A DNA stretch of 64,000 bases, taken from contig NZ_PEIG01000003.1 in the NCBI RefSeq assembly GCF_002749975.1, forward strand, positions 62,001 to 126,000, given 5' to 3'. A program made the translations under genes and the position numbers. Shown here in pieces: positions 1 to 64,000 of the stretch. A model generated the notes under the pieces. That model was not told the DNA's origin, ran no database searches, and worked only from the letters and a program-made list of their open reading frames with translations. Every line of letters starts with the position of its first letter. Position 1 is the stretch's first letter. Source of the stretch: Gloeocapsopsis sp. IPPAS B-1203 (GTDB taxonomy: Bacteria; Cyanobacteriota; Cyanobacteriia; Cyanobacteriales; Chroococcidiopsidaceae).

Positions 1-978
1 GTCCAATTTTCGCAAACGACAAATGGATTAGAACGCTATCGTTTCATACATTGCTGTTTACCAGAGATTAACCGCGATGAAATTAACCTCAAAACTGAGT
101 TTTTAGGAAAACAGCTATCATATCCGCTGTTGATTTCTTCAATGACAGGTGGTACAGAATTCGCTGGAACAATTAACCGTCGTCTTGCAGAAGTTGCCCA
201 GCATTACAATATCGCTATGGGAGTTGGTTCGCAAAGGGTAGCCCTCGAGAAACCACAAGTTGCTCCAACTTTCGCTGTGCGATCGCTGGCACCGGATATT
301 TTACTATTAGCTAATTTGGGTGCAGTACAACTCAATTACAAATACGGATTAGATGAATGTCGGCGCGTTGTTGATTTATTGCAAGCTGACGCTTTGATTT
401 TGCATCTCAATCCATTACAAGAGTGCATTCAACCTAGAGGTGATACGAATTTTCGCGGTTTGCTTGACAAAGTAGAAGAATTATGTTCTAAACTACCTAT
501 ACCAGTTATTGCCAAAGAAGTTGGTAATGGGATTTCTGCGGCTATGGCAAAAAAATTGATGAATGCGGGAATTAGCGCAATTGATGTTGCAGGTGCGGGC
601 GGAACTTCTTGGGCAAAAGTTGAAAGCGAACGCGCAGAAAATAGCCTACAACGTCGTTTAGGGATGACATTTGCAGATTGGGGATTGCCGACAGCAGAGT
701 GTATCAGGAGCATTCGAGCGCTAGCACCCGAAATTCCTCTAATTGCCTCTGGCGGTTTGCGTCATGGATTAGATATTGCTAAAGCGATCGCTCTCGGTGC
801 AAATCTTGCAGGTTTAGCATTACCTTTCTTACAAGCTGCTGCCGAATCTGAAGCAGCGCTTTACGAGTTAGTTGAAGTATTGATTGCCGAAATGACTACA
901 GTTCTGTTCTGTACTGGCACAGCAGATTTAGAGGAGTTCAAACGTTTAGAAGTATTGCAGTGTGTAAAAGAGGGGTAA
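1..978 (+). CDS. fni: Isopentenyl-diphosphate delta-isomerase, type 2 (5' truncated)
   Basis: Type 2 IPP isomerase interconverts isopentenyl and dimethylallyl diphosphate with reduced FMN. It balances the two C5 units that feed carotenoid, chlorophyll phytyl and quinone synthesis in cyanobacteria. The frame is open from base 1 with no start codon, so the N-terminus lies outside the window. Visible family motifs are SSMTGGTE near residue 43, GVGSQR near 70, an IAKEVGNG strand, [10 protein letters not shown], and the glycine-rich phosphate-binding stretch [14 protein letters not shown] followed by ALGA, typical of the FMN-dependent TIM barrel. The stop codon abuts a dispersed repeat. Type 1 isomerase is unrelated and excluded by these motifs. 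Confidence 0.93.
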
Positions 979-1121
979 GGAGGAGCCGCTTTTTTCGTGC
1001 GGAGGTGTCCTCCGTTGAGGAGCGGATTCGTTGCGGAGGTTCCCTCCGTTGTAGAACTCCGCGTGAGCCACTGCGCCCTTGGGGGTTCCCCTCGTTGTAG
1101 CAAGTGGCGTCGAACTGGCGT
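979..1121 (+). repeat. Dispersed repeat family R1, copy A
   Basis: A GC-rich element of about 140 bp directly after the fni stop. It contains three short hairpins in series (GGAGG-TGT-CCTCC, GGAGG-TTC-CCTCC and GGGG-GTT-CCCC), each followed by CGTT and separated by unique spacers such as GAGGAGCGGATTC. A near-identical copy lies inverted at 53490-53630 and a diverged one at 30811-30899. Open frames across copies A and C share a peptide only because the DNA is repeated. It may act as a transcript 3' end structure for fni; that is inference. Confidence 0.85.
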
Positions 1122-1165
1122 TGAGGGGTGAGGGATGAGTGGCAGTTTGCTAATTGCTAATCGCT

Positions 1166-3400
1166 TTAATAAGAAGTCCGTTCTGCAAGAGTTTTGACGA
1201 CTGTCATTAATTGCACTGGATCGATAGGTTTGGTTAAGTGTGTTTGAAAACCTGCTTGTAGTGCCTTGGCTTGATCTTCTGCACGTGCATAAGCAGTAAT
1301 TGCTGCGGCAGGAATTTGTTTTCCGGACCTAGTTTTTAAGTGCTTGGTTTTTTGGATTAAAGAGTAACCATCTTCTTCTGGCATACCAATATCACTTAAT
1401 AGGATATCTGGTTGAAGTTGCTCAATTAAGTTTATTGCTTCGCTAACTGAACTAACTGCCGTGACATTTGCACCTGCTTGCTCTAGCATGATTTTGAGAA
1501 GTTCGCGAGCATCAGCTTCATCATCAACAACTAGCACTTTTAAACCAGTAATTCCTGATTCTGGAGAAAATTCTGGATCATTCTTAGTTTCAGGGAGGTC
1601 ACTCTCTCGTGGCAAAGGTAATCTCACCATAAAAGTTGCTCCTGTACCGCTTCCTTGACTTGTCGCACTAATTGTTCCACCGTGTAGTTCTACCAAATTA
1701 CGAGCGATCGCTAACCCTAATCCTATGCCACCCTGTTTGCGACTACTACTACTATCTGCCTGACGAAATTGTTCAAAAATATGGGGCAGAAAATCTGCAC
1801 TGATACCTTGCCCGTTATCAATTACATTTAGCTCAATATAGGTGTTCTGTTCTATTAATGATATTTCTACACGTCCACCATGAGGCGTAAATTTAATCGC
1901 ATTTGAGAGCAAATTCCAGATGATTTGTTGCAGGCGATCGGGATCTCCAAAAACTGATTTAGTTGTTGTCAGTACAGAATGAATTTGAATATCTTTTGCT
2001 GCTGCTGCTAGTTGAATCGTATCAATCGCTGCTTCAATGAGATTTGTCAGATGAATAGGGCGACATTGTAAGCGTAACTTGCCACGCATCATGCGGGAAA
2101 TATCAAGAAGATCTTCAATAAGTTGGGTTTGGGCTTGGGCATTTCGCTCTATTGTTTCTAAAGCACGTATGGTAGTTTGTTCATTAAGCGATCGACTGCG
2201 CAGTAACCGCGACCAACCAAGCATTGCATTAAGTGGTGTACGTAACTCGTGAGATACAACCGCGAGAAATTCATCTTTCATGCGACTAGCTTCTTCAGTT
2301 GCCATCCGTACTTGCTGTTCGCGTAGCAGCAGTTTAGCTAACACCTCTTCTACTTCTTTGCGCTGCGTGATATCGCGCTGTACAGAAATCCAATGCGTAT
2401 ACCAGCCAGTATCATCGGCGATCGGCACAATGCTTAGTTCTACCCAAAATTCCGAACCATCCTTGCGGTAGTTGACTAGCTCAAAAACATCAGAATGCCA
2501 TTGTTGTAAAGTTGTCCGAATCCGAGTTAAAGTTTCTTTATCAGTTTTTGGTCCTTGCAGTAACCGCGGCGTTTTCCCTAAAACTTCTTGCAAGCTATAA
2601 CCTGTCATGCGCGTAAAAGCTTCATTGACATAGAGTATACGCGGACCTGGAGATTGAATTGGTTCTGCTTCGGTAATCACGATCGCATCATTAGCATTCA
2701 CGACTACAGATTCTAATAGCCGTAATCTTTCTTCTTGTTGCTTGCGTTGAGTAATATCTTTGACAAAGCAGTAATGACCGCTCACACTATTTTTGTGATT
2801 AATTTTGACAAGCGTAACTTGTTTATAAAAGTGCGATCCATCTTGGCGAATACCTCTTGCTTCACCTTCGGCTTTACCTGTCGCTAACATCTGTTGATAA
2901 GTCGCTGTGAGTTTAGCAACATCTTGAGGATGAACTGTAATCTCCCAGTTTTTACCGATCAAATCTTCTGGCTTGTAGCCTAATAAATGAGCATAGGCAT
3001 AATTTACCGTTAAATATTGTCCTTGGGAGTCTAACCTAGCAATGCATTCGACAGCAGTTTCCAATGCCATCGTGACTTCCCCAAGTGTTGTTTCGGATAC
3101 TTTTACTGATTGACGTTCTAAGTTATTGATAACGCCAAAGACAAACGCTCCTCCTCCCCATAATCCTAGCTGCCAATAGGCTGCATTATCTACCCCATTC
3201 CACTGCAACAGCCCAATAGCTAAACTGATAACAGCAAGCCTTAAAATGAGATGCCAGGTGCTTGTGATTAGGACTATCACAAATAACGCTAGCCCAAAAT
3301 CCAGTTGAGTTGTCGGCTCTAGAAGTAGTTTGCCAAAGACAACAAGTGCGATCGCAAATAAGGTTATGTTATGGCTTAGTCTGGAATAGAAAAAAGTCAT
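1166..3400 (-). CDS. Hybrid sensor histidine kinase (membrane, PAS-PAS-HisKA-HATPase-REC)
   Basis: A 744-residue two-component sensor. The N-terminus has about three to four hydrophobic segments (residues 8-92) and no large periplasmic domain. Two PAS domains with PAC tails follow (roughly 105-225 and 226-350). The kinase core has its phospho-acceptor His384 in SHELRTPL, and N, G1 and G2 boxes of the ATPase (NLLSNAIKF, DNGQGIS, GGIGLGLAI). A C-terminal receiver domain carries Asp670 in SDIGMPEEDG. Phosphate therefore probably passes from His384 to Asp670 and on to an unseen phosphotransfer partner. The signal is unknown; the double PAS suggests redox, light or a small ligand. It stands alone, convergent with fni, with no response regulator gene beside it. 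Confidence 0.9.
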   Translation of the reverse strand: MTFFYSRLSHNITLFAIALVVFGKLLLEPTTQLDFGLALFVIVLITSTWHLILRLAVISLAIGLLQWNGVDNAAYWQLGLWGGGAFVFGVINNLERQSVKVSETTLGEVTMALETAVECIARLDSQGQYLTVNYAYAHLLGYKPEDLIGKNWEITVHPQDVAKLTATYQQMLATGKAEGEARGIRQDGSHFYKQVTLVKINHKNSVSGHYCFVKDITQRKQQEERLRLLESVVVNANDAIVITEAEPIQSPGPRILYVNEAFTRMTGYSLQEVLGKTPRLLQGPKTDKETLTRIRTTLQQWHSDVFELVNYRKDGSEFWVELSIVPIADDTGWYTHWISVQRDITQRKEVEEVLAKLLLREQQVRMATEEASRMKDEFLAVVSHELRTPLNAMLGWSRLLRSRSLNEQTTIRALETIERNAQAQTQLIEDLLDISRMMRGKLRLQCRPIHLTNLIEAAIDTIQLAAAAKDIQIHSVLTTTKSVFGDPDRLQQIIWNLLSNAIKFTPHGGRVEISLIEQNTYIELNVIDNGQGISADFLPHIFEQFRQADSSSSRKQGGIGLGLAIARNLVELHGGTISATSQGSGTGATFMVRLPLPRESDLPETKNDPEFSPESGITGLKVLVVDDEADARELLKIMLEQAGANVTAVSSVSEAINLIEQLQPDILLSDIGMPEEDGYSLIQKTKHLKTRSGKQIPAAAITAYARAEDQAKALQAGFQTHLTKPIDPVQLMTVVKTLAERTSY

Positions 3401-3834
3401 TAGTATTTTGTATAAATCATTTATCCAGGTTTTGCGGCAAGATGCTTAGCTTGCCTTAAGCTTCAACCAATGAAATTTCATTTCCATGATGCGGCTATAC
3501 CCATAGCAGTAAAATTTTTACTCAGTTTGCATAACAGCCGCTTAGTATAAGGACTATTCGCAGTAACTCGTAACGCTACACGATTTGAATAGTCGTAATA
3601 TTTTTCACAGCTTTCATAGCGATCGCCCCCGATTATTAAGAAAATATAAAAAGCGTTAACACATTAACATCGCTGTTTACTGCTGTAAGCTACATCTATC
3701 CTAAGGGTGAATACTGAGAAATGTAAGTTAACTAAATAAAACAAATTAGATATGGGCTAGGCAAAATGCCTGTTCATCGCATTTGATTAAGTAGACAATG
3801 AAATATAAAGGTATTTTTTGTTACTGAAATTCAT
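3401..3834. other. Intergenic region, no gene seen
   Basis: An AT-rich stretch between the 5' end of the kinase gene and the 3' end of pyrR, both on the minus strand. It must hold the kinase promoter. I find no coding frame of useful length, no tRNA-like fold and no dispersed repeat here. Confidence 0.5.
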
Positions 3835-4371
3835 TTAATTACCGATCAACTCCACAGCATCACGCCCATCAAAATCTTGAAGGTACACCCTAACTTGTTC
3901 TTCTTTCGCTGTAGGTAGCTGTTTACCTGTAAAATCTGGATGAATTGGTAACTCGCGATGACCGCGATCAACTAATACTGCTAGCCAAATTGCCGCAGGT
4001 CTACCATAATCGTTAACAGCATTCAAAGCTGCTCGTACAGTACGTCCTTTATAAATCACATCATCAACGAGCAACACAGTTTTTCCTGTTAAATCAAAGG
4101 GAATTTCTGTTTTAGCTGGAGTGCGAACACCAATCTGATCCAAATCGTCGCGGTAAAATGTAATATCCAACGCCCCTGCAGGAATTGTTACACCTTCAAG
4201 TACCTCAATTTGACGCACCAACAGATCTGCTAAAAATGCACCTCTAGTGTAGATACCTAAAATGACGAGTTGTGACAAATCCCGCGATCTTTCTACGACT
4301 TGGGAAGCAAGGCGCGTGACAGTGCGACGGATCTCCTCAGCAGAGAGAATTTCAACAACTTTAGCAGGCAT
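3835..4371 (-). CDS. pyrR: PyrR bifunctional protein: pyrimidine regulator / uracil phosphoribosyltransferase
   Basis: 178 residues, normal length for PyrR. The phosphoribosyltransferase fold is shown by the PRPP-binding loop [13 protein letters not shown] (near residues 93-105) and an N-terminal [11 protein letters not shown] helix typical of PyrR. In Bacillus PyrR attenuates pyr operon transcription and makes UMP from uracil and PRPP. In cyanobacteria pyr genes are usually scattered, and none is adjacent here, so the enzyme role (uracil salvage) is the safer assignment. The ATG start is preceded by a run of GGGGTGA-type repeats rather than a clear ribosome-binding site. Confidence 0.9.
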
Positions 4372-4376
4372 ATGGA

Positions 4377-4408
4377 AGAGGGGTGAGGGGTGAGGGGCGA
4401 GGGGTGAA
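4377..4408. repeat. Short tandem GGGGTGA/GGGGCGA array
   Basis: About four tandem heptamer-like units immediately upstream of the pyrR start codon. The same motif recurs as fragments near 1122-1138 and, on the other strand, near 10280-10310. Simple repeats of this kind are common in intergenic DNA of filamentous and related cyanobacteria. Confidence 0.7.
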
Positions 4409-4455
4409 TGATTAGTGATTAGTGACTAGAAATATTGATCTAAATAGACTTAAGT

Positions 4456-5445
4456 TTAAATGTGCAACAAAAGCAAGGGAATCGCAACACCCAGCCAGAT
4501 CAAAAAGCAATGTCGCGTTAATTGCAATGCTTGGTAAACCTTGACTGAAGTAATCGAATGAATGTTATCTCCAAGTAGAGGCTTGTGTTTGGCAACTCCT
4601 TTGTACCAATTTGTGCCTCCCATTTGTACGCCAAGTACAGCCGCATAAGCGCATTCACTCCAACCTGAATTAGGGCTAGGATCTTGCACCGCATCTCGAC
4701 AGCAAATGCACCAAACATAGCGAGGCTTACCTGATAAAATTGCTAAAGTTAACACGGTCAAACGACACGGTAGCCACGTTAAGGCATCTTCCCAACGAGC
4801 GCTAAACCAACCTAAATAAGTATAGGGTGCTTCGCGATAGCCTACCATTGAATCTAAAGTACTTGCCGCTTTGTAAGCTAAAGCAACCGGAACACTACCA
4901 ATAAATGGGATGAAAGCACCAGCGATCGCATAAAATAAAGGTGCCATTACGCCATCCGTAGCATTTTCACTGACAGTCTCTAAAACTGCCCGCAAAATTT
5001 CAGTCTCAGAAAGATTTGCTGTATCTCTCCCAACATATTTACTAAGGCTAGAACGTGCTTGCGTGATGTTCCCAATGCTGAGTGGCTGTAAGACTTCTTG
5101 TGCAGCTAATCTGAGGCTTCTTGCAGCAAAACAACTTGCCAAGAGAATGCTTTCGACAACAATTCCAAGACTAGGGTGAAGTAGTTTAGTAGTTTGTACA
5201 ATTAACCATCCGACTAAACCACTGCCAGTCACTAATCCAATGCCTAAAATGATACCAGCTAAGCGTTGTGTCCATTGACTATTAAAGTATTTCCAAGCAA
5301 TTTTATTAAAGCGGGCGATCGCCCAACCCATAACGCGCACTGGATGAGGAAAACCCCAAGGATCGGCAATCAGGAAATCTAAAAAAGCAGCGAAAACTAA
5401 AACAACAATTGAGTTAATATTGATTAGAAATTGGCTCAAAAGCAA
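4456..5445 (-). CDS. cobD: Adenosylcobinamide-phosphate synthase CobD/CbiB
   Basis: An integral membrane enzyme of the late corrinoid pathway that joins the aminopropanol (phosphate) arm to adenosylcobyric acid. The 329 residues fit the family. Recognisable segments are FLIADPWGFPHPVRVMGW near the N-terminus, FAARSLRLAA, RDTANLSETEILRA, ENATDGVMAPLFY and YKAASTLDSMVGYR, with about five membrane spans. The start is a TTG at 5445 (another TTG lies two codons in); no ATG upstream is usable. No other cobalamin gene is adjacent and I see no cobalamin riboswitch upstream. Confidence 0.9.
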   Translation of the reverse strand: MLLSQFLININSIVVLVFAAFLDFLIADPWGFPHPVRVMGWAIARFNKIAWKYFNSQWTQRLAGIILGIGLVTGSGLVGWLIVQTTKLLHPSLGIVVESILLASCFAARSLRLAAQEVLQPLSIGNITQARSSLSKYVGRDTANLSETEILRAVLETVSENATDGVMAPLFYAIAGAFIPFIGSVPVALAYKAASTLDSMVGYREAPYTYLGWFSARWEDALTWLPCRLTVLTLAILSGKPRYVWCICCRDAVQDPSPNSGWSECAYAAVLGVQMGGTNWYKGVAKHKPLLGDNIHSITSVKVYQALQLTRHCFLIWLGVAIPLLLLHI

Positions 5446-5590
5446 GGTAATAATCGTAAGTCAAAATTTAATCTTAAGTCAGTCAGTGCAAAGAAATGTC
5501 ACTTACTGGTAGTCATGCGGGCATGAGCAGGCTAGATGCCTACCTTAATATTTCATCTCATTAATCTACTCATAGCTGAATCACCAGCCA

Positions 5591-6034
5591 CTAGACAACA
5601 AAGCTTGTTGCTTCTCCTTGGGCTGCTTGCCAACTGCGAGCATCATAGTAAAGGTCTGCAAGAGTAATAGTATAGAGTGCTTCTTTGAGTTTTTGGTGTA
5701 ATCGCTGCCACAAGGTAAAAGTTACCCAATCTTCTGCTTGAGCTGGTGCTGGAGTATGGTGAGGTAAAGGTTCAATTGTTTCGCCAACAGATTCTAGTAT
5801 TTGTCCTAGAGAAATTTGCGCAGGCGATCGCGCTAATTTGTATCCGCCCTGAACACCGCGAATTGATTCTACTATTCCGGCACGGCGCATTTCAATCAGT
5901 AATTTTTCTAAGTAAGGAGCGGGGATATCTTGGCGTTGAGCGATCGCTTTTACTGATACAGGTCTATTCTTGGGCTGTAAACTCAAATCAAGTAATGCTT
6001 TAACGCTGTAATGCCCGCGAGTTGTTAGCTTCAT
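5591..6034 (-). CDS. Rrf2-family transcriptional regulator
   Basis: 147 residues with the Rrf2 winged-helix start (MKLTTRGHYSVKALLDLS), the dimer helix and the GGYKLAR wing. IscR-like members bind a [2Fe-2S] cluster through three cysteines after the wing; this protein has no cysteine at all, so it is probably cluster-free or senses through a partner or ligand. The region before the gene carries two adjacent inverted repeats (6088-6128), plausible autoregulatory operators. The target is unknown: the neighbours cobD and cyAbrB do not point to a pathway. Assignment to Rrf2 is firm, function is not. Confidence 0.88.
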   Translation of the reverse strand: MKLTTRGHYSVKALLDLSLQPKNRPVSVKAIAQRQDIPAPYLEKLLIEMRRAGIVESIRGVQGGYKLARSPAQISLGQILESVGETIEPLPHHTPAPAQAEDWVTFTLWQRLHQKLKEALYTITLADLYYDARSWQAAQGEATSFVV

Positions 6035-6771
6035 GCTGTCAAGTTAGACCTCATGTTAAATTTTTTACTATTTTCAATTATCAAAAAAATATTTGCTAGA
6101 CTCAAATATTGTTCGTTGAACGAGCAATACTCAATAAGACGATGCTCTTCACTTTTTGTGCAATCCCAATTCATAAGTTTGTCATCCTAAGGAAGCTCAA
6201 TTTATTTTCCTTATTTTTGAATACCAGACTCGATCACTAGAGTTTTGAGTACAACCAAAATAAATATGATGTGTGGATTAGTCATCTTGCCTACCCACAC
6301 TCGATAGTCGAGACAGCTATTTTACATTTAATTAAATTGACAGATAGACGTCAGAATTGTTGTCTTTCTCTGACTTTAAGAAAGCTTATCAGGTTAATAA
6401 ATAGCTATGTAGTAGAAGTTATACTCCAACTTATTCGCCTACTCAGTTTCTACCTTAGCATTGCCTCCTTACCTTATCAGTAACTTGAGATAGTTGCTGT
6501 ATTCATTCTTTTTTAGTGTGCTGCAGTTAGCGTCAAGAACTTAAGTGGATCAAGGTATGAACAACACTTAGATAGTTATCATGAATACCAACAGTGTTTA
6601 CAACTGATTAACTTAACAGTAAGGTAGCTACATAAGCGCAAATATTGATTGAATTCAGTGTAAGATATTTTATTGAGCTGATATAAATCTAAGTGTTACT
6701 CCTATTAAGCGTTAGTAAGCTAAGATCAAACTCAGTTATTTACTTCATTCATTCGTTTTAGTACTAAGTTG
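6035..6771. other. Long AT-rich intergenic region between rrf2 and cyAbrB genes
   Basis: About 740 bp between divergent genes. It holds the promoters of both. Near the Rrf2 gene it contains paired inverted repeats (listed separately). The remaining 600 bp before the AbrB gene could be a long 5' leader or hide a small RNA. A 70-codon frame at 6271-6483 has no ribosome-binding site and no family resemblance, and I do not call it. Confidence 0.5.
6088..6128. promoter_or_regulatory. Paired inverted repeats upstream of the Rrf2 gene
   Basis: Two overlapping palindromes. The first is AATATTTG-N7-CAAATATT (6088-6110), perfect over 8 bp. The second is ATTGTTCGT-TGA-ACGAGCAAT (6108-6128), 9 bp with one G:T. 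They lie about 55-95 bp upstream of the Rrf2 ATG. Rrf2 proteins bind dyad sites and often repress themselves, so this is a candidate operator by inference. Confidence 0.45.
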
Positions 6772-7179
6772 ATGAGTAAAAAGAAAAAAATCGAGCCACT
6801 AACTGGTGAAGAACTCCTGAAGAAAGTCAAGGAGCTAGAAAACCTAAGTAAAGAAGAAAAGGCTAAAGCCTGTGGCTATTATACCGTTACTAAAAATGGT
6901 ATTGAGCGTGTTAACATGATGAAATTTCTTAATGCCTTAATTGATGCAGAAGGCATTGAGTTAGACAGTACAGCAAATGCTAATGGACGTGGCGGACGGA
7001 GTGCTAGCTATAGAATCAGCGTGCAGTCAAATGGTAACTTACTAATAGGTTCTGCTTATACAAAACAAATGGGTTTAAAACCAGGAGATGAATTTGAAAT
7101 TACTCTAGGTCGCAAGCACATTCGTTTGAAGCAACTTGACGAAGATGGCGAATTTGGTGAAGTCGAAGTTGCATCCTAA
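6772..7179 (+). CDS. cyAbrB-family transcriptional regulator
   Basis: 135 residues with the AbrB-like DNA-binding fold at the C-terminus (SYRISVQSNGNLLIGSAY, then GLKPGDEFEI) preceded by a basic, Lys/Glu-rich N-terminal half, the arrangement of the cyanobacterial AbrB clade. Known members (for example Synechocystis sll0359 and sll0822, Nostoc CalA) act as global regulators of carbon/nitrogen balance, hydrogenase and stress genes. I chose the ATG at 6772 rather than the TTG one codon before. Which of the two cyanobacterial paralogue clades this is cannot be decided by eye. Confidence 0.88.
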   Translation: MSKKKKIEPLTGEELLKKVKELENLSKEEKAKACGYYTVTKNGIERVNMMKFLNALIDAEGIELDSTANANGRGGRSASYRISVQSNGNLLIGSAYTKQMGLKPGDEFEITLGRKHIRLKQLDEDGEFGEVEVAS

Positions 7180-7200
7180 GCAATTTTATATATGATTTTG

Positions 7201-7237
7201 AGAGGAGAATTGAGGTATTTGCCATTATTCTCCCTCT
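7201..7237. terminator. Weak bulged hairpin between convergent genes
   Basis: AGAGGAGAAT pairs with ATTCTCCCTCT (10 bp with one bulged C) across a loop of about 16 nt. It sits 22 bp after the cyAbrB stop and before the end of the converging clcA gene. It lacks a clean U-run, so its role as a terminator is only suggested by position. Confidence 0.3.
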
Positions 7238-7265
7238 ACTCGAACTTTCTTAATTTAGGCAAGAC

Positions 7266-9242
7266 TCATTGCTGCAAACTAGCCAAGGATAAGTCCTGAG
7301 ATTGTGGTGATGCTGGCAAGACTTGGTGCAGTGCTTGACGCATCAACTCTAAATTGCAAGTTAATCCAATTTGTTCTCGTTCTAGTAAACCTAAAATATG
7401 CTCGTGGTTGTTGCGTTCAACTACAGGTAACTGATGTAAACCTCGTGCTGCCATACGGGCTAAAGCATCAGATAAAAGTTCATCGGGGTAAGTGTAAAGT
7501 AGCTCAGTTGTACAAATGTCAAAGAGTTGAGATAAAGAAAAATTCGGCTCATTAGATGGATGTACCAAACTGGAGTTACTAACACTTATTCTGTGCTGTT
7601 CCCAGAGAGAAATTGCGCGGGAAATGTCTTCTGACGTGACAATCCCAACCAATCTTTGAGTTTCATCAATAACCAACGCACTCCGGCGGCGATCGCGAGT
7701 CATTGCCAAGCCTGCTTCCCAAATAGGCAGTGTTGCAGATAATATCAACGGAGTTTGGTGCATTGCCTCGGCGACAGAAATTTGTTGTAAAATTTCTTGT
7801 TCGCGATCTGTCTCCACACTCAAATTCAATTGTTGTAAATGCGAGTCAGAAGTTGCACTAGGCTTCATGCGCTCAACAAGCCATACACTTAAACCTACCG
7901 CTGCCATCAACGGTAAAACAATGCGATAATCTCGTGTCAGTTCAAATAATAATAGAATAGCCGTCAAAGGCGCTCGCGCACTTGCTGCTAATACTGCTGC
8001 CATACCTACCATTGCATAAGCTGGAGGTGCTGCCATATAAGGAGTCATCCCTGGTAAGACAATTGCCAAAATTTTGGCATAGGCTCCTCCTAATGAAGCG
8101 CCGAGAAACATTGCTGGAGCGAATATACCCCCAACTAAACCACTCCCTAAACTAATTGCAGTTACAACTAACTTTACTACCAATAACACCACAAGCAATT
8201 GCAAAGAGAATTCCACATCCTGCAACATTGCTTCTACAGTTTCATAACCGATACCCAAGATTTGGGGATACTGTAGTGCGACTAAACCAACACAAGCACC
8301 GCCAATAACAGGATGAATTGCTAAAGGAATTTTTGCCAACCAAGCGAAACCAGGAACTTGTCCTTGAAAGCAAGCTCGCAGTAACTGTAAAGATTGAGTG
8401 TAAGTTATTGAAACAAGACTAGCACCTAATCCCAAACCAACGTATAAGGGAAATTCTAACGGACTGCGAACTTCGTAAACTGGCAGTGTAAAAGCAGGTT
8501 GTCCTCCTAAGCCAATTTGAGCAATTAAGGCTGCTACGACTGCTGCTAGCAGCACAACACTCACAGCAGAAGTAGCGAATGTAGTTCCTAAAACAACTTC
8601 TAACGCAAAAAAAACACCTGCGATCGGAGCGTTAAATCCTGCTGCTAACCCTGCTGCTGCTCCAGCCCCCAACAACAAGCGACGTCGCTCTTGTGACATC
8701 TGTAGGGTGTGACCCAGCCGTAAACTAAAATTAGCACCAATCTCCACGCTGGGTCCCTCTGGTCCCAATGAAGCCCCACTGCCTAATGAAACTGCAGCCG
8801 CAAGCATCTTAATAATTGGTTGTAATTCTTTACAAGTAACATGAGGAGCATGACTACCTTGCGTTGCGGCAATTAAAGAAGAAAGCCCTGGACCAAAATC
8901 TTGTTTAGCACCGCGCATTAAACCAACAACTAATCCCCCTAATAATGGGACACACGCAAGTGTCCAAGCTCCCCAACGAGAAATAATTCCCATCAAATCT
9001 TCTAGCATTAAATGGTGGATTAGCTCGATTAAAAAGTGAAAGAAAACGACAGCTAAACCAGTGCTCCCGCCGATCAGCACAGCTAACATGAGCACAACGC
9101 TTTCTGGGGATAGCTGAAAACGGTTCAGTAAATGAGTTAAGCCAGTAGAAGGTGTTGATACTGCAGGCTGTATCGGCACCTTCCGTAATTCAACAGGGAG
9201 ACTTGGTGGCTCCTCTGGGGATTGGGGAGAAAGGGCAGTCAT
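7266..9242 (-). CDS. CLC-family chloride channel/antiporter with C-terminal CBS pair
   Basis: 658 residues: a hydrophobic CLC domain (about 40-460) and two CBS domains (about 490-630). CLC filter motifs are visible: GSGASLGPEGPSVEIG (the gating glutamate lies in GPEGP, the usual GREGP box), and GSGLVGGIFAPAMFLGA, the GxFxP motif. A bacterial CLC may be a Cl-/H+ exchanger or a channel; the proton glutamate cannot be placed securely by eye. The CBS pair may sense adenine nucleotides and gate transport. It is monocistronic and convergent with the cyAbrB gene. Confidence 0.9.
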   Translation of the reverse strand: MTALSPQSPEEPPSLPVELRKVPIQPAVSTPSTGLTHLLNRFQLSPESVVLMLAVLIGGSTGLAVVFFHFLIELIHHLMLEDLMGIISRWGAWTLACVPLLGGLVVGLMRGAKQDFGPGLSSLIAATQGSHAPHVTCKELQPIIKMLAAAVSLGSGASLGPEGPSVEIGANFSLRLGHTLQMSQERRRLLLGAGAAAGLAAGFNAPIAGVFFALEVVLGTTFATSAVSVVLLAAVVAALIAQIGLGGQPAFTLPVYEVRSPLEFPLYVGLGLGASLVSITYTQSLQLLRACFQGQVPGFAWLAKIPLAIHPVIGGACVGLVALQYPQILGIGYETVEAMLQDVEFSLQLLVVLLVVKLVVTAISLGSGLVGGIFAPAMFLGASLGGAYAKILAIVLPGMTPYMAAPPAYAMVGMAAVLAASARAPLTAILLLFELTRDYRIVLPLMAAVGLSVWLVERMKPSATSDSHLQQLNLSVETDREQEILQQISVAEAMHQTPLILSATLPIWEAGLAMTRDRRRSALVIDETQRLVGIVTSEDISRAISLWEQHRISVSNSSLVHPSNEPNFSLSQLFDICTTELLYTYPDELLSDALARMAARGLHQLPVVERNNHEHILGLLEREQIGLTCNLELMRQALHQVLPASPQSQDLSLASLQQ

Positions 9243-9751
9243 GAAAAATGTGAGGAAATGTGATAAAAGCTTTAATTTTTATTGCTTACTTTTCATTTTG
9301 ATTGATCTTTTGGCTCGCCGACAAGTATGTTTTGCCTGAGTGCAAGAGGATTTGATTCATAATTGTAATTACTGAGAAAAGTTCATTTCTACCTCATTTA
9401 GATGAGTTACAGCATTGGTCAATGCGCTAGCGTTGTGACAAGTTAGAGATAGGAGTGCAGTGCCTAGTAGCTAGTGGCTAGTGACTGGTTTTGAGTTTTG
9501 AGTTTTGTTAGCGTAGCGGTGCGTAGCACATTTTGAGTTTTGAATAATAAAGAGTCTTATTAACTCAACACTTCGCGACTTTCTTAAACTCATATCTCTC
9601 CTGCTCCCCCTGCTGTCTCTGCTCCTCTGCTCTGTTTGTGCTACAAGCCGCTTCTTAAATGTTCATAAATATATGTACTGCGAGTATGGCTATCTATCAC
9701 AAAAATGGGCAGACTAAGATTTGGGGCGTATAGAAAATACAACTCAGACTA
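9243..9751. other. Intergenic region with simple repeats
   Basis: About 500 bp between divergent genes. It contains a GAGTTTTGAG array (9488-9546), in the middle of which sits a GCGTAGC-type palindromic insert, and a pyrimidine-rich CTGCTC stretch near 9598-9632. No gene or RNA is evident. Confidence 0.5.
9488..9546. repeat. GAGTTTTGAG tandem array, copy 1
   Basis: Tandem TTTTGAG units interrupted by a short GTTAGCGTAGCGG/TGCGTAGCA insert. Related arrays occur at 10199-10270 and, in mirrored hairpin form, at 20929-20993. All sit in gene-free DNA. Confidence 0.7.
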
Positions 9752-10189
9752 ATGGCACTCCGCTGTAAAGCGAGAAAAGAACTGATTCGACGCGCTATGA
9801 ACACTCACACCTTTGATCACCACTCCGTAACCTGTCCAATTTGCCAACGTGTTGGCAATCTCAAACAAATCAAAAAGTGTAATGGACTATTTACATGTCC
9901 TCATTGTCAAGAGCGATTGGTAGTGAGTTGGAGCGGGCACTATGTACGCGATCCGCATAGCTCTAAACAAGTTGAGATGACTCATTTACTTCGTCGTCAA
10001 AGTCGTCCTTGGGCAAGAATTCTACGAGATTTTAGCTTTATTAAGCGTACCGCAGCGATCGCCGCAATTGGTAGTGCCATTCTTTTAGGTATTAGTGTTG
10101 TTACCTTAGAAACATTGAAATCAGGACAGGAATCAAATTCAGAACCATCAAAGGAAATTGTTGTCGATCCCCCACAGGAGCCGTCATAA
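9752..10189 (+). CDS. Zinc-ribbon membrane protein of unknown function
   Basis: 145 residues. A CPIC...CPHC pair (near residues 28 and 49) forms a probable zinc ribbon, followed by a basic linker and one membrane helix (about residues 100-120), leaving an acidic, proline-containing C-terminal tail. The zinc ribbon would be cytoplasmic by the positive-inside rule. A second ATG at 9797 would remove 15 basic residues, and neither start has a good ribosome-binding site. I do not recognise the family; a nucleic-acid or protein adaptor role at the membrane is possible but not shown. Confidence 0.7.
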   Translation: MALRCKARKELIRRAMNTHTFDHHSVTCPICQRVGNLKQIKKCNGLFTCPHCQERLVVSWSGHYVRDPHSSKQVEMTHLLRRQSRPWARILRDFSFIKRTAAIAAIGSAILLGISVVTLETLKSGQESNSEPSKEIVVDPPQEPS

Positions 10190-10198
10190 GAAAGCTGG

Positions 10199-10270
10199 GG
10201 AGTTATGAGTTTTGAGTTATGAGTTTTGAGTTTAAGAGAGTTATGAATTAAGAACATTCAAAACTCATAT
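10199..10270. repeat. GAGTTATGAG/GAGTTTTGAG array, copy 2
   Basis: Tandem heptamer-like units in the gap between two convergent genes, followed by partly complementary AAAACTCAT. This could fold into a long imperfect hairpin in either transcript. Confidence 0.7.
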
Positions 10271-10292
10271 CTAGTCACTCGCCCCTCACTCC

Positions 10293-11897
10293 TCACCCCT
10301 TACCCCTTCTTAGTAGCGTCAAACCTTGCGTGCTGCCTAAGTGATGTGCTGCAGGAAGTTGGAGATTTTTAAGGGTTGGGGTATCGAGGAGCAAATAGGA
10401 TGGTGAATTTTGTTGCCATTGCTGCTGAAGCTCGTTGTGAGTAGCCGTAATAATTTGGCGATCGCTATAAAAATTGAGCGAAGGACGATCGTAAGGAAAG
10501 GATGTATAAACAATCTGTCCTACGGGTGTCATCTTTTGGATCATCACAGCAACAGGTTTTACAGGATAAGCTTCGGCAAGTTCCCAAACCCAGTGGGAAG
10601 AAGTCATAAATAGTACAAGCGAGACATACATTCCCCAAATTAAAATTATCAAAAACTGGCGATCGCCTCGTCTAGCTAAGATATTTGCCAAAATCATTGT
10701 GCCTGCAACTGCAGCTAAAATCATTTGTAATGCGCCATCCTGCGCAGAACTCCAAGGGCTAAAGTAGAAGCTGCCAATAGTGGCTCCTACAGCAAGTAGC
10801 CCCAAACAGACAACGACAGGGCGCGGATATGATGCATCAGATGTACACCAGTAATCAGCCAGCTGCGCTCCCACTGCTAAAGAAATAGCTGGATATATCG
10901 GCAAAACATACCAAGGAAGCTTGGTTTGCATCACAGAAATTATTACGAAATAAAAGCTAATCCACACAAGGATCAGTTTTGCCCAGCTCCAGTTGCGATT
11001 TTCCCATGCTTTACGCAAACCTTGTGGTAAAAATATCAGCCAAGGAAAGCTGTACTTTAAGATTTCTAATAAATAATACCAAGGTGGTCCAGCGTGATTT
11101 TCTACACTTGCCCAAACACGACTCAAAGATTGAGCCATAATTGCTGTATTGGTGAAAGTGTTACCGTATTCCAACCATTGAGCCAAGTACCACCAAGCTA
11201 CAGGCGCGGCACCAACAAAAACACCTGCCCACAGGTAAGGACTCGTTAGTAAGCGGGGCGTATCCCAAAACAAAAATAACAGTGCGATCGCCAGCAGCAA
11301 TAATCCAATGATTCCTTTAGTCAGACAAACTAAGGCAAACCCAATACCAATACCTAAGCAGTAACGCAAATTACGACGCGATCGCAGTACACACAACATC
11401 ATCAACAGAAAAAAACACACTACTGCCCCATCCAACATTGCTAATCGCCCATGACGCACCATCGGTAGCAGTGTGAGGTAAACTAACGCAGCAAAAATCG
11501 CAGGCGTCCTAGGAAAAATTTCCCGCCCGACACAATATAGTAGAGGTACAGAAACTGCACTCAGCATCGCTCCTGGCAAACGTGATGTCCATTCATTAAC
11601 TCCACCAAGCGAGTATGCCCCAGCTATTAATAAATGCATGAGTGGTGGTTTATTGAGATAAGGTGCGTTTCCTAATGTAGGATACAACCAACGCCATGAA
11701 TTGACAGGCGATCGCCAAATTTCGCGGGCAACTTGGGCGATAGTACCTTCATCCCAATCGCGTAATGGTAATCCTCCTAGATTGATGCTGTAAACTAGCA
11801 CTGCGGCTAACAATAACGCTAGAATCCACGACCAATCAACCTTACTGTTGCGTCGGTAATCAAATTTTGGAAACTCCCAATGAAAGCGATCGCGCAT
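10293..11897 (-). CDS. Glycosyltransferase family 39-like membrane protein (ArnT/PMT type)
   Basis: 534 residues with about 11-12 membrane helices. The first luminal loop carries the acidic LRDWDEGTIAQVARE motif and the PYLNKPPL segment, both typical of polyprenyl-phosphate-sugar dependent GT-C transferases such as ArnT. These enzymes move a sugar from a lipid carrier to lipid A, protein or another lipid outside the cytoplasmic membrane. Acceptor and donor are unknown here. The C-terminal about 100 residues form a soluble domain. It is monocistronic and convergent with the zinc-ribbon gene. Confidence 0.85.
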   Translation of the reverse strand: MRDRFHWEFPKFDYRRNSKVDWSWILALLLAAVLVYSINLGGLPLRDWDEGTIAQVAREIWRSPVNSWRWLYPTLGNAPYLNKPPLMHLLIAGAYSLGGVNEWTSRLPGAMLSAVSVPLLYCVGREIFPRTPAIFAALVYLTLLPMVRHGRLAMLDGAVVCFFLLMMLCVLRSRRNLRYCLGIGIGFALVCLTKGIIGLLLLAIALLFLFWDTPRLLTSPYLWAGVFVGAAPVAWWYLAQWLEYGNTFTNTAIMAQSLSRVWASVENHAGPPWYYLLEILKYSFPWLIFLPQGLRKAWENRNWSWAKLILVWISFYFVIISVMQTKLPWYVLPIYPAISLAVGAQLADYWCTSDASYPRPVVVCLGLLAVGATIGSFYFSPWSSAQDGALQMILAAVAGTMILANILARRGDRQFLIILIWGMYVSLVLFMTSSHWVWELAEAYPVKPVAVMIQKMTPVGQIVYTSFPYDRPSLNFYSDRQIITATHNELQQQWQQNSPSYLLLDTPTLKNLQLPAAHHLGSTQGLTLLRRGKG

Positions 11898-12249
11898 ATT
11901 TTAGAATACTTGATAATTCTGATTTTCAAGTCTAGCTTCAACCAAATATTGATGGTCAGTTTATTGACTTTTTTGCTGTTCTACTACTTACTTAAATCTG
12001 CTACGAAGCATTGGAGCGTTGTATCAGGAACTTTGCTCTAATTCCCTGATCTCTGATTCTTGACCCTTCTTCAATCAAATTTTCTAAAAAATAACTATAG
12101 TTTAAGGATTATGAGGATTTTCTTATCTTTTTTACGATTGGCTCACAAAATCTCTTGATTTATCAATTTTATTCAAAGATTTACCTGAAAGTATTGTAAT
12201 TTAAGAAGAATTACTTAGGCTAAACTACGTAAGTATTTTTTCTATACAT
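11898..12249. other. Intergenic region, no gene seen
   Basis: An AT-rich divergent promoter region of about 350 bp between the GT39-like gene and the PhyH-like gene. I see no repeat family member, RNA gene or clear operator in it. Confidence 0.5.
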
Positions 12250-13173
12250 ATGCTACTGATACGGAATAGACTTGAGTACAGTCGTAGTAGACTGCGACAT
12301 CTGTTGGTAAGGATTAGTCTTAAAGTCAAACCTTACTATAAATATGCCGTTCAAAATCCGAAGTGGCTTTTGATGTTTTTGTTCTCGCGGTTTCAGATAG
12401 TTCGTTCTCTAATCGACATTTTTTATCCAAAAGTAGAACTTGAGCAATATTCAGAAGTGTCTATATTTGAAGATCTTGATGTAGAAAATGTTATTCAAGT
12501 ATTACAAGAGGATGGCTTATATTTAGGTATTCAACTTCCGCAAGCAATTGTAGAAGAGATTTTGGAATTTACAGAGCGCGAGCAGTGTTATGCCAATCTC
12601 AACCCACAACTTATGTTTCATACAAATAGTAAAGAAGTTTGGCAAGAAAAGTATGGTTCTCTTGTCGTTAGCGACTATGTAGATCCTGAGAGAAATTGCC
12701 GCGCGATCGAGAGAATTATTCAAGATCCTAAGTTACTTAAAATAGCAGCTGCTTACTTAAATGCAAAACCAGTGTTTACAGGATCGCGGCTGTGGTGGAG
12801 TTTTGCAACAAATACCAGTTTTGAGGAAAGATTAAATTTTGCCCAAGAGTTATTTCATTACGATCCTATTGACTATCGTTCTCTAAAATTCTTTTTCTAC
12901 TTAACTAATGTAGACTCAAGTAGTGGACCTCATGTTTGCGTTCGTGGAAGTCACAAAAACAAAAAGATTACTCATCAATTGACTTTATTTATTGGTCGTA
13001 GCGATCGCGATATTAGTCAATATTATCAACAAAAAGATATCCTAACAATCGGCGGAAATGTAGGTTTTGGTTTTGCTGAAGATCCCTTTTGCTTTCATAA
13101 AGGAACTCCACCCCAACAAGGCGATCGCCTGATGTTACAAATCGAATTTTGTTTAAACAACTACCATTTTTAA
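12250..13173 (+). CDS. Phytanoyl-CoA dioxygenase (PhyH) family protein
   Basis: 307 residues. The C-terminal two thirds fit Fe(II)/2-oxoglutarate oxygenases: the HxD iron ligands in LFHYDPIDYRS (near residue 206), a VRGSHK segment, and the distal His in CFHKGTPP followed by the GDRLMLQIEF strand. The N-terminal 70 residues are basic and contain a hydrophobic patch, an extension beyond the catalytic core. PhyH-like enzymes hydroxylate diverse small molecules and lipids, so the substrate cannot be named. The ATG lacks a strong ribosome-binding site. It ends 31 bp from the convergent LysR gene. Confidence 0.8.
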   Translation: MLLIRNRLEYSRSRLRHLLVRISLKVKPYYKYAVQNPKWLLMFLFSRFQIVRSLIDIFYPKVELEQYSEVSIFEDLDVENVIQVLQEDGLYLGIQLPQAIVEEILEFTEREQCYANLNPQLMFHTNSKEVWQEKYGSLVVSDYVDPERNCRAIERIIQDPKLLKIAAAYLNAKPVFTGSRLWWSFATNTSFEERLNFAQELFHYDPIDYRSLKFFFYLTNVDSSSGPHVCVRGSHKNKKITHQLTLFIGRSDRDISQYYQQKDILTIGGNVGFGFAEDPFCFHKGTPPQQGDRLMLQIEFCLNNYHF

Positions 13174-13204
13174 ATTGCTCAGCACATAACCACTTGGGTA
13201 AGTT

Positions 13205-14113
13205 TTAAACTGCAGTAAGTACAAATTGCTTTGACTTCATGAGAACATCTAAAAAGGCAAAAACTGCAGGGCTTTGTAGTGCATCTGCTAACACAGCTAC
13301 TCCAATGATCCTTTCGAGAGGAATTGGTAGAGTAAACGCTTGCAACCCTAGTGGTACTGGTTCGGCGGCTAATCGGGGAAGAATGGCTGCACCTAAGCCT
13401 TGAACAACCATGCTGACAATTGTGGAATCTTCCCTGACTTCATAGGCAATATTCAAGGGACAATCAGAGAATCTCAGATGATTGCGAATTCTAATTGAGC
13501 AAGTATTTGTCGATGGCACAATTAAAGGATATGCAGCTAATTGCTTCCAGTTGAGTTTTTGAGTAGTGGTTGAAGCAGTTGGAGGTAGTAATACAATGTA
13601 ATCATCGCGCAATAACTCCCAAGTTTCAAATTCATCACTAGCAGGAAGATATGTGAAGCCCAGGTCGGCATGACCTTCACGCAAAGCTTGTTCTACATTA
13701 ATGTAATCGTAATGCTCTGTAATTGTGACTGCAATTTTAGGAAAGTCACTGCGAAACTGGGCAATCACTGCTGGTAGAATATGCGTTGCCACACTACGAA
13801 AACAGGCAATTTGCACTTGTCCTCCATCTAAGCCTTTTTCGAGGTTTGCTTCTTTAGCCATTGTGTCGAGTAACTGTAGTACATGCTGGGCATGAGCAAT
13901 AATTCGTTTTCCTACGGGTGTAGGATGGGCACCATGGCGTCCACGCGCAAGTAAGACAACGCCTAAGTCTTCCTCTAAAGCAGCGATCGCATGACTCACT
14001 GCAGACTGTGATATTTCCAAATGCAATGCAGCTGTACTAAAGTTTTCATGTTCTGCGACTGCAACTAATGCCCGCAACTGCGAGATCTTGATTTTGTTAG
14101 TCATGTCACTCAT
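13205..14113 (-). CDS. LysR-family transcriptional regulator
   Basis: 302 residues: an N-terminal winged helix (about residues 8-67, with SQLRALVAVAEHENFSTAA and SQSAVSHAIAALEEDLG) and a periplasmic-binding-like effector domain. It is transcribed away from a pair of small genes, and a 17-bp perfect palindrome with T-N11-A form lies between them, which is the usual arrangement of a LysR regulator and its target. Effector unknown; it is not obviously NtcB, CmpR or Ycf30. An alternative ATG at 14104 would drop three residues. Confidence 0.9.
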   Translation of the reverse strand: MSDMTNKIKISQLRALVAVAEHENFSTAALHLEISQSAVSHAIAALEEDLGVVLLARGRHGAHPTPVGKRIIAHAQHVLQLLDTMAKEANLEKGLDGGQVQIACFRSVATHILPAVIAQFRSDFPKIAVTITEHYDYINVEQALREGHADLGFTYLPASDEFETWELLRDDYIVLLPPTASTTTQKLNWKQLAAYPLIVPSTNTCSIRIRNHLRFSDCPLNIAYEVREDSTIVSMVVQGLGAAILPRLAAEPVPLGLQAFTLPIPLERIIGVAVLADALQSPAVFAFLDVLMKSKQFVLTAV

Positions 14114-14185
14114 AGCACTTTCAAAGCAATTAGCTAAACCCTACGGATAAAACTCAAAGCTTCTTCATCGTGACATTCCTTGACA

Positions 14186-14202
14186 TATGAATTCTATTCA
14201 TA
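14186..14202. promoter_or_regulatory. Candidate LysR-type operator
   Basis: TATGAAT-TCT-ATTCATA is a perfect inverted repeat with 7-bp arms and contains T-N11-A, the LysR box form. It lies 73 bp from the LysR start and about 100 bp from the divergent small gene. A TTGACA box abuts it at 14180-14185. Binding by the adjacent regulator is inference from position and symmetry. Confidence 0.6.
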
Positions 14203-14302
14203 CATTCCATGCATAGTTTACTTTGATTGTCAAGAAAAACATTGTTAAAGTGGATTTATTAAGAGAAGTAAACGATGTGATGTGAGGTCATCAAGATTTG
14301 GT

Positions 14303-14584
14303 ATGAAGTATTCGATTAGTACCTTTGAGCGAGAGAAATTAGAGTTTCTCTATCATCAATCACCAAAAAAAGCAAAACGTACTGACGTTTTTGCACCTAT
14401 AAAAAGCATTTGGCAACAAGTAGTTAACTATCTGAACGCCAAGAACGAACTACAAGTTTGGCAAAGTTCAGATCGCAATGGTCGTACATGGTGGAATGCT
14501 TACGATCCAATAACAGGACGCACGACAAAACGCGATTCCGAATCTGAAATGCGTACTTGGATTGAAGAGCGATATTACCAATAA
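14303..14584 (+). CDS. Small conserved-looking protein, unknown function
   Basis: 93 residues from the ATG at 14303; a GTG 21 bp upstream would add seven residues. Lysine- and tryptophan-rich, with an RNGRTWWNAYDPITGR segment that reads like a compact beta-rich domain, and no signal peptide or membrane segment. It is the first gene of a short operon divergent from the LysR regulator and is followed 32 bp later by a 51-residue protein and a terminator. I do not recognise a function. The context suggests LysR control. Confidence 0.65.
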   Translation: MKYSISTFEREKLEFLYHQSPKKAKRTDVFAPIKSIWQQVVNYLNAKNELQVWQSSDRNGRTWWNAYDPITGRTTKRDSESEMRTWIEERYYQ

Positions 14585-14603
14585 CTAAAGTTCACTATTA
14601 AAT

Positions 14604-14610
14604 AGGAGGA
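14604..14610 (+). promoter_or_regulatory. Strong Shine-Dalgarno sequence for the 51-residue gene
   Basis: AGGAGGA, six bases before the ATG at 14617. It is among the strongest ribosome-binding sites in the window and supports the small frame as a real gene. Confidence 0.75.
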
Positions 14611-14616
14611 ATAAGA

Positions 14617-14772
14617 ATGATTTTCTCTAATCGCAATCAAGAATCTATCTCGGTCAATCAAGCTAGCAATAAGCAAAAATCTTTCCATCCATTGCTGCGT
14701 CCGCTAGTTAATTTCTGGAAGTTTAGCTGTTACTATGCAGATTACAAAGCACGTGTTTGGGATCTCAAATAA
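14617..14772 (+). CDS. 51-residue small protein, unknown function
   Basis: A short gene supported by AGGAGGA six bases upstream, its place between a small conserved-looking gene and a good terminator, and a non-random composition: a polar Asn/Gln/Ser-rich first half, then an aromatic, basic stretch (FHPLLRPLVNFWKF, then YYADYKARVWDL). It could form an amphipathic helix that binds a membrane or a partner protein. No family recognised. Co-transcription with the 93-residue gene is likely from the 32-bp gap. Confidence 0.7.
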   Translation: MIFSNRNQESISVNQASNKQKSFHPLLRPLVNFWKFSCYYADYKARVWDLK

Positions 14773-14792
14773 ATTTATAACAGCAACCAAAT

Positions 14793-14820
14793 CCCCAGTC
14801 CGCACTGGGGGTTTTTATTT
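14793..14820 (+). terminator. Rho-independent terminator after the small-protein operon
   Basis: CCCCAGT-CCGC-ACTGGGG forms a perfect 7-bp stem with a tetraloop and is followed by GTTTTTATTT. It lies 20 bp after the 51-residue gene and isolates this operon from the downstream amidohydrolase gene. Confidence 0.88.
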
Positions 14821-14923
14821 ATGGTGTGCCACACCTTGTTACTATAGTTACATTTATTTACCTTGATTTGCGAGAAAATGAAGCTTCGGATAATGAAGAT
14901 ATATTTATAATTTGGGGTAGTAA

Positions 14924-15742
14924 ATGACGTTAAGTAGCTGGGTATTAACGAAAGGAGATGGACCTATTGTTGCTGTTACGCTACATGATGGTCATGATAT
15001 CCGCGAAGAAGTTGCCCCCCTACTCAGCGTCACCGAAGCAGATCGCTGGCGGGAAGAAGATCCTTATACTGCACATTGGACAAAGATCGGTGACACCAGA
15101 ATTGTTGCACGGCGATCGCGTTTTGAATTTGACCTCAATCGTCGCCGTGATAAAGCTGTTTATATTAAGCCTGAAGATGCATGGGGATTAAAAGTGTGGA
15201 AAAAAAGACCACCCCGTGCTATTATCGAGCGCTCTTTGGCAGAACATGACGCCTTTTATGCAACGTTAGAAGGAGTCTTGAGCGATCTTGAACGTCGTCA
15301 CGGTCGCTTTATTATATTTGAGTTGCATACCTACAATCACTTACGTTTTGGACCTGACTCATTACCAGCCGATCCGCGATACAATCCTGAAATTAACATT
15401 GGGACAGGAACACTCGATCGCCAACGGTGGGCACCTGTCATCAACCGTTTTACCAAGGATTTACAAACATTCAACTTTTTGGGTAGACATTTAGATGTCC
15501 GCGAAAATATTAACTTCTCTGGCGGTTACTTTCCTCGTTGGGTGCATCAAACTTTTCCCGACTCAGCATGTGTTTTATCAATTGAAGTCAAGAAGTTTTT
15601 TATGAATGAATGGACGAATGAAGTAGACATCGTGCAGTTAGATGCAATTCGTCAAGCACTGCAATCGACTGTCCCAGGTATCCTCGAAGCTTTAAATCAA
15701 GTTGATGCAGGTGTTACCAGTAACGCGTATCAATTAGTTTGA
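14924..15742 (+). CDS. N-formylglutamate amidohydrolase family protein
   Basis: 272 residues of the FGase family (zinc-dependent, HutG-like), which releases formate from N-formylglutamate in one histidine degradation route. Motifs include TLHDGHDIRE near residue 19, RSRFEFDLNRRRD near 64 and IFELHTYNH near 130. No hut gene is nearby and the next gene encodes a carboxylate-amine ligase of the GCS2 family, so the true substrate may be another N-acyl or amide-linked glutamate-like compound. The ATG is preceded by GGGGTAG. The upstream terminator gives it its own promoter. Confidence 0.8.
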   Translation: MTLSSWVLTKGDGPIVAVTLHDGHDIREEVAPLLSVTEADRWREEDPYTAHWTKIGDTRIVARRSRFEFDLNRRRDKAVYIKPEDAWGLKVWKKRPPRAIIERSLAEHDAFYATLEGVLSDLERRHGRFIIFELHTYNHLRFGPDSLPADPRYNPEINIGTGTLDRQRWAPVINRFTKDLQTFNFLGRHLDVRENINFSGGYFPRWVHQTFPDSACVLSIEVKKFFMNEWTNEVDIVQLDAIRQALQSTVPGILEALNQVDAGVTSNAYQLV

Positions 15743-15970
15743 GTAAAAATATTGATGTGCGAGGATTGAAGAGTAAAATCAAAATAGCACCACGCGGATG
15801 AGATCGTGGATGCATTAAAGAGGGCTGAGGAAGCGAGAGACGGAGAGACAAGGAGTTCTGAACTAGAAGATTCAACTCAAAACTAGCTACTAGTTACTGG
15901 CTTCTCTTCGGCTACCAACAGTAAGTTATACCTTCTACCCTCTATATTTGCTTGCTTTGAGGTTTAAAGC

Positions 15971-17296
15971 ATGAGTGTAGAAGATCGGCGGATAGGGCTT
16001 GAGCAAGAGTTTTTTTTGGTAGATGAACAAGGTGTTATTTCGCAGCGCGGTGATGAGTACTTGCAGTTTTGCCAAGAAGTAGCAACATCAGAAGGACGAA
16101 ATCCGCAGCATTTTGCCCCTGAATGGGTAAAAAGTATGGTGGAGATTAATACACCGCCTGCGTATAGCGTAACAGAGCTAGCAACAGAGTATTTAAGTAA
16201 TCTTAAGGTAGCACTCAAGGTAGCCAAGGAAATGAGTCTTAGGCTCTATCCTTTATCTACCTATCCATTGCACGTTATGCCGACAATTCGTAACAAGCCC
16301 TGGTATCACATTCAAGTCCGCACCGTAGGTTTTGATCGCTTTATGCACGCGGCGCGATGCACGGGAACGCACATTCATTTAGATCTTCCTGAAGGAATTA
16401 TTGATCGGCGTGTAGGTGTATCTTACGATTCTACCCCAGAGGCACGTACTGAACTACTTAACATATATAACTTAGCAACAGCTTTAGATCCATCACTGAT
16501 TGTATTATCGCGGGCGTGTCCTTTTTACGAAGGACGAGTTATGAAATTTGCGGCTCATACCGTACGTTATCGCGGTAGTGAGGTTTTTGGCTGGGAAGGA
16601 GTGTATACCCATTTGCAATCTGTGGGTGGATTACAGCCTTATGCAGCAGATACAGAAGAATTGGTTGAGTTACAGTTTGCGCGGTACTACTCTTGGTTAG
16701 CAGCGATGGATAAAGCAGGAGTAGAACGACATTTGTTTAAAGAAGCTGGGGGAAACCTGCTTAAAGCAGCGTGGAATCGCGTGCGACTCAACGGTATTGG
16801 TACAGTAGAAATGCGCGGTACTGATAGTAATTATCCTCAGGTCATTTTAGCGATCGCCACATTACTTTATCACGCAGCACATCGCGTGCGAACTGAGCAA
16901 TTGACAGTGAAACCAACTGAGGGAGTGCGTACATTTGAATTACATGGCAATATCCTGGCTGTACCAGATTTCCACTATCTTGATGGGGAATTATTGTATG
17001 CTGCTGTTACTGAGGGTGTTAAGAGTGCCGAAGTTGTTGCTTACTTAGATTCGATTCTTGATTTTGCTGTGCAAGAAGGTGGTGAAGGATCGCACTATCT
17101 AAAAACTTTGAGATCTTCATTAGGGCAATATCAAACTACTGAAGCGGAAATTTTACAAGACTTTTTGCCAACGACTGAAGAAATCTCGCAAGAAGACGGG
17201 CTACGTTTGGTACGTCAATGCTGCGACAAGTTAGAACAGCAAGTTACATTTCTAGAACAATCGCATTTAGAGATGCTTACGGAGTCCTCTGACTGA
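15971..17296 (+). CDS. Carboxylate-amine ligase, glutamate-cysteine ligase family 2 (GCS2)
   Basis: 441 residues of the ATP-dependent GCS2 fold. GLEQEFFLVD near residue 9 gives metal/substrate glutamates, CTGTHIHLDLPEG near 130 and GTVEMRGTDSN near 280 fit the active-site lid and nucleotide region. Enzymes of this group join the carboxylate of glutamate or a similar acid to an amine (cysteine in GshA). It differs at its start from the shorter cyanobacterial GshA type as I recall it, so gamma-glutamylcysteine synthesis is only one option. The gene lies 228 bp after the amidohydrolase in the same direction, a possible functional pair. Confidence 0.8.
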   Translation: MSVEDRRIGLEQEFFLVDEQGVISQRGDEYLQFCQEVATSEGRNPQHFAPEWVKSMVEINTPPAYSVTELATEYLSNLKVALKVAKEMSLRLYPLSTYPLHVMPTIRNKPWYHIQVRTVGFDRFMHAARCTGTHIHLDLPEGIIDRRVGVSYDSTPEARTELLNIYNLATALDPSLIVLSRACPFYEGRVMKFAAHTVRYRGSEVFGWEGVYTHLQSVGGLQPYAADTEELVELQFARYYSWLAAMDKAGVERHLFKEAGGNLLKAAWNRVRLNGIGTVEMRGTDSNYPQVILAIATLLYHAAHRVRTEQLTVKPTEGVRTFELHGNILAVPDFHYLDGELLYAAVTEGVKSAEVVAYLDSILDFAVQEGGEGSHYLKTLRSSLGQYQTTEAEILQDFLPTTEEISQEDGLRLVRQCCDKLEQQVTFLEQSHLEMLTESSD

Positions 17297-17314
17297 AGTC
17301 GGGACTACATAGGC

Positions 17315-17373
17315 AAAGTGTACCTTCGTACACTAAAACAAAACTTTTGCAGCAGCGAATTTATTCACCTTCG
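17315..17373 (+). repeat. Dispersed repeat family R2, copy 1 (diverged)
   Basis: Hairpin AGTGTAC-CTTC-GTACACT followed after about 20 bp by the conserved tail GCGAATTTATTC. Compared with the standard copies (GTCCAC-GAAG-GTGGAC), both arms differ yet still pair. Confidence 0.75.
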
Positions 17374-17485
17374 CATTCATACAGGCAGTCTAATGAATCA
17401 AAAACTAGCATAAAGCCGATACAATCTCTGATGGGGCAGTAGGAAGTGTAACTACTGCAGATTAATCCAAGATAGGCAGATTGTT

Positions 17486-17878
17486 ATGGTACGTTGGTTG
17501 ATGGCGATCGCTTTATTTGTGTTACTCACAGCTTGTAGTGGTGAAGTCGAACCAAGTAATAAACTTGTACAACAGGCGATCGCACTTCAGCTAGAACAAA
17601 CACAACAGCAATTAAGTCAACAACTCGGCGTACATCTCCAAGGAATAGAAATTCGACACGTCACCGTTACACAGCGCGAACTAGTAGAAATTCAAAGCTT
17701 ACCTGTCTCTCATGTTCGTGGTACATACGATCTGACGCTCAAACTACCGCGCAAAGTCACTCAACACAATTCCTTTGATGTCTACTTGCAACGTCAGCAA
17801 GAAGGTAAAACATGGCGGCTTTTGATTCCGCAAGCAGAAAAAGATAAATTGACCTGGTTGAGTTATTTGATTCGATAA
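17486..17878 (+). CDS. Lipoprotein upstream of dnaG, unknown function
   Basis: 130 residues with a lipoprotein signal: basic start, hydrophobic stretch and lipobox LLTAC (Cys17). The mature part has a Gln-rich helix (about residues 27-50) followed by a beta-rich domain ending in WRLLIP...WLSYLIR. It should be lipid-anchored, in the thylakoid or plasma membrane periplasmic face. It precedes dnaG closely in the same direction. No function recognised. Confidence 0.75.
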   Translation: MVRWLMAIALFVLLTACSGEVEPSNKLVQQAIALQLEQTQQQLSQQLGVHLQGIEIRHVTVTQRELVEIQSLPVSHVRGTYDLTLKLPRKVTQHNSFDVYLQRQQEGKTWRLLIPQAEKDKLTWLSYLIR

Positions 17879-17947
17879 TGGTATTTAGGGCAATGGGTAA
17901 TGGGTAGTGAGAAACAAAAAGATATTTACCAATGACCAATTACCAGC
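17878..17947. repeat. GGTAAT/ATTACC mirrored array, copy 1
   Basis: GGTATT..GGGTAATGGGTAG on the left and TTTACCAATGACCAATTACC on the right can pair as an imperfect hairpin in the gap before dnaG. The same design recurs at 42114-42221 and 54750-54819. Confidence 0.6.
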
Positions 17948-17990
17948 CTCATACTCACGCTCAAACACTACTGAATCACCAGTTAATTCA

Positions 17991-19910
17991 ATGCAAATCC
18001 CGCGCCTGCACCCAGACACAATCGAGGAAGTTAAGCAAAGAGTTGATATCGTCGATGTGGTATCAGAACACGTTGTTTTACGCAAGCGGGGAAAAGATCA
18101 TGTTGGTTTATGTCCATTCCACGACGAGAAAACTCCAAGTTTTAGTGTTAGTCCTAGTAAACAAATGTATTACTGCTTTGGCTGTAATGCTGGGGGAAAC
18201 GCTATCAAGTTCTTGATGGAAGTCGGGAAAAGTTCTTTTAGTGAAGTTGTCTTAGATTTAGCACGGCGCTACCAAGTACCCGTACAAACACTAGAACCTG
18301 CACAACGACAAGAATTACAGCGTCAGTTATCGCTACGCGAACAACTCTACGAGATTCTAGCGATCGCCTGTCAATTTTATCAACACGCTTTACGTCAACC
18401 GCAAGGAGAAGCAGCATTAGAGTATCTTCAATCTTCACGAAAACTGAATTTAGAAACGATTCAGCAATTTGGTTTAGGTTACGCACCGACAAGCTGGGAA
18501 ACTCTTTACCGCTATTTGGTAGAACAAAAGCACTATCCTGTACAACTCCTCGAACTAGCAGGATTAATTCGTCAGCGACAATCAGGAGATAGTTATTACG
18601 ATTACTTTCGCGATCGCTTGATGATTCCCATTCATGATATCCAAGGGCGCGTGATTGGTTTTGGCGGAAGAACCTTAGGGGAAGATCAACCGAAGTATCT
18701 CAACTCACCAGAGACTCAACTCTTCAACAAAGGGAAAACACTATTTGCCTTAGATCAAGCAAAATCAACAATTTCTCACCTCGATCAAGCTGTTGTTGTC
18801 GAAGGCTATTTTGATGCGATCGCACTTCACGCCGCCGGAATCACGAATGTTGTTGCTTCTCTGGGCACTGCTTTGAGTTTAGATCAAGTTCGCCAACTGT
18901 TGCGCTATACCGAATCAAAACAACTCATTCTCAACTTTGATGCTGACGCCGCCGGAACTCAAGCAGCAGAAAGGGCGATCGGTGAAATTGCCAATCTTGC
19001 CTATCGTGGTGAAGTGAGTTTGCGGATTCTCAACTTACCCGAAGGCAAAGACGCTGATGAATACTTACACACTTACACGCCCGAACACTATCGCGAACTG
19101 CTGCAAAATGCCCCATTATGGCTAGACTGGCAAATTCAACAAATTGTGGCAAACCGCGACTTGAAGCAAGCCGATCAATTTCAGCAAGTTGCCCAAAAAA
19201 TGGTTAAACTACTCAAGCTGATTGATAATAGCGATACAAGAAATCATTATATTTTTCGTTGTGCTGAGTTACTGAGTTTGGGCGATGGGCGTCTGATACC
19301 TATACAAGCTGAAAGTTTGGTATCACAAGTTGCACCTAATTACAATAACCGTACGCCACAACCATTTAAAAAGCAGCAGCAAAAATCTTCATCTTCAGTT
19401 CCCCTCACAAGCGATCGCAGTCTTTTAGAACAAGCCGAAGCCTTACTCTTACGCATCTACTTACATTGTCCCGAACATCGTCAAGCAATTACTGAAGCTT
19501 TACAAGCACGAGATCTTCAATTTAGCCTCTCCCACCATCGGTTTTTGTGGCAGCAAATATTAACAGAAATCGCTGGTAGCGATCTTGCTGATTCTTTAGT
19601 TTCTCGTCTGCAAACTCGATACTTACAGTTGGATTGCGAGATGACTGTGGTATCGCATCTGTTTTATTTAAATGAGAAAACCGAACGCGATCTTTTACGT
19701 GCTACTCAGGGAGTACAAGCCGCAATTGCGTGTATGGAACGTGTTATGTGTGAGAAGCGCTATCGCCTTTATCTTGAAATGTGGCAAGATACTGATCCAC
19801 AAGTTGATTTAGAGCGATCGCAGTCATATTATGAATTACTTTACACCGAACAGCGACGCTTACAAGAGTTAGATCGGCAACGGCAATTTTCACTGACTGA
19901 TTTAATCTAG
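17991..19910 (+). CDS. dnaG: DNA primase DnaG
   Basis: Makes RNA primers at the replication fork. From the ATG at 17991 the protein has 639 residues and begins MQIPRLHPDTIEEVKQ as primases do; the frame stays open 28 codons upstream through a repeat, which I exclude. CHC2 zinc finger: CPFHDEKTPSFSV...YYCFGCNAGG (about residues 40-65). The TOPRIM domain shows VVVEGYFDAIAL with the catalytic Glu and LILNFDADAAG (about residues 260-345). The C-terminal helicase-binding region is long and Gln-rich, typical of cyanobacterial DnaG. It follows the lipoprotein gene and may share its promoter. Confidence 0.97.
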   Translation: MQIPRLHPDTIEEVKQRVDIVDVVSEHVVLRKRGKDHVGLCPFHDEKTPSFSVSPSKQMYYCFGCNAGGNAIKFLMEVGKSSFSEVVLDLARRYQVPVQTLEPAQRQELQRQLSLREQLYEILAIACQFYQHALRQPQGEAALEYLQSSRKLNLETIQQFGLGYAPTSWETLYRYLVEQKHYPVQLLELAGLIRQRQSGDSYYDYFRDRLMIPIHDIQGRVIGFGGRTLGEDQPKYLNSPETQLFNKGKTLFALDQAKSTISHLDQAVVVEGYFDAIALHAAGITNVVASLGTALSLDQVRQLLRYTESKQLILNFDADAAGTQAAERAIGEIANLAYRGEVSLRILNLPEGKDADEYLHTYTPEHYRELLQNAPLWLDWQIQQIVANRDLKQADQFQQVAQKMVKLLKLIDNSDTRNHYIFRCAELLSLGDGRLIPIQAESLVSQVAPNYNNRTPQPFKKQQQKSSSSVPLTSDRSLLEQAEALLLRIYLHCPEHRQAITEALQARDLQFSLSHHRFLWQQILTEIAGSDLADSLVSRLQTRYLQLDCEMTVVSHLFYLNEKTERDLLRATQGVQAAIACMERVMCEKRYRLYLEMWQDTDPQVDLERSQSYYELLYTEQRRLQELDRQRQFSLTDLI

Positions 19911-19917
19911 TCTCATA

Positions 19918-20424
19918 TTAAAAACACATTAGTGTTTCCCGTGTTTCTCGCCCTGTTGTTGGATTGGTTCCTTTGGCAACCTTACACAGCTTATCTTGCT
20001 CATCGCGTCGTAATAACACGTCAGTAAAGTCAGCCCCATCAATCACTGCTTTGTCAAACTTGGCATTTGCGGCAAATGCACCTTCTAACACAGCGTCTTT
20101 TAAATTAGCATTACTCAATCGCGCTGAATCTAATGTGGCATTCGTTAAATTTGCGCCTTCTAGATTTGCTGACTCTAAATTAGCAGCAAATAAACTAACG
20201 CCTGCTAAATTTGCATGGCTGAAATTGCTATTACGGAGATTAGCATGATTAAAACTTGAGTCTGTCAAGTCGCGCCCTGCAAAATCAGAGTTAAGTAAAT
20301 TTTCTTTGTTGTAATCTAAAGCTAAAGCTGGGGGAATACTGAGATACAGGGGAGACGCGATCGCACTGACAACTAACACAAAGATCGCTATCTGGCGGCA
20401 TAACTTGAATATATTTTCAATCAT
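19918..20424 (-). CDS. Secreted pentapeptide-repeat protein
   Basis: 168 residues from the ATG at 20424 (an ATG 24 bp upstream nearly abuts the divergent yraN start). A signal peptide (hydrophobic residues about 10-35, ending PALALDY) is followed by A(N/D)LxN/S-type pentapeptides (NLRNSNFSHANLAG, NLESANLEGANLT) that form a right-handed quadrilateral beta-helix, then a C-terminal tail with two cysteines. Such proteins are abundant in the thylakoid lumen of cyanobacteria; functions are mostly unknown. Confidence 0.85.
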   Translation of the reverse strand: MIENIFKLCRQIAIFVLVVSAIASPLYLSIPPALALDYNKENLLNSDFAGRDLTDSSFNHANLRNSNFSHANLAGVSLFAANLESANLEGANLTNATLDSARLSNANLKDAVLEGAFAANAKFDKAVIDGADFTDVLLRRDEQDKLCKVAKGTNPTTGRETRETLMCF

Positions 20425-20449
20425 CCAATCCTCTTGAGTGTGAATCATT

Positions 20450-20911
20450 ATGACAAACCCTCCTTCTTCTTATTATCCCGATATTGGTGTACTAGGAGAA
20501 GATCTCGTTGCACAATGGTTACAATCACAAGGCTGGCAAATTCTGCATCGTCGCTGGCACTGTCGTTGGGGAGAAATCGATATTGTTGCTCAACACACTA
20601 CCACACCTCTACTTGCCTTTGTTGAAGTGAAAACTCGTAGCAGTGGTAATTGGGATGAAGGAGGCTTGCTATCTTTAACACCACAAAAGCAAGCGAAACT
20701 TTGGCGCACAGCTACTTTTTATTTAACGAAATACCCCCACTTAAATGATTATCCATGTCGTTTTGATGTTGCTTTAGTTTATTCTCAAGGCTTTGCTACT
20801 CACCCACCACAAACAAAAAAGCCCGCGATTCTCAAGTCGCTGGCAATACAAGTTGGCAATGTTAAATTTCAATTGCTGCTACAAGAATACATTCCTGCTG
20901 CATTTGGATAA
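20450..20911 (+). CDS. yraN: YraN/UPF0102 family endonuclease-like protein
   Basis: 153 residues. The restriction-endonuclease-like core is visible: [14 protein letters not shown], the catalytic pattern WGEIDIVAQ (Glu and Asp) and FVEVKTRSS (ExK), then [12 protein letters not shown]0102 proteins resemble Holliday-junction resolvase folds; biological role is unsettled. Starts 25 bp from the divergent pentapeptide gene, so their promoters overlap the two 5' ends. Confidence 0.9.
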
Positions 20912-20928
20912 GATTTAGTGACTCGTAA

Positions 20929-20993
20929 AAGAGTTTTGAATTTTAAAGAATTTTCTTAATTCATAACTCAAAACTCAAAACTCATAACTCTCT
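20929..20993. repeat. GAGTTTTGAA / AACTCAAAACTC mirrored array, copy 3
   Basis: GAGTTTTGAATTTT on the left pairs with AATTCATAACTCAAAACTC on the right, giving a long imperfect hairpin between the convergent ends of yraN and the next gene. Position suggests a bidirectional transcript end. Confidence 0.65.
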
Positions 20994-21513
20994 AAGCCAG
21001 AGTTTCTGGGCAGTAGCCTAATCCTCGTACAAACTGTTGGCGAAAAGCTTCGATTTCTTCACGTTCTGGGCTACCATGAGAGACGATCGCAACTTGATAG
21101 CGACGCATGACGTCAATGGGAGATTGTCCAGCCTCTAAACTCCAGAGTGCCATATTCACTCGCATGGGAGGTTCGTAGGGAATTCCCAACTCATTTAAAA
21201 ATGCCCGAAAATCTCCATCGTCTTGAGGATTCAAAGGCGAGTTCATTTTGACTTTTACCACCCAGCCATCAATCTGATGGATCACGGTTATAAACCTAAC
21301 CGATAGATGCTGTACTTTATGTAGATATTCAACAATCCTCAGGGTGAGGCTGGCATTTGCAAGGTAGTAAAGGTATTCCATTTCCGTGGTTGGGAGACGC
21401 ACCAATCCGACACTTATATTGTGCCGAAGGTCTACCCTCCTTTCATAGGGGAAAATCACCCAATTTAACCTGGGTAGGTTCACCCAATTAAGTATGTAAG
21501 TACGAATTGTCAA
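20992..21513 (-). CDS. Conserved-looking protein of unknown function
   Basis: Up to 173 residues; an internal ATG at 21381 would give a 129-residue protein starting MEYLYYLANASLTLR. The first 44 residues (MTIRTYILNWVNLPRLNW...) are unusual and the DNA there contains two near-direct AATTGGGTGA repeats, so the shorter start is plausible. The body is alpha/beta with GIPYEPPMRVNMALWSLEAG and a C-terminal REEIEAFRQQFVRGLGY helix; no signal peptide, no membrane span, no catalytic motif recognised. It is divergent from queA. Confidence 0.65.
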   Translation of the reverse strand: MTIRTYILNWVNLPRLNWVIFPYERRVDLRHNISVGLVRLPTTEMEYLYYLANASLTLRIVEYLHKVQHLSVRFITVIHQIDGWVVKVKMNSPLNPQDDGDFRAFLNELGIPYEPPMRVNMALWSLEAGQSPIDVMRRYQVAIVSHGSPEREEIEAFRQQFVRGLGYCPETLA

Positions 21514-21647
21514 AAATTATCAGAAAATCTGTATAACTACGGTGTCTAAAAAAAACAAAATATGGCTTAAGAACAATATAGAAGAGACAAAAGCAAAGCG
21601 ATAACCGTAATAACACGGATTTTTGATTCAGAAACGGCAATGCTGTG

Positions 21648-22769
21648 ATGTTGATACCCAAGACTATGTTTAGTGGATCGTTACCTTCTCAAGAAGACTG
21701 CTTATTATCTGCATACGATTATGAGTTACCCCAAGAGTTAATTGCTCAAAACCCTGCTGTACCTAGAGATAGTGCGCGGTTATTAGTTGTTGATTCTACA
21801 CACTATAGTCATCAGCGATTTTTTGAATTGCCTCAACTACTGCAACCAGGCGATTTATTAGTAATGAACAACACCAAGGTTATACCCGCACGATTGTATG
21901 GGCGAAAATCAAGTGGTGCGTCTATTGAGGTATTGCTTTTAGAAGAACGCCAGCACAATCAATGGCTAGCTTTAGTAAAACCAGGAAAACGCCTACCACT
22001 AGGAGCAAAAATTGTCTTTGAAGGAAATGCCTCTTATTCTTTAAATGCAACAGTATTAGCAACGGATGCAGCAACTGGAGGGAGACTACTGCAATTTGAT
22101 GTTCCTGGAGGAATGTCTTTGATTCAAATATTAGATAAATATGGGCAAGTACCTTTACCTCCTTATATTACTGATTCTCAAGCAGCAGGCGACCAATATC
22201 AAACAGTCTATGCCCAGCAACCTGGTGCTGTTGCGGCTCCGACAGCAGGATTGCACTTTACTCCAGAATTACTTATACAGCTACAAAACAAAGGAATCAA
22301 GACAGCATTTGTCACGCTACACGTTGGTGTGGGAACCTTTCGCCCTGTTGAAGTTGAAGACATTACAACACATACAATGCACGGAGAATGGGTAGAAGTA
22401 AGTGCAGATACTGTTACTCAAATTCACCAAACACAAGCTCAAGGTGGGAGAGTTATTGCCGTGGGAACAACTGTAGTACGTTCGTTAGAAGGTGCTGCAA
22501 CAAGTGGACAGTTGCAACCTTTTTGTGGCAAGACAGACTTGTTTATTTATCCTGGTTATCGATGGCGTGTTGTTGAGGGATTAATTACTAACTTTCATTT
22601 GCCTAAATCGAGTTTACTCATGCTTGTAAGTGCCCTAATCGGTCGTCAGCGCCTGCTGGCATTGTATCAAGAAGCGATCGCGCATCGTTATCGCTTTTAC
22701 TCTTTTGGTGATGCCATGTTGCTGTTACCAGTTGATTTATCGACAATTGAGCGTAAAGATCGGAAATAG
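21648..22769 (+). CDS. queA: S-adenosylmethionine:tRNA ribosyltransferase-isomerase QueA
   Basis: Transfers the ribosyl part of SAM to 7-aminomethyl-7-deazaguanine in tRNA, making epoxyqueuosine. 373 residues from ATG 21648 (a GTG lies one codon upstream); the family core starts near [16 protein letters not shown], so about 20 N-terminal residues are extra. Motifs: [45 protein letters not shown] and [15 protein letters not shown]. Followed within 70 bp by the coiled-coil/TPR gene, with a 10-bp hairpin between them. Confidence 0.95.
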
Positions 22770-22789
22770 ACGTCAATTTTGATTACCCT

Positions 22790-22815
22790 GGAAAAGATAC
22801 CGCGATATCTTTTCC
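22790..22815. promoter_or_regulatory. Perfect 10-bp inverted repeat between queA and the coiled-coil gene
   Basis: GGAAAAGATA-CCGCGA-TATCTTTTCC. It begins 21 bp after the queA stop and ends 22 bp before the next ATG. There is no U-run, so it could be an operator, an RNA stability element or a Rho-type end. Confidence 0.5.
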
Positions 22816-22837
22816 TGATCAGCAGGCAAAAGGAACT

Positions 22838-25800
22838 ATGAAGCGCAAGCACAAACAGATTTTAAGAGCTTTATCACACGGCAGTGGTCTTTTGCTGTCT
22901 ACTGTGTTACTGTCAATTGGTGCTGTTACTCATGCTGAGGTGACACCTAGTGCTTCTGAATCAAGGTTGGCGCAAGCAAATGCTTTCAAGCGATCGCCTC
23001 AACTAGCTCAAGTACAGCCACAAGCGCCTACTACAGCATTTGGTACGCAGTCGATAACGCTGTTTAATATCTTGCTAGCAACTTTAGTAGTACTATTGGG
23101 TGCGACATTGCTAGCACTATTTTTCTTACGTAAGTCAGTCATTCGTGGTGTCGCTGATATTGTGATGATGCGGCTTAAAGAAGTTGAAGATATCCAAAAT
23201 GAAATTGCTAACGCCGATCGCAAAATTCAGAACATTTTGCAAGATGCTGAAGAAATCTTAGACGAGATTAACCAAGAAGCAGAAGAGCTACAACAAGAAA
23301 TTGCAGCGCAACGTGAAAACTTATCGCAGATAACGCATCTCTCACAAACACAACAACAACAAGTAGTTACAAAACTTGAAAATCAATTCAAAAACTCAGA
23401 ACAATCGCTAAAGAAATTAGCAAGTGAATTTGGAAATGAACTAGTCGGCTTAAAACAACAAACAAAACAGCAGCAAGCTGCTGTTTTACAAAATATTGAA
23501 CAATTAAAAGAAGAATTTTCTCCGCATCTTTTAAAAATTCGAGCAGAAGTTCAAGAAAGAAAAGATGCAGTACTACAAAATTTAGAACAATTTCAAACAG
23601 AATTAGCAAGCCAAATCAATCAAATTCACCAACAAGCTCAACAGCAACGCGATACAATTTTACAAAATATTGAACAACTGACATCTGATTTTACCCCGCA
23701 ACTTGCGACACTACACGTAGAAGTTGAAGCACAAAAGGATAGAATTATTCAAAACTTACAACGCTCAGAAAGTGACTTTGCAGAACAAGTCGAGCAAATT
23801 CAACAAGAGTTAACAACACAACGCAGTAGTGTTTCACAAGAATTTGAGCGAGTACTAACAGTTTTAAGCCCACAAATATCAGAGATGCAAGCTGATATTC
23901 AATCACAAAAAGAAGCAGCATTACAAAACATTAGACAATCAGAAATAGAATTAGCTGCACAATTAGTCCAGATTCAACGGCAAGCGCAGCAAGAATACGA
24001 TGCTACATTAGATAACTTGAAACAGCTAGCACTAGGCTTTGACCCAGATGCAACAGAAATTCAAGCTGATATTCAATCACAAAAAGAAGCAGCATTACAA
24101 AATATTAGGCAATTAGAAATAGAATTAGCTGCACAATTAGTCCAGATTCAACGGCAAGCGCAGCAAGAATACGATGCTACATTAGATAACTTGAAACAGC
24201 TAGCACTAGGCTTTGAACCAGACACAACAGAGATTCAAGCTGATATTCAAGCAGAAAAAGAAGCCATATTACAAAATATACAACAATCTAGAAAAGAGTT
24301 TGCAGTGCAATTAGCACAGTTGCAACAACAAGCGCAAAAACAACGTGATTTATTGTTAAAAAATATAAAACAACTTGCCTCAGAATTAGCTCCACAGTTG
24401 GCAGAATTACAATCTGATGTTCAAAATCAGAAAGATGCAGTCATCCAAAATATTAGACAAACAGAAAGTGAATTTGTCACGCAAGTTTCTGAGTTGCAAG
24501 CAGAAATGCAAACACAAAAAGGTGAAGCTGTTCATCAACTAGAAGATATCAAAACTGAGCTAGAAGAACGAATTACAGCTTTGCAAGCCGAAGTACAAAA
24601 ACAACAATCTACTTTACAAGAAAGCATACAACAGCTAGAAGCTAATTTAACACCACATCTTGCAGAAATTCAAACTGAAGTTATAGCAAGACTGCAACAA
24701 CAAAAAGATGTCACATTAGAAAATTTACAACAGATTCAAATAGAAGTCACCACACAGATTCAAGAGTTTCAATCGCAAACTCAAACGCAACTAGAACAAG
24801 AGATTCAAAACTTGCGATCGCAAGTCGCAGAATTTGCCACTCAACTTAGCAATTCTCGACTAGGAATTCAATCGCAACAAGACACTACAATTGAAAATCT
24901 AGAAAAATTAGCCTCTGAGTGTTCAAATCAACTGACAGCATTGCAGTCAGAAATTACAAATCGTAAGGAAGTAACGCTAGAAAATCTAGAGAAACTAGAA
25001 AACAGACTAGAAACAGAACTAAATGAGGTAAAATCAGATGCTCAAGCCCGAAAAGAACAAATTCTCAAGCAAATAGCCGAAATTACACCAGCAACAATTG
25101 CTCAAGAAGCATTCTCTGAAGTATCCCAACAACTTCAAGCCTTATCCGAACAAATACAACTGTTGAAATCAAACTATCCACAGTTATTCATGCGTCCGGA
25201 TGATTATATCAATCAGGGAAATGCATTATTTTCTGCAGGACATTATCAAGATGCGATCGCATCCTACGAACAGGCGTTAGAAATTCAACCGAATAATCCT
25301 GATGTATGCTATCAGCAAGGCTTAGCATTATGGGAATTAAACCAATACGAGTCAGCAATTGCTGCATTTGATAAAGTACTGGAAATTAAACCAGAAGATG
25401 TCGCAAGTTGGTATCAACGTGGTATCCTTTTGAAAGAACTAAAACGCTACGAAGGTGCATTTGCAGCTTTTAGCCAGGTGATTCAAATTCAACCAGATCA
25501 TAGCGATGCTTGGTTTAATCGCGGTATTGTTTTAGGAAGACTAAAACGCTATAAAGATGCGATCGCATCCTATGATAAAGCCATTGAACTCAATCCTAAT
25601 CATCATCTCGCGTGGGTAGATCGCGGCGTAGCATTAGGCAAATTACAAAACCATGAAGAAGCTTTTCAATCGTTTGATCGCGCAGTACAAGTCAAACCAG
25701 ATGATGCTGTAGCTTGGATGAATCGAGGTATGGCGTTAGAAGTTCTAGAAAGAATAGAAGATGCGATCGCATCGTACGATAAAGCGATTGAACTCAATCC

Positions 25801-26089
25801 TGACTACTATAAAGCTTGGAACGCTAAAGGATATTTACTCATTCAATTAGAACGCGATCCGGAAGCCTTAGAAAGCTTTGATCGAGCTTTACAGATTCAA
25901 CCAGATTATCCTAATGCTTACTACAATAAAGCAATTTGCTACACCTTCCAAGGAGACGTCAAATTAGCACTAGAGAACTTACAAAAGGCGATTGAACTAA
26001 ATCCGAAGTATCGCGCTGAAGCTAGTACTGATCCTGATTTTGAGAGTATTGCTAATAATCGACGTTTTCGCCAGTTAGTAGAAGATTAG
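22838..26089 (+). CDS. Membrane-anchored 29-residue-repeat coiled-coil protein with C-terminal TPRs
   Basis: 1083 residues. Order: signal-like helix (about 15-33), Pro/Gln linker, membrane helix (72-97), a short coiled coil, then about 15 tandem units of 29 residues (213-651) with consensus (K/R)DAxLQNIxQ...L, then more coiled coil, and about eight tetratricopeptide repeats (about 787-1050, e.g. AIASYDKAIELNP). Units 6-7 and 8-9 are almost identical because of a 174-bp tandem duplication. The rod likely projects from the membrane and the TPR end docks other proteins. It lies 68 bp after queA. I recognise no named family; a scaffold or secretion/polar-organising role is only inference. Confidence 0.85.
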   Translation: MKRKHKQILRALSHGSGLLLSTVLLSIGAVTHAEVTPSASESRLAQANAFKRSPQLAQVQPQAPTTAFGTQSITLFNILLATLVVLLGATLLALFFLRKSVIRGVADIVMMRLKEVEDIQNEIANADRKIQNILQDAEEILDEINQEAEELQQEIAAQRENLSQITHLSQTQQQQVVTKLENQFKNSEQSLKKLASEFGNELVGLKQQTKQQQAAVLQNIEQLKEEFSPHLLKIRAEVQERKDAVLQNLEQFQTELASQINQIHQQAQQQRDTILQNIEQLTSDFTPQLATLHVEVEAQKDRIIQNLQRSESDFAEQVEQIQQELTTQRSSVSQEFERVLTVLSPQISEMQADIQSQKEAALQNIRQSEIELAAQLVQIQRQAQQEYDATLDNLKQLALGFDPDATEIQADIQSQKEAALQNIRQLEIELAAQLVQIQRQAQQEYDATLDNLKQLALGFEPDTTEIQADIQAEKEAILQNIQQSRKEFAVQLAQLQQQAQKQRDLLLKNIKQLASELAPQLAELQSDVQNQKDAVIQNIRQTESEFVTQVSELQAEMQTQKGEAVHQLEDIKTELEERITALQAEVQKQQSTLQESIQQLEANLTPHLAEIQTEVIARLQQQKDVTLENLQQIQIEVTTQIQEFQSQTQTQLEQEIQNLRSQVAEFATQLSNSRLGIQSQQDTTIENLEKLASECSNQLTALQSEITNRKEVTLENLEKLENRLETELNEVKSDAQARKEQILKQIAEITPATIAQEAFSEVSQQLQALSEQIQLLKSNYPQLFMRPDDYINQGNALFSAGHYQDAIASYEQALEIQPNNPDVCYQQGLALWELNQYESAIAAFDKVLEIKPEDVASWYQRGILLKELKRYEGAFAAFSQVIQIQPDHSDAWFNRGIVLGRLKRYKDAIASYDKAIELNPNHHLAWVDRGVALGKLQNHEEAFQSFDRAVQVKPDDAVAWMNRGMALEVLERIEDAIASYDKAIELNPDYYKAWNAKGYLLIQLERDPEALESFDRALQIQPDYPNAYYNKAICYTFQGDVKLALENLQKAIELNPKYRAEASTDPDFESIANNRRFRQLVED
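23888..24235 (+). repeat. 174-bp tandem duplication inside the coiled-coil gene
   Basis: Two nearly identical copies, 23888-24061 and 24062-24235, each encoding two 29-residue coiled-coil units. A third, more diverged unit starts at 24236. The low divergence shows a recent in-frame expansion. Confidence 0.9.
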
Positions 26090-26165
26090 GGGAAAAAGCT
26101 GATGCGGTTGAAATCATAAAGACAAAAACCTATCTTCATAAGTTTCTCTAAGCCTTATTCTTATA

Positions 26166-26213
26166 TTAGTCCACGCAGGTGGATATGGTTTGTTAAGCCG
26201 CGAATTTATTCGC
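26166..26213 (+). repeat. R2 repeat, copy 2
   Basis: AGTCCAC-GCAG-GTGGAT hairpin, then the AAGCCGCGAATTTATTCG tail. It lies just upstream of the small membrane protein gene and is inverted relative to copy 3 on its other side. Confidence 0.85.
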
Positions 26214-26240
26214 CAGGCGTTTTTCATTGAGGGTAACAAA

Positions 26241-26471
26241 ATGCAGCGGGACAAAATGTTGTGGTTAATTAAAGGAGTTGCGGGCTTACTGTGTGTTGGC
26301 TTTGGTTTGAGTGTCTTTGGTGAGGCTTTAAGCCGCAAGATTAGCGGTGATGGTTGGTTTTGGATTGGAACTTTAAGTCTTGTACTCTTTAACTTTGGTT
26401 TGTGTTTAATGTTTGATAGTCACAACCATCAACTCCAAATGAAGCATAGAAGCAATACACCTCTTACATAA
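26241..26471 (+). CDS. Small two-helix membrane protein, unknown function
   Basis: 76 residues from the ATG at 26241, with GAGGGT nine to ten bases upstream. The frame is open further upstream only because it runs through the R2 repeat. Two hydrophobic helices (about residues 8-26 and 37-55) are linked by a short basic loop, with a His/Gln-rich cytoplasmic tail. The gene is bracketed by inverted R2 repeats (26166-26213 and 26484-26533). No family recognised; may belong to the many small cyanobacterial membrane proteins. Confidence 0.65.
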   Translation: MQRDKMLWLIKGVAGLLCVGFGLSVFGEALSRKISGDGWFWIGTLSLVLFNFGLCLMFDSHNHQLQMKHRSNTPLT

Positions 26472-26483
26472 ATCACAGACGCC

Positions 26484-26533
26484 TAGCGAATAAATTCGCG
26501 GCTAGCCAAATAAAGTGTGCCTGCGCACACTAA
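26484..26533 (-). repeat. R2 repeat, copy 3 (inverted)
   Basis: On the minus strand: AGTGTGC-GCAG-GCACACT hairpin, then the tail CCGCGAATTTATTCGC. Stem bases differ from copy 2, but pairing is kept. Confidence 0.85.
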
Positions 26534-26618
26534 TATAAGAATTTGATCAGTGATCATACCATTTCACCAAATAAAAACTACAAATCATTTCTCCTCTGCT
26601 GCCTATTTGTAGTAAATT

Positions 26619-26683
26619 CAAAGTGACATGGTATTACACGGTAGTAAACTTGGCTTGTTTAGCTGCGAATTTATTCGGCAAGC
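26619..26683 (+). repeat. R2 repeat, copy 4 (partial)
   Basis: The tail TTTAGCTGCGAATTTATTCG is intact but the hairpin part is degenerate. It ends 3 bp from the stop of the convergent radical SAM gene. Confidence 0.7.
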
Positions 26684-26685
26684 TT

Positions 26686-27759
26686 CTACGTCCAATATAA
26701 TATCTGAGCATCAGGGAAACGTTTGGCAATCTCGCGTTCAAAGAAGCGACGTAGTGCTTTCATGTTGTCGGTATCATAGACATACTTCGTTCCACCAAAC
26801 TTATTGCGCTTGATGCTGCGGTTCTCTTCTTCCATGTCAAGTTTTGAGTGGGGATACCATGTTTGCAATACTTCTTTTGACTTGGGCGTGAAGCGATGAG
26901 AAATTAACTCAAAGGTCAAGTCGCAATTGAAATCTAAAGTAGCACTGATTTCATCAAAAAGTCGCGTGTAGTGCAATTCCCAATCGTCAATTAACATAAT
27001 CGGTGCAATGACAATACCCACAGGATAACCGCCACCGCCTTGATTGCGTGGTAACGCTAAGCGTCGTAGTGCTTGTAATCGAGAGGATACTGATGCAGTA
27101 CCGCCTTCAAACTTCCCTGAAACAGGTGCAGCATTGATACTGACACGACAACGAGTATGACTATTGTGTGGTAAGTCAAGTAACTGATCAACAGCATCAA
27201 ACTTAGACACCCAACGCAAATGAGCATTGCTGCGAGTACCAAAGTAACGAATACACTCAGCTAAGCTACCTGTAAGGTGTTCAATACCAAGTGGATCGGT
27301 GTAGCAACTGACTTCAAATGTTGTTGCAGTGTCAGGATGTTCGTAAGTTGCCAAATTGTCCAAAATTTGGGGTAAATTAGCAAAAACACGAATCACTGGT
27401 GGACCTTGTAAGCTACCTGCAAGATAACAATATTGGCAGTGCGCTGGACAACCTTCTGCAAGATGAAATTGCCAATCTGCTGATGGAGGAATTGGACTCA
27501 GTTTGAAATGACTTGGTGGTGCGGTGACAACTGCAAGAGTACGTTTAGCGATTTGATACGTCTCGCGTTCAGAATCACCACGTAAACCTGAAAGGCGATT
27601 CTGAGAAAGTTCTTCAATAGGTAAATCTAGTGCTTGGATGCGCGATAAAATCTTTTGTCCCCACGGCTGATCGAGTGCAGCAGGTGTAAACAACACGCGT
27701 TCTGGCATCCACAAACGAGAAGAGGAGGTTTGTGTTGCTGGTTTGGTTAAAATCGTCAT
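26686..27759 (-). CDS. Spore photoproduct lyase-like radical SAM protein
   Basis: 357 residues. The CX3CX2C cluster motif CPAHCQYCYLAG (near residue 105) marks a radical SAM enzyme, and the overall layout (VSCYTDPLGIEHLTG, RVSINAAPVSGKFEGGTAS, FTPKSKEVL, NKFGGTKYVY) is that of SplB, which repairs 5-thyminyl-5,6-dihydrothymine. Cyanobacteria make no spores, so the true role of these SPL homologues is unsettled; DNA repair after desiccation or UV is a reasonable guess. Monocistronic. Confidence 0.85.
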   Translation of the reverse strand: MTILTKPATQTSSSRLWMPERVLFTPAALDQPWGQKILSRIQALDLPIEELSQNRLSGLRGDSERETYQIAKRTLAVVTAPPSHFKLSPIPPSADWQFHLAEGCPAHCQYCYLAGSLQGPPVIRVFANLPQILDNLATYEHPDTATTFEVSCYTDPLGIEHLTGSLAECIRYFGTRSNAHLRWVSKFDAVDQLLDLPHNSHTRCRVSINAAPVSGKFEGGTASVSSRLQALRRLALPRNQGGGGYPVGIVIAPIMLIDDWELHYTRLFDEISATLDFNCDLTFELISHRFTPKSKEVLQTWYPHSKLDMEEENRSIKRNKFGGTKYVYDTDNMKALRRFFEREIAKRFPDAQILYWT

Positions 27760-27893
27760 TAAGAAGCTTGTCGCTGTTTATTTGATCGTAACGACTACGA
27801 AATAGAGTTGTCAGTCAATCTAGAGAGGGGATTTCCGATACTTTTTGTAGCGATCGCTTCCTAGATTTTGGCGATCGCTACCCGAATCAACAC

Positions 27894-30110
27894 CTATTGA
27901 TTAATTAATTCCATAGCACGGTTGACGAGATTTTCAGCAGTTAAACCATTTAACGCCATCAGTTGTGCAGGGCTAGCAGTTGTTTCTCCCCGCTTCCAAG
28001 CGAAGGTGTCGCGTTTAGCGTTACTGCGTAGCATAATCGGTTCTAGCATACCACTTGCCCCAGCGGTAACACCAATTAAAGCATCGCCACCAAATAACTT
28101 ATCAAATTCCGCATCATCTAAGAAATCACCATCAGGTTCTGCACAGCTATCCCACGCTACATCTGTAGGGCGATATAAGCGACGAGGATTAACAACAGAG
28201 ACAACCCGAACGCCAACTTCTTGCACAGCTAATGCAGATGCAGCTTCTAACACGGGTAACAACACCATGTCACCCACGACAGCAAACACAACCGTTTTAT
28301 TTCCAGAGGCTTCTTGCAAGACAATTGCGCCATCTGCAAGTGCTTTTCTACCTTGTTCAAATGTGGTGCGAATTGGTAACGGCGACTTACTAGCAGTAAT
28401 CACGATACCTTTATTCTTTGTTGTCAATGCCCACTCATAAGCAACTTGAATACAGTTTGCATCTAGGGGAAAGATGGGAAATACATTGCCATTGCGCATC
28501 ATGGCGGCAAAATACGCTTCAACTTCTGGGCGTTGGTGTGTCCAACCATTACGACCTTGTTCTAATGCCCCAGCAGTGAATAAAGTAACAGTAGCAGGAG
28601 TAGGACGGCGTAATTCTGCCATCGCTTGGGTGACTGTTTGCCAAATTGGTAAACCGTTAATGGCAAATGATTCGTAAGAACACCACAAAGTCCGGCTACC
28701 CATAAGGGCGGAACCTGCAGCTAAACCGGCGCAAGCATCTTCGCTGAGTGGTTCGTAAACTTGTCCGCCAGGTTTTTGGTTATACAGCGGATCTTCAACT
28801 GGGTGGATAATTTTGAGGGCTTGGTTGATATTGGCAATTCCTGAGGCTTCGTTTCCATCAGCATTTGTGACTAAGAAAGTGCGATCGCATTCTCCAACTT
28901 TGCCTACCAGTCGCCCCATTGCTGTTGTAGCAACTTTGGGATCGCCACCTACTGCGTATTCTTCTAATGGTAAATCTTTAATTTCTGGTAATTCTAAGAC
29001 AGATTCTGTCACAGCAACACGACTTGCTGAACCACCACCTGCACGTTCAAAATTAGTCCGCACAATTTGCCAAGCTTCTGGGGCTAATGCACGGGCTTTG
29101 AGTGCGTTCACGATATCTGAATTATCTAGTGTGTGCATGGCGTAGAGGTTATGTGATTTTGCTCCTCTAGCGTGTACTCCAGCGCCTTTTAATTGTTTAA
29201 TAATTAAGACTGTGCGCGTTCCACTCAGTGCAGATTTTGTTGCTTCATCGGCGGCGATTAAGACAGCTTCCGTAAATGCCAATCGTTGCTGGAAGGAAAA
29301 AGTAGTGCTATCGACAAAGTTGCCTTGCTGATCTCGATCGTCAAAATCTTTGGCATCAACTAAGACAACTTCTTCAAAGCCGTTACCGTGCCAGTATGCC
29401 ATCATTTGCTCATTTGATTGTGTGGAAACCATACTATGATGCTCTTGGCTAAAGCCGTTCCACACTAGCACTGGTAAAAAATTGGTCATTCCTGGATAGG
29501 CGGTGTGAAAATGCGCCATACTGCTCATAATGTATGGTTCGCCTAAACCACCGTCACCAATTGTCACAGGAAACAGTTTATCAGGATTCAGTCTGGCGGC
29601 TGCCATAGCGAAGTGTTGCCCTTGCCCTAAAGGTCCCGCAGGAGAGAGAATTCCTGGAATGTAACCGGATAAGTGTCCGAGTAAACCGTGATGTTCGCGG
29701 AAGCGATCGCGTAGTTGCTGTACGGTTTCAATTCCCATGTCCTCTAAAGACCGATCAAGAAACATTGCACTGTAAAATCCTGGTGCGTGATGCCCAACTT
29801 CAGTAACAATATTTTTATGCCCCAACATGACTAATGCAGCATAGGCTTCAACTTGACTGGCAAATCCGCCTGGATGACCTGAAGCTTTACTGGCAGTAAC
29901 TTGTAATGTAAGGTAGCGCAATGCATCAGCAGCTAGTAGCGTTTGGAAGACGACAGCCGGATCTTTAGGATCGCTAATTGACTTACTACCAGAGGCGATC
30001 GCAGCTTCTTTGCCATACTTCTCAAACTCTGGCAGCATTTCGCCAAAATACTGAATTCCTTGACAGAAGTCTGGAGTTGCTAACTTTGCCGCTTGGGTCG
30101 ATGCCGTCAT
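27894..30110 (-). CDS. Transketolase/phosphoketolase-like thiamine diphosphate enzyme
   Basis: 738 residues from the ATG at 30110 (a TTG two codons upstream is possible). The N-terminal ThDP domain shows ASKASGHPGGFASQ and TIGDGGLGEP; the middle has the pyrimidine-binding domain (LSEDACAGLAAGSALMG) and the C-terminal domain follows. It is shorter than classical phosphoketolase (about 790-820) and longer than transketolase (about 670). Relatives are variously labelled transketolase, phosphoketolase-like or xylulose 5-phosphate 3-epimerase, so sugar phosphate is the likely substrate but the reaction is open. No pathway partner is adjacent. Confidence 0.75.
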   Translation of the reverse strand: MTASTQAAKLATPDFCQGIQYFGEMLPEFEKYGKEAAIASGSKSISDPKDPAVVFQTLLAADALRYLTLQVTASKASGHPGGFASQVEAYAALVMLGHKNIVTEVGHHAPGFYSAMFLDRSLEDMGIETVQQLRDRFREHHGLLGHLSGYIPGILSPAGPLGQGQHFAMAAARLNPDKLFPVTIGDGGLGEPYIMSSMAHFHTAYPGMTNFLPVLVWNGFSQEHHSMVSTQSNEQMMAYWHGNGFEEVVLVDAKDFDDRDQQGNFVDSTTFSFQQRLAFTEAVLIAADEATKSALSGTRTVLIIKQLKGAGVHARGAKSHNLYAMHTLDNSDIVNALKARALAPEAWQIVRTNFERAGGGSASRVAVTESVLELPEIKDLPLEEYAVGGDPKVATTAMGRLVGKVGECDRTFLVTNADGNEASGIANINQALKIIHPVEDPLYNQKPGGQVYEPLSEDACAGLAAGSALMGSRTLWCSYESFAINGLPIWQTVTQAMAELRRPTPATVTLFTAGALEQGRNGWTHQRPEVEAYFAAMMRNGNVFPIFPLDANCIQVAYEWALTTKNKGIVITASKSPLPIRTTFEQGRKALADGAIVLQEASGNKTVVFAVVGDMVLLPVLEAASALAVQEVGVRVVSVVNPRRLYRPTDVAWDSCAEPDGDFLDDAEFDKLFGGDALIGVTAGASGMLEPIMLRSNAKRDTFAWKRGETTASPAQLMALNGLTAENLVNRAMELINQ

Positions 30111-30286
30111 GCTCAATTTCCTCTGTAATTACAGTACTGTTGTTGAAGTGCCTTATCTAACGATTCTACAATTTCCCTAATTCCGAAATCATTACTTCTA
30201 CTTCTCACAAAAATCAAATATGGCAATCTAATCTGGCAAAATTGTTACACTTCTGTAGTTTTCATAGCAAAAAAGATGAAACATCT

Positions 30287-30769
30287 ATGATGCGCCGCCT
30301 ACTATCTTCTTCAAAATATATTATGATTTTGCCTGCTTTGTCTAATGTCATGGCAGCTTTAGTCTTGATGATTTATAGTACTATACAAACTTGTATTGCT
30401 GTTGTTAATCTGCTTAAAATAAGTTTCTCTGGCAGTTTATCTAAAGATGTTATTTTTGATGCTGCTATTAGCTTTCTAGAAATTGCTGATATTGTCCTTT
30501 TAGCAACTGTTATTTTAGTCATTGGTCTTGGTTTGTATGAGCTATTTATTAGTCAGCTGAACTTACCAGGGTGGTTATTAATTCGTAATCTTGACGATCT
30601 TAAAGATAAACTTATTGGCACTGTCGTTGCTGTCATATCTATTCTGTTTCTTGGCGCAGTTGTTAATAATATTCCTAATTTGTTACCTTTTGGCGCATCA
30701 GTAGCATTGGTTATCGTTGCTTTGGCTATTTTTAGTAATTGGGTTCCTAGTTTTAAGAAAGATTCGTGA
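30287..30769 (+). CDS. YqhA/UPF0114 family membrane protein
   Basis: 160 residues from the ATG at 30287, with three to four membrane helices. The family signature GLYELFISQLNLPG followed by WLLIRNLDDLKDKLIG (about residues 83-115) is clear. UPF0114 proteins have no settled function. Open frame upstream of 30287 lacks a better start. Confidence 0.85.
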   Translation: MMRRLLSSSKYIMILPALSNVMAALVLMIYSTIQTCIAVVNLLKISFSGSLSKDVIFDAAISFLEIADIVLLATVILVIGLGLYELFISQLNLPGWLLIRNLDDLKDKLIGTVVAVISILFLGAVVNNIPNLLPFGASVALVIVALAIFSNWVPSFKKDS

Positions 30770-31123
30770 AAATAACTATGGTAAGTTATATTGACTATTT
30801 TTTACGAACTACAGAGGAGCCAGACGAAAGGTGCGGGGGTGGCGAAGAAGGTGCGGACTTCGTCGCCCTCCGTTATAGCAAGTGGCATCGAACTGGCGTG
30901 CACAGAGAAGGCAGAGATTAAAATTGGGAGAAGTGCTAATTAGGTGAACAAAATTAAATATCATATACAATATTTTTTGCTGATGGATAATAGATTATTC
31001 TTTCCAATGACAAACTTTATAGTTAGGTTTATTTTCACACGAGTACTTATTAAATGAGTGAAAATCGCTATAGCATTTTCAAATATCAGTTACTAAAATG
31101 AATGAATAGAAAAGTAACTTAAA
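30770..31123. other. Intergenic region holding R1 copy B
   Basis: About 350 bp before the P450 gene. It includes the diverged R1 copy at 30811-30899; the remaining AT-rich 220 bp should hold the P450 promoter. No other feature seen. Confidence 0.5.
30811..30899 (+). repeat. Dispersed repeat family R1, copy B (short, diverged)
   Basis: Starts CAGAGGAGCCAG and ends AGCAAGTGGCATCGAACTGG like the other copies, but the centre carries a different hairpin (GGCGAAG ... CTTCGTCGCC) and lacks the serial mini-hairpins of copies A and C. Confidence 0.75.
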
Positions 31124-32494
31124 GTGGAAATACAAGTGATTTTTCAAAACAAAACTCCTGCACTTTGGCAAACTTTGCAATTAATTTCTCAACCAACAAA
31201 GTTTTTAGAAAATTGTATAGAGCGATATGGAGAGCCATTTACTGTCAGAGTACTTGGCTTAAATTCTCCTCCAGTTGTCTTTTTCAGCGATCCACAGGCA
31301 ATTAAAGAAATTTTCACTTTACCAGGTGAGAAGTTTGATTTTAAGAAAGCTACTCATGTTTTTAAGCCATTGATGGGTGATAAATCAATTATCTTACAAG
31401 AAGGTTGCAGCCATCAACGACAGAAGCAATTAATGATGCCTCCGTTTCATGGCGATCGCATGAAAACTTACGGAGAAATTATCTGTCAAATTACTACAGA
31501 AGTTATCCAAAATTGGACTCCAGGGAAAGTTATTTCACTGCAACAAGAAATGTCAAATATTACTTTGCAAATTATTTTACAGGTTGTATTTGGTATTAGT
31601 CCTGGATCTCGTTATAACAAAATCAAAGAATTACTCAGTTCTTTATTAGATGATGTGACTAAACCCTGGTACTCTAGTTTATTTTTCTTTCCACCTTTAC
31701 AAAAAGATTTGGGTGCGTGGAGTCCTTGGGGACAGTTTTTACGTCGCAGACAAGAAATTGATGAGTTGATTTATAGCGAAATTTCCCAACGGCGGCAAGA
31801 GCAATTTCGGACTGATATTCTTTCACTACTCATGTCAGCACAAGATGAAGATGGGCAACAGATGACAGATGTAGAACTGCGCGATCAATTAGTTTCACTG
31901 TTGTTATTAGGATATGAAACAACAGCAGCCGCTTTATCTTGGGCTTTTTACTTGACTCATTCTGCCCCACCAGTGCTAGCGAACTTGTCATCAGAATTAG
32001 CACAAACTTCTTTGGAAAATCCTGAAAAAATTACGGCGCTTCCTTATTTAACAGCGGTTTGTCAAGAAACTTTGCGAATTTATCCTATAGGCTTAATTTG
32101 TACGCCACGCATGGTAAAAGAAACAGTACAAATTAATGGGGAAAGTTTTGGTATTGGAACAATTATCGTGCCCTGTATTTATTTAGCTCATCGTCGTCGA
32201 GAAACTTATTCACAACCCGACAAATTTCTACCAGAAAGATTTTTAAATCATCGATTTTCTCCTTATGAGTACTTGCCTTTTGGGGGAGGTATTCGTGGCT
32301 GTATAGGAGTAGCTTTTTCAATGTATGAAATGAAACTTGTACTTGCGACAATTCTCTCAAACTTTGAACTTACTCTTGCAGATTCTCATCTAGCACATCC
32401 AGTACGTCGTGGCATTACTATTGTGCCTTCTGCTAGTGGGATGAAGATGATAGTTACAGCCCAAAGGCAGTTTGCTAAAGTTCCAGTACTGTGA
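31124..32494 (+). CDS. Cytochrome P450, CYP110-like
   Basis: 456 residues. Heme-binding loop FGGGIRGCIG (Cys near residue 408), I-helix LLLGYETTAAAL with the oxygen-activating Thr, and the ETLRIYP ExxR motif are all present. The N-terminal layout resembles CYP110 enzymes of cyanobacteria, which hydroxylate fatty acids or terpenes; no terpene synthase is adjacent, so substrate is open. Start is GTG at 31124; an in-frame GTG also lies at 31136. No membrane anchor, so soluble. Confidence 0.88.
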   Translation: MEIQVIFQNKTPALWQTLQLISQPTKFLENCIERYGEPFTVRVLGLNSPPVVFFSDPQAIKEIFTLPGEKFDFKKATHVFKPLMGDKSIILQEGCSHQRQKQLMMPPFHGDRMKTYGEIICQITTEVIQNWTPGKVISLQQEMSNITLQIILQVVFGISPGSRYNKIKELLSSLLDDVTKPWYSSLFFFPPLQKDLGAWSPWGQFLRRRQEIDELIYSEISQRRQEQFRTDILSLLMSAQDEDGQQMTDVELRDQLVSLLLLGYETTAAALSWAFYLTHSAPPVLANLSSELAQTSLENPEKITALPYLTAVCQETLRIYPIGLICTPRMVKETVQINGESFGIGTIIVPCIYLAHRRRETYSQPDKFLPERFLNHRFSPYEYLPFGGGIRGCIGVAFSMYEMKLVLATILSNFELTLADSHLAHPVRRGITIVPSASGMKMIVTAQRQFAKVPVL

Positions 32495-32668
32495 TTTTTT
32501 CTACTAAGGTTTTATTCCGTAATATAGATTTTTGTTCCTGGGTCAGCTTATAAAGTAACGATTATAGGGCTTACTTTTCTATTTCTGCGAGGCTGAAAAA
32601 CAAGCTAAGCAGTTTGATGGTTTACCGCATAAGTTCTAAATTGAGTAGCACCTGAGACAATCGCGATT

Positions 32669-33415
32669 ATGTTAGACGACGAACCAAGAATTGAAGAACA
32701 GGCAATTAGCAAAGCCGCTGAGATTGGGCTTTCTAGTAAATTGGAGCAAGCAGAAGTCATTGAGGTTGATGTTAAAACTGATTTGTTCAAGATTGTCCAA
32801 GGGCAAGTAGATTCAGTTGCGATCGCAGGTGAAGGCGTGGTACTGCAGAAAGATATCCGCGTTCAGCAGATGGAATTGTCTACTGATAAAATTGATATCA
32901 ATCCTTTTAGTGCTTTACTAGGGCAGGTCGAACTTAAGCAGCCGGTACAAGCTAATGCCCGACTTGTGATGATTCAAGAAGATCTCAACCACGCGTTAAA
33001 TAGTGATTATGTTCTTAATCAAGCGCAATTTGATTTAGATGTAGATGGAGAAAACGTTAACTTGCAGATGCAGCAAATGCAACTAACGTTACCAGGTGGC
33101 AATAAAATGGTGTTTGATGGCAAAGCTGTGTTGCATGAACAGAACACTACCCGCAAACTTGTTTTTCATGCAACAGTACGTCCACGTACGCAAACTGAAC
33201 CAGTGATGCTAGAAGGATTTACCTGTACTGAAGGCGATGGTATTTCTTTAGAATTTACAGTTGCTTTGATGCAGAAAGTTAAGGAACTTGTCAATTCAGC
33301 TTACATCGATTTAGACACGATGGCACTGCGTATTAGCAATATGGAAGTACAGCAAGGCAGAATTTTACTCCAAGCTCAAGCTTTTGTCCGAGAACTGCCA
33401 ATGATGGAACAATAA
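32669..33415 (+). CDS. LmeA-like (DUF2993) lipid-binding domain protein
   Basis: 248 residues of the DUF2993 family: an amphipathic beta-rich fold with repeated strands such as VEVIEVDVKTDLFKIVQGQVDSV-like stretches and a C-terminal LRISNMEVQQGRILLQAQAF. The related mycobacterial LmeA binds phosphoinositides in the cell envelope. This copy has no obvious signal peptide, so it may act on the cytoplasmic side. No operon partner. Confidence 0.78.
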   Translation: MLDDEPRIEEQAISKAAEIGLSSKLEQAEVIEVDVKTDLFKIVQGQVDSVAIAGEGVVLQKDIRVQQMELSTDKIDINPFSALLGQVELKQPVQANARLVMIQEDLNHALNSDYVLNQAQFDLDVDGENVNLQMQQMQLTLPGGNKMVFDGKAVLHEQNTTRKLVFHATVRPRTQTEPVMLEGFTCTEGDGISLEFTVALMQKVKELVNSAYIDLDTMALRISNMEVQQGRILLQAQAFVRELPMMEQ

Positions 33416-33778
33416 TATTACTAGCGATCGCCCGTACACTATATCATAGAAAACTACCAAGTAAGTAGGGTTAATTCTCGATAAGACTGAGACAGAAATC
33501 TGTTAATAACGCTACTTAAAAATGGCGATCGCACTCTCAGAAGCAAGTTGGGATTAACTATGGACAAATTGGCATTATCCATACCGTGCTGAGGCAACAG
33601 ACGAAGGTTATAAGCTAATTAAGTTACGTAATGGTATTACTCTAACGCTACACAATCATCAATTTCACGATAATTTGACAGCTATTGGCACACAACCTCA
33701 AGCCACAAATGTTCATCGAAGACTTTTAAAGATCGCCTTGTTGATCCCGATTCTGCTTAGATCAATTAACCACCAATT
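33416..33778. other. Intergenic region with a possible dead frame
   Basis: About 360 bp between convergent genes. Apart from the interrupted frame listed separately (33522-33830), I see only HIP1 sites. Confidence 0.4.
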
Positions 33779-33830
33779 TTACTTATCACGCAATGGCCAC
33801 CAATATACTTTGTCTCTAGTTGCACTATAA
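33522..33830 (+). pseudogene. Possible degraded small gene with one in-frame stop
   Basis: ATG at 33522 opens MAIALSEASWD, then a TAA at 33555, then the same frame stays open for 90 codons with protein-like content (WHYPYRAEATDEGYKLIKL). The end overlaps the convergent Crp-family gene by about 50 bp. Could be a recently broken gene or chance; no family recognised. Confidence 0.25.
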
Positions 33831-34576
33831 GTTTCTTTTAACCCTTCAGCATCAATTACTTTTACAGTATCAGTTGAAGGATCGCTTGACTTTGCCGCTG
33901 CAAGTAACTTAACTTGCCGCATTCCCTTAAGTACCTGCTCGACAGTACGATGGTTAAGCTGACTAGCGCGGGCAATCACATCTATAGGCAAGTCAAACAC
34001 ATAAGTTCCATTAGATGGTTGATTACCCAGTTCTCGTTCTTGATACACCAGCGCTCGTAATAAAGCTGCAACTGCTTGTGGTGGATATGTGCTGCAGTTA
34101 AGTAAATGGTACTGAAATTTTTGTTGTAGTTCAAATAAGCGATCGTAGCGTTGGCGAAATACTTCGCTATCTTCGTAAAGTGCTTGCACCGCTTCTACTG
34201 GAATCTTAACAACATCTGTTGTCTTATAAGCTTCTACCAAGCTAGGAAACGCTTTACCTATCAATCCGTAGCTAAAAGGTAGACTTTGCATACCAAAGCA
34301 ACTGCCAGGATAACTGACACTAATGACTCGATCTAAAGGAGTGCTGCGGATGACTACAGGTCCACCACCCATGATCGCATACAAAACATCTAGCGGTTCT
34401 CCCTTCTGAAAAGCCGTATAAATTGGACGACTAGCATATAGCTTAACTTGCTGTACTTCTTCAACAGGTAAATAGCTGGTTAACCAGGCTTCATCCAAGT
34501 CTCGAAACAGATAGTTGCTTTGAGTTAACACCTTTACGGTGTCAGATTCTGTGAAATGCCTTGCTTGTGTTGCCAT
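33779..34576 (-). CDS. Crp/Fnr-family transcriptional regulator
   Basis: 265 residues from the ATG at 34576; the frame continues 25 codons upstream with a cysteine-rich, unlikely extension. N-terminal cyclic-nucleotide-binding-like beta-barrel (PIYTAFQKGEPLDVLYAIMGG, GSCFGMQSLP) and a C-terminal Crp-type helix-turn-helix (DLPIDVIARASQLNHRTVEQVLKGM). It is divergent from cysC; cyanobacteria have a Crp-family sulfur regulator, CysR, so control of sulfur genes is an inference from context. A palindrome lies between the two genes. No key cAMP-binding Arg is evident by eye. Confidence 0.82.
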   Translation of the reverse strand: MATQARHFTESDTVKVLTQSNYLFRDLDEAWLTSYLPVEEVQQVKLYASRPIYTAFQKGEPLDVLYAIMGGGPVVIRSTPLDRVISVSYPGSCFGMQSLPFSYGLIGKAFPSLVEAYKTTDVVKIPVEAVQALYEDSEVFRQRYDRLFELQQKFQYHLLNCSTYPPQAVAALLRALVYQERELGNQPSNGTYVFDLPIDVIARASQLNHRTVEQVLKGMRQVKLLAAAKSSDPSTDTVKVIDAEGLKETYSATRDKVYWWPLRDK

Positions 34577-34706
34577 GCGGAAATATAAACAGGCGACCTT
34601 TTTATTTTGACATGAAATACAAATCAATCTCAAAATAAGTTTGTACTTCATTTGTTTTGAAATTAGATTGCGTTTTTATTGAGTTATAGATATGATTGAA
34701 TTTCAT

Positions 34707-34721
34707 TAAAACTAAGTTTTA
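34707..34721. promoter_or_regulatory. Palindrome between the Crp-family gene and cysC
   Basis: TAAAAC-TAA-GTTTTA, a perfect 6-bp-arm inverted repeat, 36 bp upstream of the cysC ATG and 131 bp from the regulator ATG. Candidate operator; it does not match the classic TGTGA-N6-TCACA site. Confidence 0.4.
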
Positions 34722-34757
34722 GCTCCATTATGTGAATAAAAATTCAAGGAGTCTTCT

Positions 34758-35468
34758 ATGGTTTTTGCCCAAAGTCTTCAATGGCGATCGCCTGTATTAG
34801 AATTATTAGCAATGTTTTCTGTGGGGCGTAAGATGCAAGAATGGATTCGTTCCGAAGTCGTTGATGATGCACCAGTAGACAACGAGGAACTTCTTCCTGA
34901 AAGAAAGTACCCAGCTAATCAAGGCTTTGTTCTCTGGTTAACAGGGTTGAGTGGTTCAGGTAAAAGTTCGATTGCCAAGAAACTCGCACAAGAACTGAAA
35001 GAACGCAGTTGTTTAGTAGAAGTCCTTGATGGTGATGTTGTCAGAACCAACCTTTCTAAAGGCTTGAGTTATAGCAGAGAGGATCGCAATACTAATATTC
35101 GGCGCATCGGTTTTGTCGCTAATCTTCTCAGTCGCAATGGAGTTGCAACAATAGTAGCGGCTATCAGCCCCTACCAAGAGACACGGGAAAACCTGAGAAC
35201 AACAACAACAAACTTTATCGAAGTGTTTGTGAATGCACCGCTTGAGGTGTGCGAAGCACGGGATGTTAAAGGATTATATGCAATGGCACGTGCAGGCGAA
35301 ATCAGAGCTTTCACAGGCATTGACGATCCTTACGAAGCACCTCAAAATCCAGATATTACTTGTCATACATCCGAAGAAACTTTAGAAGAAAGCGTGGCAA
35401 AGATTCTTGCTGAACTAGAACAACGCGATTACATTCCACCTCAGCCACAGATAGAATTCTTTATTTAA
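34758..35468 (+). CDS. cysC: Adenylyl-sulfate (APS) kinase
   Basis: Phosphorylates APS to PAPS with ATP, for sulfation and assimilation. 236 residues: the P-loop GLSGSGKSS (near 64), the LDGDVVRTNLSKGLSYSREDRNTNIRR APS-binding stretch in pieces, and the FVNAPLEVCEARDVKGLYA segment. The first 50 residues (LQWRSPVLELLAMF...) are an extension absent from the usual 170-200 residue enzyme. Good ribosome-binding site AAGGAG six bases before the ATG. No ATP sulfurylase adjacent; divergent from a Crp-family regulator. Confidence 0.93.
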   Translation: MVFAQSLQWRSPVLELLAMFSVGRKMQEWIRSEVVDDAPVDNEELLPERKYPANQGFVLWLTGLSGSGKSSIAKKLAQELKERSCLVEVLDGDVVRTNLSKGLSYSREDRNTNIRRIGFVANLLSRNGVATIVAAISPYQETRENLRTTTTNFIEVFVNAPLEVCEARDVKGLYAMARAGEIRAFTGIDDPYEAPQNPDITCHTSEETLEESVAKILAELEQRDYIPPQPQIEFFI

Positions 35469-35614
35469 AATTAAGTTTCAGCAAAGAAAAAAGGATCTCT
35501 ACTCCCTGTTTCCCGCTTCCAGTATGGTATTCCTGATTTTGGCTAACTCAACTGCCAACATGATTAAGCTCTCTAACTCGCGAATGATTCTATATCATTT
35601 AACTTATTTCTAAT

Positions 35615-35632
35615 ATCGGGAAGGTACCCGAT
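35615..35632 (+). promoter_or_regulatory. Hairpin just upstream of the crtO ribosome-binding site
   Basis: ATCGGG-AAGGTA-CCCGAT, perfect 6-bp arms, ending 15 bp before the crtO ATG and next to CTGGAG. It could mask or position the ribosome-binding site; inference only. Confidence 0.35.
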
Positions 35633-35647
35633 CGCTGGAGTTCGTGC

Positions 35648-37342
35648 ATGGAAGCTTATGATGTTGTCATTATTGGCGCTGGACATAATGGTCTAGTATG
35701 CGCCGCGTATCTGCTAAAAGCTGGTTATAGCGTTTTATTGCTAGAGAAACGTTCGATTCCAGGTGGCGCAGCGACTACTGAAGAATCGCTACCGCAAGAA
35801 GCACCTGGTTTTAAGTTCAACTTGTGTGCGATTGACCACGAGTTTATTCACTTAGGACCAGTTGTGGAGGAACTTGAACTGGAAAAGTATGGCTTAGAGT
35901 ACCTAGAGTGCGATCCTGTTGTTTTCTGTCCGCATCCAGATGGCAAATACTTTTTAGGTCACAAATCACTCGAAAAAACCTGTGCAGAGATTGCGCGTTA
36001 CAGTGAGCGTGATGCTAAAAAATATGCTGAGTATACGGACTACTGGCAACGAGCGCTAGGTGCAATGATTCCTATGTTCAACGCACCACCCAAATCTGTT
36101 ATTGATATTCTCGGTAACTACGATATTAAAAAAATTAGAGATTTACTCTCGGTGATTGGTGCGCCGTCTAAAACTTTAGACTTTATTCGGACAATGCTCA
36201 CAAGTGCTGAGGATCTCCTCAATGAGTGGTTCGATTCGGAATTTCTTAAAGCACCACTCTCTCGATTAGCTGCTGAACTTGGTGCGCCACCTTCGCAAAA
36301 AACGATCGCTGTCGGTGCAATTATGATGGCAATGCGTCACGATCCTGGCATGGCAAGACCGCGTGGTGGAACTGGAGCACTAGTACAAGCCTTACTTAAC
36401 TTAGTCAAAAGTAAAGGTGGTGTTGTGCTTTGCGATCAGCAAGTTAAGAAGATTTTAATTGATGATGGTAAAGCTGTTGGCGTTCGCGTTGCAGGTGGTA
36501 AAGAATATCGTGCCAATAAAGGTGTGATTTCTAATATTGACGCGAAGCGAGTTTTCTTGCAACTCGTGGATAATAGTGACATCGATCAAGTTGAGCCTAA
36601 TTTACGCGAACGTTTAGAACGCCGGATTGTCAACAACAATGAAACAATCCTCAAAATTGACTTGGCGTTAAATGAAGCACCACGCTTTGAACGATTCGAC
36701 CACAAAGATGAATATCTCATCGGTTCAGTCTTAATTGCTGATTCAGTCAGTCATGTGGAGAAAGCTCATAGTGAATGTACGTTAGGTAAAATACCTGATG
36801 ACGATCCATCAATGTATCTTGTTGTTCCAACGATGCGCGATCCTTCAATGGCACCTCCTGGAAAGCATACTGCATGGATTGAGTTTTTTGCACCGTATCA
36901 AATTGCAGGTGCAGAAGGAACTGGGTTAAAGGGTACAGGGTGGACAGATGAACTGAAAAATAAAGTCGCCGATCGCGTCATTGATAAATTGGCAAACTAT
37001 GCACCAAATGTCAAAAACGCCATTATTGCCCGCCAAGTAGAAAGCCCTGCGGAACTCAGCGAACGTCTCGGTGCATACAAAGGTAACTATTACCACGTTG
37101 ATATGACATTAGATCAAATGGTATTTTTCCGCCCACTACCAGAAATTGCTAACTACCGCACGCCAATTGACAATTTATACCTGACTGGTGCAGGAACCCA
37201 TCCTGGTGGTTCAATTTCCGGAATGCCAGGGCGCAACTGTGCGCGGATATTTCTGCAAACACAACAACCATTTGCCCAAACACTAAGAGATGCACGAGAC
37301 TCAATCAAATCTACTGTCGAATCAGTATTTAAGAGTAACTAA
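35648..37342 (+). CDS. crtO: Beta-carotene ketolase CrtO
   Basis: 564 residues of the phytoene-desaturase superfamily. It adds a 4-keto group to beta-carotene, giving echinenone (also used by orange carotenoid protein) and canthaxanthin. FAD-binding start VVIIGAGHNGLVCAAYLL with PGGAATTE, CrtO-like LCAIDHEFIHLGPV, FIRTMLTSAEDLLNEWFDSE in parts, ARPRGGTGAL, GVISNIDAKR, and the C-terminal YLTGAGTHPGGSISGMPG. These closely follow the known Synechocystis CrtO as remembered. Monocistronic, with a hairpin just before its ribosome-binding site. Confidence 0.95.
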   Translation: MEAYDVVIIGAGHNGLVCAAYLLKAGYSVLLLEKRSIPGGAATTEESLPQEAPGFKFNLCAIDHEFIHLGPVVEELELEKYGLEYLECDPVVFCPHPDGKYFLGHKSLEKTCAEIARYSERDAKKYAEYTDYWQRALGAMIPMFNAPPKSVIDILGNYDIKKIRDLLSVIGAPSKTLDFIRTMLTSAEDLLNEWFDSEFLKAPLSRLAAELGAPPSQKTIAVGAIMMAMRHDPGMARPRGGTGALVQALLNLVKSKGGVVLCDQQVKKILIDDGKAVGVRVAGGKEYRANKGVISNIDAKRVFLQLVDNSDIDQVEPNLRERLERRIVNNNETILKIDLALNEAPRFERFDHKDEYLIGSVLIADSVSHVEKAHSECTLGKIPDDDPSMYLVVPTMRDPSMAPPGKHTAWIEFFAPYQIAGAEGTGLKGTGWTDELKNKVADRVIDKLANYAPNVKNAIIARQVESPAELSERLGAYKGNYYHVDMTLDQMVFFRPLPEIANYRTPIDNLYLTGAGTHPGGSISGMPGRNCARIFLQTQQPFAQTLRDARDSIKSTVESVFKSN

Positions 37343-37370
37343 ATTCTTGATGCTGCATTTTTAGTGTCAG

Positions 37371-37470
37371 AGGGGCAGAGGGTAGTAGGGTAGGCGGGTA
37401 GTTGGGTAGTAGAGTAAGAGGGAATAGCAATTAAATCTCTCCCACACTCCTACACTCCCACTCTCCTATT
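37371..37470. repeat. Mirrored purine/pyrimidine repeat R3, copy 1
   Basis: Left arm of GGGTAG/GGTAGTAGGG-type units, right arm of CTCCCACACTCCTACAC-type units. The arms can pair as a long imperfect hairpin after crtO. Copy 2 is at 63825-63955. Confidence 0.75.
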
Positions 37471-37562
37471 AGTCATTCGCCCCTCATCTAATACTTACTA
37501 CAGAGGTAAACAAACTACAAATTTGTTGGAATAATTACTATGATGTGACCAATTCATAACCA

Positions 37563-38669
37563 ATGACGGCTAGGGTGCTAATTTTGGGAGGTCGAGGGCG
37601 GATTGGCAGTAGTATTGCTCAAGACATTGCCACTCATACTCAAGCAAATATTACAATTACAAGTAGGGATCTATCTGCTGCTACAGCAGTTAGTCAAAGT
37701 ATTGGGTCGCAAGTAGATATTTTACTCCTCGATCTAGCTGATACCGAGGCGTTGAAGAAGGCGATCGTTGCAGCCGATCTTGTTATCCATAGTGCAGGAC
37801 CTTTTCATTACCGCGATGCTAGTGTTTTAAAGACTTGTATCGAGCAAGGTGTTAACTATCTCGATGTCAGCGATCACCCGTCGTTTACTCGGAAAGCTTT
37901 AGCCTATAAGTCAGCAGCCGAAGAAGCAGGGATTACGGCAATCGTCAATACAGGCATTTTCCCAGGAATTTCTAATAGTATGGTACGTGAAGGCGTCGAG
38001 CAGTTTGACCAAGCTGAACGCATTCATCTAAGTTATCTCGTCTCAGGTTCTGGTGGTGCGGGAGTAACAGTTATGCGCACTACCTTTTTAGGTTTACAAA
38101 AGCCTTTTGATGCTTGGCTTGATGGCAAATGGCAAGAAGTAAAACCTTATAGTGATCGCGAAGCAATTGAATTTCCAGATCCTTACAGGCGATCGCACGT
38201 CTACTGGTTTAATATGCCTGAGGCATTTACGCTACCAGAAGCTTTTCCTACCGTTAAAACGGTTATTACTAAATTTGGTTCCAAACCTGATTTTTACAAT
38301 CATCTTACCTGGATTGCCGCACATTGGTTTCCTAAGCCTTTGATGCAACAACGCAGTGCGATCGAATTTTTAGCTCATGTCAGCCATGCAATGACAGATG
38401 TTACTAACCGTTTTAGTGGTATTGGGGTTGTGATTCGTTCTGAGGTTAGTGGTATCAAACAAGGAAAACAAGCTAGCTACTGTTCGACTTTAATGCATGA
38501 AAACACAGCGATCGCCGCAGGTTGTGGGACTGGTAGTTTAGCTCAATTTCTCCTTGAAGGAAAGCTAAAAAAACCTGGAGTTTGGGCTGTAGAACAAGCT
38601 TTACCAACAAATTTATTTCAAGAAGCTTTGAAGCAGCGTAATCTTAAATTACATCAAGAATGGTTGTAA
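37563..38669 (+). CDS. Saccharopine dehydrogenase-like NAD(P)-binding oxidoreductase
   Basis: 368 residues. N-terminal Rossmann fold (VLILGGRGRIGSSIAQDIA) and the LVIHSAGPFHYRDASVLKTC segment typical of the saccharopine dehydrogenase NADP-binding family; the C-terminal half is the catalytic/dimer domain. The family covers lysine biosynthesis and many unassigned reductases. No lysine gene is nearby, so substrate is open. The start codon follows an AT-rich leader without a clear ribosome-binding site. Confidence 0.82.
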   Translation: MTARVLILGGRGRIGSSIAQDIATHTQANITITSRDLSAATAVSQSIGSQVDILLLDLADTEALKKAIVAADLVIHSAGPFHYRDASVLKTCIEQGVNYLDVSDHPSFTRKALAYKSAAEEAGITAIVNTGIFPGISNSMVREGVEQFDQAERIHLSYLVSGSGGAGVTVMRTTFLGLQKPFDAWLDGKWQEVKPYSDREAIEFPDPYRRSHVYWFNMPEAFTLPEAFPTVKTVITKFGSKPDFYNHLTWIAAHWFPKPLMQQRSAIEFLAHVSHAMTDVTNRFSGIGVVIRSEVSGIKQGKQASYCSTLMHENTAIAAGCGTGSLAQFLLEGKLKKPGVWAVEQALPTNLFQEALKQRNLKLHQEWL

Positions 38670-38807
38670 AACTTTAAGTCAATAATTAGCAATTTAATCT
38701 ATCCCTAGACAGAAGGCAGTCATAATTTTATCAAAGTACGATGCGAGTCTACAAAACATTAGCGTTGGTATTAATATATACTTACACTAACAACCAGAGG
38801 AATTTCT

Positions 38808-39170
38808 ATGCGTAGTCTTCTCAACTTATGCCAAGTATCTGCAAAGAAACTTTTAGCCACTGCCTTAATTGCAATTGTTATATCTTTAGCACTACTGAGT
38901 GCACCTAGTTACGCTGGTACATATGCTGAACAAAAATTAGTACCTCCAGCGGAAAGAATATTGACACCAGAAGAAAAAATAGAACGTGCCTATGATTTGG
39001 GTGAAGGGGCTGGAATGCTTGAGGAAAGCAAGCAGCGATCGCCAAATGCTAATACACTCACAAAACCTAATGAGAAAATGAATGTGAAAACTGTCACAAC
39101 CCCTAAATCAGAACAAGGCTTAGTAGAAAAAGCAAAAGAACTAGTAGAAAAAGTAAAAGGTAACGAATAA
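38808..39170 (+). CDS. Secreted small protein with C-terminal charged helix
   Basis: 120 residues with a signal peptide (hydrophobic residues about 17-33, cleavage near PSYAGTYA) and a preceding AGAGGAA ribosome-binding site. The mature part contains PPAERILTPEEKIERAYDLGEGAG and ends in a Lys/Glu-rich amphipathic helix (LVEKAKELVEKVKGN). Probably periplasmic or thylakoid-lumenal. Family not recognised. Confidence 0.72.
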   Translation: MRSLLNLCQVSAKKLLATALIAIVISLALLSAPSYAGTYAEQKLVPPAERILTPEEKIERAYDLGEGAGMLEESKQRSPNANTLTKPNEKMNVKTVTTPKSEQGLVEKAKELVEKVKGNE

Positions 39171-39404
39171 GAAAGATACGCAGTTAGTGAAAGTTGTTTA
39201 AAGCTTGAAAATTGGTAGTTAGAGATTAGTTTTAGCAGAATTATTTATCAATAACTACCAAGAAAATTTTATCTCTCCAATTATTAAAGTAATTCTTTCT
39301 TACCAGGGGATGATTATTTTTTCCAATTGAGTTGACACGATAAAACCAAATCTAATGATTCATAAGTCAACTATAAAAAAATAGCTACCACCCTAGATAG
39401 AAAA

Positions 39405-39878
39405 ATGCTTGAACCTTGGATGATTATAGGTATAATAACTTTCTTAATTGCTTTAGCTAGTCTTTTTTTTAGACCACGAGATACTCAATGGGCAAAAAAT
39501 TTAAATCGACCAAAGTGGTTAGTTTTTGAACCACTAATTCCTGTCTTCTGGACAATTGTCTTTACAGGTGGAGCGCTATCGGCTGCTAATATCTGGGAAA
39601 ACGAGCCTGGTACGTTGTCAACGTGGCTATTGATGGGGCTTTATTTAGTATTAGAAATTATAACTGTGGCATACATTCCTGCTACGTTGCGATCGCGAAA
39701 TCTCAAAGTAGGGACAATATTAGGGGGCAGTGGAGTCATTTTAGGAATAGTCCTCACACTTATCGTTTGGAATATTTCAGGTGTAGCAGCTTTATTTCTA
39801 TTACCATACCTTCTTTGGAGTCCAGTTGGTACTTACACCACTTGGGAAATGATGCAGCTTAACCCAGAAGCAGTGTAA
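39405..39878 (+). CDS. tspO: TspO/MBR family tryptophan-rich membrane sensor
   Basis: 157 residues with five membrane helices. LNRPKWLVFEPLIPVFWT resembles the PxWxPPxxxFxxxW region of TspO, and the C-terminal LLPYLLWSPVGTYTTW matches helix 5. TspO binds tetrapyrroles and is linked to stress and light responses in cyanobacteria. This member diverges from the canonical WxPP signature, so porphyrin binding is not assured. A terminator follows 22 bp after the stop. Confidence 0.82.
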   Translation: MLEPWMIIGIITFLIALASLFFRPRDTQWAKNLNRPKWLVFEPLIPVFWTIVFTGGALSAANIWENEPGTLSTWLLMGLYLVLEIITVAYIPATLRSRNLKVGTILGGSGVILGIVLTLIVWNISGVAALFLLPYLLWSPVGTYTTWEMMQLNPEAV

Positions 39879-39900
39879 TTAAAAGCTATTGATTCTTGTG

Positions 39901-39933
39901 AGGGTGGGCATTTCAGCTCACCCTTTTGATTTT
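39901..39933 (+). terminator. Rho-independent terminator after tspO
   Basis: AGGGTGGGC-ATTTCA-GCTCACCCT (9-bp stem with one G:U) followed by TTTGATTTT. Confidence 0.88.
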
Positions 39934-40429
39934 AGTATCTGGTAGTTCCTGTACCTGTATTCACTGTGTTGGGATCGCGATAAGCTGGTTCAGCTGGTTT
40001 GCGAAATAAGTTAGCTAAGCCCAGTAAACCTAGTAAACCCAGTAAACCCCAAGAACCTCCACCTGTTCCTTCAGTTTGTGTTTCTGTAGCAGTACCAGTT
40101 GTACCGCCGTATGTAGGTTCTCCAGGAATTGTATCGCCGGTTGTTGCGTCAGTATCTGGTGTAGTTCCAGTGCCAGGGGCTGTTCCACCTGGAGTAGTAC
40201 CAGGGGTAGTTGTACCTGTTGTACCACCCAAGCCTGTATCTGTACCAGGTGTTGTCGTTCCTCCGGTAGTACCACCAGGGGCAGTTGTTCCTAATCCCGA
40301 ACCTGTGCCCGTACCAGGAGTTGTGCCAGTAGTACCGGTATCTTGTGCGATCGCAGGAACGCTTAAAGGCACAGCTAAACTAAAAGTAACACCTGCCAAA
40401 ATAGCTTGAGTTAGATAAGAACGTTTCAT
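39932..40429 (-). CDS. Secreted Gly/Thr-rich protein with WGLLGLLGL motif
   Basis: 165 residues. A signal peptide (LAGVTFSLAVPLSVPAIA) is followed by about 80 residues of low-complexity GTTPGTG-type repeat, then a hydrophobic WGLLGLLGLLGLANLFRK helix and a 20-residue polar tail. The WGxxG-type helix with basic end resembles C-terminal sorting/anchor signals described for WGxxGxxG-CTERM proteins in cyanobacteria. Here a tail follows, so it may simply be a membrane anchor. The antisense frame is a shadow of the repeat. Confidence 0.75.
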   Translation of the reverse strand: MKRSYLTQAILAGVTFSLAVPLSVPAIAQDTGTTGTTPGTGTGSGLGTTAPGGTTGGTTTPGTDTGLGGTTGTTTPGTTPGGTAPGTGTTPDTDATTGDTIPGEPTYGGTTGTATETQTEGTGGGSWGLLGLLGLLGLANLFRKPAEPAYRDPNTVNTGTGTTRY

Positions 40430-40793
40430 AAGTCTGCTTCCCCCTGAATTGATATGTTTTCTCGACAGTAATTACCAAAGCCAGCAATAATTAATTTTTG
40501 TGTTACTCACTCAAAATCTTTGTGCTTTTCTAGACGAGAAATGTTGTGTAGCAAACACTTGTCTATATGTAATGCTTTAAGAGGCAACATTAGTGGACTT
40601 GATAGACATAAACGTGATCGCTACTTCAACTTGCATACACACCTCTTGACTTAACTACCATTTTTCTAGTTGCCATTACCCTTATAAAAGTTAACCGCTT
40701 CAATTCACAGCCACTTCTACCAGAGGATCGAGCTATTGTTAAGCAAGGTAGTATTTGCGAATACAAAAAACGAGCGCTTAAGACTGGAGTGGA
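40430..40793. other. Intergenic region, no gene seen
   Basis: About 360 bp upstream of the Gly/Thr-rich gene and downstream of the antiporter gene. An open frame without start codon runs through 40620-40800 on the plus strand but has no ribosome-binding site or family likeness, so I do not call it. Confidence 0.4.
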
Positions 40794-42041
40794 TTAGGTA
40801 GAGGCATTAATCTTTTTACTACGATTTTTGTATCCGTTATAGGCACTCATCAATGGTGTCGTACTAATTCCATGAAGAATGACAGACACCACAATTGTGA
40901 TATAGGTAATCCAAGCAATTTGCTCTCCCAATGCGCCTTGCAATCCATGACCAAAGGCATAGGTGAGGTAATATATGGAACCAACACCACGGACACCAAA
41001 CCAGCCAAACAACCAACGAGTTACCTGACGATAGCCACCGCCAATTGTACTGAGCCAAGTTCCTAGAGGACGAATAACAAACAATAAAGAACCCCCAACA
41101 ATCAACGCAGCGATCGCGTGTTCTTGAATTGCAGATGCTCGTAACATTGAACCTAAAATTAAGATTGTTCCTACTTCTAGGAGTTTTTCAATGCGCTCAG
41201 TAAATTCGCGTTGAGAGAAGGGTTTATCAGGGTCATGATAACGTCGTTGGGCTACTATTCCGGCAACGAAGACTGCGAGAAATCCATAACCATTGACAAC
41301 CTCAGTCAAAGAGTACGTGAGGAGAATGATACTAAGCGCAACAAAATCCTCCATCAAGTCATCAACTTTAGTATGCTTCTGGATGTTTTGGTCAATCGTA
41401 ACTACGATCAAAGGAATCACAATTCCCATCACTAAACCAATAGCGACTGCCCAAATTAAATCGATAGTAACCCATTCCTGAAACCATGCTTGCCAGTTGT
41501 TGCCATCTTCAAACCAGTGAATGCCAAAACATACAAAAGGAAAGGCTAAAGCGTCATTTAAACCACCTTCGGAAGTTAACCCAAAGCGTAACTCATCGCG
41601 ATCTTCAGTATGCGTTAGTTGCACTTCTGAGGCGAGTACTGGGTCAGTAGGTGCGAGAATTGCTCCTAGTAAAATTGCGGGTCCCCATTCCATGCGCAGA
41701 AACCAATGTGCGACTGCGGCGATCGCAAAGATTGATAATGGCATCAAAAAACCGATCAAGCGAATAGTGGAACGCCAAGCACCTGTATTGAGAGGACGAT
41801 TCATTTTCAAGCCACAACTAAACAGTGAGACAATGACAACGAATTCGGTTAGCCGTTCTAAAAACTGTGCATCAGGGCGTAGCTGAACGATATTGAGTGC
41901 ATAAGGACCTAGGAAGATACCCACTACCAGATAAATCAAGGCAAAGGAAATTGGTAAACGGGAAATCCATCCTGAACCTAGAGTGACGCACAATAATAGT
42001 AGACCTATTACAAGTAGGTCTAGGATGTAAATATCTACCAT
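40794..42041 (-). CDS. Na+/H+ antiporter, CPA1/NhaP-like
   Basis: 415 residues with about 12 membrane helices. Antiporter features: GPYALNIVQL, ILAPTDPVLASEVQL (the acidic transport motif region with Asp), LTSEGGLNDALAFPFV, and RGVGSIYYL near the end. Likely exchanges Na+ (or K+) for H+ and supports salt or pH tolerance. Two or more acidic residues in the membrane fit cation transport. Monocistronic. Confidence 0.88.
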   Translation of the reverse strand: MVDIYILDLLVIGLLLLCVTLGSGWISRLPISFALIYLVVGIFLGPYALNIVQLRPDAQFLERLTEFVVIVSLFSCGLKMNRPLNTGAWRSTIRLIGFLMPLSIFAIAAVAHWFLRMEWGPAILLGAILAPTDPVLASEVQLTHTEDRDELRFGLTSEGGLNDALAFPFVCFGIHWFEDGNNWQAWFQEWVTIDLIWAVAIGLVMGIVIPLIVVTIDQNIQKHTKVDDLMEDFVALSIILLTYSLTEVVNGYGFLAVFVAGIVAQRRYHDPDKPFSQREFTERIEKLLEVGTILILGSMLRASAIQEHAIAALIVGGSLLFVIRPLGTWLSTIGGGYRQVTRWLFGWFGVRGVGSIYYLTYAFGHGLQGALGEQIAWITYITIVVSVILHGISTTPLMSAYNGYKNRSKKINAST

Positions 42042-42113
42042 TACCTACAAATATTAATTGAGGGGTGTTATGCAAGTCTAATGCGATCGCCCTAAGCTCT
42101 CAATCAGCTTGTA

Positions 42114-42221
42114 GTGGTATTTACCATCTGGTAATTGGTAAATAAGTGGGTAAAAATAAACATAACTTAATGGCTGGTAACTGGTAATTGGTCAAGCAGT
42201 ATCTATTACCTATTACCATTT
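42114..42221. repeat. GGTAAT/ATTACC mirrored array, copy 2
   Basis: Tandem CTGGTAATTGGTAA units and later TATTACCTATTACC units, able to pair. Between the antiporter 5' end and the permease 3' end. Confidence 0.65.
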
Positions 42222-42252
42222 AATTATGCCCATCTACTTAATTGAGTCTCAA

Positions 42253-43203
42253 TTAAACTTTTTGGACAAACCGTCTTCCTAATAAACCTTGGGGTCGCAC
42301 TAATAACATGATAAACAAGATACCAAAAGCAACAGCATCTTTATATGCAGAGTAATCTCCAGGAACAAACGCTTCAACTAAACCAATCAATAAACCACCC
42401 AACACCGCACCAGGAATACTCCCTAACCCCCCAAGAACAATCACTGCTAAACCTTTTAAACCGAAAGCAATTCCAAAATAAGGTCCTGCAATACTCACAC
42501 TCGATGCCACTAAAGTTCCTGCAAAACCTGCGAGAAAACTGCTGATAAAGAATGTGAGAACAATAAAGCGATCGGTGTTAATTCCCAATAAACTTGCAGT
42601 TGTTGGATCTTCTGCAACTGCTTGCATTGCTTTGCCGTATTTGGTGCGGTTGATAAACAATGTCAAAATGGTCAAAATGACAACAGAGACACAGAAAATG
42701 ACTACTTGTACACTACGAATTGGCACAGGCTGTTCTGCTGTTCCGAAGTTAATTGCAGAAGGGAGATTACCATATGTTCCTGCGGGAAAAGTGTAACTTT
42801 CTGCGCCGACTAAATATTGAATAACATTCACAATTACGACTGCTACACCTAAACTAGAAACAACCGTTAATAGTGGATCAGAACCTCTGCGCCGTAACGG
42901 GCGAAAAGCAATACGTTCGACTGCGACTCCTACTAAACCAGCAAGCGTACTTCCCAAAATTAAAGCGATCGCAAAAGGAAGTTGAATCGGTAAAACAGCA
43001 TTAGCAAGCAAACCATTAAATCCAAATGCACCACCCATAAGTGCATACGTAAAGTATGCACCTAAAGTAAAAATTGCTCCATGCGCAAAATTAATAATAC
43101 CTAAAATAGAAAATATGAGAGTATATCCTAAAGCAAAAATGGCATAAGCACTACCAATCGACAAACCGTTGAGAACTTGTTGTAAAAATAGCGTAATATT
43201 CAT
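42253..43203 (-). CDS. natD: Branched-chain/neutral amino acid ABC transporter permease (LivH type)
   Basis: 316 residues of the LivH family, about eight membrane helices, with the start MNITLFLQQVLNGLSIGSAYAI in parts and the conserved GFAGTLVASS and KGLAVIVLGGLGSIPGAVLGG loops that contact the ATPase. In cyanobacteria LivH-like permeases belong to the N-I neutral amino acid system (NatD) or the urea system (UrtB). The binding protein gene just upstream looks amino-acid type, which favours NatD, but the symbol is tentative. No ATPase or LivM gene is adjacent. Confidence 0.8.
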   Translation of the reverse strand: MNITLFLQQVLNGLSIGSAYAIFALGYTLIFSILGIINFAHGAIFTLGAYFTYALMGGAFGFNGLLANAVLPIQLPFAIALILGSTLAGLVGVAVERIAFRPLRRRGSDPLLTVVSSLGVAVVIVNVIQYLVGAESYTFPAGTYGNLPSAINFGTAEQPVPIRSVQVVIFCVSVVILTILTLFINRTKYGKAMQAVAEDPTTASLLGINTDRFIVLTFFISSFLAGFAGTLVASSVSIAGPYFGIAFGLKGLAVIVLGGLGSIPGAVLGGLLIGLVEAFVPGDYSAYKDAVAFGILFIMLLVRPQGLLGRRFVQKV

Positions 43204-43370
43204 TTTTTGTACTTAATCTTCTAATTAAAATTTAAAATTTGAGGTAGTCATTAGTAATTTTTAATAGAAGAATTCCAACTTACTATAACCGAATATCTGC
43301 CCTAAAACATCTATGTGTTCTGTTTGTTTTTGCTTATGCATATTTTTTTATGGCAATACATTATTAATTG

Positions 43371-43421
43371 AATAAGTCCACGAAGGTGGACTTTGTTTAG
43401 TTAGCTGCGAATTTATTCACC
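43371..43421 (+). repeat. R2 repeat, copy 5
   Basis: A standard copy: AAGTCCAC-GAAG-GTGGACTT, then GTTTAG, then AGCTGCGAATTTATTCACC, in the gap between the permease and binding-protein genes. Confidence 0.88.
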
Positions 43422-43448
43422 AAGCTAAATAAATATGAGTTCTATATC

Positions 43449-44669
43449 TTATTTCAAAAAGGCAAATTGACCGCTATTACCATTATTATTCATCTTAATT
43501 TGAGCAACATAAAATTCTTTTTGTACCACCTCACCTTCAGGAGTAAAAGAAATTTCACCTAAGGGAGTTTGATAGCTTCCTGCTAATATTTGCTTATTGA
43601 GTTCTGTTCTTAGTTGTGGTAAGGATAAAGTACTAATGTCAGTTTTACTATCTAAGGCTTTGAGGGCTTCTACATAAACTTGCACAGCGGTATAAGCTTG
43701 AGCGCTAAACTGAGGTGGTTCTTTTTTGTATTGACTGCTGTAAGCATTACGAAAAGCCGCATTAATTTCACCTGGATGTTCTGGACTATAAGCTTGGGCG
43801 ATTAATACGCCATCACAGTGTTCTTGACACACAGTAAACACATTTGATGTGTTCAACCCGTTACCACCAATAATTGAGCCTCGATAACCTAATTCTCGCA
43901 ACTGCTTAACTAAGTTTCCACCATCTGCAGCTAGCCCAGAAATAATAACTAAGTCAGGATTTAGATTTAATGCATTAGTTGCTTGTGTTTGAAAATCTGT
44001 ATCAGTTGTCTGAAACTTTTGCACAGTGACTAATTCAAGTCCTTGTTCTTTAACTGTCTGTTGAAAAACTTCAGTTTCTGATTTGCTAAAAGCATCATTT
44101 TGTGCATAAAAAACAGCAACTCGTTTAATATTAGGATTGCCCTTTAATGCTGCTTGAACTGAGTTTGGTGCAACAACCGTCACTGGTGCAGAAACTCGTG
44201 CTATGTAATCACCAATTTGAGGAATACCTTTAGCGGTATTTGATGGTCCTATAACTGGAACTTTAGCTCTTTCTGCAATTGGATCAGCACTAAATGCTTG
44301 TTGTGACAAAGTAGGTCCCACAATACCAACAACGCGATCGTTATTGATTAAAGTTTGGAAAGCATTGATTGTACCAGCTTCATCACCACCAGTATCTTGA
44401 AACACTAACTTAATAGGCGTACCGTCGATACCCCCTTGTTCGTTAAAATACTTTTCAGCAATTCTAGCCCCTGCAACTTGTTCTTGACCAAGTAAGGCAA
44501 CATTACTAGTTTGCGCTACTGCAACACCAATAGGAATTGCATTAGGAGATGTTGAGGCTGTATTTGTTGCGGTATTAGTTGTATTTGTACCTGTATTAGC
44601 TCCACCACAAGCCGACAGCAATAGAGTCAAAGTAACAAATACAGAAGTACGTGCAGCAGTTTTATACAT
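43449..44669 (-). CDS. natB: ABC transporter substrate-binding lipoprotein, branched-chain amino acid type
   Basis: 406 residues from the ATG at 44669, giving a lipoprotein signal with lipobox LLLSAC; an upstream ATG would add 19 residues before the signal and is unlikely. Two-lobed type I periplasmic-binding fold (GVAVAQTSNVALLGQEQVAGARIA, FQTLINNDRVVGIVGP, SGLAADGGNLVKQLRELGY). A Thr/Asn/Ala-rich linker follows the lipid site. It captures amino acids for the permease encoded downstream in the same direction, 245 bp apart. The NatB symbol follows the cyanobacterial N-I system and is tentative. Confidence 0.82.
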   Translation of the reverse strand: MYKTAARTSVFVTLTLLLSACGGANTGTNTTNTATNTASTSPNAIPIGVAVAQTSNVALLGQEQVAGARIAEKYFNEQGGIDGTPIKLVFQDTGGDEAGTINAFQTLINNDRVVGIVGPTLSQQAFSADPIAERAKVPVIGPSNTAKGIPQIGDYIARVSAPVTVVAPNSVQAALKGNPNIKRVAVFYAQNDAFSKSETEVFQQTVKEQGLELVTVQKFQTTDTDFQTQATNALNLNPDLVIISGLAADGGNLVKQLRELGYRGSIIGGNGLNTSNVFTVCQEHCDGVLIAQAYSPEHPGEINAAFRNAYSSQYKKEPPQFSAQAYTAVQVYVEALKALDSKTDISTLSLPQLRTELNKQILAGSYQTPLGEISFTPEGEVVQKEFYVAQIKMNNNGNSGQFAFLK

Positions 44670-44907
44670 AAGTATAGTGAAAATATGGGCGATCTTAATT
44701 TGACCATGCATAGGCGATCGCGCCAAGTATTTGTTAGCTATTATTTAGTTACTATTTGTTGCTATTATGGTTCCTAATTTTTAGAAAAGTTAAAAAATAG
44801 GAAACGCGCTCTATCCTGCAATACCAACTAAAGTAATTAAGAACCAAGGCTGCTAGTCAGGGGTTTTCTCTACAGTTCACTTGCATAAACTACCGATTAC
44901 TTAGCTT

Positions 44908-45222
44908 TTAGCGACGATTTTTAAGCAAATGACACAACTCACCAGGATCGTTGTCACTAAAAGGTAAAACTTTTTCGCCTTGTTGGATGAAGCGATCGCG
45001 ACAATTATAGATCTCTACTGGTCTTGTCACACCATCCACGCTAATTGCTGCTCTATATTCCCAGTATTTTTTGGCACTGCGCTCTATACTGATAATACAA
45101 ATTTGATGACCGTCATAGTTGCGACATATGGACGCCCAAGCTGGCGGTATAAACAACAAAGTCAATAGTAATAGCAACACAAAGGCTATGCTACTTTGAA
45201 TGAGCAAAATTGCTTTTAGCAC
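44908..45222 (-). CDS. Small secreted cysteine-containing protein
   Basis: 104 residues, GTG start. A strong signal peptide (residues 4-30, PPAWA cleavage) leaves a 73-residue mature protein with four cysteines (ICRNYDGHQICI, YNCRDRF, ELCHLL), probably two disulfides. Periplasmic or lumenal. Not recognised; lies 49 bp from the broken P450 gene in the same direction. Confidence 0.65.
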   Translation of the reverse strand: MLKAILLIQSSIAFVLLLLLTLLFIPPAWASICRNYDGHQICIISIERSAKKYWEYRAAISVDGVTRPVEIYNCRDRFIQQGEKVLPFSDNDPGELCHLLKNRR

Positions 45223-45271
45223 AATACTTAGTAAATTGACGAGTTACAGCCATTTTAAATAAATAGATTAC

Positions 45272-46609
45272 TTACTTTGAATCTCTGCGCCAAAACTTGA
45301 CCTTCAAACCATCACGAGGATGTGGTGTAGGAAGCATTACCATATCTACATTTTGTCCTGGAAGCAATTCCCAATCGTAATCGCGAACTAATAAGGCTGC
45401 AAATAGCTTCATTTCTAGCTTGGCAAACTCTCTACCAAGACATTCTCTCACTCCACCGCCAAAAGGAATATAACTCATTGATTTTTGCTTATCTTCAGAT
45501 CTAGGGGGTGCAAAGCGTTCTGGATCAAAGTCTTCTGGCTGAGTGTAAATGCTACTATCTTGATGTGTTGCAGCAGGGTGATAGAAGACTTGCCAACCTT
45601 GAGGAATCAAGTAACCATTAAACTCACACGACTTGATAACTTTTCTAGGTCCACTTGCTGGAGAATAAAGGCGGAGTACTTCTTTTAAGACTTGTTCTAG
45701 ATAAGTCATTTGTTTAAGCACTAATGTCAGTGGTTGGTCTAACCCTAATTGCATTTGTTCTGCACGCACAGCCTTTTTGACTTGCGGATTTTGAGCTAGT
45801 AGTAAACATAGTGCAGTTAAAGATGATGATAAAGTATCATGACCGGCAAATAGTAAAGTTAGCAGTTGTTCTTTAAGTTCCTCTAAGTTTAAACTATTTC
45901 CATTTTCGTCTCTTGCTTGTAACAGCAGTCCTAAAACATCTTGTTTTGTGGTAGATTCTTGCTGACGTTCTAAAATAATAGCTTCAATTTTTGCTAGTAA
46001 TAATTTGCGACTGCGGAGGGCTTTACTAAATTTTGTCCAAGGTAAGGGAATAGGAAATGAAAGTAAGCCTTTACCCTAAGTCTCATAAAGCTTACCAAAA
46101 TCATTATCTACATCAATTCCTACTAATAACTTGCAAGCAACATCTAGCGTATATTTGCGAATTTCTAGATACCAATTAAAGTTTCCTGTGCGCTCCCAAG
46201 TTTCAAGGTAATTATATGTAGTTGCTGCCATAATATCAACATATCCTGCTAAAGCTCGTGGCTGAAAAGCTTGAGCAAGAAGTTTACGCTGCTGGAGATG
46301 TTTATCTCCTGTCTGCATAATAATTGCGCCAGTTCCCATCAATAATTTTGCCTGTGGTGGCGCACTCTGAGAAACTCCATCAGCAAAGTAGCGATTTTCA
46401 TTACTGAATAAAAAACGATTTGCCTCAGCACCAATCATGACGACGGTGGGACAGCCAAACACATGAGTTTTGTAAATTTGTCCGTATTGTTGCTGTCGCT
46501 GTTGTACAAAATTTGGATTGCGTAAAAAACTGAAAGTTTCACCAATAACGGGTAAACCAAAACTTCCAGGAGGTAAGGGAAGCGATCGCAAATCATCAGT
46601 AATTGTCAT
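45272..46609 (-). pseudogene. CYP120-like cytochrome P450 interrupted by one in-frame TAG
   Basis: The single frame from ATG 46609 to the stop at 45272 encodes a full-length P450 of about 445 residues, broken only by TAG at 46076-46078 (codon 178). Upstream: LPPGSFGLPVIGETFSFL and QQRQQQYGQIYKT; downstream in the same frame: LSFPIPLPW, FAGHDTLSSSL (I-helix), KEVLRLYSP (ExxR) and FGGGVRECLGREFA (heme Cys). This matches Synechocystis CYP120A1, a retinoid hydroxylase, where the stop position appears to be an aromatic residue. A recent mutation, a sequencing error or readthrough are all possible; translation may restart poorly, if at all, in the second half. Confidence 0.85.
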
Positions 46610-46690
46610 AAATTCCCTCTTGGAGCTTTATAGCAAGCAGGTTACTACAATTAATTCGCTAAAATACGTCTATCTAAAAGCTACAGCAAT

Positions 46691-47335
46691 ATGGTGACAC
46701 TGCAACTCAAGCAAATCCGAGTTCCGCCAGGCGATCGCGTGATATTAGAGGATATTAGTTGGCAAGAGTTTGAAACAATTCTTATTGAGTTAGGAGAACA
46801 TCGTGGCAGTCGAGTTGCATACAATCAGGGCTTATTAGAAATAATAGTTCCATTGCCAGAGCATGAAAAGGCTAAAGTCATCATTGGGGACTTAGTAAAA
46901 ATTTTACTGGATGAACTAGATCTAGACTGGGAACCTCTCGGTTCGACAACATTTAAGCGTGAAGATATAGCTGCGGGGGTAGAACCAGATGATTGTTTTT
47001 ACATTCAACACTATAAGTTAATGATCGGAAAAGAGCGGATAGATTTAAGCGTCGATCCTCCTCCTGATTTAGCAATTGAAATTGATGTTACCTCTAAAAC
47101 TAAAATAACTGCCTATCAAGCATTGCAAGTACCAGAAATTTGGCGTTATGAAGATGGTGTTTTAGAAATAAATTTATTCCAAGGAGATGATTACACCAAG
47201 TCAGAGACAAGTGCAATTTTCTCAATTCCAGTTAAAGATGAAATTCCTCGATTTGTACAAATGGCAATGACAACAGGAACAACTTCTGCAGTTAAAGCAT
47301 TCCGTAAGAGGGTGCGAGAATATATTGAATCATAA
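46691..47335 (+). CDS. Uma2 (DUF820) family restriction-endonuclease-like protein
   Basis: 214 residues. PD-(D/E)xK-like core: VEPDDCFYI, LAIEIDVTSKTKI (catalytic Glu/Asp...Lys pattern) and the YQALQVPEIWRYEDGVLEI strand. Uma2 proteins are greatly expanded in cyanobacteria; their substrates are unknown. Divergent from the broken P450, 82 bp apart, and followed 67 bp later by another Uma2 gene in the same direction. Confidence 0.88.
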   Translation: MVTLQLKQIRVPPGDRVILEDISWQEFETILIELGEHRGSRVAYNQGLLEIIVPLPEHEKAKVIIGDLVKILLDELDLDWEPLGSTTFKREDIAAGVEPDDCFYIQHYKLMIGKERIDLSVDPPPDLAIEIDVTSKTKITAYQALQVPEIWRYEDGVLEINLFQGDDYTKSETSAIFSIPVKDEIPRFVQMAMTTGTTSAVKAFRKRVREYIES

Positions 47336-47402
47336 GTTTGTTTTAAATGCGATCGCAATATCCAAATTAAAATAGCAATAAGCACAAGTTGGGTAACTTA
47401 CT

Positions 47403-48140
47403 ATGTCACAATCAATAGCAGCAGATTTCTTTTCCCCAGAAGAACAAGCTGAGTGGATAGAAGAACCTGATATTAGCCATTTGGTGACAGAAGACGATAC
47501 TCCTGTGGACAACCTGCTTGCAGAAAAACAGCAACGACTGTTGACAAGTTGTTTATATAGTTCGTGGAAACCAGGTGTTCCTTTTTTAGCTACCGCAAAT
47601 GTTGGTTTGTTCTATACAGTTAATCAACCAGCCATAGTACCTGATGTCTTACTTAGCTTAGATGTAGAGGTTCCCCAAGATTGGCAACAAAAGAAGAACC
47701 GTTCTTACTTTACTTGGATAATTGGTAAGCCACCAGAAGTTGTGATTGAAATTGTCTCAAATAATGTGGGCAACGAACTGGGGAGTAAAATGAAAGACTA
47801 TGCCCGTATTGGTGTGGCTTACTACGTTGTTTACGATCCTTTGCCGCAATTAGGCGATCGCTTATTACGAGTTCATGAGTTAAGAGGTACAAGTTACACT
47901 CCTTTGGAAACAACTTGGATGGAACCAGTGGGTTTGGGATTAACGCTATGGGATGGAATCTTTGAAGGAAAACAAGATACTTGGTTGCGTTGGTGCGATC
48001 GCGATGATAGTTTGATTGCCACAGGTGATGAACGTGCTGAAACTGAACGTCAACGTGCCGAAACTGAACGCCAACGTGCGGAACGCTTAGCAGAAATATT
48101 GCGTTCTCAAGGTATCGAGCCTAACGAATTGCTGAGTTAA
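47403..48140 (+). CDS. Uma2 (DUF820) family protein with C-terminal heptads
   Basis: 245 residues. Core motifs VPDVLLSLDVE, PPEVVIEIVS, GVAYYVVYDPL and the C-terminal RAETERQRAETERQRAERLAE heptads, a short coiled coil that ends SQGIEPNELL as in many cyanobacterial Uma2 proteins. The heptads probably mediate dimerisation. Shares this tail design with the Uma2 gene at 56207-56989. Confidence 0.88.
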   Translation: MSQSIAADFFSPEEQAEWIEEPDISHLVTEDDTPVDNLLAEKQQRLLTSCLYSSWKPGVPFLATANVGLFYTVNQPAIVPDVLLSLDVEVPQDWQQKKNRSYFTWIIGKPPEVVIEIVSNNVGNELGSKMKDYARIGVAYYVVYDPLPQLGDRLLRVHELRGTSYTPLETTWMEPVGLGLTLWDGIFEGKQDTWLRWCDRDDSLIATGDERAETERQRAETERQRAERLAEILRSQGIEPNELLS

Positions 48141-48199
48141 AAATTTTACAAAGAAGGGGCGAGGAAAAGAAGAGTAAAGTTTCACCTCGTTAAATGGTT

Positions 48200-48224
48200 T
48201 AAAGCCCCTGAATTTATTCATGCC
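48200..48224 (+). repeat. R2 repeat fragment (tail only)
   Basis: AAGCCCCTGAATTTATTC, a tail remnant 24 bp before complete copy 6. Confidence 0.5.
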
Positions 48225-48247
48225 ACTTTCATTAAAAGTTTGATTTA

Positions 48248-48296
48248 GTAAGTCCACGAAGGTGGACTTTGTTTGTTTAGCTGCGAATTTATTCGC
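48248..48296 (+). repeat. R2 repeat, copy 6
   Basis: Standard copy AAGTCCAC-GAAG-GTGGACTT, then TGTTTGTT, then TAGCTGCGAATTTATTCG. It lies 145 bp upstream of the uraD operon. Confidence 0.88.
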
Positions 48297-48440
48297 TCTC
48301 TCATCCCTAGTGAATGATTACCAATTACCTAATACAAAAACCTGAGTTGGTAAACTGTATAAAATCATCCAAATAGATCGTGACTTTTGTTGTAAAGTCA
48401 AACCTTGACTCTCAAATAATATTGGTAAAGATCGAGGTTG

Positions 48441-48947
48441 ATGTGGATGACTTCGCTATCTGAGTTAAATCAGATGAATCAGGATGACTTTGTAGCAGCG
48501 TTGGGATGGATATTTGAGGATTCTCCTTGGGTTGCAGCGAAAGCTTGGGCTAAAAAACCGTTTACTGATGTATCATCTCTACATCAAAGTATGGTAGATG
48601 TCGTTCGTGAGGCGAATGATATAGAAAAACTTGCCCTTGTTTGTGCCCATCCTGACTTAGGTGCTAAAGCTAAAATGGCTGAAGCCTCAGTAAAAGAACA
48701 AGCTGGAGTTGGTTTAGATAGACTTAATCCAGAAGAGTACGATAAGTTTAACTACCTCAATCAAGCATATAAAGAAAAATTTAACTTTCCTTTTATTGTT
48801 GCTGTCAAAAATCACACCAAAGAAAGCATTTTAGCAAGCTTTTCTCAAAGGTTAGAAAATTCAAAAGAAACAGAACTACAAACAGTTTTAGCAGAGATAG
48901 AAAAAATAGCTTTGTTTCGCTTACAGGAAGTTATTGATGATAAGTAA
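48441..48947 (+). CDS. uraD: OHCU decarboxylase UraD
   Basis: 168 residues. Decarboxylates 2-oxo-4-hydroxy-4-carboxy-5-ureidoimidazoline to allantoin in the last step of urate oxidation. The catalytic CAHPDLGAKAKMAEAS and the FPFIVAVKNHTKESIL strand-loop are clear. ATG 48441 and ATG 48447 both fit; a GAGG at 48434 favours the latter. First gene of a tight operon with xanthine dehydrogenase genes (4-bp gap). No urate oxidase or HIU hydrolase in the window. Confidence 0.92.
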   Translation: MWMTSLSELNQMNQDDFVAALGWIFEDSPWVAAKAWAKKPFTDVSSLHQSMVDVVREANDIEKLALVCAHPDLGAKAKMAEASVKEQAGVGLDRLNPEEYDKFNYLNQAYKEKFNFPFIVAVKNHTKESILASFSQRLENSKETELQTVLAEIEKIALFRLQEVIDDK

Positions 48948-48951
48948 TTAA

Positions 48952-49761
48952 ATGGATTTACATAATATTCAGACTTACTTACGTCCCCAAAGTTTAGATA
49001 CAGTTGAAAACTGGTCACAAGGATGGTCTTGGCTAGCTGGAGGAACGTGGATTTTTACTCAAGCACAGCCTGATTTAAAAGTATTAGTCGATTTAGAGAA
49101 GTTAGATTGGTCAGAAATTGAAGTAACTCAAGAGGGATTAAACATTGGTTCAACTTGTACGATGGCAAAGTTGCGTCAATGGCATTTTCCAGAAAATTGG
49201 ACAAGTCTTAAAGCTTTGTTTCGCGCTGTAGACGAACTGGCTTCTTTTAAAGTTACAAATATAGCAACTGTCGGAGGAAATATCTGTTTAGCGATACCAG
49301 CAAGTACATTTGCCCCAGCAATGGTAGCACTAGACGCAAGCTATGAAATTTGGCATCCTCAAGCTGCGCCGCGTTTTGTTCCTGCGAGAGATTTTCAAAC
49401 TGGGGTACAGCAAACAATTTTACAGCCAGGCGAAGTTTTACGCAGAATCTCAATTCCGCAAGAAAGTTTAGAATGGCAAATTAGTTATCAACGAGTTTGT
49501 GTCGCGACTGCGGGAATTGCAATATCAATCGTAGTTGCAGCCTATAATCCGCAAACATCACAAGTAAGATTTGGTTTAGGTGCTTGCGTACCCACACCAC
49601 GAATTGTCAATTTTCTCCATATTCCTACACCAGATGAAATTGGGGAAATCCTTGACGCGCAAGTACCATTGAATAACTTTATTGAAGACTATGCCGCAAG
49701 TGCGGCTTATCGGCAACACATAACCAAAGTTTTGATGCAGCGATCGCTTTTGGAATTTTAG
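48952..49761 (+). CDS. Xanthine dehydrogenase-type FAD-binding subunit
   Basis: 269 residues of the CO dehydrogenase/xanthine dehydrogenase flavoprotein fold: SWLAGGTWIF, LRQWHFPENW, VTNIATVGGNICLAIPAS (FAD pyrophosphate site) and the C-terminal domain with RVCVATAGIAISIVVAAY. It carries electrons from the Fe-S domain encoded next to it to NAD+ or oxygen. Gaps of 4 bp on both sides imply translational coupling in the operon. Confidence 0.9.
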   Translation: MDLHNIQTYLRPQSLDTVENWSQGWSWLAGGTWIFTQAQPDLKVLVDLEKLDWSEIEVTQEGLNIGSTCTMAKLRQWHFPENWTSLKALFRAVDELASFKVTNIATVGGNICLAIPASTFAPAMVALDASYEIWHPQAAPRFVPARDFQTGVQQTILQPGEVLRRISIPQESLEWQISYQRVCVATAGIAISIVVAAYNPQTSQVRFGLGACVPTPRIVNFLHIPTPDEIGEILDAQVPLNNFIEDYAASAAYRQHITKVLMQRSLLEF

Positions 49762-49765
49762 ATTT

Positions 49766-52483
49766 ATGCAAGAACCACTAACTTTTCAAGTTAATGGCAA
49801 AACATACACTGAAAGTTGTCCTCCAGGGACAAGCTTATTAACTTTGTTACGCGATCTTGGTTGGGTAGGCGTACATCGCGTTTGTGAATCGGGTGATTGT
49901 GGAAGTTGTACGGTATGGGTTGACGATAAACCTGTTCATAGCTGTATCTATCCAGTCATGAAGCTGGAAGGACACGATGTTACAACTATTGAAGGATTAG
50001 CAGCGGATGAACTAGCACCAATTCAGCAAGCTTTTCTCGAAAAACAAGGTTTTCAATGTGGATTCTGCACTCCAGGAATGATTATGAGTGCAGCAAAATT
50101 GCAATACACTTCACTAGCTGAACTACGTCAAGCTTTAGATGGTAATTTGTGTCGCTGTACAGGCTACGAAGCAATTCTGGAAAGTATTCTTGCAGCTAAA
50201 GAACAACGATCGCAACCTTGTATAGTTCAAAATCCTGTCGGCAAAAGTGTTCCTAAACAAGATGGACCAGCAATTGTTAAAGGTACAGCAGATTATACAG
50301 CAGATTGGTCGCCACCTGGGTTACTACATATGAAAGCGGTGCGATCGCCCCATCCCCACGCCCGTATTCGTCAGATTAATACCGAAAAAGCCCAAGCCCT
50401 TCCTGGCGTTCATGCAGTTTTTACCTATGAAGACGTTCCCCGTAAACCTTATACAACAGCAGGACACGCCGATCCAGTACCCGATCCTTTAGATCATTAT
50501 CTATTAGATCATAAAGTCCGATTTATTGGCGATCGCGTTGCAGCAGTTGTTGCAGAATCGGTAGCGATCGCAATTCAAGCGTGTCAACTCATTGAAGTTG
50601 ATTATGAAATTCTTCCTCATGTTATCGATCCTCTTGCAGCAATTAATGACTGCGGGATTGTGATTCATGATGAACCAGAATCATCGCAAATTTACGATGC
50701 TCAACGCAACATTGCAGCTAAAGTCATGCTGGGAACGCATGATATTGCACAAGGATTTGCTGAAGCTGATTTAATTGTTGAAAATACTTATCACTTGCCA
50801 GCAGTTCAACACGTTCATTTAGAACCTCATATTAGTACAAGTTGGCTAGAAGCAGACGGAACATTAGTAGTGCGTTCGAGTACGCAAGTTCCATTTCACA
50901 CGCAAAGAGTGCTAGCACAGCTATTTAATTTACCACAAGATAAAGTTCGCGTTTTTAAAACTCAAATCGGCGGAGGATTCGGTAATAAACAAGAAATTCT
51001 CACTGAAGATTTATGTGTTTTAGCAACTTTGCATACAGGAAAGCCTGTGCAATGGGAATTTACCCGCGAAGAGGAGTTTACCGCAACAAATAGTCGTCAT
51101 GCAATGCAGGTTAGAGTAAAAACCGGAGTCAAGGCTGATGGTACATTGGTTGCACAAGAAATGGAAGCGATCGCAAATACAGGGGCGTATGGTAATCACG
51201 CGCCTACGGTTGTTTTCCTGACAGGTTGCTATCCCCTAGGTTTATATCGGTGTCCGCATCAACGATTTCTGGGATTATCAGTTTACACAAATACAATGCC
51301 TGCTGGAGCGTTTCGCGGCTACGGTGCAACACAAGGAACGTTTGCGGTTGAGTCGCAAATGGACGAAATTGCCGAAAAACTGGGAATTGATCCGATAGAA
51401 CTGCGTCAGAAAAATATTATTCAACCTCAAGATATCATTCGCCTCGGACGCGAAGGAGCGCATGACCATTTTCACTTGATTGGTAGTTATGGCGTACCCG
51501 AATGTTTTGCCAAAGTGACGCAAGCATTAAATTATGTTCCTGGAACGAAACCTACTGTCAATGAACATCTCCGGCGTGGTGTCGGATTTGCAGTGTCGAT
51601 GCAAGGAAGTGGTTTAGCAAAAATTCATAGCGCAGGAGTGAAGTTATCGCTCACAAGTGATGGGTATGAATTAAGAACTGGGGCGATTGATGTTGGTACA
51701 GGTGCAGATACATCATTACGACAAATTGCCGCGCAGGTTTTGGGTGTTACAGTTGCAGATATTGAGCTGATTGCAGGTGATACACATCATACACCCTTCG
51801 ATGCAGGTTCTTATGCATCAGCAACGACATATATCTCAGGTAAAGCCGTTAATAAAGCCGCTGTTGCTATGCGATCGCAGATCTTAGAATTTGCAGCTAA
51901 AGTTCTCGATACTCAACTAGAAAACATTACGCTTACGGCGGATAAAGCGATCGCCTCACAACAAGAAATAACACTACAAGAACTTGTCTCTCATAATCAA
52001 CAACCTTTTGTTGTCGAAGTCGAACACGCTGCGAACGAATCATCTTTAACCTTTGCAGTGCAAGGCGCAGAAGTCGAAGTTGACACCGAGACAGGTAGAA
52101 TCACAGTTCTGCGTTGCGTACAAGCTATTGATGTTGGTACAGCAATTAACCCAAGAATCTGTCACGGACAAGCGACAGGAGGGATTGTGATGGGTTTAGG
52201 TTATGCTTTGTCTGAGGAGTTAATCATCAATGAGTCAGGGCGAATTTTAAATCCTGCATTGCGGACATATCGCTTACCTACTGCCAAAGATACACCGCAG
52301 ATGGAAATTATTTTAGTTGAACAACCAGATCCTTATGGTCCTTTTGGTGCGAAGGGCATTGGAGAAATTGGCACTAATTGTACCGCAGCTGCGATCGCCA
52401 ATGCTGTCGCGCACGCAACAGGTGTGCGGTTAACGCAAATTCCGATGACGCCCGAACGAGTTTGGCAAGCCTTGAATGCTTGA
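49766..52483 (+). CDS. Xanthine dehydrogenase: fused [2Fe-2S] and molybdopterin subunit
   Basis: 905 residues. N-terminal ferredoxin-like domain with the CESGDCGSCTVWVDD loop (second Cys set at SCIYPV) and a second cluster domain (FQCGFCTPGM, then NLCRCTGYEA). From about residue 165 the molybdenum domain follows: GGGFGNKQ, AGAFRGYGATQ (MoCo contacts), and FGAKGIGEIGTN with the catalytic Glu near the end. The small and large subunits are a single chain with FAD separate, as in many bacterial XdhAB-like enzymes. Oxidises hypoxanthine/xanthine; an aldehyde or nicotinate oxidase is the alternative, but uraD and xdhC support purines. Confidence 0.92.
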   Translation: MQEPLTFQVNGKTYTESCPPGTSLLTLLRDLGWVGVHRVCESGDCGSCTVWVDDKPVHSCIYPVMKLEGHDVTTIEGLAADELAPIQQAFLEKQGFQCGFCTPGMIMSAAKLQYTSLAELRQALDGNLCRCTGYEAILESILAAKEQRSQPCIVQNPVGKSVPKQDGPAIVKGTADYTADWSPPGLLHMKAVRSPHPHARIRQINTEKAQALPGVHAVFTYEDVPRKPYTTAGHADPVPDPLDHYLLDHKVRFIGDRVAAVVAESVAIAIQACQLIEVDYEILPHVIDPLAAINDCGIVIHDEPESSQIYDAQRNIAAKVMLGTHDIAQGFAEADLIVENTYHLPAVQHVHLEPHISTSWLEADGTLVVRSSTQVPFHTQRVLAQLFNLPQDKVRVFKTQIGGGFGNKQEILTEDLCVLATLHTGKPVQWEFTREEEFTATNSRHAMQVRVKTGVKADGTLVAQEMEAIANTGAYGNHAPTVVFLTGCYPLGLYRCPHQRFLGLSVYTNTMPAGAFRGYGATQGTFAVESQMDEIAEKLGIDPIELRQKNIIQPQDIIRLGREGAHDHFHLIGSYGVPECFAKVTQALNYVPGTKPTVNEHLRRGVGFAVSMQGSGLAKIHSAGVKLSLTSDGYELRTGAIDVGTGADTSLRQIAAQVLGVTVADIELIAGDTHHTPFDAGSYASATTYISGKAVNKAAVAMRSQILEFAAKVLDTQLENITLTADKAIASQQEITLQELVSHNQQPFVVEVEHAANESSLTFAVQGAEVEVDTETGRITVLRCVQAIDVGTAINPRICHGQATGGIVMGLGYALSEELIINESGRILNPALRTYRLPTAKDTPQMEIILVEQPDPYGPFGAKGIGEIGTNCTAAAIANAVAHATGVRLTQIPMTPERVWQALNA

Positions 52484-53447
52484 ATTCTATCAACAAATGG
52501 CGCAAGCCTTACAACAAGGTGCAGCAGTTCTTGCCACGGTTGTAAATGTCACAGGTTCCGTTCCGCGTGAGGTAGGGGCAAAAATGTTAGTGTGTCGCGA
52601 TGGCACAATTGGAACGATTGGCGGTGGGGCTGGGGAAGCTAAAGTCATTTACCAAGCTTTACAAGTTTTGGCGACGGGTGAGAAGCAATTTGTGGAAATC
52701 GATTTATCTGGGGCGTCGCAGCGCGAAACTCAGGGAGTTTGTGGTGGTACGATGCAAGTTTGGCTGGAACGTTGGAGTGGCAATGAGGCGATTGAGTTAA
52801 TAGAGCAAATTATTGAGATTTTGTCAAGTTGCGAGTATGGTGCTTTAGTGACGCCGTTTTTAGAAGACTCGCAGCCCTATTTAGATGGGGATAACGAACC
52901 ACAAAAACACAAAGAAAATGAAGCTTTTAGAGAGATTTTGATGCCGTTACCAACGTTGTTGATTGTAGGTGCGGGTCATGTTGCGGTTCCTTTGGCAGCG
53001 ATCGCGGCAATGATTGGGTTTCGGGTAACTGTTGTTGACGATCGCACTGAGTTTGCTTCACGCGAAAGGTTTCCCCAAGCGAATGCGGTTATTGCTCAAC
53101 CCTTGACATTGGCGTTAACTTGTGCGTTAAATTCACAATATATTGCACTAGTGACGCGGGGCATCCAACACGATCTAGAAGCTTTACGGTTTCTACTGAA
53201 AACACCAGCAAAGTATATTGGGATGATTGGTTCGCGCAAGCGAGTACACCTTGTACGTCAGCAATTGCAACAAGAAGGATATCCTCCAGAGGTTTTAGCA
53301 TCACTCTATGCACCCATCGGGCTAGATATCGGTGCTTTGACACCAGAAGAAATTGCAGTAAGTATTTGTGCCGAATTAATCAAAGTGCGGCGTGGTGGTA
53401 CAGGTAAATCTTTATCCAATGCAGTCAATACAAACGTTCTCACTTAA
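52476..53447 (+). CDS. xdhC: XdhC-family molybdenum cofactor maturation protein
   Basis: 323 residues; start ATG overlaps the previous stop by 8 bp (ATGCTTGA). Two parts: an N-terminal XdhC/CoxI domain (TGSVPREVGAKMLV, GTIGGGAGEAKVI) and a C-terminal Rossmann domain (LLIVGAGHVAVPLAA, TVVDDRTEFASRERFP, MIGSRKRVHLV, GLDIGALTPEEIAVSI). XdhC sulfurates and inserts the Mo cofactor into xanthine dehydrogenase. It therefore matures the enzyme encoded just upstream. Confidence 0.93.
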   Translation: MLEFYQQMAQALQQGAAVLATVVNVTGSVPREVGAKMLVCRDGTIGTIGGGAGEAKVIYQALQVLATGEKQFVEIDLSGASQRETQGVCGGTMQVWLERWSGNEAIELIEQIIEILSSCEYGALVTPFLEDSQPYLDGDNEPQKHKENEAFREILMPLPTLLIVGAGHVAVPLAAIAAMIGFRVTVVDDRTEFASRERFPQANAVIAQPLTLALTCALNSQYIALVTRGIQHDLEALRFLLKTPAKYIGMIGSRKRVHLVRQQLQQEGYPPEVLASLYAPIGLDIGALTPEEIAVSICAELIKVRRGGTGKSLSNAVNTNVLT

Positions 53448-53489
53448 TTCACGAAAATCTCTCTCCAACTCTTCTTCTGTGAACTCTGC

Positions 53490-53630
53490 GTACGCCAGTT
53501 TGACGCCACTTGCTACAACGGGGGACACCCCCGCAACGCAGTGGCTCACGCGGAGTTCTACAACGGAGGGAACCTCCGCAACGAATCCGCTCCTCAACGG
53601 AGGACACCTCCGCACAGGACTGGCTCCTCT
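53490..53630 (-). repeat. Dispersed repeat family R1, copy C
   Basis: On the minus strand it closely follows copy A: GCGGAGGTGTCCTCCG, GAGGAGCGGATTC, GTTGCGGAGGTTCCCTCCG, and a third hairpin GGGGG-TGT-CCCCC then TAGCAAGTGGCGTC. Placed between xdhC and convergent hisC. Confidence 0.85.
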
Positions 53631-53662
53631 GTGGTTCGTTCCCTCAAAAAATCTCAAAATTG

Positions 53663-54712
53663 CTACATCAAACTCACTAACGCCTCAATCAAAGTTTGAT
53701 TTTGTTCATCTGTCCCAACAGTAATTCGCAACTTATTTTCTAATCCAACTTGCTTGAAATATCGTACTAAAATTCCCCGCGCCTTCAGTGCTAAATACAA
53801 CTGTTCAGCATTTCCTTGCGGTGGAGTTACTAAAACAAAATTTGCCTGCGAATCAAAAACCTGGAAGCCTAAATTCTTAAGTTCTACTGCGAGTTTAGTG
53901 CGCGACTTTTTCACTTTTTCGGCACAAGCATTTTTGTAAACTTGATCGCGCATAGCCGCAGTACCAACAGCAGTTGCGATCGCATCAATGTTGTAACTAT
54001 CTTTGATCTTAAATAATCCCGCAAGTAACTGCGGATTAGCAATCCCAAAACCCATCCGCAACCCTGCTAGCGAATACCCCTTCGATAGTGTCCTCAGAAT
54101 AATGACATTTTCAAATTCTTGCACCAGCGGTAAAGCCGAGTACTCCGCAAAGTCAGTATAAGCCTCGTCAACGACTAATATACCTGCAAGTTGTTGTGCT
54201 AATACGCGCAAATCTGCCAAAGAAACCAAATGACCTGAAGGACTATTTGGTGATGCTATAAATGTCACTGCACCCCTAGCCTCTACAAGTTCATCAATTG
54301 GTAACTGAAAATCTGCGGGATAATCAATTTCGACAACCTTTGCAGGTTGCATCGCGGCTAACGTGCGATATAACACATACGTCGGCATCGGATAAACAAC
54401 TTTGCGATCGCTTCCTTCAGCACTTGCCCGTATAATGACATTCAGTAACTCATCACTACCGTTACCGACAATCACCCAATCTGCAGGTACACTCAAAGCC
54501 TCACTCACAGCACAACAGAAATCTTTCGCAAATGGATCGGGGTAGCGACGCAACCATTCACTGTCAAGATTTCGCAACACCTCCATCGCTTGCGGTGACG
54601 GTGGGTAAGGGTTTTCATTGGTGTTGAGCTTAATAATCGGCGTTCCTGGTTTAGGCTGTTCTCCAGGAATGTAACCTGTCATTGCATCAACAGCAGCACG
54701 AAAGTAACTCAT
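53663..54712 (-). CDS. hisC: Histidinol-phosphate aminotransferase
   Basis: 349 residues from the ATG at 54712 (a TTG 12 bp upstream is less likely). Fold-type I aminotransferase: TNENPYPPSPQAMEVL, NGSDELLNVIIRA, SPNSPSGHLVSL, VVDEAYTDFAEYS and SKGYSLAGLRMGFGIA, where Lys is the PLP Schiff-base lysine. Converts histidinol phosphate to imidazole acetol phosphate in histidine synthesis. Cyanobacteria often hold two hisC-like genes, so aromatic amino acid overlap cannot be ruled out. Confidence 0.9.
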   Translation of the reverse strand: MSYFRAAVDAMTGYIPGEQPKPGTPIIKLNTNENPYPPSPQAMEVLRNLDSEWLRRYPDPFAKDFCCAVSEALSVPADWVIVGNGSDELLNVIIRASAEGSDRKVVYPMPTYVLYRTLAAMQPAKVVEIDYPADFQLPIDELVEARGAVTFIASPNSPSGHLVSLADLRVLAQQLAGILVVDEAYTDFAEYSALPLVQEFENVIILRTLSKGYSLAGLRMGFGIANPQLLAGLFKIKDSYNIDAIATAVGTAAMRDQVYKNACAEKVKKSRTKLAVELKNLGFQVFDSQANFVLVTPPQGNAEQLYLALKARGILVRYFKQVGLENKLRITVGTDEQNQTLIEALVSLM

Positions 54713-54749
54713 AAGTGATAGCAACTTCGGTTGAATAACCAGACTATCG

Positions 54750-54819
54750 CTGGTAATTGGTAACTGGTAATTGGTGACTGGTAATTGGAAGAAAACTATT
54801 ACCCATTACCTATTACCAA
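54750..54819. repeat. GGTAAT/ATTACC mirrored array, copy 3
   Basis: Tandem TGGTAATTGGTAACTGG units answered by TATTACCCATTACC, a long imperfect hairpin upstream of hisC and downstream of the desaturase/SDR gene. Confidence 0.7.
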
Positions 54820-56071
54820 GAAGATCATTCTGCGTTCCTACTTCTGTAATCCTAGTTTCTGCACGACTGAAGAATCTGAAATATATTGATGTGCAGAATT
54901 CTTTGATAGGGAATAAGAGATAAGTTAGTGGATTAACAGTAACAATGATATTGCGGACATCGCGCTTTGCTAAAGCAATAATTTGCCGCGCGACGCGATC
55001 GCCTGACATCACTCCAATCGGATTAAGATTACTCTTAAATGGTCCCAAAATCAGTTTTCTCACAACACACGGCGCATCTAAACGGCGTAATGTCACTAAA
55101 TCGCCCAAAGCACGCTTAGAAAGTTCATACAATGGACTAAAAGCTGGACTCACCTCCGCTTCAGATGTATTTACCCATACTTCTTTCAACGCAGTGTCTT
55201 CATTTGTGCGGACGGTAGTAAAAAACAATTCCATCAACCGCAAACTCGAAAAGGTATTCACCTCGTAAGACTGGGAAATTGCCTCTGGAGTTCTTTCACC
55301 GTGGACATTAATGCCATGATTCAGCACAAGGATATCTATCTTCTTGAGTAATTCTGTAAGTTCAGCCTCTTGTCCTGTTTTCCAGGTAATTGTCTTGACG
55401 GCGAAAGATTCATCGTTGAGTGTCATAGTAATCGGTTCAGAATGCGAACTAAGAGCAAAAACCTTCGCACCTGCTTGATGCAAGTGAAGTAATAAAGCTT
55501 TCCCCAACGTTCCCGATGCACCAGTAACTGCAATTTTCTTTCCTTTAAGTGAGAGTGCTGTGCCCATCAACTTATCCACCAAAGTGAAAGTACCACAATA
55601 ATAAGCTTGGTCATCATCAAAATGATGTCGCCAGTGATAAGGACGATTCACAAACCATGTTGCAGGAGGCGATAGAAAACGTCCTGGTTTATGCGTGACA
55701 TCAGTAACTTCTCGCGCCCATTCACTTCCGCTACCACGGGCTACACAACTAATGAGAAATCCTAATGTGTAAATTGTCCCTGCCAAAGCTGCCCATTGGT
55801 AAGTAGGTGTCCATACGAAACACACCCACCACAATGCTAGGCTGAGTGTTAACATGACAAGGCATTCAGGAAAATCATTGCGCCACTGTGCTTGACGATA
55901 TATTGTTGCACTTGCAAAGGTCAAATCTCGCCGAAAAACGCGATGATGCCATACGTGTTGTCGATACAATACTGGTACGCGATGTGATATTACATGATAC
56001 AAATCTCGCACGATTTCTGCCCAGAGAATCGAACCTACTCCCCAACCAATTACTGTTATCCAATACACCAT
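54806..56071 (-). CDS. Bifunctional sterol desaturase-like / short-chain dehydrogenase
   Basis: 421 residues. The N-terminal half has membrane helices and histidine boxes of the fatty acid hydroxylase superfamily (RQHVWHHRVFRRD and PYHWRHHFDDD). The C-terminal half is an SDR domain: GASGTLGKAL (nucleotide), LVLNHGI and the YELSK catalytic Tyr/Lys. Fusions of this type occur in cyanobacteria and are named by their two domains. A step in lipid or carotenoid-like oxidation followed by alcohol/ketone interconversion is likely but unproven. Confidence 0.85.
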   Translation of the reverse strand: MVYWITVIGWGVGSILWAEIVRDLYHVISHRVPVLYRQHVWHHRVFRRDLTFASATIYRQAQWRNDFPECLVMLTLSLALWWVCFVWTPTYQWAALAGTIYTLGFLISCVARGSGSEWAREVTDVTHKPGRFLSPPATWFVNRPYHWRHHFDDDQAYYCGTFTLVDKLMGTALSLKGKKIAVTGASGTLGKALLLHLHQAGAKVFALSSHSEPITMTLNDESFAVKTITWKTGQEAELTELLKKIDILVLNHGINVHGERTPEAISQSYEVNTFSSLRLMELFFTTVRTNEDTALKEVWVNTSEAEVSPAFSPLYELSKRALGDLVTLRRLDAPCVVRKLILGPFKSNLNPIGVMSGDRVARQIIALAKRDVRNIIVTVNPLTYLLFPIKEFCTSIYFRFFSRAETRITEVGTQNDLLGNR

Positions 56072-56206
56072 AAATTTATTGCGCTAACACTCAATAATCA
56101 TCTCCGCCGCATCCTTGGGCAAAAGTAGCAACTATCATTATCTTAGAGTGCAGCTAACTTTAGCTATCCAAAATTTACGCGCCAAGTGCGATCGCTTGCT
56201 CGACAT

Positions 56207-56989
56207 TCAGTTTAATGCGTCTGGATCAATACCTAATTCCCGCAGTTTAGCTGCCAAAAGTTCGGCACGCTGTCGTTCTTGTTCAGCACGCTGTCGTTCT
56301 TGTTCAGCACGCTGTCGTTCTTGTTCGGCGCGTTGTCGTTCTTGTTCGGCTTGTTCAGCACTCCACAACAGAAGATTACCTTCAACATCCCACCAGCGCA
56401 GCCAATTGGTCGTTTGGCGCAATCGCTCGCCGTACCAAATTCCTAAAAATAACTCTAACTGCGGAATCCAATAACGTCCGTTGGCATCAGGTCTGTGTAA
56501 AACGTACTTTTCTTCTTCTAGATATCGTACCTCTAGATTTCGTTCGTAAGGGTCATAAGTAACATAAGTAGGCACTTGCAAAATTTGTTCGTAGAAATAA
56601 AGCTTGCCATAGGGTGGAGTCGAGCGTATCGACAACTCACCGCCATCTTCTTGTGAGAGGAACTCCATGACTAAAGCTACCGAATCGCCTTCAAGATGTG
56701 GTGTATAGCTGCGACGAATGACTTCTGACGGTACAGGTTGAACGTGAGCCACATAAAACCAATCAGGTGCTTTCACGACAATCTTTTTATTTACCGTAGC
56801 AACTAAACCAAAGTTCGAGCCGATGAGCATATCCGGTTGAATACGTTCTGCGGCTCCTAATGCATCAGTAAGCGCAGCAGCAAGGGGCGGTTGTTGAATG
56901 TTCTCCACAGGATCGTCAGGTAATATGAAGTCATCTGGAAGATGTTCCCAGCTGATTGTCAGTTTTTTTGTTGGCTTTTGCAGAATCAT
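56207..56989 (-). CDS. Uma2 (DUF820) family protein with long heptad tail
   Basis: 260 residues. PD-(D/E)xK-like core (PDWFYVAHVQPVPSEV, SVALVMEFLS, YVTYDPYERNLEV) then a C-terminal array of four to five EQERQRA heptads and an ELGIDPDALN end that mirrors the other heptad-tailed Uma2 gene in the window. The heptads are coded by exact 21-bp tandem repeats and may vary in number between strains. Confidence 0.88.
   Translation of the reverse strand: MILQKPTKKLTISWEHLPDDFILPDDPVENIQQPPLAAALTDALGAAERIQPDMLIGSNFGLVATVNKKIVVKAPDWFYVAHVQPVPSEVIRRSYTPHLEGDSVALVMEFLSQEDGGELSIRSTPPYGKLYFYEQILQVPTYVTYDPYERNLEVRYLEEEKYVLHRPDANGRYWIPQLELFLGIWYGERLRQTTNWLRWWDVEGNLLLWSAEQAEQERQRAEQERQRAEQERQRAEQERQRAELLAAKLRELGIDPDALN
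56260..56343. repeat. 21-bp tandem repeat (four units) inside the Uma2 gene
   Basis: Four units with few changes (GTTCAGCACGCTGTCGTTCTT on the plus strand is 21 bp; arms vary at two bases). Each codes one EQERQRA heptad, so this is a protein repeat, not a CRISPR. Confidence 0.9.
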
Positions 56990-57021
56990 ACAATGACTGA
57001 ATAATGATTAATTCGTAATTT

Positions 57022-57621
57022 ATGCCACAACAAACCTTGAATTGCTTGGCATTAATCTTGGCAGCAGGTGCATCGCATCGGATGGGTACTTGTAAAGCTG
57101 GCTTACCTTGGCGAAACGATAAAAGTTTATTGTTTTATCAAGTCGAACAATTAGCTCTTGCCAAGATTGTACCTATTGTTGTGTTGGGATTGCATAATTT
57201 CAAACAACAGCAAGTTCCTGCAGGCACTACAGTAGTGATTAACCATAATCCCAGCGCTGGAAAGGTAAGTTCGATTCTGACGGGATTAAAGCACATACCG
57301 CAATTTGATTGTTTGCTGATTTCAGCAGTCGATCAACCTAGAAGTAGTTGGATCTATCAAAAATTACTTCAAGCACACATATCTTCTTCTAGCGTGCCCA
57401 TTACGGCACCTCATTATCAAGGCAAGTTAGGTCATCCATTATTGTTTTCCTCATCAGTGCGATCTCATTTAGAAAATGTGAGTGAAGCAAATTTAGGTTT
57501 ACGCCAAGTTGTCCAAACATTTTCTTCGCAAATTCAGCGCGTAAACTTTGACACTCCAGAAGTTTTGCTGGATCTCAATACTCCTGAAGCCTATCAAGCT
57601 GCAAGACTAAGCTGCACCTAA
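57022..57621 (+). CDS. mocA: Molybdenum cofactor cytidylyltransferase (MocA-like)
   Basis: 199 residues of the MobA-like NTP transferase family: LILAAGASHRMGTCKAGLPW carries the nucleotide loop and GxxxRMG signature, and ISAVDQPRS holds the metal-binding Asp. MocA adds CMP to molybdopterin, giving the cytosine form used by xanthine-dehydrogenase-type enzymes. This fits the xdh operon 4-9 kb upstream, despite unrelated genes between. Its last 15 bp overlap the convergent ABC transporter gene. Confidence 0.85.
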   Translation: MPQQTLNCLALILAAGASHRMGTCKAGLPWRNDKSLLFYQVEQLALAKIVPIVVLGLHNFKQQQVPAGTTVVINHNPSAGKVSSILTGLKHIPQFDCLLISAVDQPRSSWIYQKLLQAHISSSSVPITAPHYQGKLGHPLLFSSSVRSHLENVSEANLGLRQVVQTFSSQIQRVNFDTPEVLLDLNTPEAYQAARLSCT

Positions 57622-59382
57622 TTGTAATGCGTAAAGATTTGCATAAACTCCGCCTTGAGCAATTAATTCTGTATGCGTACCACCTTCAATAATTTGACCT
57701 TGTTGAATTACCAATACTTGATCTGCTTTGGTAACAGTACTGAGGCGGTGGGCAATCACAAAGCTAGTCCGTTCAGTCAATAATCGATCAATCGCATCTT
57801 GAACTAAAGCTTCGGTGCGCGTGTCAATACTGCTAGTTGCTTCATCTAAAATCAGAATTCGCGGATTAACTAAAACAGCACGAGCAATACTCATCAGTTG
57901 TCGCTGTCCTTTACTGAGGTTTGCGCCTCTCGCACCTAATAGCGTCGCGTAGCCTTGCGGCAAACTAGTAATAAACTCATGAACATTGGCAACTTGAGCA
58001 GCTGCTTCAATTTCGGCTTGAGTAGCATTAGGACGACCAAAAGCAATATTTTCAGCAACTGTGCCACTGAATAAAATATTGTCTTGCAAAACTAATCCAA
58101 TTTGTCTCCGTAAGCTTGCCTGCGTGACTTTACGGATATCAATACCATCAATTTTGACAGCTCCACTCGTAACATCATAGTACCGCAGAATCAAGTTAAT
58201 AATTGTACTTTTGCCTGCTCCTGTAGGACCCACTAAAGCGATCGTTTGTCCTGGTTTCGCATGAAGGTTGACTTCTTTAAGCACAAGCTGATTTGGTTTG
58301 TAACCAAAGGAAACTTGCTCGAATGTCACCTCGCCCCGAATTAGTGGCATTGCGATCGCATCGGGTGCATCTTTGAGTTGAGCCGGTTCATCAAGTAGCA
58401 TAAAAATGCGCTCGACTGCGGCTAACGCTGACTGGGCTTGCGTATAAAACTGACTCAAAATCTGAATTGGGCGGAAAAATTGCTGTACGTAAAGTAAAAA
58501 TGCAGTTACGGTTCCTATTGTGGCGGCTCCTGTCACTGCCAAATAACCGCCATAAGCGAGAACTCCAGCAGTTGCTAGTGTGTTGAGAAAATCAATTGAT
58601 GGTAGAAACGCGGCTGTAATTGCCACTGCATCAACATTAGCATCACGGTTTGCTGCGTTGAGGGCTTTGAACTCTGCAATATTCAATCGGACGCGATTAA
58701 AGGCTTGGGCTTCGCGTACACTGCTAATATCTTCCTCAATCTTGGTAGAAAGTTCCCCAATTGTTTGTCTCGTTACGCGAAATCGTTTTCTTGCCCAGCG
58801 CGAAAATAAGCTGGTGGTAACAAGCATCAATGGAACAACTAAGTTACTGACTAAACCTAGCCGCAGGTTGATCAAGAACATGGCAATGACAATTCCTGCT
58901 AAGCTGAATAAGTTGCCCAACATCTGAGCGATCGTTTGTCCAAATGCCTGATTCACAACACTGACATCGTTGAGCAAGCGGCTCATTAAGTCCCCAGATT
59001 CACTTTGATCGAAAAAGCTAATCGGTAAACTTTGAACTTTTATAAAAATATCTTGACGTAGTTGTGCTAACAAGCGTTGTACAATCCAGCCAACACGAAT
59101 GATTTGGGCGCGGATAGCTGTAATGCCGCCTACATAGACACCTACTAGTAGTACGAGCATTAAAAGTAAACCTTGTAAGTTGCCCTGGGCAATCAGATTA
59201 TCAATTGACCAACCAACTAAAAAAGGACCAAGTGACTGTGAAGCCGCACCAATTGCAACTAAGCTGAGGGCAACAGGGACTTCTTTGCGGTAGGGTTGCA
59301 GATATCCTAAAAAGCGTCGCAGTGTCGGTAACTGTTGACTAGCTTTTTGCTCTGATGCAACGAGTGGACTAGGGCTTCTCAT
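57607..59382 (-). CDS. ABC transporter, fused permease and ATPase
   Basis: 591 residues. Six-helix exporter membrane domain (about residues 30-320), then the nucleotide-binding domain with Walker A GPTGAGKST, Q-loop VLQDNILFSG, signature ANLSKGQRQL (a variant of LSGGQ), Walker B ILILDEATSSID and the switch His in IAHRLST. A homodimeric multidrug/lipid exporter (MsbA/BmrA-like) is the likeliest form; substrate unknown. It ends in a 15-bp overlap with mocA. Confidence 0.92.
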   Translation of the reverse strand: MRSPSPLVASEQKASQQLPTLRRFLGYLQPYRKEVPVALSLVAIGAASQSLGPFLVGWSIDNLIAQGNLQGLLLMLVLLVGVYVGGITAIRAQIIRVGWIVQRLLAQLRQDIFIKVQSLPISFFDQSESGDLMSRLLNDVSVVNQAFGQTIAQMLGNLFSLAGIVIAMFLINLRLGLVSNLVVPLMLVTTSLFSRWARKRFRVTRQTIGELSTKIEEDISSVREAQAFNRVRLNIAEFKALNAANRDANVDAVAITAAFLPSIDFLNTLATAGVLAYGGYLAVTGAATIGTVTAFLLYVQQFFRPIQILSQFYTQAQSALAAVERIFMLLDEPAQLKDAPDAIAMPLIRGEVTFEQVSFGYKPNQLVLKEVNLHAKPGQTIALVGPTGAGKSTIINLILRYYDVTSGAVKIDGIDIRKVTQASLRRQIGLVLQDNILFSGTVAENIAFGRPNATQAEIEAAAQVANVHEFITSLPQGYATLLGARGANLSKGQRQLMSIARAVLVNPRILILDEATSSIDTRTEALVQDAIDRLLTERTSFVIAHRLSTVTKADQVLVIQQGQIIEGGTHTELIAQGGVYANLYALQLGAA

Positions 59383-60049
59383 GCAAGTTTGAATTGTGAA
59401 ATTATGCCGTAGCCGGAGGGCAACTTTATGAATCTTAACCTGTTAGGAGGATTCTAGAGAGCATTACAACTTTTAATCAACATATTATATTTAATGTAAT
59501 ATAGTGCTTCTACATAGTTACCGAGCGCTACAATCTGTTAGCTAATCGCTAATCAAAGGTAGGCTAAGGGCAATAAACAATTAGCAATCATAACCAGATG
59601 CTCATCACTTAAATAGAAACACTATAGCAATGTGTCAAAAGACAAGCTGGTATTCTTTGAGAACCAGGTGACAATTTTATCTTGAACGACAAACGTTGTA
59701 TTTCTCAAGTTATAAAATCTGCCGAATCCTGATTTAATTAAAAATATCTTTGCTGAGGTTAATTAAGTCAACTCAGTTAATTGTGAGATGGCTAGCTCGT
59801 CTCAGTATGAGTAAGTAAGATATATACTTTACGTTTGATATAGTATGGTTTACCTACTAAGTGGGTGAACACAACTGTTGAGCATTAATACAGCACTCAT
59901 GTGTAAAGATAACTTAGCTAAAGTTACTATTAACTCAAAAGAGCAGATTTAATGAACTATTTAGCTAGTAACTTTACTCAATTTTTACCATAGTATTTAT
60001 TAAACCGATTATAAAGGAGTTATACCACTTTAAAAAATCTTTAAAACGT
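59383..60049. other. Long AT-rich intergenic region before the SET-domain gene
   Basis: About 670 bp between divergent genes with no HIP1 cluster, repeat family member or coding frame. It could hold a long leader or a small RNA. AAGGAG at 60014-60019 sits too far from the SET-domain ATG at 60050 to be its ribosome-binding site. Confidence 0.45.
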
Positions 60050-60670
60050 ATGATACATCCTGATACTCAACTTGGTTTTGTGAGTCCATCAATAGGTTAT
60101 GGTGTATTTGCAACTAAATTCATTCCTCAAGGAACAATTACCTGGGTATTAGACAAACTAGATCAAGAGATTGACGAATCTTATATTTTGGCAATTGATG
60201 ATATTTACCGAGACCAGTTGTTGAAATATTCTTTTCGTAATGCTCAAGGCAAATATATCTTATGCTGGGATATTGCGCGGTATATAAACCATAGCTTTGA
60301 TGCTAACTGTATTCTTACACCGTATGATCTTGTGATAGCTGCTAGAGATATCCATCCAGGAGAAGAGCTGACTGAGGATTATGGATTATTAAATCTAGAC
60401 GAACCGTTTGATTGCTTACCTGAAACTGGTAGCGATCGCGTACAGGTAACACCCCATGATATTTTGCATTTTTATCATGAATGGGATCAAAAGGCAGTTG
60501 ATGCTATAAGACTTTTTAAAAAAGTTGACCAACCACTAGCAAAATTTATCAATAGTAAATTCTTGCCTAAAGTCAACGCAGTAGCAGCAGAACAAGACCA
60601 AATGGATTCAGTTGTTTCTTGTTACTATAAACGTTCTATTATTCCATCAAGTCAGGTCAATTACTCCTAA
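60050..60670 (+). CDS. SET-domain protein (possible lysine methyltransferase)
   Basis: 206 residues. SET signature parts: SIGYGVFATKFIPQGTITWV (SAM-binding start), ARYINHSFDANC (the RFINHSxxPN box) and the LTEDYG motif with the catalytic Tyr. A helical C-terminal 80 residues follow, with a Cys/Tyr-rich CYYKRS tail. No pre-SET zinc cluster. Bacterial SET proteins methylate ribosomal or DNA-binding proteins, or are not yet assigned. A long AT-rich leader precedes the ATG and its base composition resembles neighbours poorly. Confidence 0.82.
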   Translation: MIHPDTQLGFVSPSIGYGVFATKFIPQGTITWVLDKLDQEIDESYILAIDDIYRDQLLKYSFRNAQGKYILCWDIARYINHSFDANCILTPYDLVIAARDIHPGEELTEDYGLLNLDEPFDCLPETGSDRVQVTPHDILHFYHEWDQKAVDAIRLFKKVDQPLAKFINSKFLPKVNAVAAEQDQMDSVVSCYYKRSIIPSSQVNYS

Positions 60671-60675
60671 TGCAA

Positions 60676-62688
60676 TTACTGTTGGGGAGTAGACACTGGT
60701 GTTGGGGTTGGTAGTGTTGGTACTACAACAGGTTCGGGATTCAAAAACTTTTCCCAAGCAGTAATTTGCTGCTGGGCTGCTCGATAAGCATCTGTTCCAG
60801 GAGGAATTCTGCGGGCGATCGCAATGCCACCAGGAATATCATACTGACCTCGATTCAAAGCAAGATTAAATAGCTGTTGACTCCATTGAGCGATCGCAGG
60901 ATTAATATCTGCACGTAGTGGACTAGTGCGTGGCACTCGGTTTGCTAGTCGAATTGCTTGTGCTAATGCTTCTGGTGTACCTTGTAGGGCTGTTTGACGT
61001 GCTTCTTGCCAATTTTGTCTAGCACGAATTTGTCCTTGCCAGTCGTTTACTGCGGCTTGGGCTTCTCCTGAAAGCGCTCTTCCTGGGGCTATTCTTTGTG
61101 CGGTTGCGATCGCTGCTGGAAGATTACCATTTCTGGCAAGAAATCTTGCCTCATCTAGAATTGGTTGATCTTGAGTTCGCTCAATTGTATTTGTCCAAGT
61201 CCTGATTCTACTGCGGGCTTCACGATACAAAGCACGTCCACTACTGATTTGACTCGCCTCATTAATTGCGGCTTGCAAGGAAGCTATATCTCCTCCTACC
61301 GCTAAATCTTCTGCACGGTTGAGTAGTGGTCTATCCTCAATAGTCTCAACTTGTCCTCGCCAGCGGTTGATTTCTGTTCGTACTTCCGAAGCACGGGGAT
61401 TGCTATCAGAAATTAATTGTGCTTCGGTAATTGCCGCTGTCAAATCCCCAATAGTTCCACCTCGGGCAAGTTGTCGAGCACGATCTAGCCGCGCTACTGC
61501 TTCAATTTCTAGTTGCCACTGGGCAATTAACTCTTGTGCCCTACTATACAGTGGTCTATCTGTAGCAATTTTCTGTGCGGTAGCGATCGCTGTTTCAATA
61601 TCTGGGATTTGTCCCATCCACGCGCTCTGCTGAGCAGATGCTAAAGTTGTAAAATCTTGAGCCTCCGCACGCAAGCCTGTACTTGCTGGAATACGATTAG
61701 CAATATTGATGGCTTCATCAGCATCTCGTCTTTCTAAAGCTGCTTGCGCGAGTTCCAGCATTTGCCGTCCCAAATCAGGAATGAGATTTCGCGCTTCTTG
61801 GTAAATATAGCTATTGACTCCAATTGATTGTGCAATCTTAATGGCTTCCAATAAGTTGTCTGCACCACCTCTTTTTGCCAAGCTTTCCGCTTTTGCCAAC
61901 TTGCTGGCATCTTCGCGGGCAATTTCAATTTTTTGATTGAGTTCTGTGTACTTCGTCGTTGCCCAATATTCGTTACCAATACTGAGTAAGCGTACCGTTC
62001 CCATAAATGCTTGATGCCACTCACGCGCGCGTAAGCGATCTTCGACTTCGGCATATATTGCTTCTGCTTCTGACCAAATTGACTGCCAATTGGCAATCTT
62101 ACTATCTACATTTTGGTAGGCAGGTACATTTCTGGAGATTTTTTGTGCCGTAGCGATCGCTTGTTCTAATCTTCCTGCTTGAAAATCTTGCTCAGCTAGA
62201 GCCAAAATATCAAGCGACCATTGTTCTAGTAAACGATTGATTTCTGGGCGGAGTGGGTGATCGTCTGGGAGTGCTTCAACGAGGGCGATCGCTTGCAGTA
62301 AGTCTTGCACTGTCTGCTTGTTTGCTGCTACTTGTGCGCAATGTAGTCGCACTGAAGCTGAAGCTAGAGGCCAAAAAATAGCTGGACAGTTGGGTGCTGC
62401 TGGTGACTTCAATAGCATTGCCAACGCGATCATACCAACTCCACTTGTCACCAAGCCTCCTAATCCCATCCAGAAAATCCAATTTTTCGACCAGAGGAGT
62501 ACCTTGCGCTTTGGATTCAATCTTTTTGGGGATTTTGGCTGCGGTGCTGAGGTGTTACCGCTCTTTTTGGCTGCGTGTCCTACTTCAGTAGAGCCAATTC
62601 CTGCAACGGGAGTTAAAGATTGGCTAGCATCTTCTGGGCTAGAAGCCTTGACAACAGACCAATCTTCTGGAATACTTCTCTCTCTCAT
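60676..62688 (-). CDS. Membrane-anchored repeat protein, unknown function
   Basis: 670 residues from the ATG at 62688; a GTG three codons upstream is possible. A Pro/Ser-rich cytoplasmic start and basic KRLNPKRKVLLW precede one membrane helix (about residues 72-95). The rest is about ten helical repeats of 50-65 residues with consensus LxxAIxxAQxI...YxxAQxxIxxWQxxI, ending in a Pro/Thr tail (VPTLPTPTPVSTPQQ). The helical repeats resemble a solenoid scaffold. It lies upstream-to-downstream next to hslO on the same strand. No family function known to me. Confidence 0.78.
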   Translation of the reverse strand: MRERSIPEDWSVVKASSPEDASQSLTPVAGIGSTEVGHAAKKSGNTSAPQPKSPKRLNPKRKVLLWSKNWIFWMGLGGLVTSGVGMIALAMLLKSPAAPNCPAIFWPLASASVRLHCAQVAANKQTVQDLLQAIALVEALPDDHPLRPEINRLLEQWSLDILALAEQDFQAGRLEQAIATAQKISRNVPAYQNVDSKIANWQSIWSEAEAIYAEVEDRLRAREWHQAFMGTVRLLSIGNEYWATTKYTELNQKIEIAREDASKLAKAESLAKRGGADNLLEAIKIAQSIGVNSYIYQEARNLIPDLGRQMLELAQAALERRDADEAINIANRIPASTGLRAEAQDFTTLASAQQSAWMGQIPDIETAIATAQKIATDRPLYSRAQELIAQWQLEIEAVARLDRARQLARGGTIGDLTAAITEAQLISDSNPRASEVRTEINRWRGQVETIEDRPLLNRAEDLAVGGDIASLQAAINEASQISSGRALYREARSRIRTWTNTIERTQDQPILDEARFLARNGNLPAAIATAQRIAPGRALSGEAQAAVNDWQGQIRARQNWQEARQTALQGTPEALAQAIRLANRVPRTSPLRADINPAIAQWSQQLFNLALNRGQYDIPGGIAIARRIPPGTDAYRAAQQQITAWEKFLNPEPVVVPTLPTPTPVSTPQQ

Positions 62689-62842
62689 TGCTGACACCCA
62701 AATATCTTTACCTGGCTTTGATTCTGTTTATAAGCAGCCTTGTTTGTCAACCCACTTTATTATGTATAAAGACGTGTATTTTAGCACAAAAAAGTTGGCT
62801 ATTAGCATTTTTTGACCTCTGGCTCCTGCCCTTTGCTCCCTA

Positions 62843-63748
62843 TCACTTGGCTGAAGCTTCAGACTGCAAATCTACAATCAGCTGATTCAACTGGGCACTG
62901 CTTGCCTGATAAACTGTTCCACAAAAATGACAAGTTGCTTCAGCACCATCATCTTTTTCAATCATGTCTTGAAGTTCGGCTTCGCCGAGCATTTTTAATG
63001 CTCCCAACATCCGATTAAATGTACAACCACAATGGAAGCGTACCAACTGCGTTTCTGGTAGAATCTCTAAACCCATATCTCCAAGCAATTCCTCAAAGAT
63101 TTCGGGTAAAGTTTTTCCAGCCTGCAGTAGAGGAGTAAACCCTGATAAGGCTGTGACCCGAGATTCTAATGTTTGAACAAGTGTTTCGTCTGTTGCAGCT
63201 TTTGGTAAGACTTGTATCAATATTCCTCCAGCAGCTTGTACTCCCTCGCTTCCTACAAATACACCTAGAACCAATGCTGATGGAGTCTGTTCAGAAGTCA
63301 CTAAGTAGTGAGAAATATCATCTCCAATTTCACCTGAAACTAGCTCTACTGTACTGGTGTAAGGATATCCATAACCAACATCACGTACAACATACAAATA
63401 GCCGTCATTACCAACAGCACCACCGACATCTAATTTACCTCGAGAATTTGGCGGTAGCTCTACACTAGGATTATCCACATAACCGCGTACAGTGCCATCC
63501 AAGCCAGCATCGACAAGAATGCCATCTAATGGACCGTTTCCCTTAATCCGAATGTTGACTCGCGATTCGGCACGCTTCATACTGGATGCTAGAAGAAGTC
63601 CTGCTGACATGGTACGACCCAAAGCTGCTGTGGCGACATATGAAAGCTGATGCCGCTGCCTTGCTTCTTCTGTGAGGCGAGTGGTGATGACACCTACCGC
63701 ACGAATTCCACCCTCAGCTGCCGTGGCACGAATTAACTGATCTGCCAT
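62843..63748 (-). CDS. hslO: Redox-regulated chaperonin Hsp33
   Basis: 301 residues. Zinc-binding C-terminus with the pairs HCGC (near 238) and CHFC (near 273), the CxC...CxxC set whose oxidation activates Hsp33 as a holdase. N-terminal domain with DQLIRATAAEGGIRAVGV and GRTMSAGLLLASSMKR. It protects proteins in oxidative stress, suited to photosynthetic cells. It has its own 5' region (63749 on) with an R3 mirrored repeat. Confidence 0.95.
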   Translation of the reverse strand: MADQLIRATAAEGGIRAVGVITTRLTEEARQRHQLSYVATAALGRTMSAGLLLASSMKRAESRVNIRIKGNGPLDGILVDAGLDGTVRGYVDNPSVELPPNSRGKLDVGGAVGNDGYLYVVRDVGYGYPYTSTVELVSGEIGDDISHYLVTSEQTPSALVLGVFVGSEGVQAAGGILIQVLPKAATDETLVQTLESRVTALSGFTPLLQAGKTLPEIFEELLGDMGLEILPETQLVRFHCGCTFNRMLGALKMLGEAELQDMIEKDDGAEATCHFCGTVYQASSAQLNQLIVDLQSEASAK

Positions 63749-63824
63749 AACCCTTACATTTCTTTACATACGCTTTCTTTTTTATTTTAAGGCGGAGATA
63801 CAACTAACGGCTTGGGAAGTTGGA

Positions 63825-63955
63825 TACTAGGGTAGTAGGGTAGGCGGGTAAGAGGGAAAACTATCATTTCGTCTCTCCTACTCTCCCACACTCCTACTCT
63901 CTTACTCTCCCACTCGCCAACTCTACAACGCTCCCACACTCCTACTCTCTCTCAC
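63825..63955. repeat. Mirrored purine/pyrimidine repeat R3, copy 2
   Basis: GGGTAGTAGGGTAGGCGGG then AAGAGGG on the left, and CTCCTACTCTCCCACACTCC-type units on the right. Arms can pair over 20-30 bases with interruptions. Upstream of hslO. Confidence 0.75.
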
Positions 63956-64000
63956 CACTTGCTTTTAAGTTCAGTCATACTAAAAATAGTATTAATAGGG

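Follow-up and report, generated by a model that had tools for sequence, protein, structure and literature searches.

What is a protein built in steps of exactly 29 residues counting? The question is raised by an ORF in a 64,000-nt stretch of Gloeocapsopsis sp. IPPAS B-1203 DNA (hereafter the window, to which all positions refer unless another locus is named). An earlier note, made from the letters of this DNA, described a 29-residue coiled-coil repeat joined to a TPR domain behind a membrane anchor, and proposed that its periodicity could serve a ruler-like or docking rod. We consider here how the array is built, whether its register holds in homologues, what the number 29 means for a helix, and which function best suits a rod of this kind.

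Architecture of the protein

The gene lies at 22838-26089 (+) and encodes 1083 aa (Table 1). The array begins where it had been placed, residue 213 falling at 23474, and the at least 13 units of exactly 29 residues, with one of 33, were recovered as described. Its end, previously set at 24790, moves out to 25051 through the four additional 29-mers that follow the longer unit. The eight TPRs, which are helix-turn-helix repeats of 34 residues, appear both as eight stretches above the cut-off of Pfam TPR_1 and as eight helix pairs in the structural model. The single membrane helix is likewise present, preceded by a signal-like N-terminus that had gone unmentioned.

Table 1. Parts of the repeat protein and their positions in the window
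Feature	Residues	Position	Strand	Basis
Signal-peptide-like N-terminus (KRKHK, hydrophobic core, T-H-A)	1-34	22838..22939	+	Sequence, alignment
Short tail	35-75	22940..23062	+	Sequence, alignment; model confidence low
Single transmembrane helix, then Arg98	about 76-97	23063..23128	+	Conserved hydrophobic stretch and invariant Arg
Head coil, continuous with membrane helix	98-212	23129..23473	+	Alignment; unbroken model helix 70-327
13 successive 29-residue units, exact	213-589	23474..24604	+	Rows of 29; period 3.625
Two adjacent 174-bp double units	358-415 and 416-473	23909..24256	+	94.8% identical DNA
One 33-residue unit (29-mer plus about one helical turn)	590-622	24605..24703	+	Rows of 29
Four further exact 29-residue units	623-738	24704..25051	+	Rows of 29
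Conserved rod-TPR linker, KEQIL...P...NYPQLFMRPDDY	739-786	25052..25195	+	Alignment
Eight TPRs and C-terminal end	787-1083	25196..26086	+	Pfam TPR_1, AlphaFold2, structure comparison

In 80 of the 83 family members tested (L135 omitted), a hydrophobic N-terminal segment is preceded by K/R and followed by an A-x-A-like site. Across the same 83 proteins, K/R are commoner on the C-terminal side of the membrane helix in 78, and equal on its two sides in five. Under the positive-inside rule this excess would place the rod in the cytoplasm, and we infer from the sequences a membrane protein with a cytoplasmic C-terminus and rod, whose short tail (35-75) would lie outside the cytoplasm.

A unit of eight turns at the natural pitch of the helix

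When residues 111-775 were compared with themselves at lags of 3 to 129, the four highest identities of the whole scan were at 58 (0.328), 116 (0.262), 87 (0.239) and 29 (0.236). As identity at lag 58 exceeds that at lag 29, the larger repeat is a 58-residue pair; in the DNA, a 174-bp period runs over 23880-24336 (2.6 copies, 88% matches). Within the unit the strong core positions are 5, 8, 11, 15, 19, 22 and 26, with a K/R layer at position 1, a spacing that fits the 7+11+11 mixture of heptads and hendecads into which the earlier note had divided the number 29. Pro stands at unit position 17 in seven of the 18 units of the window protein.

By Fourier analysis the hydrophobic period of the rod is 3.6275 (power 69.0; the maximum of 200 shuffles, on a coarser grid, was 9.3), and 3.625 (power 72.6) for a slightly different stretch of the same rod. 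At 3.625, that is 29/8, 29 residues make exactly eight turns. In the account given in PMC4786415, an undistorted straight helix has about 3.63 residues per turn, heptads (3.5) twist to the left and hendecads (3.67) slightly to the right. The period of the rod, 3.625, is the natural pitch of an undistorted α-helix. Three other coil-forming ORFs at the same loci, all that passed the filter and thus a weak control, gave periods of 3.40-3.455.

Other tandem repeats lie elsewhere in the window. Repeats of 21 bp at 48031-48083 and 56260-56350 encode the heptad-like tails (ERQRAET, EQERQRA) that end two proteins, both of which we take to be Uma2-like, and a CT-rich 8/24-bp repeat is found near the window end (63873-63949).

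Relatives and their distribution

The set of rod proteins comprises 84 members, the window protein included, defined by a head-profile score above 55 bits, a region longer than 250 aa and a Fourier power above 11. They come from 42 of 80 loci from named records, 25 of the 34 loci L081-L114, 16 of the 20 loci L031-L050, and the window. L147, at the limit (power 11.0, period 3.6225), was excluded, as were 11 further ORFs of the listing that have no such rod, the listing itself being confined to ORFs of at least 30 bits. Since the 84 share kinship and are non-independent, figures are also given for clusters at 70% TPR identity. Among the carriers are Symplocastrum, Moorena, Microseira, Kamptonema, Fischerella PCC 7414 and Chlorogloeopsis PCC 6912, as well as Nostoc, Anabaena, Dolichospermum, Pleurocapsa, Leptolyngbya and Acaryochloris. 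In a draw of 292 genomes across the cyanobacterial phylum, the head profile matched 52 with an E value of 1e-5 or lower, and 39 of them at 77 bits or more, with a single such match apiece; the gene itself was inspected in 27 genomes of this last group. At E up to 1e-8, a cut-off under which weaker copies may exist, the profile of the 58-residue unit matched 16 of 30 near genomes, and all the listed places lie in one orthologous ORF.

Short relatives (L102, L104, L107) are matched by both the head and the linker/TPR profiles and have a membrane helix, a short coil and TPRs; they differ from the rod family in being without the 29-residue rod. In an unrooted tree of the head and TPR parts, one branch with support 96/98 splits 30 rod-bearing from nine short rows. 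The position of two rows in this tree, L084 (contig end) and L087 (split gene), is to be ignored, as both are truncated and on a long branch.

Several individual loci are worth recording. Sister proteins with a membrane helix, a short coil and TPRs, and without a long rod, occur at L102, L104, L106, L107 and L110, two such short genes standing side by side at L104 and L107. In genome G242 the gene at L087:2809-5654 (-) is split inside the rod into two ORFs of 520 and 406 aa, through either decay or sequencing error. The TPR protein encoded at L050:7074-9113 (+) has a membrane segment at its N-terminus and, ahead of its TPRs, acidic SLNSILDSEEEEDEDD-type repeats that may form a disordered spacer in place of a coil.

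A comparison of the neighbourhoods of the family loci found no conserved gene neighbours beyond the closest genera. The window's own neighbours, among them the gene just upstream, which is presumably queA-like, are kept at five loci only (its own genus and g3). Over all loci, the commonest neighbour clusters are found at 15, 14 and 8 loci, their orientations being mixed; the second-commonest, by our reading an oxidoreductase-like gene, is upstream and on the opposite strand in 12 cases.

Helical phase is nearly always kept where the number 29 is not

A unit model built from the window alone found 858 units in 81 relatives (the 84 minus the window, L031 and L032), compared with 17.8 per shuffled set. 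Of 774 spacings listed, 609 are exactly 29, and among the other 165, 159 deviate by no more than 0.2 turn from an integral number of turns (chance alone would give about 40%), with 33, 58, 26, 62, 47, 22, 54, 51 and others as phase-preserving values. The register, on which the earlier note had made its reading depend, therefore holds in homologues. A period of 3.626 ± 0.008 was measured across the 84 proteins (79 within 3.61-3.64), and of 3.627 ± 0.007 across 29 clusters (28 within the same range); four members of one genus-level group, which alternate 29 and 26, have a period of 3.6525. A strict 29 thus describes most spacings and not every lineage, some of which use 18 or 51 or this alternation, and on the sequences it seems that the conserved feature is a straight unbroken seam rather than the number 29.

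Two loci illustrate the other unit lengths. At L100 (ORF 3347-5812 -), residues about 284-355 form a run of 18-residue units, phase-preserving at 18/5 = 3.6, and at L111 (ORF 2916-5444 +) 51-residue units have been amplified from residue about 407, again preserving phase.

Structural models

AlphaFold2 predicted residues 66-328, from 57 of the 82 available sequences, as an unbroken helix over 70-327 (258 residues) with a mean pLDDT of 85; the five models scored 85.0, 83.6, 65.4, 62.5 and 53.1. This unbroken helix suggests that the rod continues the membrane helix without interruption, and together with the order of the parts it bears out a rod that stands behind a membrane anchor and ends in TPRs. 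A full-length monomer model from 17 sequences was confident for the TPRs only (pLDDT mostly over 85), the rod scoring about 37-60, with helix breaks that include 399-407 and 458-464 at Pro sites. Structure comparison, which covered nearly only residues 775-1083, matched the TPR domain to the consensus TPR protein 9qhb (Z 30.1, rmsd 2.1, 272 residues) and to the TPR domain of O-GlcNAc transferase, 6eou (Z 28.9, rmsd 2.6, 286 residues).

Comparison with known coils, tails and amphipathic helices

The earlier note knew of no described family with this plan. Indeed, Pfam and NCBIfam gave TPR and coil matches, PHROGs nothing for the residues searched (1-737), and no published description of this rod-TPR family was found in searches of the openly licensed PMC literature, which does not imply absence elsewhere. 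The 23 NCBIfam families are mainly of TPR type, NF047558 (TPR end-of-group) and TIGR02552 (LcrH_SycD) being over cut-off, with weak coil matches such as SMC. The repeat class, on the other hand, is not new: PMC8435291 describes SF-assemblin, a eukaryotic rootlet protein, as a 29-residue coil repeat of four heptads plus a skip residue that forms rigid protofilaments. Like SF-assemblin and beta-giardin, the rod family has consecutive 29-residue coil units; here the core spacings fit 11+11+7 and the K/R polar layer hides the place of any skip, while the membrane helix and TPRs are absent from the SF-assemblin description in that source.

The SF-assemblin family PF06705 does match above its cut-off of 30.6 (42.2 for the whole protein, 44.8 for the rod). 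However, both of the two shuffles tested (of three made) in which residues were exchanged within the 29 unit columns kept the match (38.1 and 32.3), whereas no family was listed after one full shuffle or one column permutation; of three homologous rods, L115 passes (38.9), L134 reaches 20.4 and L097 has none listed at E up to 0.01. As the match survives column shuffling, it reflects the shared 29-residue pattern and composition and not shown descent. Despite this periodicity-driven match, the rod may still work like SF-assemblin. Rods would then bundle sideways in staggers of 29 or 58 residues, cross-linked by their TPRs, as a membrane-tethered cytoskeletal filament. Near-identical units would allow such staggered packing, and All4981 of Anabaena PCC 7120, a cyanobacterial TPR protein, forms filaments (PMC7002697). 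Yet a charge stagger analysis of the 29-residue pattern gave no clear minimum or strongly preferred stagger, and rods of variable length would be unexpected under a fixed striation, which leaves a filament, in our judgement, unlikely. All4981 and other cyanobacterial TPR/coil proteins have been proposed as structural, as we do here (PMC7002697, PMC7766704); compared by description alone, All4981 is about 650 aa, its coil prediction is ascribed to its TPRs, and the description in PMC7002697 includes no 29-residue rod.

Long bacterial rods are also known from FilP, Scy and other hendecad-rich coils, hendecads having very little supercoil (PMC9858780). FilP and Scy have a DivIVA-like N-terminus, hendecads and an Ala-rich core; in contrast, the rod family has 29-residue units, an L/I/F core, a membrane helix and TPRs. 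The 25 Pfam families listed for the protein, down to E 0.82, include no DivIVA domain, and the N-terminus is a signal-like peptide and membrane helix. By analogy with PMC9858780, a coil with an L/I/F core and near-hendecad packing may prefer to assemble from more than two strands.

Could the rod instead relay a signal, a membrane event being passed along it to cytosolic partners held on the TPRs, as in a ZorA stalk? Three PADLOC ZorA models match, all in the coil, with a best E of 4.7e-08, and the predicted helix would offer an unbroken path from membrane to rod; ZorA of the Zorya system is, like the rod protein, membrane-bound with a long cytosolic tail (PMC12409362). The best match is, however, limited to profile positions 309-566 of 692. 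The MotA-like motor domain described for ZorA is not seen in the rod protein, the TPRs belong to the rod protein, and no MotA/ExbB/TolQ membrane domain occurs among the same 25 Pfam families (to E 0.82). As the protein has a single membrane helix and a sensor domain was not seen, we consider a signal relay improbable.

A giant amphipathic helix lying flat on the membrane in the manner of an apolipoprotein would also be expected to show straight pitch. The apolipoprotein family PF01442 stays below its cut-off of 90 (31.8 for the whole protein, 27.8 for the rod, 61.3 for L134), a PDB sequence search with the rod alone returned 14 sequences at E up to 1, among them weak ApoA-I matches (best E 0.018), and a K/R position borders the hydrophobic stripe. 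This stripe, however, spans ~125 degrees, is rich in L/I/F with polar positions inside, and has strongly acidic positions on both sides; net charge is negative in all 28 rods measured (-3.1 to -9.7 per 100 residues). Negative rods with an L/I/F stripe fit a coil better than lipid binding, and a membrane-lying helix is therefore very improbable.

Rod length changes mainly in whole units

We measured the membrane-to-linker distance, head coil included, between the membrane-exit Arg and the linker Lys. Both anchors are clean in 64 of the 84 proteins (20 are without; the accepted anchor of L150 is doubtful). In 25 of the 64 the distance is 3 modulo 29 (1 in 29 expected), at 11 lengths: 13, 14, 16, 17, 18, 19, 20, 21, 22, 24 or 25 x 29 residues. 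The remaining 39 are spread over twelve other remainder classes, of which the largest has eight members. Of the 24 cluster representatives, 12 belong to the main class and 21 keep helical phase within 0.2 turn. Distances range from 318 to 728 residues, about 10 to 25 times 29. At the α-helical rise of 0.149 nm per residue, the rod would measure about 95 nm in the window protein and about 47-108 nm across the family.

Repeat number varies within the window's own genus, where the distances are 641, 641 and 699 residues, 58 apart between species, and in the longest rod one double unit is present three times, its copies being 86-97% identical at the DNA level. In G002, double units 358 and 416 match each other at 96.6%, close to the value within the window (Table 1); between the window and G002 they are 78.7-81.0% identical, other units there being 80-88%, and between the window and G001 89.7-96.0%. 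That the pair is more alike within than between the window and G002 suggests homogenisation (concerted evolution) or repeated duplication, either of which argues against a conserved ruler length. From these sequences, rod length appears to change between species mostly by whole units. The ruler proposed by the earlier note, with length itself as the functional output, could draw on the common remainder modulo 29, yet it is weakened by length differences within one genus and across the family and by double units reworked species by species, and we regard it as very improbable.

Discussion

Architecture, periodicity, helical phase and length steps come directly from the computation, and that this is a membrane-anchored protein with a straight rod is the part of our reading in which we have high confidence. 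The register of the units, the period of 3.626, the distances modulo 29, the continuous 258-residue helix and the confident TPR fold all count in favour of our reading as a whole. With more moderate confidence, we posit that the protein is a membrane-anchored, straight and putatively oligomeric stalk with a TPR docking domain presented at its end, some 47-108 nm away from the membrane. The signal-like peptide, short outside tail and single membrane helix would fix the protein in the membrane, and the cytoplasmic part would be a long, essentially straight and probably oligomeric coiled-coil stalk, made of 29-residue units of eight turns each, and ending in the eight-repeat TPR domain. As 29 residues make eight turns at natural pitch, the addition or removal of units, or of single turns, would leave the rod untwisted and its hydrophobic seam intact.

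A role as spaced docking scaffold or tether seems to us somewhat favoured. As a spacer or tether, the stalk could keep the TPR face about 95 nm from the membrane in this species, and this face could catch or organise partner proteins; both oligomerisation of the stalk and the docking role of the TPRs are putative. Several points weigh against this. Pro in seven of 18 window units could kink or break the rod, the full-length model is a monomer whose rod has low confidence and breaks in its helix, and three of the five models of residues 66-328 reach only 65.4-53.1. In addition, the analysis gave no partner, operon or localisation clue, with neighbours unconserved beyond the closest genera.

Perhaps, and we offer this as a tentative and rather doubtful extension, these proteins form a new cyanobacterial family of zero-supercoil rods, in which selection has tuned the seam to the undistorted pitch (3.625), so that length changes in quantal steps (29 or 58; 18, 51 or 55 in certain lineages) while the TPR head keeps nearly the same rotation relative to the membrane. 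Such a rod would be a modular, membrane-bridging tether, a golgin-like bacterial counterpart. If so, it would reach from a membrane to some other structure and might, for instance, join a thylakoid to the plasma membrane or to a second thylakoid.

Beyond this, the family would provide an unusually clean natural coil tuned to straight-helix pitch over roughly 50-100 nm, its length steps mostly whole units, and a ready-made set of natural rods with defined lengths that may be of use to protein design. For the biology of the cyanobacteria that carry it, the rod protein stands as a candidate for spacing or connecting membranes and complexes within the cell.
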